Shown here: piece after piece, positions 1 to 64,000 of the stretch
Numbering within the stretch: the stretch's first letter is position 1
Layout: every line of letters begins with the position of its first letter
DNA from: Microvelia longipes
Lineage: Eukaryota > Arthropoda > Insecta > Hemiptera > Veliidae
Length of the DNA: 64,000 nt
Direction of reading: 5' to 3'
NCBI GenBank assembly: GCA_018340805.1
Contig: JACMZG010001913.1
Location: forward strand, 1,971,254-2,035,253
Program-made: the position numbers and the translations under genes
Notes under the pieces: generated by a model
What the model was told of the DNA's origin: nothing
The model's database searches: none
Seen by the model: the letters and a program-made list of their open reading frames with translations, nothing else

Positions 1-197
1 TGATTGCTTGAAAAGAGCATGAAAGGAACGATAGAAATCCACGGCTCTTCTGTCTAGATTAGATGAAATATACCTACACTTGAAATTAAAAGGAGTAGAA
101 CACTATCTTAGGGAGCTGGCAAAAAGGGCCCAACAACGTGGCTTACTTGCCTGGTAGTTACTAACTCTCCCCCCATATTACTACTACTACAGATAAT
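1..197 (+). mobile_element. 3' part of a tRNA-derived retroposon (copy 1 of 3)
   Basis: The sequence matches the 3' half of the retroposons at 12593-13396 (+) and 31215-31764 (-). Shared landmarks are the CACGGCTCTTCTGTCTAGAT block, the GGGAGCTGGCAAAA block and a tail of TAC repeats (about 176-192). The tRNA-like head lies left of the window, so the 5' end and target duplication cannot be seen. It ends in the same TAC microsatellite as the other two copies. Confidence 0.8.
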
Positions 198-667
198 GTC
201 TGTCACACCGCAGGTGCAGATAATTTTTAATATGAAGGTAAATAATGTAAGTATATTAAAACTTAATTAAGGAGTAATAAATAGAAAAGAAACCAGTATG
301 GATGAAGTTCAAAATTGAAATGAATAACGAATCATTGAAATGCAATGAGAGATAAAGCATTTTATCTCGATGAATAATTAAAACGGACAAGACTTTAAAT
401 TATTTTTCGCTATAGGTATAAACTTGCTGACGTCACAATTCCGATATAATATAAAGGGAATTTTCTTTGTCAACTAACTCCATTATCTTATAGGCTCCTT
501 GAAATAAAACCTAAAAAAGATAAACTACATCAACGAACTGACCGGAAATCTTCTAAAGCATTTCACAAATATTTCCCTTTATCCTTCCTTGTAAAAAGAT
601 TTTCATTATTAAAAAGTTTTTCTAAAACAAAATCTAGAAAAACTATTTTTCAAAAGAGTAAAGATCA
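198..667. other. AT-rich spacer, no gene seen
   Basis: No exon, RNA gene or repeat was recognised here. If COX4 exon 1 lies to the left, as its absence from the window implies, this is intron sequence. The last four bases, ATCA at 664-667, are the left target duplication of the 668-6484 element. Confidence 0.5.
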
Positions 668-689
668 CAGTAGGGGAAAAAGGAGCGTT

Positions 690-890
690 CTGGGACCGCC
701 TCCACCTCCACCTCCGCCTCCGCCTCCACCTCTACCTCCACCACCTCCACCTCCACCTCCACCTTCACCTCCACCACCTCCTCCTCCTCTTCTCCACCAC
801 CTCCACCACCACCTCCTCCACCACCACCTCCTCCACCACTACCTCCACCTCCACCACCACCTCCTCCACCACCACCTCCTCCACCTAACT
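690..890 (+). repeat. CCACCT low-complexity tract in the left arm
   Basis: Nearly pure CCACCT/CCACCA/CTCCTC triplet sequence just inside the left end. Its mirror is at 6285-6455. ORFs across it, giving runs of proline or glycine, are low-complexity artefacts. Confidence 0.85.
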
Positions 891-1164
891 CATAACCTTA
901 CACCTGTAACCACCTATAACCTCCCTTATCACCTTTCTTATTAACCTATATCCTTCCACCTGTAACCACCTATAACCTCTCTTATCAACCTATAACCTTC
1001 CACCTGTAACCACCAATAACCTTCCTTATAACCTCCCTTATCTATTAGCTCTGACTTCCCTTATGAGATATTACTTATTTCTAACAGGTTGTGACGTGTA
1101 ATTAATAGCTTAATAAAAATAAGGGTCCTGATAAGGACCGTCCTCAATATGAGAACATGGGAGT

Positions 1165-1222
1165 GTGCCTTTCTTAGTTTAAAGCCTTCCCACCACGTCA
1201 AGGTGAAGGCACATCGGGAAGG
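1165..1222 (-). ncRNA. HDV-like ribozyme candidate, left arm, outer copy
   Basis: Minus-strand counterpart of the motif at 5926-5983 with the same bases. P1 is CCTTCCC/GGGAAGG, P2 is GTGCCTT/AAGGCAC, P3 is ACC/GGT closing the 7-nt loop TTGACGT, and CTAAGA precedes the 3' strand of P2. Transcripts of the leftward gene (1952-2680) would run through it after the inner copy at 1421-1478. See 5926-5983 for the comparison with the family. Confidence 0.72.
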
Positions 1223-1420
1223 ATAGAGTTCGCCAATCATGTCTAGCCTTTAACTCATAAAATCCAACTGGACCAGCCAGTTGTTGAACCAAAGCACCTT
1301 CGATTACGAGTCAAAGACGCTAGCCACAGGACCAGCGGAACTCTCAGAATGTTATTGCACCTATTTCTACTTATAAGTTGTATACTGCTCGAATGCTGTT
1401 TATGCGATGACGTCACACTA

Positions 1421-1478
1421 ATGCCTTTCTTAGTTTAAAGCCTCCTCACCACGTCAAGGTGAAGGCATATCGAGGAGG
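1421..1478 (-). ncRNA. HDV-like ribozyme candidate, left arm, inner copy
   Basis: Minus-strand counterpart of 5670-5727. P1 is CCTCCTC/GAGGAGG and P2 is ATGCCTT/AAGGCAT, while the loop TTGACGT and the CTAAGA joining strand match the outer copy. Differences from the outer copy fall in paired positions and are compensated. Confidence 0.72.
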
Positions 1479-1501
1479 TTAATTTGGATATTTTTTTTAA
1501 T

Positions 1502-1528
1502 GTACAATGCCCCGACCTCGCATTGTAC
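1502..1528. other. 9-bp perfect hairpin, left arm
   Basis: GTACAATGC and GCATTGTAC pair around a 9-nt loop. It is present in both arms (mirror at 5621-5647) beside the inner ribozyme-like motif. Function unknown; it could be a transcription stop or a protein-binding site. Confidence 0.6.
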
Positions 1529-1800
1529 CATGGTGACCAGCCACTAAAAGTATGTCACCTCTGTTTTCACCGATATAATGAAACAATGTAATAATAAAAA
1601 CCATAATCCCAATATATACAACCCGAAAACACTATCCACCCTCCCCCTATTTAATATTTAAATAACTCTAAATAAGATGGTTTTGATTTTTTTTTTTTTT
1701 TTTTTTTAATATTTTTTTTTTTTTAATTTTTGTATTTTTTTTTTTTTTTATATTTTTTTTTAATAAATGCACAATCTGTTACTTATGAGAATTAGTTTAA

Positions 1801-1874
1801 GCGGTTTACGGGTCGCTATGCCTCGCCAGGGACCGCATTATGGGTTGCGGGTCGCTATGCCACGCCAGGACCCA
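1801..1874. other. tandem structured motif, left arm
   Basis: Two adjacent ~35-bp units share a GGGTCGCTATGCC core and are each closed by a 5-bp stem: GCGGT/ACCGC in one, TGGGT/ACCCA in the other. The mirror pair is at 5278-5352. The closing stems differ but both pair, which is the pattern expected of a conserved RNA or DNA hairpin. I do not recognise the family. Confidence 0.55.
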
Positions 1875-1951
1875 TTTCTAATTTCTTTTAGTTGAATTCC
1901 CATAAGTACCAAGGTGCTTAACCATTGAATGGTATTTGTTATAACCTTAAA

Positions 1952-2680
1952 TTACGTCATTTTATGTACTATACTTGTCAGTGGTTTGTACTGAACAAAT
2001 CTATCGTGTAACAATAGACAATACGCGGTAGTATTTGCCGGGAAATCTTTTTCAGATTCAAATTCTAATCTGACATCTACCGGTCCCTTTTTGATAGACT
2101 CTGATTGTTTCGAACAATCAATGATTACAACAGGACATTTATTCTTAAAATCTGTAAAGGATATGTACGGTAGACTCTGATAAGTGTTGTAGTACGACGT
2201 TTGAAACGCCGCGTACATGTGGTACAATAAAGCAAATTTTTTATTATGCTTATGAAGGGGGCAAGGCCTCCAGCTATAACTCAAGGAACTAATTTTGGGA
2301 CATTCTATCGCAAGTAAATCTAGAATGTCGCAATTATTTGGCAAATATTTTTTCAATAAACGTACTTTTCCTTTTACGACAAAGTGTGAGTACCGATTAG
2401 ATAAAAGTTTAAACACTAAATACAATCGCTCGTACTCAACATCACCGTCATCCCAGTTTATTCCGTGAAAATTTAATGTAAGCCAAGAATTTGTTTTCAT
2501 AGATTTAGAATCTTGAATGTAATTTGCAGGTGGTAAAAATAACCAGTTCGAAGACGATTTCGTCTCCAGGTCCAAACATGCGAGCTCTTTAACAATGACT
2601 TGCCCCTCATTATCGACAAACCCTTGAATATCTAAAATAGCGGTAGAAGGCATCTTGACTGCACGGAAGCCGAGATACAA
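1952..2680 (-). CDS. RNase H/exonuclease-like ORF fused to a capsid-like C-terminus
   Basis: An open frame of 242 codons. Residues 1 to ~146 (2680-2244) are unique to this side. They contain a DIQGF strand-like motif followed by KELA, a W-x-DGD segment and a V-KGK strand, a layout that recalls RNase H-fold 3'-5' exonuclease-like ORFs of mobile elements; this is family-level inference. Residues ~147-242 (2243-1952) lie in the inverted arm and match, in the same reading sense, the end of the capsid-like gene at about 4917-5203. The reading frame therefore crosses the palindrome boundary and joins two unrelated proteins. The true exonuclease C-terminus appears to have been replaced when the arm expanded. 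It starts 925 bp from the divergent gene, across the GAGCC minisatellite. The first part may still fold, but the fusion is probably a by-product. Confidence 0.6.
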   Translation of the reverse strand: MYLGFRAVKMPSTAILDIQGFVDNEGQVIVKELACLDLETKSSSNWLFLPPANYIQDSKSMKTNSWLTLNFHGINWDDGDVEYERLYLVFKLLSNRYSHFVVKGKVRLLKKYLPNNCDILDLLAIECPKISSLSYSWRPCPLHKHNKKFALLYHMYAAFQTSYYNTYQSLPYISFTDFKNKCPVVIIDCSKQSESIKKGPVDVRLEFESEKDFPANTTAYCLLLHDRFVQYKPLTSIVHKMT

Positions 2681-2726
2681 ATGGCCATATACCCTTATAT
2701 AATAAACTTATATATTCATCTTGTTG

Positions 2727-3531
2727 GAGCCGGTGTGGAGCCTATATGACCCCATTTAGAGCCGAGTAGGAGCCACTTTGGAGCCGATTTGGAGCCATCT
2801 AGAGCCTACATGAGCCATCTTGAGCCTATATGAGCCGAGTAGGAGCCACTTTGGAGCCGATTTGGAGCCATCTAGAGCCTACATGAGCCATCTTGAGCCT
2901 ATATGAGCCGAGTAGGAGCCACTTTGGAGCCGATTGGAGCCATCTAGAGCCTACATGAGCCATCTTGAGCCTATATGAGCCGAGTAGGAGCCACTTTGGA
3001 GCCGATTGGAGCCATCTAGAGCCTACATGCCATCTTGAGCCTATATGAGCCGAGTAGGAGCCACTTTGGAGCCTATATGAGCCATTTAGAGCCACTTTGG
3101 AGCCTATATGAGCCGAGTAGGAGCCACTTTGGAGCCTATATCGGAGCCATTTGGAGCCTATATCGGAGCCATTTAGAGCCGGTGTGGAGCCTATATGAGC
3201 CATCTAGAGCCGGTGTGGCCTATATGAGCCAATTAGAGCTTCATGACCGAGAGGAGACCTTTGGAGCCATTAAGAGCCGCTTTGGAGCCTATATGAGCCA
3301 TTTGGAGCTATATCGGAGCCATTTAAAGCCGGTGTGGAGCCTATATGAGCCAATTAGAGCCTACATGAGCCGAGTAGGAGCCGCTTTGGAGCTATTAAGA
3401 GCCGCTTTGGAGCCTATATGAGCCATTTGGAGCTATATCGGAGCCATTTAAAGCCGATTTGGAGCCTATATGAGCCAATTAGAGCCGCTTTGGAGCCTAT
3501 ATGAGCCAGGGTTGAGCCGCTTCAGTTTTTT
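2727..3531 (+). repeat. GAGCC minisatellite between the divergent genes
   Basis: About 800 bp of sequence in which GAGCC recurs every 10-15 bp. It is built from a ~70-bp higher-order unit (GAGTAGGAGCCACTTTGGAG ... GCCTACATGAGCCATCTTGA) repeated about four times and then decaying to the right. It fills the space where promoters for both divergent genes would lie. Open frames on both strands inside it are repeat artefacts. Confidence 0.9.
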
Positions 3532-3604
3532 TTAGCTTTCGTTTAGTATATATATAGAGCTAGTGGAGCTCCAACTTTAGTATTGAGCTAGACACCGAGC
3601 AGAG

Positions 3605-5203
3605 ATGTTCTCCAAGATACGTGATTCGAGCCTCTATAAGAAGAGATTTGAAAACTTGACATTTAGTTGTCCAGGCTGCTGTAAAAAGTTTGTACATAAA
3701 AAGAATTTACTTCGACACCAACGAGATAAACACTGTGAGGGGGTTGAACGCGAGGATGGTTCAGAGTTGGGATTCTACAAGGACGCCATTGCAGGTAAAC
3801 ATGATGAGTCAATTGAAGACAATAACTCTAGCGAGGCAGTATGTGGATCGGAAAAGGATAGAAAAGAAGAAGAAGACAATGAGGAGGATGAAGAAGATGA
3901 TGAAGAGGATGAATCTATTGATGGTGTAGTAAGTAACAAAGACATAGAAGAGCCAAAAATGATTGAGATGTTGAATTTAAGTGAACACCCCGAATATGAT
4001 GAATCTATAGAGAGTCTAGAGTATCATACTCACTATCCGTACGCAAACTCAAAGCTAGACGCCGGAGAAGAGATACGGATTCCGGTGCAATACCAAGACA
4101 TTTATACGCTTCCGAGTGAAAGTTTTATATATTTGGAACTATCATTTTTGAAAGAAGGAGGAAATACGGCACCGGCGAAGCACAGACTCATCAACAACGC
4201 ATTCCCGTTTTTATTCGACGAGATTCGGTATGAGATTTGTGGAGTAGAGATTGATAAAGTCAGAAACCCCGGAATGGCTTCGACTCTAAAAGGGATTGCA
4301 TCTCACGCGCCTATATCATATTCCTTAACAAATATGGGGTGGACAATTCCCTTTAATGAAGTACAAGAAGAATCATCCACCCGGTACAACGTCTGTCTAC
4401 CTTTATCCTCGTTACTCGGATTCGCGGAAGATTAAAAAAGTTTTGATAAACGTAAAGCAAGAGCTTATTTTGGTAAGAGCGAGAAACGATTCAAATTGCA
4501 TTGTACAGCACGTTCCGTACGCCGATACGGCTTCTCGGTCAGAAGTTCGCGAGAATGTTAAAATTGAACTGATATCGCTTTGTTGGAAAATACCTTACGT
4601 TTCGGTTAACGAAGTTCAGAAACTAAATTTAATTAATTATTTAAAAACAGAAAAAATAATTTCCCTCCATTTCCGAGCGTGGGATATGTACGAAGTACCC
4701 GCTATTGCCCTACGTCAAACCGACAAGTAATGGTCGATTAAAACTTCGACTCAACTCGAGAAACACGATTTTTTTTTAGCCTTTCAAAAGGGTAGAATAA
4801 CGTCATCGATAAGGCATCCAGTTGTTTCGATCACTGCGACTTGTCAAATGTCAAGCTTTATCTAAATTCACGAGTGTTTCCCTACGATGATTTAAATTTA
4901 AAATTCTCCCAAAATAAATTTGCTTTATTGTACCACATGTACGCGGCGTTTCAAAGTCGTACTACAACCACTTATCAGAGTCTACCGTACGTATCCTTAC
5001 AGATTTTAAGAATAAATGTCCTGTTGTAATCATTGATTGTTCGAAACAATCAGAGTCTATCAAAAAAGGGACCGGTAGATGTCAGATTAGAATTTGAATC
5101 TGAAAAAGATTTCCCGGCAAATACTACCGCGTATTGTCTATTGTTACACGATAGATTTGTTCAGTACAAACCACTGACAAGTATAGTACATAAAATGACG
5201 TAA
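3605..5203 (+). pseudogene. zinc-finger plus capsid-like protein gene, frameshifted
   Basis: Starts at ATG 3605. The first frame (to 4435) has a C2H2 zinc finger (C22, C25, H38, H43), a strongly acidic stretch around residues 90-107, and from about residue 140 a beta-rich region with NNAFPFLFDEIRYEI and VRNPGMASTLKG motifs. Such regions occur in uncharacterised arthropod proteins that I take to be jelly-roll capsid-like; that function is inference. The frame breaks at about 4433, continues in another frame to 4728, breaks again around 4730-4840, and remnants run to a stop at 5201-5203. At least three frame changes or stops make this copy non-coding as a whole. The last ~290 bp lie in the right arm and are duplicated in the leftward ORF. 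No repaired product is given here. Confidence 0.65.
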
Positions 5204-5277
5204 TTTAAGGTTAACAAATACCATTCAATGGTTAAGCACCTTGGTACTTATGGGAATTCAACTAAAAAAATTAAAAA

Positions 5278-5352
5278 TGGGTCCTGGCGTGGCATAGCGA
5301 CCCGCAAACCCATAATGCGGTCCCTGGCGAGGCATAGCGACCCGTAAACCGC
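5278..5352. other. tandem structured motif with compensatory stems, right arm
   Basis: Unit one (5278-5312) is closed by TGGGT/ACCCA, unit two (5317-5352) by GCGGT/ACCGC. Both share the interior CTGGCG, then T or A, then GGCATAGCGACCCG, followed by CAA or TAA. The closing pairs T-A and G-C in unit one become G-C and C-G in unit two, while the interior is nearly fixed. An inner GGCG / CGACC pairing with a bulged A is possible. It sits between the capsid-like stop and the first ribozyme-like motif. It matches no ribozyme or tRNA known to me. Confidence 0.55.
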
Positions 5353-5620
5353 TTAAACTAATTCTCATAAGTAACAGATTGTGCATTTATTAAAAAAAAT
5401 ATATAAAAAACAAAAAAAATATAAAAAATTAAAAAAAAAAAATATTAAAAAAAAAAAAAAAAAACAAAACCATCTTATTTAGAGTTATTTAAATATTAAA
5501 TAGGGGGAGGGTGGATGGTGTTTTCGGGTTGTAAATATTGGGATTATGGTTTTCATTATACATTGTTTCATTATTTCGGTGAAAACAGAGGTGACATACT
5601 TTTAGTGGCTGGTCACCATG

Positions 5621-5647
5621 GTACAATGCGAGGTCGGGGCATTGTAC
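5621..5647. other. 9-bp perfect hairpin, right arm
   Basis: GTACAATGC (5621-5629) pairs with GCATTGTAC (5639-5647) around GAGGTCGGG. Mirror of 1502-1528, and 22 bp before the inner ribozyme-like motif. Confidence 0.6.
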
Positions 5648-5669
5648 ATTAAAAAAATATCCAAATTAA

Positions 5670-5727
5670 CCTCCTCGATATGCCTTCACCTTGACGTGGT
5701 GAGGAGGCTTTAAACTAAGAAAGGCAT
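5670..5727 (+). ncRNA. HDV-like ribozyme candidate, right arm, inner copy
   Basis: Segments in order: P1 5' strand CCTCCTC (5670-5676), P2 5' strand ATGCCTT (5680-5686), P3 ACC (5688-5690), loop TTGACGT (5691-5697), P3' GGT (5698-5700), P1' GAGGAGG (5701-5707), a short joining segment without a clear P4, CTAAGA (5715-5720), and P2' AAGGCAT (5721-5727). The order P1-P2-P3-P3'-P1'-joining-P2' is the nested double pseudoknot of HDV-like ribozymes. Compared with the copy at 5926-5983, two P1 pairs and one P2 pair change in a compensated way. It lies 466 bp after the capsid-like stop, in the sense orientation. Confidence 0.75.
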
Positions 5728-5809
5728 TAGTGTGACGTCATCGCATAAACAGCATTCGAGCAGTATACAACTTATAAGTAGAAATAGGTGCAATAACATT
5801 CTGAGAGTT

Positions 5810-5883
5810 CCGCTGGTCCTGTGGCTAGCGTCTTTGACTCGTAATCGAAGGTGCTTTGGTTCAACAACTGGCTGGTCCAGTTG
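5810..5883 (+). other. tRNA-like arm between the two ribozyme-like motifs
   Basis: CTTTGA (5832-5837) and TCGAAG (5845-5850) form a 6-bp stem (one G-U pair) around the 7-nt loop CTCGTAA, which has the layout of an anticodon loop with T at position 33 and anticodon CGT. A box-A-like TGGCTAGCG lies upstream and a box-B-like GGTTCAACAAC downstream. The acceptor stem and T stem do not pair well, so this is at best a degenerate tRNA-like piece, and chance is possible. The mirror copy is in the left arm (about 1265-1338). Confidence 0.3.
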
Positions 5884-5925
5884 GATTTTATGAGTTAAAG
5901 GCTAGACATGATTGGCGAACTCTAT

Positions 5926-5983
5926 CCTTCCCGATGTGCCTTCACCTTGACGTGGTGGGAAGGCTTTAAACTAAGAAAGGCAC
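5926..5983 (+). ncRNA. HDV-like ribozyme candidate, right arm, outer copy
   Basis: P1 CCTTCCC (5926-5932) pairs with GGGAAGG (5957-5963). P2 GTGCCTT (5936-5942) pairs with AAGGCAC (5977-5983). P3 is ACC (5944-5946) with GGT (5954-5956), loop TTGACGT (5947-5953). The joining strand before P2' is CTAAGA (5971-5976). Family knowledge: HDV-like ribozymes have a 7-bp P1, a 3-bp P3 with a U-rich/CG-containing loop (UUCACGU in the mammalian CPEB3 ribozyme) and a catalytic C in a CUAAG- or CGAA-like J4/2. All of these are matched here. Oddities: the first base of P1 would be C rather than the usual G, and P4 is essentially absent. Predicted cleavage is just before 5926. Activity is inference. Confidence 0.75.
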
Positions 5984-6284
5984 ACTCCCATGTTCTCATA
6001 TTGAGGACGGTCCTTATCAGGACCCTTATTTTTATTAAGCTATTAATTACACGTCACAACCTGTTAGAAATAAGTAATATCTCTCATAAAGGATTGCGCC
6101 GGTTAGGGTAGTCAGAGCTAATAAGGAGGTTATAGATAAGGAAGGTTATAAGAAGGTTATTGGTGGTTACAGGTGGAAGGTTATAGTTGATAAGAGAGGT
6201 TATAGGTGTTACAGGTGGAAGGATATAGGTTAAAAAAAGGTGATAAGGGAGGTTATAGGTGGTTACAGGTGTAAGGTTATGAGT

Positions 6285-6455
6285 TAGGTGGAGGGTGGTG
6301 GTGAGGAGGTGGTGGTGGAGGTGGAGGTGGTGGTGGAGGAGTGGTGGTGGAGTGGTGGAGAGAGGAGGAGGAGGTGGTGGAGGTGGAGGTGGAGGTGGAG
6401 GTGGAGGGAGGTGGAGGTGGAGGCGGAGGCGGAGGTGGAGGTGGAGGTGGAGGCG
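6285..6455 (+). repeat. GGAGGT low-complexity tract in the right arm
   Basis: Nearly pure GGAGGT/GGTGGT triplet sequence just inside the right end, the mirror of 690-890 but of different length. Its ORFs are repeat artefacts. Confidence 0.85.
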
Positions 6456-6687
6456 GTCCCAGAACGCTCCTTTTTCCCCTACTGATCACGAAAAAGAAAA
6501 TCAATGGGTTTTGCTGCAGGTGAAACAAAGAAAACTGTGAAAATGTTTGAAGTTTTAGATTTTCTCTGTTAGATTGTTTGCTAAAAGTAGTGTAAGGGAC
6601 CTGTTTTGTAATGCCTTACATTTCTTAAGTGCTTTTGCAAGATTTTGTGCCCATGTAATTCCTTATATAATTTGAAAAGACGTGTTT

Positions 6688-6956
6688 ATTATAAAAGACA
6701 TCTATTGGCCGGACATTTTCACTTCTTAAGGAATTGTTAGGCATAATATGGATCACTTTAGGGTCACTCCAGTGGTTTACATTACTAGAAGTCCTCAAGA
6801 TTTGTGCGCTAAAATTAGGAACCCTTCAAAGCCCAGAAAATAACTTTTTATACTTCACGAGTGGTTTTTCCAATATTTTGTGTCCACATAGACGACATGA
6901 TCTACATCGATATCTCGTGGATATAATAATGTCCGGGCAATAGATGTGTGTTATAA
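6688..6956. mobile_element. small inverted-repeat element (MITE-like)
   Basis: TATTGGCCGGACATT (6704-6718) and AATGTCCGGGCAATA (6929-6943) are imperfect inverted copies set inside TTATAAAAGACATC and GATGTGTGTTATAA flanks. The intervening ~210 bp has no ORF of note. A second TATTGGCTGGATATT lies just outside at 6965, suggesting a further fragment of the same family. Confidence 0.55.
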
Positions 6957-7190
6957 AACACACCTATTGGCTGGATATTTACGGTCTTTGAATTTGACCG
7001 TAGCAGCGCCGGCGTCACTGATAATCAATCATTGGCGAAAGAGAAATAAATAACTACAATAAATTCGTAATTAATTTATCATAACTAAAGGGTGATCAAC
7101 GTTGTAATGTAAACATAGGTTTCTTAGTTTTTTCTTATTCTTAATGATTTACCTTTCAATTTTTTTCAATTCTAGGGTGTTTAAAAGTCA

Positions 7191-7467
7191 TAGACCAAGA
7201 GCCCAGGGGAGTTTTGTTAAAAAAAAGTGTAATGGCTGGAACCGGTCTCAATTTTTCGTAAATACCTTCCTGAACAAGGATCTGCAATTCTGCCGACTCG
7301 TATCGGATGTGTGTCCCAGGCAGAACGCACTTTAGGAACAAAAGGTTCTGCCTGGGACACCATCCGATACGAGTCGGCAGAATTGGCAGATCCTTGTTCA
7401 GGAAGGTATTTACGAAAAATTATTAATACGCTTTTTATTAACAAAACACCCCTGGGCTCTTGGTCTA
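7191..7467. mobile_element. foldback element with ~130-bp arms
   Basis: Arms at about 7191-7325 and 7338-7467 are near-perfect inverted copies, from TAGACCAAGAGCCCAGGGG outside to CGTATCGGATG and CCCAGGCAGAAC near the centre, with a loop of about a dozen bases. ORFs on both strands are mirror artefacts of the palindrome. A long hairpin RNA would form if it were transcribed as part of a COX4 intron. Confidence 0.85.
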
Positions 7468-7880
7468 TATTGTCACGGGTTTTTTTTTAAATTAACTGAT
7501 AAGATGATATTTTCGAACCTTCGTGTTTTATTTAATTTTAATGAAATAAAACATAAAAAATTAAATTTTTAAATAATTTAAATATTTCATATTTATTATT
7601 AAACCAATATTTCAATCACAGTTTAATATAAAACCGTGTTTTATAATTATATCGGTAAATACCAGCATAAAAAACCGAACAAACCCAAGTCTGTAGTGAT
7701 AATAGCCTGATTATATACTTAATATCGGGAATAATCGAAGTATTGAAAGTATCGATGTATGAAATATTGACAATTTGTTCAGCTCCGATGGTCGTTCTAT
7801 TAATTTTTAACTCATTTATTACAAATTAAGTAACAATAAAAAGAAATTAATGTATAATTTCGATCGACTCCCATGCTAAT

Positions 7881-8203
7881 CATAGAGATATATTACTAGA
7901 AACGTATAGCCTATCTCAATACATTGAGAGGCCTCAAACATCATTTTGGGGCTCTCAGGAGCTCTAGTTAACCTTATTGAAACCTCCTCCGAGCTTAAGC
8001 TAAGGTTATAATAAATCAATTGGTTTTTTGTTTCCCGCACATCTCATGTATTTTTATATGCATTTTAAACGTTCTATAATATAAGTTACTGTAATTTTGT
8101 TTTGTTTATTTGATTATATTGGTAGTCAAAGGTAGAGTCAGGTTATTTTATCGATGTTTCAAAATTCAATCAATAGGGCCCCTCTAGTAATAATATCTCT
8201 ATG
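7881..8203. mobile_element. hAT-type MITE, copy 1 (family CATAGAGATAT)
   Basis: Ends CATAGAGATATATTACTAGA and, inverted, CATAGAGATATTATTACTAG. The interior carries GGGGCTCTCAGGAGCTCT and a TTATAATAAATCAATTG block shared with the copies at 14291, 18333, 18673, 25515 and 54494. At about 320 bp with no coding capacity it is a classic MITE. The family is assigned to hAT because the copy at 18673 has a perfect 8-bp target duplication. Confidence 0.85.
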
Positions 8204-8433
8204 ACGCGCTAATGATATGATAAAAAAATTATCAACCTTTTGTTTTCCCGCCATTGGTATTGCCAACCTTACTACTATCTCTTTGAATCATGAATAAATT
8301 CATGTGCAAAATCTTCAACCCATCACTCCGTGTTTCAGATAAATTTGGTTTCACCATGAGTTGTATGTTGACTTAGTTCTTGGAAGTCATTGACTAATAC
8401 AGCTAATTTTTCGACACCACTTTTTATTTATAG

Positions 8434-11293
<2,860 letters not shown>

Positions 11294-11539
11294 TCAAAGG
11301 ATCATCTCGCGTAGTGCTCAATCCCTAACAAAGTTTTGATGGAAGTTGAGTAACTAATACCTGTATCTGTTATCAACGTTTTAAATTGTAAAATATATCT
11401 AGGTTAAATTCCAACAGTGGTAAATAATTTATGTATATATTTTGTAACAAACTTGTCAACCAAATTTGGTGATGCCCAGAAAACGTGTGTAAATTTTCTG
11501 CTGGGTCAGACTTGGTAAATACACACCAGTCACTCACAA

Positions 11540-11552
11540 ATAATATATATAA

Positions 11553-11597
<45 letters not shown>

Positions 11598-11606
11598 TAT
11601 ATATAA
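11540..11606. repeat. (TA)n microsatellite
   Basis: About 65 bp of TA repeats a short way beyond the COX4 stop codon, in the probable 3' flank. Confidence 0.9.
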
Positions 11607-12239
11607 CCTATATGGGTCAGCAAGGGTCTGTTTCAATCTTGCTGAAAGGATTCTTTAACCTTCCACATCCGGTTACAAGTCCGTGGGTCAGAGCCCAACA
11701 TTTATCGTCGTCTGCAGCTTAGCATTCATATTAACATCTCCGTTTTCAAGTGCTTATTGGTCGCTGATCACCGAGTACTTAAAGTACTCGGATTGACTAA
11801 GGACTAGTTTAATTTGACTTAGATCACCAAAAAATAGTGAAAACGACACCCTACTTTATTTACGTTATTTTAATCTTAAGGACACTCTGAGTTGTAGACA
11901 ACTCCGTAACGAGTTTTTACGATTTTACGCTCAAAAAACATTGAAAAGGCACCGAGGGCACTTTACTTAATTTTTTTCCAACGTTATTTTGGTTTCCTGT
12001 TTCTTACCGGTGCAAAATTTTAACTCAATACTTCATTTTTTTCTGCTTTTAATGATTTCTTTTTTAAATCGTCTATGGGCTACCACGGAACTTTTTCTCA
12101 TCGCATCGAATTTACAACGCTCATCCTCCTCACTTCGGACTCGCTTCGCTCGACCTCAAAATATAAAAATCACCATATTTATTCTGCCTCATGTTTTCAC
12201 ACTCGCTTCGATGGTCTTCAGATAGTAAATACATTTGTT

Positions 12240-12560
12240 TTATTTCCAGCGATCTCCCATCCAGGCTCTGACAACGCCCGATGCTGCTAAACTTTTATGA
12301 TCCAATAAAAATCATAAATGTTCTGGTTCCATTTTCCAACGGAACCTAGTGCACTTATTCATTATTACGTAAAGGTATTCACTTAAAATTAATTTAAACT
12401 TAATTTGATTATTTGCGACTTTATACTATTTTTTTAAGAAACCACAAGTACACCCACATACAGACAGACCACTTTGTGAAAACCATTCAGGGGGAGTTAA
12501 AACACCTGAAACGGATAACTCCGGTGACATTCCGGTTACGGAGTTGCAGTCCGAAGACGA
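12240..12560 (-). mobile_element. dispersed repeat with a 5S rRNA-like module, copy 2
   Basis: On the minus strand 12300-12245 contains AAGTTTAGCAGCATCGGGCG and CCTGGATGGGAGATC, closer to 5S rRNA than copy 1. The flanking body (CACCTGAAACGGATAACTCC on the plus strand) matches copy 1. It abuts the retroposon at 12593. Confidence 0.65.
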
Positions 12561-12592
12561 GAAAAAGTTATAAATTAAGTAACTCTAGTACT

Positions 12593-13396
12593 AAAGTCAC
12601 CCGTGGTGTAGTGGTTAAGGTAAGCGGCGCAATACACAGATTGAATGGACTTTAAGCTTCCGAGATTATTTAGTGCTTGGGATCAATCCCAGCACGGGCC
12701 TCTGGAATTTTAATGAGAGGGGTACAAATTCTGCGTACCCCGTCCTTTAGAAGGGACGTAAAGCCGGTGGTCGCGAGCCTGTGCGTTGTCAAGTACTCGT
12801 TTAAGATGCTTTACCCTAAATGAAACTGGGTATTAGTAGATTCGTTATAATACTATAGGGTGGTGAAGTGGTTAAATGGACTTTAAACTTCCAAGTTTAT
12901 TTAGTCATGGGTTCAATCCCAGCACGGGCCTCTAGGAATTTTATGAAAGGGATAAAAATTCTTTGTACCACGTCTTTCAGAAGGGACGTAAAGCCGGTGG
13001 TCTCGAGCCTGTGCGTTGTCAGGTACTCGTTAAAGATCCCTTACCCTAAATGAAACTGGGTATAGGCAAAATTTAGAACCCTCTTAGTAGATTTATTATA
13101 CTATAGTGTGTCTACCTTGTAGTTTAAAGTGTGTGGAGGTTTGGTTTAACAGCGAGGGTTTTTTTTGGTTTAACTAGTTTCACTAGACTATAAGAGTCAG
13201 TGAAAATATGTATGATTCCTTGAAAAAATTATGAGAGGAACCAAAGAAATCCACGGCTCTTCTGTCTAGATTAGATGAAATATACCTTCACTTGAAATTT
13301 AAAGGAGTAGAACACTTTCTTAGGGAGCTGGCAAAAGGGGCCCAATAACGTGGCCTACTTGCCTCGTAGTTACTACCACTCCCCCCATATTACTAC
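12593..13396 (+). mobile_element. complete 804-bp tRNA-derived retroposon with a duplicated head
   Basis: Flanked by a perfect 13-bp duplication TAACTCTAGTACT (12580-12592 and 13397-13409). It has two tandem tRNA-like heads: box A GTGGTGTAGTGG with box B GGATCAATCC near 12603-12690, and GTGGTGAAGTGG with GGTTCAATCC near 12860-12919. Each is followed by CAGCACGGGCCTCT and GGGACGTAAAGCCGGTGG. A shared body then runs to a TAC-repeat tail. The copy at 31215-31764 has a single head, so this one is a head dimer. Tail and duplication indicate LINE-driven insertion. It lies between the two COX4 genes. Confidence 0.85.
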
Positions 13397-13628
13397 TAAC
13401 TCTAGTACTGCTTAGGTTATGAAGATTAAACCGGAAACAATAAACAAGAAACTGATTGTTCTTGAAAGCATGCTCTTCAAGAAAATTCGCACGTTTGCGC
13501 CAGAATTATTTATGATTTTTGAAATGAATAAGTATTTGTGATTTAAAGAGGGTTATGTCGGACCCAATTGGTACACTCATAACGATGAATTTGACAGTCT
13601 CCTTTATATTATGCTTAGAATAATACTA

Positions 13629-14133
13629 TATATAGAAGGAGCAAAGGGCCGTAAACACAATGTAATTCCACTGATAACACGAAAGCCGGTTGACTGGAGC
13701 ACCTAAGTAATGCTGCCAAACTGACAACAAAACATTATTTTAAATATTTGTCATAAATATCTATTAATGAAGAAAGATCGTTAAAAGCAAATATAATAAC
13801 TTAAAATACCTGCTGAGTATTTAATAAAACTGGTCTTAGATGGCAAAAGGGTGGCGGAATACAAGAATCTACATTTAGTTGACGAGGACTTTTATTATAT
13901 ATAATTTTAATAAATACGTTAAACTACAATTTAAAATGCATAAATATTGTAATGCACCGATATTTATATTAGTATTTTATGAATAATCAATCATTAATTA
14001 ATAATAGAACATAATAATTCAGCAACCGGAAGTATTGCCAACTTTTTTAGAAAATTGTATATTGTTAGGTGGCAGCATTACTTAGGTGCACCAGTAACCG
14101 GCTTTCGTGTTATCAGTAGTGCTCCTTCTATAT
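13629..14133. mobile_element. MITE with TATAGAAGGAGC ends
   Basis: The left block with AAGCCGGTTGACTGGAGCAC and the right block with GTGCACCAGTAACCGGCTTT are inverted copies extending over 70-90 bp to ends TATATAGAAGGAGCA. The loop is AT-rich with no ORF. Related half-copies lie at 26575-26705 and 30325-30420. Confidence 0.75.
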
Positions 14134-14164
14134 AGTATATTCTATGATATTATGTTTGTAATAT

Positions 14165-14815
14165 CATAGACATATTATTACTAGAGAGACTCAATCGCTT
14201 AAATTTTAAAATCGAAGTAGTAACTAAAACACCTTTAATAATTTAATCAGATAAACTGTTCATAATACAGTACAGTAATACTGGTACAATCATAGAGTTA
14301 TATACTAGAGGGAGCATAGCCTATCTTTATACATTGAGAGGCCTGAAACATTTTTTTGGGGCTCTCAGGGGCTCTGTTTAACTTCATTGATACCTCCAAG
14401 AGTGAGTTAAGGTTATAATAAATCAATTGTTTTCGTTTTCCCGCACATTGTTTGTGTTGTGATTTGTATTTTAAACATTCTACTATATAATTTACTGATT
14501 TTGTTCTGTTTATTTGATTATAATGATATCAAATGTGTTCAGATTACATTTTCGATGTTTCAAAATTCAATCAATAGGGCCCCTCTAGAAATATATCTCT
14601 ATGGGTATAATACATCGTTTAAAATACAAAACGAACCTCACCCAATCAGCGATAAGCTGAATAATTCATTTATTATAACTTTATCACAGTCTTTTCCATA
14701 GAGCCTTAAAAAGATTACGTTGTATTAAGATAGTTCTCAATAGATTGAGATAATGTAATGAGATGTTCTTAATGTATTGAAATAGGGTATGCCTTCTCTA
14801 GTCATATATCTCTGT
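14165..14815. mobile_element. hAT-type MITE interrupted by another copy of the same family
   Basis: The left half (14165-14290) starts CATAGACATATTATTACTAG and the right half (14604-14815) ends TAGTCATATATCTCTGTG. The two halves join exactly at the 8-bp duplication flanking the inner copy at 14291-14603. Both halves match 18333-18641, but more distantly than the inner copy does, so this is an older insertion. Confidence 0.8.
14291..14603. mobile_element. hAT-type MITE, copy nested in an older copy
   Basis: Ends CATAGAGTTATATACTAGAG and, inverted, CATAGAGATATATTTCTAGA, flanked by GGTACAAT (14283-14290) and GGTATAAT (14604-14611), an 8-bp duplication with one change. The interior matches 7881-8203. 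Confidence 0.87.
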
Positions 14816-15199
14816 GAAAAAAATAAAATGTTTATTAACTCAATATGGTAACCATGGAGATAATATTATACATCTCAAAAATCTGTCACATTAATTAAAA
14901 AAATTGAGTAGCGAAGCGGATTGTCGATTGACAGGATTAGTCAGGACTTCCTTCTGAGAAAGAAATTAATTAAGGAACTCAATAAAGGTAAGTTTCTTTT
15001 AATTAAGTGTAGGTTGAGAGAAAGGTAAGCTCTGTTTCTGAAAAGTCTTAAAGGGAAAGATTTTACGGCTCCTCATTTAACAAGTCGCTACGCCAGTATT
15101 TTTAAAGAATGATATTTCATAAAAGCAGATCTTAGGAGGGTGTTCGTGAAATTTTTTCCGCTACGATTTTTTTCGTAGTTAAGAAAAAAATTAGAAACA

Positions 15200-15340
15200 C
15201 AAATGAATCTTTAGAGGTTTTTACAAAGTTGTATATCTGTATAGGTGTAAGTGTGTGGGTGTGGGTGTAGCTCCCTATGTATTTATGCTAGAGAGTTGCA
15301 TCTGTGTTCAAAAATCAGTCTGTAGGTGTGTTAGTAATAC
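15200..15340 (+). repeat. fragment of the 5S-associated dispersed repeat
   Basis: Contains TACAAAGTTGTATATCTGTA, GTGTGGGTGTG and ATGCTAGAGAGTTG, blocks also seen (inverted) in 10560-10690. Truncated, with no 5S-like box. Confidence 0.45.
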
Positions 15341-15344
15341 TATA

Positions 15345-15718
15345 TAGGGAGAGGTGAGAGGTGATATAGGGAAAGGTGGGATATATAGATATATAGAGGT
15401 GAGAGGTGATATAGGGAGAGGTGGGATACATAGATATATAGAGGTGAGAGATGATATAGGGAGAGGGGAGATTATATAGATATATAGAGGTGAGGGGTGA
15501 TGTAGGGAGAGGTGAGATTATATAGATATATAAAGGTGAGAGGTGATATAGGGAGAGGTGAGATTATATAGATATATAGAGGTGAGAGGTGATATAGGGA
15601 GAGGTGATATAGGGAGAGGTGATATAGGGAGAGGTGAGATACATAGATATATAGAGGTGAGAGGTGATATAGGGAGAGATGGGATATATATAGAGGTGAG
15701 AGGTGATATAGGGAGACG
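15345..15718 (+). repeat. minisatellite GAGGTGAGAGGTGATATAGG
   Basis: About 370 bp of a ~58-bp unit (AGAGGTGAGAGGTGATATAG followed by GGAGAGGTG and a TATAGATATA stretch), six copies, with an internal GGTGATATAGGGAGA triplication near 15588-15630. ORFs inside are artefacts. Confidence 0.92.
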
Positions 15719-15907
15719 TTTTTTTGTAAAAAAAATCTCTATACCAAATCATTTTGGTGTTGAAAATGATTTACAAAAACATCGAAGCTAAATCGTTAGC
15801 TGTTGTGATGTATTGTGCAAAAACATCTCAGTGTGATGTATATGTAAAACCATTCGACACCAAACGAATTTGATGCTGTAAATGAGTTTACAAAAACATT
15901 TCTAAGA

Positions 15908-16070
15908 CAGCTGCCATAATGCGGCCATTTTGTTTTACCCTAGTAAATGTAAACAAACTATATACGGTACTCAACATTTTTATTTTTATTGCATTTATTA
16001 GAACAGTTTAGTTTGAAATGTTAATAATTTGTGTAAGAAATACATTTTGCCACATCTAATAGTGGTTTAA
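15908..16070 (+). repeat. dispersed repeat, shared with 37330-37475
   Basis: The blocks GGTACTCAACATTTTTATTT and TTTGTGTAAGAAATACATTT recur in the same order and strand at 37379-37465. No coding potential. Class unknown. Confidence 0.65.
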
Positions 16071-16930
16071 GTCCGAATCTTTAAATACTAAGTTAGTTTA
16101 AATTACTTAAAACGAGCGGCTAATTAAACTTTTTGTTTTCGTGTGCACTACTTAACTTAGTTCATTTTTGCAAATGATATTTGTTTGTCCCCTTCAAATA
16201 TATATTGTAATTATTAATTTAACAAATTTAATCTATTTTTTTTTAATGCAATGAAAGCAATCGTAATTTTAAGGCAATACACTGTCGTCTGCATTTTCTT
16301 CAAAATCTTAATAAAAACATGTGATTTACCTTTACTATAGTTTCTCTTTTTCTTTAACTAAATTATTATAACAATTATTTAACAGAATTTAATTCAAAAT
16401 CATTAAATTATCACGTACATATCAAAGTACGAAAACACGATAAAATACTCATCTAATGTTATCAGGGTTGCCAATAAGATTAAATAAAAAACCCTAAATC
16501 CGAAAAGGCGCATGCGCAGTTATTTTAATTTTAGCTATTTTTTATTTTTGAGCCAGCTATCAGCTGATCGGGCAGGTCTGAATTTTTTTACATGTGTCAG
16601 TATAGGATTTTCCCAACTTGGTTTATTTAATTTAATATATTATATTACTTTAGTCAGGGGGCTATTTCTGTAAATCTTTCGAAACATTTGAAGAAAACAG
16701 GTCTCAGACTCAGAGAGTTTTTTCTATGAGCAAAGAGTTAACATTTATTATGAAAAAAATTGAGTGTAAATGATTTGACCAAGCAGTGTCAGGATACTGT
16801 TTCTTTAAAGCTTTTTAACATTATTTTTGAGCGCGTAAGATTTAAGAAAGAAGATTTAAGGTCCAAGGGGGCTGAATTTTTCAGTGACACATTTTCATGT
16901 AAAACTATTTTACTACTTTATCTACTCAAA
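16071..16930. other. unassigned AT-rich intergenic DNA
   Basis: Nothing beyond short homopolymers and weak ORFs was seen in the ~860 bp before the 26-bp satellite. Confidence 0.55.
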
Positions 16931-16934
16931 ACGT

Positions 16935-17545
16935 ATCTCTTAAGAGATTACTACGTTCATCTCTAACTAAGAGATTACTACATTCATCTCCAACTAAGAG
17001 ATTACTACGTTCATCTCTAACCAAGAGATTACTACGTTTATCTCTAACTAAGAGATCACTACGTTCATCTCTAACTAAGAGATTACTACGTTCATCTCTA
17101 ACTAAGAGATTACTGCGTTTATCTCCAACTAAGAGATTACTACGTTCATCTCTAACTAAAGAGATCACTACGTTCATCCCTAACTAAGAGATTACTACGT
17201 TCATCTCCAACTAGAGATTACTACGTTCATCTCTAACAAGAGATACTATTCTACTAAGAGATTTACTACGTTCTCTAACTAAGAGATTACTACGTTATCT
17301 CTAACTAAGAGTCACTACGTTCATCTCTAACTAAGAGATTACTACGTTCATCTCTAACTAAGAGATTACTGCGTTTATCTCCAACTAAGAGATTACTACG
17401 TTCATCTCTAACTAAGAGATCACTACGTTCATCCCTAACTAAGAGATTACTACGTTCATCTCCAACTAGGAGATTACTACGTTCATCTCTAACTAAGAAA
17501 TCACTATGTTCATCTCTAATTAAGAGATCACTACGTGATCTCTTT
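16935..17545 (+). repeat. 26-bp tandem repeat, about 23 copies
   Basis: Unit ACTAAGAGATTACTACGTTC plus ATCTCT, repeated for ~610 bp with scattered changes and a disturbed stretch near 17215-17320. Each unit contains AGAGAT and ATCTCT, so each can form a 6-bp hairpin around the ACTACGT loop. The open frame on the minus strand across it is just the unit translated repeatedly. Confidence 0.95.
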
Positions 17546-18175
17546 AAGTGAATGAAATCTTATTTAGGCTCAGTCATAAATAAATTCCTACGAAATGAAA
17601 ATTTAACTTTACAGACAAGTTGATGAATTCCATTTTTTAAATAGCCATTTAATTCAATAAAATCTATCATTGTCTACTTGAAGGTTTTTTTCTCTATTCC
17701 TTATCTAAACCCCATTACTTTAAAAATTACATTACTTATTCAAATTGTATTCCAGTTGGGAGCCCCTATCCAGAATACCCACCCTCTGAAGGAAGCTTTT
17801 CGGCCTTCTCTAAATCTCCATTAACTCTTTGAATACGCCGTTAACAATGGAAATCAGAGGAAAAAATAGGAAAGGATTAGAGGAGTAATACTTATCATTT
17901 TCTATAAACTTTATGCCTACCATTGTACTACTGAAGAGTATTGATCTAGATAAATAGGTACTTAACTTTTACCTGGTTCCTTTCAACTGTTCACTATTTG
18001 TTTCAATTCAATTACTAGAGCTTAAAAGACGTTTTAAAAGCAATTCGAATCAAATAAAATTACCTCATCAATTTAGAGTGTCTGACTTAAAATGAAACAG
18101 CAGACTTAAATAATGTATATTTAGAATAAAAGTGCCAATTTTTAATTTTCCTCATTTATATCGGAGGTTTATTGG
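17546..18175. other. unassigned AT-rich intergenic DNA
   Basis: No gene or repeat recognised. Confidence 0.55.
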
Positions 18176-18179
18176 AAAA

Positions 18180-18330
18180 GTATTGTGTTGGCAAAATAAT
18201 CCGTAACCGGGAACCAGAATTATACGTTTCAGATGTTTTTAAGACCTCCTACATGGTTTTTACCAAAGTTGTCTGTTTGTGTATTTGATTTGACCTTAAA
18301 AATCAATCTTTAGGTTTTTTGGCACCTATA
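18180..18330 (+). repeat. fragment of the 5S-associated dispersed repeat
   Basis: AATCCGTAACCGGGAACCAG, CGTTTCAGATGTTTTTAAGA and AAAGTTGTCTGT match, on the opposite strand, the high-coordinate end of the repeats at 10258 and 12240. It is cut at 18330 by the next MITE. Confidence 0.55.
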
Positions 18331-18332
18331 TA

Positions 18333-18641
18333 CATAGAAATATTATTACTAGAGAGGCCCTATTGGATGAATTTTGAATCATCGAAATAGTAACTGACCA
18401 CCTTCGCTAAAAATATAATCAAATAATCAGTACAAAATTACAGTAACTTATATAGAAGAACGTTAAAAATACAAAACACAAACAATGTGCGGCAAGCCGA
18501 AAAAACTGATTTGTTATAACCTTAACTCACTCTTGAGGGGTTTCAATGAGGTTACACAGAGCCCCTGAGAGCCCAAAACCGATGTTTCAGGCCTCTCAAT
18601 GTATTAAGATAGGCTATGCCCCTCTAGTATATATCTCTATG
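18333..18641. mobile_element. hAT-type MITE, copy 3
   Basis: Starts CATAGAAATATTATTACTAG and ends CTAGTATATATCTCTATG. The interior has TAACCTTAACTCACTCTTGA and GGTTTCAATGAGGTTACACA, in the opposite orientation to 7881-8203. Confidence 0.85.
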
Positions 18642-18672
18642 CTATAAGACTAAATTTGCACATTTAGTCATA

Positions 18673-18957
18673 CATAGATCTAGAGGTTGAATTTTGAAAC
18701 ATCGAAAAAATAACCTGACCCCTTCGACTATTTATAAACAAAACAGAACAAAATTACAGTAAATTATACAGTAGGACTTTTAAAATACAATTCAAAACAC
18801 AAAACAATTTAAGAAGCCAAAAAAAAAAATGATTTATAACCTTAACTCACTCTTGGAAGTGAGGTTTCAATGAGGTTACACAGAGCCCCAAAATGACGTT
18901 TCAGGCCTCCTTAAAGTATTGAGATAGATTATGCCCGCTCTAGTATATATCTCTATG
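18673..18957. mobile_element. hAT-type MITE, copy 4, with perfect 8-bp target duplication
   Basis: Starts CATAGATCTAGAGG and ends CTAGTATATATCTCTATG, flanked on both sides by TAGTCATA (18665-18672 and 18958-18965). It is 285 bp and lies 31 bp after copy 3. The exact 8-bp duplication is the main reason for placing the family in the hAT superfamily. Confidence 0.9.
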
Positions 18958-18965
18958 TAGTCATA

Positions 18966-20146
18966 TAAAAGACCAACATGTGAGCCAAGTTAAATCTCAT
19001 TACCAGCATTAGTTATCATTTTTGATGCAATGCTTTCAACCAATTATTTGGATTTTTTAGAGGGAGGGTACTATTACCTACAGTCGCGTTTTTTTAAACC
19101 CTTACTGCGAGACAACGAGAAAGAGTATATTATGTTGCAAGACAGTGAAGGTCTTTTTTCCATGGCGACTATATTAACTATCCAGCGAAGGGAGACAGTA
19201 AAAGGAGCCTAGGTAAAAAAAGTCATTCCCAGTCAAGTAGCATATACTATTTTTTTCGGGCGTAGAAATAGTTAACAACTGTTTAGAAGAAAAACAGTAT
19301 AATGTATAAAGATGTCGGAACACATCTTTCAATCGCCTCGTTGGCCACAAGTTTCAATTCTCTCGGCGTATTATCAATGTCTGAATCACTATTCATGATT
19401 ATTGGATAGTAATGATTATTAATTGATAATAAATAATTAATAACTCATTTTCCGAAAATAACAAATTTTCGTCAACAAAAACTTGGATTATTTATTTGAT
19501 AAGAGAAGAACAAGGAAGGTTATATCATAACCTTGTAGTAAACCTCTAGCGTCCATCTAGTGGACATTTTAGGAACTTCTCCATCGACAGTTATGCAGTT
19601 TTTTACAGTTGCCGACAGGAAAAAAACTAGGAAACAGTCGCAGACGGTAAAAAAAACATTCACCTACTTTTTTGACGAGCCGTGTGAAAAAAAACTAAAT
19701 TTTAATTACTATTAGGAAAAGAAACGACTTTAATTCTACAATGTTTTTCATAAATTTATAAAATACAGTTTTATAAATTTTAATTTTTTCTCCAAAATTG
19801 CCTCAATAAAAGTCTTCATTGCCCCCATGGGGGCGATATCTCCCACACTGAGAACCACGGGTATTTAAGGCAAGGTCCTATTCAGCTTCCTAGATTGAGG
19901 TGCCCTCAACATGATACATTCAAGAACATTGAGATGGCGTATTACTTACATTTACGTATTACTATTTAGCTGGCAGGTTTGTGCCATGTTAGGCAGGTTT
20001 GTGCCATGGCAGACATACTATTTTTTATGGTAGCTCACCTATTCGGAAGGAAACTAATTTTCCTATTCGGGAAAATAAAAAACCGCCGTAGTCCACTCAA
20101 TTATTTCTAGATGAGCCTAGAGGAATTATAAGACAATTCATTTCAG
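18966..20146. other. upstream region of the COX4-like gene
   Basis: About 1.2 kb with no clear exon. The stretch before 20147 holds a tandem GGCAGGTTTGTGCCATG pair (19972-20008). A TTTCAG directly before the start codon could be a splice acceptor, leaving room for a non-coding first exon. No promoter can be assigned. Confidence 0.4.
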
Positions 20147-20353
20147 ATGAATTTGATGCTGAGGATTCTACCCAGTTACTCATCCATCCGATCTTTGTCT
20201 CTAACTTCCACGAAGAGTAACATTGAAATCATGAAATTGATAGGCAATAGAGAGATAGTTGGGTTCGGCCCGAACGGTAAGCCTATGTACGAAGACTCCG
20301 TCACGTTTCCATACCCGGCAATTAGGTTCAAGGAAATAACTCCCCCACTAAAG
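20147..20353 (+). CDS. COX4L: COX4-like exon 1 (targeting peptide and N-terminal domain)
   Basis: 69 codons, ending ...PPLK before donor GTAAGC in phase 0. Contains the GNREIVGFGPNG motif expected just after the targeting peptide. Confidence 0.92.
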
Positions 20354-20479
20354 GTAAGCACGCCATACATTAGAACATGGGTATCTATGTAAGCTAGAAA
20401 TACATGAAGGTAATATGTAACAACTAGGGCCGAGTTTATTAGAGTTTAGAGAAAGGGTTTTTTAGAAGAAGGGGAAAGA

Positions 20480-20532
<53 letters not shown>

Positions 20533-21835
20533 TAGCGTTGAGCCGAAACCGGCCCAAGAATATTCATATTCAACAGCAAGTATCGACGATAGCTGATTTT
20601 TCAATTGCTTCTTTAACTTGCGATAAATACAATCTCGTTACTTTATTTAAAGTCTTTAGATCGGGCTGAAATTGTTTACACATGCACTACTACGTGTGGT
20701 TAACAAAAATACAAAGTAACATTTCATTGTCAGCATTACTTCCGGTAATATTGATTGACATATAATAAATCACAAACGAATCTTGTTTTTCGAATAATAC
20801 ATTTGAAAATTCGCTTATATCCAGGCAGTATGCCAGTCATATCATGGGACAGGACATCCATGTGGCCGCGAAGAAAACCCCAACGTGACCACCGCAGCGG
20901 CCAAGACAACAAGGCATCTTGTTTTTAATTTAAATAAAAAGAGGAAGATAACATAATCTTACATGTAGATCTACAAAATAGCACTCTTATTTGATAAAAT
21001 TTATTTTTAGGGTTTCAAAGATAATCTTCAAAACCCTTACACTTTCTGTCGAGCGTCTGTCTCTCCGATTTCACACTTCCAAAACTACGATAGGCAGTTG
21101 AACTTTAGCACACAGGCATAACTATTTTATCCAAGAACAAGAAAAATATAGCCAACTATTAGGCATGCGCATTTGTCGATTTGTAAGCGAATGCGCATTT
21201 TCTCAAAAAAATTTTTTTTTTAATAAATAGTGAGGGGTATCAAATTGTAGGTATAGATACGTAAAACACAAATATGCATCGCTTTTTGTGAAAAGGGGGC
21301 AGAGAGTAAAAAAAAAAAATAGAGAACCACAGCTACATACATCCCTAATCCACCCTTTAGTAGTATAAGTCTCTTAGCTTCCTATAATACCTGCGTTTTA
21401 AATAAGAAAAACTAAAAAATGGAACTACTGTATTGAGTTTCCAGCTGTCCTCATTCAAATTATATTTTACTCTACCAATACTTTTCCCTGTTTTTGTAGG
21501 CCATCAAAGAAAAAGAGCGTGGGGACTGGAAATCGCTAACCCATACTGAGAAAAAATGCCTCTACAGAATGAGCTTCTGTCAGACCCTGGAGGAATGCAA
21601 CGCTTTCACCGGTGAAATTAAATCCATCGTAGGGCTCTCGTTAGTTTTAATAAACACAGCTGTGCTCTTCTATATGTTAGTCCATTATATGAGTTAGTAC
21701 CTTATAACTAAATATGAATCATATAAATTAGTATTAACTATTTTTTAGCGAATTTACGAAGAAAAACTGAGCTTACGAGGTTGGGGTCAAGCAGGGGAGA
21801 AATAACCACTGATTAGATATATTATATATATATAT

Positions 21836-21889
<54 letters not shown>

Positions 21890-23062
21890 GGTGTTTCATA
21901 TAAAGTCCACCAGAAAGGAAGTGATAGTACTCGTCAGGGGAACAAAAATGTTCTATAATATAACCCCGATCTGCAACCGTTTCCCACAAGGTCAAATTTA
22001 TTATTTTAAAAAAATATTTGACCTCACATCATACAATTGTTAATAGGGTTTTAACTGTTCAAACAGAAAGGCGAAATGGTCTCATTAGAAAGCTAAGTAA
22101 ATTTCCTAAAGGACAAACTACTAACTATGTCAAATATTTCAGACTCTGCCCAAAAATTTGCATCAAAACTGATATTTTTGAAAAAATTGAATTTTATGGA
22201 ATTTTTATGGTAGGGCATTAGAGGAAGTAAGAGATGAGCAAAGTTCAGCCGAGAACGGAAAAAACTTCTCTTATGATTGCCCTTTTAAGAAACTCAAACT
22301 TCATCATACATTCAATAGTCAAAATTTTAAGCCATTCTTCCTAGAAGTTGCAAAAACTGATATTTTTCGGCATTTTTGCATATCTCTACAATGTTAATTA
22401 CATGGTACATAAAATAATTAAAAATCTCTAAAGCAAGAGAAAAGAGTGGTTTTAGAGAAAAATGTGTAAGAATAAAATATGTTTATTTTACCTTCTTGAG
22501 TCTAAAAATCGTATTTATTAAATTACTTTCGAAAAAAAAATATTTTGTTAAAATAACGCAATATTTTCACTTTACTCGACAAAATTATCAGTTTTTGCAA
22601 CTTCTAGGAAGAATGGCTTAAAAATTTTGACTATTGAATGTATGATGAAGTTTTAGTTTCTTAAAGGGCAATCATAGAGAAGTTTTTTCCGTTCTTGGCT
22701 GAACTTTTGCTCATCTCTTACTTCCTCTAATGCCCTACCATAAAAATTCCATAAAATTCAATTTTTTCAAAAAATCATGTTTGATGCAAAATTTTTGGGC
22801 AGTAGTTCTAAAATATTTGACATAGTTAGTAGTTTGTCCTTTAGGAAATTTACTCAGCTTTCTAATGAGACCAATTTTGCCTTTCTAGTTTGAACAGTTA
22901 AAACCCTATAACAATTGTATGATGTGAGGTCAATATTTTTTTAAATATATAAATTTGACCTTGTGGGAAAACGGGTGCAATCGGGGTTTATATTATAGAC
23001 ATTTTTTGTTCCCTGACGAGTACTATCACCTCCTTTCTGGTGGACACTTTATATGAAACACC

Positions 23063-23109
<47 letters not shown>

Positions 23110-23234
23110 TATATATTAATATATATAATATACATATATATATTATATATATATATTATATATTATATATATATATATATATATTATATATATTATATAT
23201 ATATATATATTATATTATATTATATATAATATAA

Positions 23235-23316
<82 letters not shown>

Positions 23317-24408
23317 GTGTGTGTGGTATGAGATTTTTATTCCTAGACGTTTCAATGGGACAAAATAATTTTCGATCACTTCCTTGGATTGATATGAAAC
23401 TTAGTACAAAAAACAACACGTTAATGTCCCGAAACCTATGATTTATGAAATATATATATGACGTCATTAACTCACAATAATGACCTGATAACCAAATCAA
23501 AAAATTACAAATCTTCAAAAAATGTTTAGATCAGGCTGAAATTCTTTACAATTGCACTACTAAGAACGGTTAACAAATATACGAAACTATATTTTATTAT
23601 CAGCATTAGTTCCGGATCTACTAATTGACATATATAACATAATGTGAACAAATCACATTTTGTTTATAGATACAGTTGAAAATTTGCTTATATAAACTAG
23701 TAATATGAAGAACTGATATAAGACAACAACCATGTAACCGCTAAGCGGTCACTTGGTTGTGGAAGAAGGCCACAAGGCTGTGAAATTTACAAGTAAAATT
23801 ATCACCTGTTGATTACACGTCTAATCACGCTGTTAAATCATGAAGGCTGTGGACTTTACATGTAATATCATGTATTACCTGTTGTTGATTAAATGTCTAA
23901 TCATGCAGGCTGTGGATTTTACATGTAATATCATCACCTGTTGTTGATACATGTCTAGTTACACTGTTAAATCATGAAGGCTGTGGATTTTACATGTAAT
24001 ATCATTACCTGTTGTTGATTACATGTCTAATTTATTAATTTATTTAATCATGCAGGCTGTGGATTTTACATGTAAAATCATTACCTGTCGTTGATTACAT
24101 GTCTAATCATGCAGGCTGTGGATTTTACATGTCATATACACGTAACTCGATGTTGATTACATGACTAGTTACACAGTTTATTACTGAGGCTGTAGATTTT
24201 AAGTACACATCAACCTTATAATCTTTACACTGACCAATTATTGATTTTAGCAAGCGTGCCTTTGCCAGATAGCTTCAAACAAGAAAATCAAGAAGCTCAA
24301 CTAAGAAGAATTTTGGATCTCAGAATGAATCCTATAACTGGAATCTCATCCAAATGGGACTATGAAGAAGACTGCTGGACGTGGGAGTCCAGAAAAAAAT
24401 CGAAATAA
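20147..24408 (+). CDS. COX4L: cytochrome c oxidase subunit 4 paralogue, complete (three coding exons)
   Basis: Predicted 185-residue complex IV subunit. Exons are 20147-20353, 21500-21692 and 24251-24408. Exon 1 gives a basic, serine-rich, mitochondrial-targeting-like N-terminus (MNLMLRILPSYSSIRSLSL), then the COX4 signature GNREIVGFGPNGKPMY. Exon 2 carries KEKERGDWKSL and a membrane helix starting SIVGLSLVLINTAVLF. Exon 3 carries PLPDSF, LRRILDLRMNPITG and SSKWDYEEDCW. Exon 2 is 193 nt with the same phases as the upstream COX4 exon, so the pair arose by tandem duplication. It differs from COX4 by extra cysteines (KKCLYRMSFCQTLEECNAF; EDCW) and a longer basic tail (TWESRKKSK). By analogy with other animals a tissue-restricted isoform is possible. 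The start Met is the first in frame and directly follows TTTCAG. Confidence 0.93.
20476..20531. repeat. (TA)n microsatellite in COX4-like intron 1
   Basis: About 55 bp of TA repeats. Confidence 0.92.
20649..20850 (+). repeat. dispersed repeat, shared with 23521-23700
   Basis: GGGCTGAAATTGTTTACACA, GGTTAACAAAAATAC and CAGCATTACTTCCGG recur in the same order in intron 2 of the same gene. Either a local duplication or two copies of one mobile family. Confidence 0.65.
21500..21692 (+). CDS. COX4L: COX4-like exon 2 (matrix segment and membrane helix)
   Basis: Acceptor TTTTTGTAG before 21500; donor GTTAGT from 21693. 193 nt, the same as the COX4 exon at 8434. Three cysteines (CLYR, FCQT, EECN) have no counterpart in the neighbouring COX4 exon, except that C in FCQT is near C in FRCTF. 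Confidence 0.92.
21815..21886. repeat. (TA)n microsatellite, left flank of the foldback element
   Basis: TA repeats run directly into the CAGGGTGTTTCA end at 21887; a matching tract follows the other end at 23066. Confidence 0.92.
21887..23065. mobile_element. 1.18 kb foldback element with CAGGGTGTTTCATATAAAG ends
   Basis: Arms of about 480 bp (21887-22370 and 22590-23065) are inverted copies with few differences, separated by ~220 bp. The ends read CAGGGTGTTTCATATAAAG and sit in TA dinucleotides, consistent with a Tc1/mariner-type TA target. No transposase is encoded. It lies in intron 2 of the COX4-like gene with (TA)n tracts on both sides, so it inserted in, or seeded, a TA microsatellite. 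As intron RNA it would form a very long hairpin. Confidence 0.87.
23066..23318. repeat. (TA)n microsatellite, right flank of the foldback element
   Basis: About 250 bp of TA repeats broken by ATTA steps. ORFs rich in Y and I are artefacts. Confidence 0.95.
23521..23700 (+). repeat. dispersed repeat, shared with 20649-20850
   Basis: Same block order as the intron 1 copy, in the same orientation. Confidence 0.65.
23772..24200 (+). repeat. ~60-75-bp tandem repeat in COX4-like intron 2
   Basis: Seven diverged units of GGCTGTGGATTTTACATGTA, then ATCACCTGTTGTTGATTACA and TGTCTAATCATGCA. Some units carry an extra CACTGTTAAATCATGAA insert. It ends about 50 bp before the acceptor of exon 3. Confidence 0.9.
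24251..24408 (+). CDS. COX4L: COX4-like exon 3
   Basis: Acceptor TGATTTTAG before 24251. Ends in TAA at 24406-24408, followed by an A-rich stretch. Contains RRILDLRMNPITG. The C-terminal tail past the WDYE core is longer than in COX4. Confidence 0.92.
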
Positions 24409-25384
24409 AAAAAAAAAAATAAGGAAAAATGAAAGATTAAATGTAACTAAACATAAACCGGGTCTTTTCTGATTCCTTCCCCCTAATTTTTTTTGTTTTC
24501 GATCTGATTCAACCATCGAAGTCTTAACAACCATCAACTCTACTACTAACCATTACCAACCTAATAAGCTTGTAAACCCAATATAAGTTGCCTTAAACCT
24601 TATCAATAAGTATATTAAAATGATAGAACATCATTTCAGTTTATTATTCTTTGATATTAGTTGATGAAGTGTTATATGTTGTTTAAAGTTACCATTAAAC
24701 ACTAACTGATTCACCTGCAACAACTACCATCATAGACAAATATAACCTAAGTTTCTTTGGTTGTTGTAATGATTTTGTTTAACCCCATATTTTCGGGATA
24801 TAAAGGTTATTAGTGAATTTACATAACAACATGACACTTTTAAGATTGTTCAAATGAACAATCACGGAAGTGGATCCAGAGATCAATTCTGAGTGGCCTC
24901 TTGCTTCTATATATTTGTTGTAAAGTTTCTATTTATTTTACAATTGATGTAAATGTTCTATGAATCTTCAATCATTTTGGATATAAATATATATTTCATT
25001 TGAATATGGTATCGGAGGTGAAAATATTTGGTTTGACGTAACCATAAATAGCCATTAATTACCACTATAAAATAACAAGACCTAAAAGGTTTCTTTAGTA
25101 ATTGAAACGTGTGTTTATTTTTGGTTATAACTGGATCTTTGCAGTTGATGGTGGTTATATTTAGTTGGAGATGTTTAAACCGATTCGAACTAATATCAAA
25201 ATAATGAATACTAAAAAATATGATTTTCGTAGAACATGATTATGTTATGGGATCTAAACATACCCAAGTTCAATTTAATTCTTTCATTTGACTAAATATG
25301 CATTATTTTTTAAATTACTATTTGTTGTCTAATTATTATTAAAAAGTATTTTGTGATACAAGTATTTGGTTTCCATTGTTGTTG
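24409..25384. other. 3' flank of the COX4-like gene, nothing recognised
   Basis: AT-rich. No exon, RNA gene or repeat family could be supported. Confidence 0.55.
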
Positions 25385-25399
25385 AAACATACAGATAAT

Positions 25400-25512
25400 A
25401 AACACCACACACACACACACACACACACATAATATATATATATAATATATAATATATATATTAATATAATATATATACACACCACACACACATACATACA
25501 CACACACATATA
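25400..25512. repeat. (CA)n/(TA)n compound microsatellite
   Basis: CACACA tracts on each side of a TA/AT core. ORFs read from the minus strand (CVCV runs) are artefacts. Confidence 0.92.
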
Positions 25513-25514
25513 TA

Positions 25515-25774
25515 TTACTATAGGGGGGGGGGGGCTATCAGTTGAATTTTGAAACCTCGAAAAAGTAACCTGACCATCTTTGACTATCAATATTATCAAA
25601 TAAACAGAAAAATACAGTAATAATAAGTAGAACGTTTAAATACAAATCAAAACACATATAACCTTAACTCAATTTTGGAGGATGTTTAAAAGAGGTTACT
25701 CAGAGTCCCAAAATTAAGTTTCAGGCTTCTCAATGTATTGAGATAAGCTATCCCCCTACAGTATATATCTCTAT
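25515..25774. mobile_element. hAT-type MITE, decayed copy
   Basis: GTTGAATTTTGAAACCTCGA, CCTTAACTCAATTTTGGAGG and CAGTATATATCTCTATA follow the interior order of 18673-18957. The left end is worn to ACTATAGGGGGG. Confidence 0.75.
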
Positions 25775-25953
25775 AAAGTATTATGTTGTTTTGCGTATAG
25801 GTTTGACAAGAACAGAGTTATTGATGTTAATTATTTCAATAAAGCTGGGAATTTCAGGATTTTGTAGAGTTCAGTGGATTTCAATTTTCAGACAGGACTT
25901 CTTCAGACACAGCTAACCCTCCCCCACCAGTACCCCTAACCACACCCACACTA

Positions 25954-26352
25954 CATTCTATCGTTTAGTTTAAAAATCTCCAAGATCATAAGCATTTTGG
26001 GGATTGACTAATCAGAGAAGTCGCTGCCAACCCAGCACTTTAAAAGAGAAAAAAATTCCTACCACCATAACTGCTGTAAGGAAATAACCTTCTTCCTGGC
26101 AATCATTCACTTAGTGGTTCTTCTTGTGTTTACATAGTTTTGAAAACCACTTTCAAATTAATCTTAAAAAGTATATTATTAAATAAAACTACACAAATGT
26201 AATGTAAAAAACATTGCCAAGAAAATACGGGCAAAATAACCTGATTTTTTTACACAGTATCTTCCAGTTCCCTTCTTGCAGGGATTTTTTTAGTTTAAGA
26301 TCGGCGGTGCCTAAACTAACCTGTCAATATTTTTAAACTAAACGATAGACTG
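25954..26352. mobile_element. ~398-bp mariner-type MITE, copy 1
   Basis: TATCGTTTAGTTTAAAAATC at the left and its inverse at the right; outer bases CATT (worn CAGT) and ACTG inside TA dinucleotides. The interior (GGGGATTGACTAATCAGAGA and TTTTGAAAACCACTTTCAAA) matches 35724-36121 and 39450-39846. Confidence 0.87.
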
Positions 26353-26404
26353 TAACTCCTTCCTCTGCTCCCTCCTTCTACTTGCTACCCAAAACACTCT
26401 GTCT

Positions 26405-26545
26405 GTAAACAGCTCTGATGATGGCGTTAAGTCGAAACCAACATTTATAATTGTTTTTATACTATTGTGGTTGACAACACATTAATTTTTTTTAATTCTA
26501 GTGTTTTTTTTTATTAAACATCTTGGTGAGTCTATACCACAAAAT
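26405..26545 (+). repeat. dispersed repeat CTCTGATGATGGCGTTAAGTC
   Basis: Shares CTATTGTGGTTGACAA, TTTTTAATTC and ATTAAACATC-TGGT-AGTC with 28055-28195 in the same orientation, and inverted with 27662-27770. Probably the end of a larger retroelement family; no coding part is seen here. Confidence 0.65.
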
Positions 26546-27316
26546 TTCTGTCATAACAAGTAATGATAATCTCTATGAACTTAATAGTCCAACAGTAAGA
26601 AGTTTTGCCAACTTGGTTAAAACAATATTATATGTTATTAGGGTGGCACCCTTAGTTAAGACCACCAGACAATCAGCTTATAAATTTTCAGTCATGCTCC
26701 TTAATTATATAGCTTCCAGCTAACCATTGATGTAATTAACGCAGCTGTCAATTTATTTCTTTAAACAAATAAAGATTAATGAACACAATTTTATCCCCAA
26801 TAAATACATATTATATATTTTTGTTTACAATTCAAAATGAAATAATAAAGTAAAAACAAAAGGTACATTATACATTACATTTATATATCAGGGTCTGACC
26901 GAGAATTGAAACAAAAAATATACATGCTACAATAGTCATGTACAAAATTAGCAAAAGTCAATGTTTGCAAGATCGATAATCACAAAATAAGAGGTTTGCG
27001 TATTTGTATTTCTCTTCCACTTTTAAAAGAGGATGCCCATTGAAAACCTGGTTTGATGAGTAAGCAGAATTTCCAAAAGTTGGTAAAAATGAAGAGTAAA
27101 AAAGTTTTCCTCCGAAAAACTCAAGATTTAAGTTTTTCTGTCAGATTGTAACAATACTAGTCCAGCATTGTTACAACTTCTCTAAGTAACCAAATTCGGT
27201 AAAACTACATTTTAAGTAATGCGTTGTTTTTAGCAAATTTCCTTTGGGAATAAAATTCGCTATTGGGATAGGCGGAATTCGAACCACGACACAAATCCGT
27301 TTCAGAGGTCCCTAAT

Positions 27317-27318
27317 TA

Positions 27319-27397
<79 letters not shown>
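27317..27397. repeat. (TA)n microsatellite
   Basis: About 80 bp of TA repeats with short interruptions. Confidence 0.92.
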
Positions 27398-27661
27398 TTA
27401 ATGTATAGATAGGCTCTGATTAGACCAATCTGATTAGCTTAAATAACCCTTAGTAAACAGATCATAATGACAGTTTTGGGGTGCTTAATAAAAAAAAAAA
27501 TATGGTTCAAAGTCAATACCAGTACTAAAAGGTAGAGATCTGGCTCGAAATGCTTCGACTTTTAAGTCGAAGTATTACTCACTTTACTATTAACTTAAAC
27601 CAAATGTTGGAAAAATCAAGCAAGGATTGTCGAGCAAGGAATCAAGCATACCAAATCATCA

Positions 27662-28176
27662 TCATGTTTAATAAAACAACACTAGAATTGAAAACGATTA
27701 ATATATTATCAATCACAATAGTTTAAAAAATATACATCTGACCGGTTTCGACTTTTGTTTTTTGTTCGATTTTTGTTTCACTATTAAGTTTGTAGAACTT
27801 CCACATTATTGCACAAATAGTATAAACTTTAGGTTTTAGTTCTACAAATATTAGAGAGACATTATTTATTTATAAATTGCAATATATATTTCAACTAGCT
27901 CTGTAGTCAATGACTTCAGAGCTAGTAGAAATATATATCGCAATTTATAAATAAATAATTATGTCTCTCTAATATTTGTAGAACTAAAACCTATAGTTTA
28001 TACTATTTGTGCAATAATCATCAGAGCTTTACAGAATGAGTATACTCAGTCTGTAAAGCTCTGATGATGACATAAAGTCGAAATTGGTCAGTTATATTTT
28101 TTTATACTATTGTGGTTGACAATATATTAATTGTTTTTAATTCCAGTGTTTTTTTTTTTTTTATTAAACATCATGG
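27662..28176. mobile_element. nested inverted repeat / foldback element
   Basis: The outer arms (27662-27770 and 28080-28176) share GTTTAATAAA, ACACTAGAATTGAAAA and CAATCACAATAGT in inverted form. The inner arms (27812-27905 and 27918-28018) are near-perfect over ~90 bp (GGTTTTAGTTCTACAAATAT). A third 12-bp palindrome (AGAGCTTTACAG with its inverse) lies at 28023-28061. At least two rounds of inverted duplication or nested insertion are implied. Confidence 0.75.
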
Positions 28177-28459
28177 TAAGTCTATACCACAAAACAACTA
28201 ATGATTCATACCAAAGCATAGCAATTACTTACACTTTTCTCTGGCAATTAGCAACATTTACAAAGAAAATTTAATAATAAGGAAGTTTGGATGATATACT
28301 TCCTGGTCAGACTCTAGATACCAAAACAAAAATAAATAAACTTAGTGTTACTTTGAATACGCTGGCTGTTACTTAATCACTTAACATTAATAAATCATAT
28401 AAAGAGTTAAAAGTTTAAATAATGGAAAACATATAAAACACTTTTAAGATAATTTATTA

Positions 28460-28927
28460 TAAGGCGCGGTCGAATATCCACGGCCTTCTAGAACCTTGGA
28501 TCACCAACAAACTTTTTTTTTCAAAATTTTCAGTAATTAGCCGGATTTGTGATAAATGAAGCCTATTTCCGTAATCTGCACGCTCTTTTGGTTAATCTCA
28601 AAGAGTATTTACATTCACTCAACGATTTGTTTTTAATCTAACTTGGTACATACATAACTACTGTTAGACGTCAATATTTTGTGTTATATTTTGACATGTC
28701 ATATTTGTTAACATTGATGTCTAACAGTAGTTATGTATGTACCAAGTTAGATTAAAAACAAATCGTTGAGTGAATGTAAATACTCTTTGAGATTAACCAA
28801 AAGAGCGTGCAGATTACGGAAATAGGCTTCATTTATCACAAATCCGCCTAATGATAGAAAATTTTGAAAAAAAAGTTTGTTGGTGATCCAATGTTCTAGA
28901 AGGCCGTGGATCTTCGACCGCGCCTTA
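28460..28927. mobile_element. 468-bp foldback MITE with TTA target duplication
   Basis: Starts TAAGGCGCGGTCGAATATCC and ends with the inverse; the arms are ~210 bp each and >95% alike by eye, with a ~40-bp loop. TTA at 28457-28459 and 28928-28930. A 3-bp TTA/TAA duplication is typical of the PIF/Harbinger superfamily, so that placement is likely but not certain. Confidence 0.85.
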
Positions 28928-28930
28928 TTA

Positions 28931-30324
28931 CTGCACTGATTAATAAATATAATTGGTTAGAAATACAAAAATAGTGACTTTATTTTAGGATAAATGTCAA
29001 GTTGGCACATTATAGCCACAAAATTCATTTTACAGTTACAAAATTGTCAGTAAACAATAAATTTACTGCTAAGGAAATAAATAATATACTTTACAACTAC
29101 TGTCATAAAAATATAATATTATTGCTAAGACATTAAAGAATTTACTTTACAGCTAAGAAACTGTCACTGAAAAATTATTTGATTGCTGAGGCTTTAGGAA
29201 TTTACTTCAACAGTAAGATGCCCTTAAGTCAAACTTTACCATCAACTTCCTGACATAAAACATTTACTTTTACATATTGAAGCCCCTAATGACAGTAATA
29301 ATACATTATGCTACTAGGCTGCGAAGTGATTTTTTTCTTAACTGCAGAAATAATATTTAACAGCGAGATAGTTATTGCCATTTTTAGAAAACAAAACTAT
29401 TAAAATAATACTTCACAACTTGTTGAGAAATCTACAAATTTACACCTACCATCAGTAAAATAAAACTTTTAACTCTTCACTTTAAAAAAAAAATATAAAA
29501 AATAGAACTATACATTATATTTACCCACCCAATGGGTTAAACAAGCCATGTAATTGATTCTTAAGAAAATTCACAAAAAAAGAAAGTAAACAACATTAAA
29601 AGCTTGAATTTTTTAAACATTATGGCCAGGTGAAAGAAGGAAGGAAAGTCCAAGATAGGACATACGTTGTAGTTTTTGGATCAAAATATTTATTTCTAAC
29701 ATAAGTGTGAACTGTCACTAAGGGTGAGTTATTATAGACAAAGTGTAGTAAGACTACTTTTTCTAGTCTATTTTCATTCAAATATAACCAATCAAAAATT
29801 TACTTCTTTTGATATTTTACATTCTTAATAACTTATTTACAATCTAATCAAACCCACCACCAGATAAAACAAAACAAATCAAATCAATATAAAGAAATTA
29901 AATTAAGTAAAAATAAATACAATAACAAGGTTATTCGAACTATTTTATGATTTATGGTTATCTAGATAGTAAAAAATTGATAATAAGAACAGTATGATAA
30001 CATTGATAAGATACTTGTTAAAGAAAGAGATAAATAAGAAAAGAGATATAATGTGTAACACCAGATAGAGATAAAGAAGGAAGAAAGCTTGAGGAATGGG
30101 TGCCTCAATCAGCCTCGACACTTTCTTCTTGTTTCACTAACAGGGGAGGGTTCAAAACATGCGTGGCCCTGCAACAGAACAGAAACAAGTACATTAATTG
30201 TGTTACGAGTGTAACAGTCAGCATGGGTTGGTTTCCATGAGGAAGGCATGATAGGTTTCTTTCTATATCAAGAAGATTCTTGGAATGGAGAAAGGGGGAA
30301 AGAGACAACCTTCGAATAATACTT
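28931..30324. other. intergenic, degenerate ~65-bp repeat then nothing recognised
   Basis: Between 29020 and 29230 the motif TTTACTGCTAAGG / TTATTGCTAAGAC / TTGATTGCTGAGG recurs with TTTACAACTACTGTCA-like spacers, suggesting three to four worn tandem units. The rest shows no gene or repeat I can support. Confidence 0.4.
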
Positions 30325-30420
30325 GTATAGAAGGAGCACAGGACGGTAAAAACAATGGAATCCCACTCATAATAGAAATAAGGTTTACTGGTGGTCTTTA
30401 GTAGGGGTACCACCCTTACA
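30325..30420 (+). mobile_element. half copy of the TATAGAAGGAGC MITE
   Basis: TGTATAGAAGGAGCACAGGA and ACAATGGAATCCCACTCATA match the left end of 13629-14133. The inverted partner is not found nearby. Confidence 0.55.
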
Positions 30421-31214
30421 ACAAAACATTTTTTTTGTTTTTATGTTGCTATCTTAAAAACAAAAAAAGATCTTTAAATGTTGGCATCCTAGTCTACCAT
30501 TTAGTATTTTATTTTTTCAAGGAAAAATTAAATATGTACTGAATTGAATATCGACATTGGTTAAACATCACCGCAAATCTACAAAAAAAAACATCACTTT
30601 TCAGAAGGAGCAAAAAATTGTTTTATTACAATTTCGGTCCAATACCGCCTAAAAGACTTATTTAAAAACTCATTACCAATACGCATAGTTATTTCTCTTA
30701 TAACAAGAAATCTATAGCATTCTTTCATTGTAAAACTATATTAATATGTAAACTAAATAAACTATTATCAACATTTATCAATATAATTAAAATTATAAGT
30801 TTTTCTAAGGTCTAAGTTGAAAAAAGTAGGATGCAGATGGCAACACCGAGTACCTAGAACTTTTTAGATTATGACTACATATGCAGTGTTGCCATGATGC
30901 AAACACCACGATGTTTTGGCTTTCTTTTGCATATTACCTGTGATATAACGACGAGTTTTTGTAAAAATAATTAACGTACTTAGATACGTTTTGACTAGAG
31001 CTTTCCAATGATACCAATAACTCATTTTGGCTAAAATTACCGATATGCAGTGATGCTATGCTAATGGCGATATTTTACCTTGTCTATACCTTCCCTCCCT
31101 TAAAACAATTAATCCCCCTTGTTTACTCATTAGAAGTCTATCTAAAGAAACTGATGCTCGCATATCTTTCCAGACACCTTTATAAGGACCTATGAGACAG
31201 TTCACAGCAGTACA

Positions 31215-31764
31215 GTAGTAGTAGTAATATGGGGAGGAGTGGTAGTAACTACCAAGCAAATAGGCCACGTTGTTGGGCCCTTTTTTCCAGCTCCCAGTGA
31301 TAGTGTTCTACTCCTTTTAATTTCAAGAGTATATTTTATCTAATCTAGACAGAAGAGCCGTGGATTTTTATGGTTCCTCTCATGCTTTTTTCAAGCACTT
31401 ATACATATTTTCACTGACACTTATAGTCTAGTGAAAACTGGAACAACATGTGCTCTAATTGTTAAACCAAACCTCCATACACTTTAAACATAAGGCAGAC
31501 ACACAATATTATTATAATAATTCTACATATAAGGGTCCTAAATTTTGCCTGCACCCAGTTTCATTTAGGGTAAGGGATTTTTAACGAGTACCTGACAACG
31601 CACAGGCTGGAGACCACCGGCTTTACGTCCCTTCTGAAGGACGTGTCCCAGAGGCCCATGCTGGGATTGAACCCATGACTAAATAAACTCGGAAGTTTAA
31701 AGTTCATTCATTCTGTATATTGGCTGCGAACCTTAACCACACAACTACACAAGGGTGACTCCTT
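31215..31764 (-). mobile_element. complete ~550-bp tRNA-derived retroposon, single head
   Basis: Reading the minus strand: tRNA-like head (31764 to about 31660, with box A GTGTAGTTGTGTGG and box B GGTTCAATCC), CTTTACGTCCC region, shared body, then a TAC-repeat tail at 31215-31230. Flanked by the perfect 11-bp duplication ACAGCAGTACA (31204-31214 and 31765-31775). It defines the normal length of the family against the dimeric 804-bp copy. Confidence 0.87.
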
Positions 31765-32519
31765 ACAGCAGTACAACCCACCATATTAAAAAGAATATCA
31801 TTAAAAGTCTATCAATAAAACAAACTATAAAATCAAAATAAAATTAAGAATTAAGCAATCATTAAATATTCGACAAGCATAAAAGATAAAATAGTCATGT
31901 AAACTAACTCTCTTAATTATTTCATCTGTAAACATGATACACATCAGAGTTATTAACTATCTCGATAATGCATATATAACATACTTCTGAAATGAAATGC
32001 AATGTATATTTATTCCGCAAAGCTAATTACAAAATGACACAAATAATAATACAAAATTTTTGGATAAGCTCCTTGGAATGGAAGGTTACTTTGCTTAACA
32101 CAAGGAGCTGATATAACAGGGAAGGGAGTGATCGAAACAAGAGACTAATAACGACTTAAGCAATTCTTTCATAACATTTTCACCAAAAGTTGACATTTTC
32201 CTATAATTTTCTAACATTAGGCTCAACTATAATTAGAATAAAAAGTAAAAATGACACATACCTGGACAAAGTTGATTGTCCTGCGGCGCTGATGATGACA
32301 AAGCTAAATAAGTACTTCAATATTCGCGAGTGAGGTAGTAAAGACTCGCTGTCATGTTTTGGTTAGGGGGTGGATAAACATCGCTACAACTACAAAACAC
32401 ATATTTCATTTCGCTTAATATATGCTTTCTATATACAACTATACTCTCACACTGAGCACACTGCTGTCCTGGCATAACAAACAAACAAGGGAGCAACAAG
32501 TGGACAGAATTATCAGTTC

Positions 32520-33010
32520 ACAGGTCAGTACACATCCGTGCACTGACCACACTGTGATTAAATGAAACTTTATACATATTTGTTCATTATAAACAGGGAT
32601 AAATGTATTTTAAATTTCAATTCAATTGGATTATTTCCCAATTTTTAATGATTTAAAAAATGCTTACAAATTATTAATAAAAGAGTTGAACTAATACTGA
32701 TAATAAGATGAAACTAGGAATCCGATAATTTTACGTACTTTATGCATTTTTGCAAATTTTGAGTAGTCCTTAACAAAAAGTTAATGACGTCTTAAAAAAT
32801 ATGTTTAAGCCCAACAAGGCCTTAAAGTTGATTTTAGAGCCAAGAGTCTACTTCATACTGTATGTGTGTGTCCGTTAAGATGATAACAGACACACACATA
32901 CTAAGAGACAACTGGGTAAAAACTGCTCAAGAGGTCTCAAAATATCTGAAACAGATAATTCAAGAGAAATCATGATTGAGGATTTTTTTATTGCAAACAC
33001 CGCACTTTAT
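32520..33010 (-). mobile_element. 5S-associated dispersed repeat, copy without a clear 5S box
   Basis: TTGGATTATTTCCCAATTTT, CTAATACTGATAATAAGATG, ATATCTGAAACAGATAATTC and TTTTTTTATTGCAAACACCG follow the order of 10370-10750. The 5S-like end near 32520 is not convincing. It sits in the 3' flank of MED28. Confidence 0.6.
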
Positions 33011-33217
33011 TTTTAAGTAAAAAATAAGACAAAGAAATAATTTTAAAATCATACATTTGTATACCAGCAGTCTGTAAGATTGGTCGTGCAAAATTTGTGT
33101 AAGACTGTCGAGTAAAGTTGTATATATGCTAGCGATACAATACTAGGGGGCAAAATTTGATGGAGATTGTCCCCTAGCCCTGCCTCTTCCACGTCCCCTA
33201 CCCCTCCCCCTCCCCCG

Positions 33218-56874
<23,657 letters not shown>

Positions 56875-57240
56875 AATCCGAGGGAGATTGTGATGAGAGC
56901 GGCTCAGCGCTCGCACCGCCTAAACATCGTAATTCCTGATTTTATCAACAAACAGACAACAAACTAACACTTGAAACTAAACAAACGATTATATGACTAG
57001 ATAAAAACATTTTAAAGCAAATTAATTAAAATTATTCATCGTCCAGTTGCAATCACGAGTCGCTTGGTATAACTCTTTATTCTTCTTATTTTTCTTTGTT
57101 GATTTATTACTAATTTAATACATCCGACATACTTGCTGCATTTTTCTCTATTAGAGAAATTAACTTTTAGTTTTTACTTGGTTAGATTATTTCACATTTC
57201 TTCCTTCCTCTTTTTCACTTACTTAAAGTACTTTTACAGT
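56875..57240. promoter_or_regulatory. MED28 5' region (promoter expected, no clear element)
   Basis: The ~60 bp upstream of the start codon are relatively GC-rich (GCGGCTCAGCGCTCGCACCG on the plus strand), as expected of a 5' UTR or promoter. No TATA box or initiator stands out. Confidence 0.35.
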
Positions 57241-57250
57241 AATTGAAGAA

Positions 57251-57299
57251 TCAGCTACGGACGGTACTTGCTGTTGGAAGCAAGTACCGTCCGTAGCTA
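57251..57299. other. perfect 19-bp hairpin upstream of MED28
   Basis: AGCTACGGACGGTACTTGC and GCAAGTACCGTCCGTAGCT pair exactly around a ~10-nt loop. About 380 bp upstream of MED28. The short loop makes a microRNA precursor unlikely but possible; a small foldback element or binding palindrome is as likely. Confidence 0.7.
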
Positions 57300-58644
57300 A
57301 TACTTCAATATCTTCTTCAACTTGCGGTATATACAACCTTTTTAATTTTACTTTTACTGTTTTAACCCAATAATATTGCTGTTCATAAGCGTCCGCAGGG
57401 GGGGGGGAGTAAAACGGGTCACATCACCAACCCTGGAAAATTAAAAAAGTTAGATTGACCCGCACTTCAAATTATTAATAATTTACTTTTCATAAAAATA
57501 ACTGAAAAATTTAAAAAATGTTTGCATAAGGAACTTAGGTAAAAAGAATACATCAAATACATTTTTTTACCAACAGGCTCGCTTCGCTGGCTAGATCAAA
57601 TCAAATCAAATCAAAAATCTTTATTTTCTTAAATTTGACAAAATTACAAAATTATAAAATAAAAGTTACAAAAAAAGATATGCTTAAAAAAGTAAATACA
57701 AATGTGAAAGTGAAAGAGATAAAATGTAGTGTGAAGAAAATCTGACTAAGGTGAAAACCTGTGTGTGAGTAGTGCCTGTTATTTGTTAGTTGCCGGGTAA
57801 GCACATAATTACTATGTAAAAAATAATATATTGTAAAGTATACAGATTTTTTTTTTTTTTTTTTTTTTTAAGAAAACAGTTTTTATATTTTTAATAAAAT
57901 TTAAGTATATAAAGTAATATGAAATGTTCTTAACTTAATAAAAATAAAATGAGAAAAGGAAAAAACTAAATATAAAGTGTAATTTAAAATAAAATAATAA
58001 AAAATAACATTTTAATAAGTACTTTTGATTTTTTTTTTTTTTTATGATATGTATCTTTGTTTTTTAATTTACTGTGCTGCATCTGGGTCAACCACATTTC
58101 TACCTCCTCGTCCTTCATATCTTTTACCACCCCTTTTTACTATTTTGAGCCAGTTATTAATGTTGTCTATTTCTTGTAATTCTATTGTAAACGATTAAAG
58201 GCTCTGGGAGCTATATACGAAGTATGCCTTTGGCCAAGTTGGGTGTTTCTCTATGGAACATCATATCGGGCAGCACTTCTTGTATTTTTATCATTTGTTT
58301 TTATTTTGAAAAGATAACATGCGTTTTTATAAATTTAAGGTATGTATAGAAACAGTTTTTTTAGTTCAAATACTTCAGTTTCTTCAAATAACTTTTTTGA
58401 TGAATATAACCTAATTTTCTTAGCATGATTTTAATGATACATTTTTGTTTAATATATAGTTGATTTTAAATGTGAGCTGTGGGCTGAGCCCCATATGATA
58501 ATTCCATAACAAAGTAAAGATTGTACCAGTCCATAATAAACAATGAAAAGTTGTTTTTTGCTTAAAAAGTTTCTTAACCTATAAAATAAAAATATTAAGT
58601 GTTGTAACTTTTACATAGATAAGATGTTATTCCATTTTAATTTA

Positions 58645-61600
58645 TCATCTATAATGATTCCTAGTATTTAGTATCAGATACTTGATATATTTTTCCACAT
58701 GTTTGGTTGCAATCACTATTATCACAATTTGGATTATGTACATAAATGAAGCTACTTTCTCTACAACTTGTTCTCTTACTGATAGAAAAGCATAGATAAT
58801 TTGATTTTTACAATTCAAAAATAAATAATTCTCTAAAAGCCAGTTAGTAATTATTTTCATACAGTTTTCAGCTCTTTCGAGAGCTTCGGCCCAACTACTG
58901 GCCTTAACTACTATACGAGTATCATCTGCATATGATATAATATTACCAGTAATATTTAAACTATAAATGCTATTTATGTAAACTATAAAAAGTATGGGCC
59001 CCAGCACACTACCTTGGGGTACTCCATGCATGACAGGTTTATAAGAACTGAGTTTTTTGTTAATTTTGACTCTCTGATATCTATCAGTAAGGTAAGAAGC
59101 AAGTAGATTATAAGTATTACCAGTAAGTCCAAATTCTTTAAGTTATCTAATAATATTAAGTGATTAATACAGTCAAAAGCTTTTTTGAGATCTAAGAATA
59201 TGCTTAAACATTTTTCGTTATCATCGAGAGAAGTATAGTACAGTGTACCGCTTCTCTCTCTTACACTTATTAATATTGTAATGTATAATTAATAGTAAAT
59301 TTCCGAGTTTTATTATATTTAAATTTTCGCGCTTTTGATAACCGTGGTATATAACCTTTCAGTTTTAAAAATTTAGTTTATCCATTTGTCTAAATTAAGA
59401 TTTACTTTTAAACTTTTTTTTTTCAAATTTTGTACAGTTTATTGTAAAAATTTTTGGATGCTTAATTAATTCTTTTTAGAGTTTCCTATTTAGTTTTTTT
59501 TCCATTTTGAGTTAGTTCAAGTTTAATTAAAGTTTCTTTTTGCCACGTATCAGCTTCCTGAGGTGGTACTGTGAGTTTTTTCCAAGGTTTCCGTTGAAGA
59601 CGAATTTCGTCTCGTTCTTTTTACGCCAGCCTTCTCCAGCACGATCACAGTAACATTTTCACTTCTTTATTTTTTTTGTCAATTTTTGTTATTTTTTCTT
59701 TAAAAAAAGTAAACATTAAATAATAAATTGTCGCCATCCAAGTCATTATGGAGTTAGTAAATGTTTTGCATTTTTGTAATAAAAAGACCTGGGGTTTTTC
59801 ACGATTTCATCACATGTAAGTGAACATTTTGTCTTGTTAGTTCAGTTATTTTTCAATTAAATTCTATTTTAACATCCAAAATTCTTTAATATTTGATTCT
59901 TATAGTTTTTCGACATTTGATTTGTTATAGATGAGTTAGCTTGATTTATAAAAATATTGAGATTTGTTCTACTGGACGCCTTAATGATTTTCATGGTTAT
60001 GGTAAGTCCAAATTTCAAATTTTTTTTGAATCACGTGGTAATTTTTGGCTATATTAATCTTATTTGATTTTAATTCTTTTCTTTGCTTTGTTTGTTCTCA
60101 GATTTGAGCTTAATTACTTACGTTCTAATTACTTTCGTTTTTTTCAATTCCTTTATTTAATTAACGTTTCATTAAATTAAATAACTTAGAACCAAATATC
60201 GGTCGGTTCAATTTGAAAAATTTTCTTAACCTTACCATGTTGTAGCAACACGCGTCGATTTTTAAACTTTGACAAAAAGAATTTTTCTTATAATCCCTCA
60301 GATTTATTTGATTGTAAAGCCTGTGATGTAAAATGATAAATTGCTTAATTTATTAATGCATTGTTTTAAAAATTTATTTAATTAATAGACTCCGATAAAT
60401 TTTACTTTGTTCTCTTTATTTGTCTTTACCTGTGTTATTCTTACCTCATACGCCACCCTCTCAATTCTATTTTGAGTCTGATGCTATCTTGGAGCTACTT
60501 TATGTACTAGTATCCTTAAATATTCATGAGCTAGAGAGAGGGTCGCCGTAATAGATTTGACTAGTTAGGTGAAAAATGCATCTTGAGTACTTAGTTGCTA
60601 CGGAAACCAAATTGATTATTGGATAAAATGTTATTATTTTCTAAATGTAACATTAGTTGAGCTTTAATGCATTTTCAAAAACTTTAGATAAATGTGGTAA
60701 TAGGGAGATTGGTCTATAGTTTTCTGCCAACTTATCATTTCCCGTTTTATAGATTGGAATAACAATTGCAGTTTTAAATAGATGAGGAAAAATTCCTTTA
60801 TTCAAGCAGAGATTGAAAATATGGACCATAGGCTTAGCTATACTGTTGTTAATTGCTTTGAGTAATCTTGCATTTAGATTGTCATCACCCGGAGCAGAAT
60901 CATTTGGTATCTCAGAAATAAATTTTGAAATATCAGATTCCTTAATGATACTAAACTTAAAGTTATGTTTAGGGATAGATTTGCTTTTTTGTTTATTAAC
61001 TGAATTTAGATTTGTTTTTTCAGATTTTAAAATATTGTCTACAACACCTGAGAAATATTCATTAAAGTGATCAGCAATGTCTTTATGATTGGTTAGGATA
61101 TTTGAGCCGTTTGATATTTGTTTTATACTTTTGTTAGGGGAAGATATACAAGCTATGTCCTTAGTAACTTTCCATATTTGTTTACTATCGGCATTTTCTA
61201 ATTTTTTGTTGTAATAGTTTTGTTTAGCAGTTCTTATGAGTTTTTGAAGAGTTTTTCGATACTGAATATATCTATTTTTAAAAAATTCAAATAAAGGAAG
61301 GTTTTGTATATTGGTTTTCATTTTTTTGTATATATTATTTCTAGTTTTAATGGCTGAAATCAAGCCATTTGAAATCCAGGGTTTTAGTTTTTTCCATTTT
61401 TTTTTTGTTTTTTAGTATGGCTAGAAGTATTTTTCAAAATATGTACATTAAGTGTTTCATAAAATTTTTCAAGAGCTAAATTAGGGTCAGTTTCGTTGTA
61501 TACAAGGTGCCAATTTTCATTTTCAACTGATGATTTTAAATTTCATAGTTTATAACATCATTTACAATAGTTTCATTTTGTTCAGTTTGTGCATGACTTT

Positions 61601-62355
61601 TACCTAAAAATAAATTTTGCCCAAATACAGTTAAGAAGTGATCTGTCATATAATTTTCAAAAGTAGCTGATGTTATATCAGAGTATGATAGTGAGCGGTA
61701 GAAAATATGATCTAGGCATGATTTACTTTAGATGAATTGAGTCGGAGTGTTAATTAATGACACAAATCCATTTGAATTAAATTATTGATATATTTCTGTT
61801 TTTGATGAGCAGCTCTCCGATCCGAGAAGGTTGATATTTATATCTCCAATAACAAAAGCATGATCAGACTCCAGGTTCTTTAGACGTAAAAAGTTGCTTA
61901 GTTGATTATTAAAATGTTGTACCTTTAAAGATGGAGATCGGTAACATGCTAAAATTATGAAACTTTGATCCTTAATAAGAAATTTGACAGTAGCTGAGTT
62001 GCAAGCAGATATATAAGTACATTCCTCAACTTCAATATTTGATAAAGTATTTGTGTTAGTATATATTGACACCGTCATAGGATGTGTTTTTTGAGACTAG
62101 AGAAAACGTTTTGTAGCCTTCTATGTCGTATATGGTAGTTTCTGACTTCAAATGAGTTTCGGTTAAAATGATAATATCAGGTTTAAAGCTTAGATTGTTG
62201 ACTAGTACAAGGAATTCATCAAAATTAGTATTGATACCTCGGATATTTTGATGTATAAAGGTGACGTTGTGCTCTTTAAATGCACTGTTGAGAGCATCGA
62301 GGTCCTTGTATATAAAGTTACTAAAAGTATTAATACTTTCGTTTAAGAGATCCAT
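58645..62355 (-). pseudogene. CR1/Jockey-type ORF2 (endonuclease-RT), fragmented
   Basis: Endonuclease pieces: 62355-62056 (FIHQNIRGINTNFDEF, ILTETHLKSE) and 62078-61782 (CYRSPS, VIGDININLLG). RT pieces: 61363-60653 (NDSAPGDDNLNARLLK, TAIVIPIYKTGNDKLAENYR, ISLLPHLSKVFEN), then NQFGFR near 60600, FLDLKKAFDCINH near 59190, and HGVPQGSVLGPILFIVYIN with YADD at 58932-58921. Several frame changes and the insertion after NQFGFR rule out function. Confidence 0.85.
59240..60540. mobile_element. unidentified ~1.3 kb insertion inside LINE ORF2
   Basis: In an intact element, about 100 bp would separate NQFGFR from FLDLKKAFD; here the gap is ~1.4 kb. The inserted DNA is AT-rich with no ORF of note. CTCTCTCT lies near one edge and AGAGAGAG near the other, but I could not fix ends or a target duplication. 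A solo LTR or a non-autonomous DNA element are both possible. Confidence 0.5.
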
Positions 62356-62395
62356 AAGTTAAGATAAAAAAGATAGTTTAATGGCGATAGTAAGA

Positions 62396-63385
62396 TTAAG
62401 CGTGCGTCGATTTGGGCACACCAAGCCTAGTTATGTCAGATTGGTTTCTTATTCTTATTGCACGAGCTCCTTCTTCTTTCCTCACATATACTGAACCTTG
62501 TTTAGTCCAAAAATGTATATAGCCAAGTGGTTTAAGGGTTGATTTGGTCAACCATAACAAATGTTTAGTATCCATTGTGAGTTCTTCGCCAATATAGACT
62601 GTTTGCTTGTTTTTTGTACCGAGGCCTAAATTCTCGGTAGTCACCATGATGTTTTTTTTGTTGTACAGAAGTTGATTTTTGTGTTCTACATTAAAGAACT
62701 CAATAATGATTAGAGGATCCTTGGGATCGCTGTTATTTCTCTGATTTTTCCTATATGATGTTTTGATGTGTTGTTCGAGATCTGACGAATTTAATTGATT
62801 CAATAATTTACTTACGATTTTATTAAGATCTTCATCCTCTTTTTGCGGGACGCCTCTAACTTCGATGTTATTCACTATTAAGTTTTGTTCTAGTCTGTTC
62901 ACTCGAGTTAAAACCCCATTCACTTTTTTATCCACTTCCGTTACGTGTACCTTTATTTTCGTATTTTCTTCAATAACCTCATCAACTTTTATTTTTTGAT
63001 CATCAAACTTATCCGATATGTAGTTTTGAGACATTATAACTTGATTTAAAGCTCGCATGATGTCTTTGTTGCTCGGATTTTCTGTGTTAAGCTCTGATTC
63101 AGCAAGGTTAGATTTGCACTTTTCGTGGTTAGAATCTTGCTTTGATGGTTTCGTATTTGTTTTTTCTATTGAAACATTTTCTTTATAAGGTATACATTTT
63201 GGACAGAGATATTTCGCCCTTTCTTTTTTCCCGTTATCAGAAAGATAGAGAATTACTGTAGAACGATCTAAATTTCCACAACTCATTGCATGTATCCATG
63301 ACGCACATGGTCCGGTGCACAGTATTTGATACGCGTTTTTACCAATTTTTTTATCACAGACGCCACAAATTATTGTTTTACTCAT
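62396..63385 (-). CDS. CR1/Jockey-type LINE ORF1 protein, open frame
   Basis: 329 residues. A PHD-like zinc finger at residues ~8-64 (CGVCDKKIG, C-x-GPCASWIHAMSC, CPKC), then a Lys/Glu/Asn-rich linker, a coiled coil at about 110-165 (DKKVNGVLTRVNRLEQN) and a C-terminal domain (NNIEVRGVPQKEDEDL ... GYIHFWTKQGSVYVR) of the type found after coiled coils in insect LINE ORF1s. It binds element RNA in the usual model. The open frame is intact although ORF2 is not. Confidence 0.75.
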   Translation of the reverse strand: MSKTIICGVCDKKIGKNAYQILCTGPCASWIHAMSCGNLDRSTVILYLSDNGKKERAKYLCPKCIPYKENVSIEKTNTKPSKQDSNHEKCKSNLAESELNTENPSNKDIMRALNQVIMSQNYISDKFDDQKIKVDEVIEENTKIKVHVTEVDKKVNGVLTRVNRLEQNLIVNNIEVRGVPQKEDEDLNKIVSKLLNQLNSSDLEQHIKTSYRKNQRNNSDPKDPLIIIEFFNVEHKNQLLYNKKNIMVTTENLGLGTKNKQTVYIGEELTMDTKHLLWLTKSTLKPLGYIHFWTKQGSVYVRKEEGARAIRIRNQSDITRLGVPKSTHA

Positions 63386-63400
63386 AATTTAATAGTTTAA

Positions 63401-63897
63401 GATCTAAGAGACACAATAAAAACACTAAATAAAAAGAAAATACAACTAAATTTTTTAAAAAAAGCACGAAGTAAATTTCAGAGATGCTTACCCGATAACC
63501 TCAGGAAGGTTAGATAGGATAAATAAATAATTTTATAACTAAATGAGGATAGTTTGGCTCTAAAAAAAGTAATGAAGGCTAATTTCGCTCCCAAGATTGC
63601 TGTGATGCGTGAATTTCGAGAAAAAAGCTCGCTTTGCTCGCAATTTGGAAAAAATAGTTTTAGGTACATTAAAAAGGGCTCGCATTGTTTATTGCTTGAG
63701 AAGGTTATAACAAAAACACACTTAAATGATCACTCGCTGAAGTGGCAAAGTATTGTCCAAAATTTAAAATTAAACAATCTCAAATGATTTAACAAGCACC
63801 ACAAATATAACAATCACGAGAAGCACAGAAAAAAGTTTAGAAGCAAACTCGACAACCTTGTTACATAACAAGAATGGAAGACTAGGGCCCGTATTCA
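63401..63897. other. flank of the CR1/Jockey-type LINE
   Basis: May include the LINE 5' UTR. ORFs on both strands (63478-63669 and 63554-63787) lack recognisable motifs. Confidence 0.4.
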
Positions 63898-64000
63898 AAG
63901 ACGTTTCCTAACATTTTCCTAACATTCTCCTAACTTTTTCCTAACATTTTCCTAACTTTTTCCTAACATTTTCCTAACATTCTCCTAACTTTTTCCTAAC
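63898..64000 (+). repeat. ACATTTTCCTAACTTTTTCCTA tandem repeat, runs off the window
   Basis: Units of 11-12 bp (TTTTCCTAACA / TTTTTCCTAACT / TTCTCCTAACT) alternate up to the last base. The array continues beyond the window. Confidence 0.88.

Follow-up and report, generated by a model that had tools for sequence, protein, structure and literature searches.

Minimal HDV-like and theta ribozymes are known from Caudoviricetes, where, in the available portion of the report, they lie behind tRNAs of gut phages, the published minimal HDV-like forms have no P4, and the cleavage-site nucleotide is G1 (PMC10879173). In R2 and L1Tc/ingi non-LTR retrotransposons, an HDV-like ribozyme frees the 5' end of the element RNA, as stated in the accessible parts of three sources (PMC4035085, PMC3414825, PMC7761336). 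A literature search, outside which most subscription journals lie, returned no work joining HDV-like ribozymes with Polintons or Mavericks. A query pairing HDV-like ribozymes with DNA transposons led, judging by titles, to R2-type elements; the word 'ribozyme' is absent from the main text of an article on double-jelly-roll (DJR) viruses (PMC11071308), and the accessible parts of PMC7761336 and PMC4908430 carry no report of a Polinton ribozyme.

The window analyzed here is a 64,000-nucleotide stretch of a Microvelia longipes contig (JACMZG010001913.1, positions 1,971,254 to 2,035,253) and carries four motifs of this general kind in the inverted arms of a DNA element (Table 1). Like the Caudoviricetes ribozymes, as the available portion of PMC10879173 describes them, the motifs and their relatives show a nested pseudoknot, an absent or small P4, a catalytic C in J4/2, a length of 55–60 nt, and occurrence in viral DNA genomes. 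They differ from those forms in a C1-G pair at the cut, an L3 of UUGACG, and a P1.1 of G-C plus U.U, in having a hairpin or an mRNA 3' region as upstream neighbor, and in hosts that include a eukaryotic transposon. With the ribozymes of non-LTR retrotransposons, as covered by the accessible parts of PMC4035085, PMC3414825, and PMC7761336, they share an HDV fold inside a mobile element, but they are located 3' of a capsid gene and in both arms of a DNA element.

The original prediction of four 58-nt motifs with an HDV-like fold was confirmed at the exact positions claimed, and the nested pseudoknot P1-P2-P3-P1'-P2' is present with 17 of 17 pairs formed in each window copy (P1 7, P2 7, P3 3). 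Allowing up to 2 mismatches, the window contains 4 instances of the core CACCTTGACGTGGTG, where dinucleotide shuffles predict 0.03. In HDV notation, the motif runs P1 (7 bp), J1/2 (2–3 nt), P2 (7–8 bp, with 8 bp in the outer copy), a single C, P3 (ACC/GGT), L3 UUGACGU, P1', CUUUAAACUAAGA, and P2'. P3 is best taken as three base pairs preceded by the one unpaired C, and the J4/2 catalytic C is present in the CUAAG strand. Canonical P1.1 of HDV-like ribozymes consists of two pairs, and a purine, usually G, is typical at +1. In the window copies, P1.1 comprises one G-C pair and a U.U opposition, P4 is missing, and +1 is a C paired with G; because C1 is not a purine, they are filed as a variant of the HDV-like class.

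No Rfam family was found at gathering score on the copies; the best sub-threshold match, HDV-F-prausnitzii (RF02682), covers the inner copy at 17.8 bits (cut-off 44, E 0.65), with the P3/L3 string CACCUnnACGUGGUG and the CUAAGA strand aligned, whereas the family consensus has G1 and P4. At gathering score, Rfam finds no HDV family in six loci holding purine-1 relatives either, so its miss for the window copies says little.

Table 1. Features of the element and its surroundings; positions are those of the window.
Feature	Position	Strand	Basis or remark
Target duplication GATCAC, left copy	663..668		6 bp
Whole element, assigned to the non-autonomous Polintons	669..6483		ends AGTAGGGG...CCCCTACT
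Outer ribozyme motif, left arm	1165..1222	-	pseudoknot descriptor
Rod-like hairpin, left-arm mirror	1225..1344	-	identical inverted arms
Inner ribozyme motif, left arm	1421..1478	-	pseudoknot descriptor
Left-arm outward open frame	1952..2680	-	end matches DJR positions 217-316; start resembles the relatives' partner ORF (MPSTA[I]LDIQGF...)
Open frame, C2H2-like N-terminus (below Pfam cut-off) and DJR positions 3-83	3605..4435	+	gene broken in window copy
Open frame, DJR positions 84-164	4356..4730	+	
DJR positions 185-316	4766..5161 (contig 1976019-1976414)	+	stops inside
A-rich stretch in putative 3' UTR	5385..5470	+	79% A
9-bp hairpin GTACAATGC-GAGGTCGGG-GCATTGTAC	5621..5647	+	sequence; 22 nt before inner cut
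Inner ribozyme motif, right arm	5670..5727	+	expected cut 5669/5670
Rod-like long hairpin	5804..5923	+	folding; ends 2 nt before outer cut
Outer ribozyme motif, right arm	5926..5983	+	expected cut 5925/5926
Target duplication GATCAC, right copy	6484..6489		6 bp

The inner and outer copies of one arm differ at 6 of 58 sites, which make up three compensated pairs and nothing else. These are the two changes in P1 and one in P2 that had been claimed (pairs 4-35, 6-33, and 11-58). The chance that six random sites form three complete pairs is 1.7e-5, with restoration of pairing not yet demanded. The left and right arms are 100% complementary over 433 nt, so the mirror copies give no independent covariation. 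A loose pseudoknot descriptor also returns AT-rich chance matches elsewhere in the window, making it unspecific by itself.

Copies were collected from the genome with a profile of P1 and P3 pairs from which the P2 pairs were left out, yielding 102 matches in 67 sources with overlaps counted, of which 23 are distinct. Covariation among such homologous copies, proposed as a test of the fold, was borne out in three of five measures. Under the full pseudoknot, 97.6% of cells pair in the 23 copies, against 93.6% in shuffles; 24 cells are changed on both sides, against 8.2 in shuffles (0 of 500 as high) and 0–3 in slid structures; and the covariation score stands at 0.202, compared with 0.126 in shuffles, none of 500 attaining it. 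The other two measures are not striking: double changes affect 5 of 17 pairs, which 28 of 500 shuffles reach, and there are 11 further pair types, which 428 of 500 reach. P2, absent from the search profile, still pairs in 96.1% of cells. A chance pseudoknot is ruled out by the shuffle expectation, the three compensated pairs, and the genomic covariation together. Judged from sequence, the motifs almost certainly adopt the HDV fold and are very likely catalytic.

The predicted setting, within arms of a virus-like DNA element and downstream of genes that read outwards, also held, and the element can be named from its sequence features as a non-autonomous Polinton. The target duplication of Polintons is 6 bp, and a 6-bp duplication was present in all six elements in which both ends were found, among 13 loci examined. 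The window copy retains broken pieces of a double-jelly-roll gene (PF21738). A relative, L155, encodes in order a Pox_A32-type ATPase, an rve plus chromodomain integrase, and a DJR protein (E 8.6e-114), followed by the ribozyme. With the inverted arms and the 6-bp duplication, this makes a Polinton gene set; the RVE integrase, the FtsK/A32-like ATPase, and the double-jelly-roll capsid gene that the accessible part of PMC4028283 gives for Polintons/Mavericks all have their likeness in the ribozyme-bearing L155. A search by sequence returned no solved structures for the DJR protein, and no relatives of the left-arm protein were found in IMG/VR. The partner frame begins MPSTAIIDIQGF in relatives (e.g., L153:4698-5222), and Pfam gives no match for the L153 copy. 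A long degenerate GAGCC-type repeat (window positions 2720-3520) lies between the start points of both outward frames. The same genome holds a second DJR lineage, L162 and L163, where the descriptor found no HDV-like motif even with L3 left free; L163 has a Pox_A32-type ATPase. Elsewhere in the window, open frames at 42051-43973, 45204-49552, and 58645-63388 appear by eye to be pieces of non-LTR retrotransposons, and a near-perfect inverted repeat around 7263-7440 (region 7250-7440) may, again by eye, be a small foldback element.

The exact core occurs 307 times in the 664.6-Mb genome, and its reversed control does not occur at all. The first 100 cores listed, out of 307, fall into 59 clusters, 28 of which hold both strands, and 27 of these 28 face outwards. 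The opposed cores of these outward-facing clusters lie 1.7–7.1 kb apart, with one exception at 13.3 kb, and 9 of 13 same-strand neighbors among these first 100 cores are 256–263 nt apart. PF21738 has 130 scored matches in the genome, of which 114 were typed and merged to 113 places. For the best 20 of these 113 places, 3.5 kb surrounding the 3' end was examined, and in 16 an intact sense ribozyme starts 453–1589 nt beyond the DJR match; the ribozymes of L172 and L175 are damaged or chimeric, and none is found in L182 or L183. On contigs with all cores listed, an exact sense core lies within 3 kb of 20 of 29 DJR places and an antisense core near none of the 29. The arrangement of two ribozymes per side stood for one subfamily and not elsewhere: 4 of the 16 intact cases have two, 11 have a single ribozyme, and in L180 just the inner one is seen. 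Among the 59 clusters drawn from the first 100 cores, 29 have a DJR place within 6 kb and 30 have no scored DJR match; the latter may represent solitary arms, copies in decay, or candidates that went unscored. Chimeric ribozymes that join an inner P1 5' strand to an outer P1 3' strand occur at L164:9025-9082, L164:7880-7936 (L139, L140, L175), and L138, and their sequences look as if they arose by recombination between tandem ribozymes.

Relatives in viral contigs were sought in IMG/VR with a pattern that fixed P3/L3, the two bases after P1', and CTAAG, leaving the letters of P1 and P2 free beyond the inner P3 pairs. Counts of distinct matches exclude same-context duplicates and matches at most 40 nt from a locus end (31 reduced to 21, 24 to 19, and 23 to 18 in the searches that follow). 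The fixed-L3 pattern matched 24 stretches in IMG/VR and, over the viral loci then collected, 21 distinct sequences; P1 is perfect in 18 and both P1 and P2 in 16, against permuted means of 1.5 for P1 and 2.2 for P2. All 16 matches with both helices start with a C paired to G. Replacing the catalytic C of the pattern by A, G, or T, a control that follows an idea in the available portion of PMC10879173, left both helices in 0 of 19 distinct matches, compared with 16 of 21 with the C. Three matches without the catalytic C kept P1; two of them, L195 and L204, seem real by eye, with a C in a CTAAT strand, and are counted in the 19. The catalytic C sits in the CUAAG strand, and the helices of the viral matches go with that C.

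With two L3 letters freed, the pattern matched 23 stretches and 18 distinct sequences, 11 of them with both helices; seven of these begin with G1, two with A1, and two with C1, the C1 pair being the ones with UUG. Across loci L001-L118, the descriptor identified 22 distinct C1 and 12 distinct G1/A1 examples, and L3 reads UUGACG[U/C] in 22/22 of the former and 0/12 of the latter; since most of the C1 examples were retrieved with UUGACG patterns, their share among ribozymes is not a frequency. P4 is present in L017 and L067, both of which carry several C1 ribozymes in a row. These comparisons define a candidate C1 subclass with C1-G at the cut, L3 UUGACG[U/C], P1.1 of G-C plus U.U, and often no P4, in which C1 and the missing P4 are regular features and not defects of the window copies. 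The subclass was not met in the literature searched, which leaves most subscription journals aside, and may be in print.

Viral C1 ribozymes lie mostly between genes of IMG/VR contigs. For 25 of them, L188 and L193 included, the neighboring frame is on the ribozyme's own strand in 21 cases upstream and 22 downstream. In the related contigs L101, L105, L107, L114, and L118, the upstream frame has 548–550 codons, and it matches a major head protein in L101 and L118, the two tested. PHROGs phage proteins were found in L118, L101, L073, L026, L014, and L099, and the single protein tested from L047 had no PHROGs match. The strand CUUUAAACUAAGA is letter-identical in the window, L101, and L118. A 15-mer scan of IMG/VR gave 78 loci with seven convincing ribozymes, the rest being apparently chance, and the L3 variant UUGACGC gave nine stretches, with L188 adding two C1 ribozymes, one of them with UUGACGU. 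Searches of GenBank phages by DNA similarity produced one C1 case, L193, and nothing similar to L073; the P4-less C1 pattern had 0 matches in a bacterial and archaeal genome collection. In L014, a pistol ribozyme (62.5 bits, 3979-4043) lies about 285 nt upstream of the C1 HDV-like ribozyme (4328-4379).

A further distinguishing feature of these ribozymes is what stands upstream of the cut. In most of the listed copies of the single-ribozyme Polinton subfamily, a 9-bp hairpin, GTACAGTGC-loop-GCACTGTAC, stops 1 nt short of C1; the short hairpin of the window is its counterpart, with one compensated pair between them. The rod ahead of the outer ribozyme lies in a segment (5800-5925) that folds at -50.1 kcal/mol (z -4.54, 0 of 200 shuffles as low). 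Among viral C1 ribozymes, an uninterrupted stem of at least 6 bp ending 0–2 nt before the cut occurs in 15 of 22, compared with 3.5% of random windows from the same loci, and the remaining 7 fail this strict test. G1/A1 ribozymes pass it in 1 of 12 cases, against 4.4% of random windows, and instead have a tRNA or tmRNA ending at the cut in 10 of 11 checked (L082 left out; the exception is L096). Stems before C1 and tRNAs or tmRNAs before G1/A1 indicate that one subclass would cut behind tRNAs and the other behind hairpins. An earlier test based on minimum free energy found hairpins in 19 of 22 viral C1 cases and in 38% of random windows too, and was replaced by the strict one.

Theta ribozymes cut at the 3' end of a tRNA, and window positions 1-8000 contain no tRNA. 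ARAGORN found no tRNA adjoining the C1 ribozymes in seven C1 loci, and Rfam found no adjacent tRNA in 11 viral C1 loci. A CTCGTAA loop hinted at a tRNA ahead of the outer ribozyme, but this candidate was rejected: ARAGORN reports no tRNA there, and the whole stretch forms a single rod. In L086, and equally in L088 and L089, a G1 HDV-like ribozyme (5871-5942) directly follows a tmRNA (5476-5870); theta-type processing may extend to phage tmRNA. L086 also contains a GOLLD RNA at 7898-8381.

Several alternative roles can be considered for these motifs. They could keep the HDV fold and cut too slowly or not at all, functioning as a structured RNA that blocks exonucleases, binds protein, or signals packaging. 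C1 in place of a purine, the absence of P4, and a P1.1 with a single Watson-Crick pair would all suit such a role, yet 16 of 21 distinct viral matches that have the catalytic C form both helices, as against 0 of 19 lacking it, and P4-less theta-type relatives cut in vitro according to the available portion of PMC10879173, making a non-cutting RNA unlikely. The repeats might instead work as DNA, whether as arms, replication origin, or integrase sites, with the RNA fold a side effect, which would fit a DNA element whose inverted arms carry them. This is made highly improbable by the compensated changes in mutually crossing helices, by the placement behind a gene in sense only, by the dependence on the catalytic C, and by viral contigs that lack such arms yet show the fold between their genes.

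Other alternatives accept cleavage and differ on which product matters. The ribozyme could serve the downstream RNA by giving it a protected 5'-OH end, whether this is outer-arm RNA or the next gene of a phage; the start codon that follows is 7–50 nt away from several viral C1 ribozymes, and the L073 ribozyme lies just before AAGGAG. We regard this as distinctly unlikely, given that the conserved neighbor is the upstream hairpin and that no long gene-like frame was seen from the ribozyme to the Polinton end. The two ribozymes of an arm could also excise a 256-nt RNA (5670-5925) with the rod at its end, which may circularize as in retrozymes. The nine same-strand neighbor pairs with ribozymes 256–263 nt apart, the fold of this product (z -3.1 as a whole and -4.5 for the rod), and the several C1 ribozymes in a row in L017 and L067 are consistent with excision, but only one ribozyme is present in 11 of the 16 intact cases downstream of a capsid gene, which leaves excision with very little probability.

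The reading we prefer is that a hairpin-plus-ribozyme module, minimal, P4-less, and with C1-G, probably cleaves transcripts that run outwards, at a point 3' of the capsid gene; on balance, we favor a part for it in 3'-side processing of Polinton mRNAs. Cleavage, 3'-end formation, and a benefit to the element are inferred here from computed properties, namely sequence, covariation, sense position, hairpin adjacency, and catalytic-C dependence. The ribozymes lie in the inverted arms, in sense orientation, behind the outward DJR gene and behind the opposite outward frame. Upon outward transcription of an arm, the ribozyme would cut just 5' of C1, which in the single-ribozyme subfamily would be 1 nt behind the 9-bp hairpin and in the window's subfamily, for the outer cut, 2 nt behind the long rod. 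The upstream product would be an mRNA whose 3' end carries a stem-loop and a 2',3'-cyclic phosphate some way past an encoded A-rich tract, and the cut would free this mRNA from read-through into host DNA. In viral contigs, the hairpin-ribozyme unit would be used between genes. All 16 intact Polinton cases contain a 60-nt window with an A fraction of 0.67–0.97, 71–207 nt before the cut. All 16 also have AATAAA between gene and ribozyme, so ordinary polyadenylation may compete or act first. Counted against the preferred reading are the C at +1 where a purine is expected, the distance of the window's short hairpin from the inner cut (22 nt, not 1 nt), the 4 of 20 best DJR matches without an intact ribozyme, the 30 of 59 clusters without a scored DJR match within 6 kb, the 7 of 22 viral C1 cases that fail the strict stem test, and the two covariation measures that are not striking.

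A broader proposal, which is possible though doubtful, is that the hairpin-coupled C1 HDV ribozyme is a transferable 3'-end module for viral mRNAs. In Polintons it might yield capsid mRNAs that end in a stem-loop, carry an A-rich tract encoded by the template, and need no poly(A) addition; in tailed phages it might split operons behind structural genes. Common ancestry, or transfer between viruses of bacteria and those of eukaryotes, would link the two uses. The C1 subclass, which has a P1.1 and an upstream neighbor of its own, constitutes a testable exception to the G1 described at HDV-like cuts. Self-cleaving ribozymes of mobile elements belong, in the literature surveyed, to retrotransposons and circular RNAs. 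Here, a DNA-virus-like transposon family seems to carry the ribozyme as a regular component, located behind the capsid gene and with hundreds of core copies in one genome. If it cuts, Polintons can form mRNA 3' ends without host polyadenylation.
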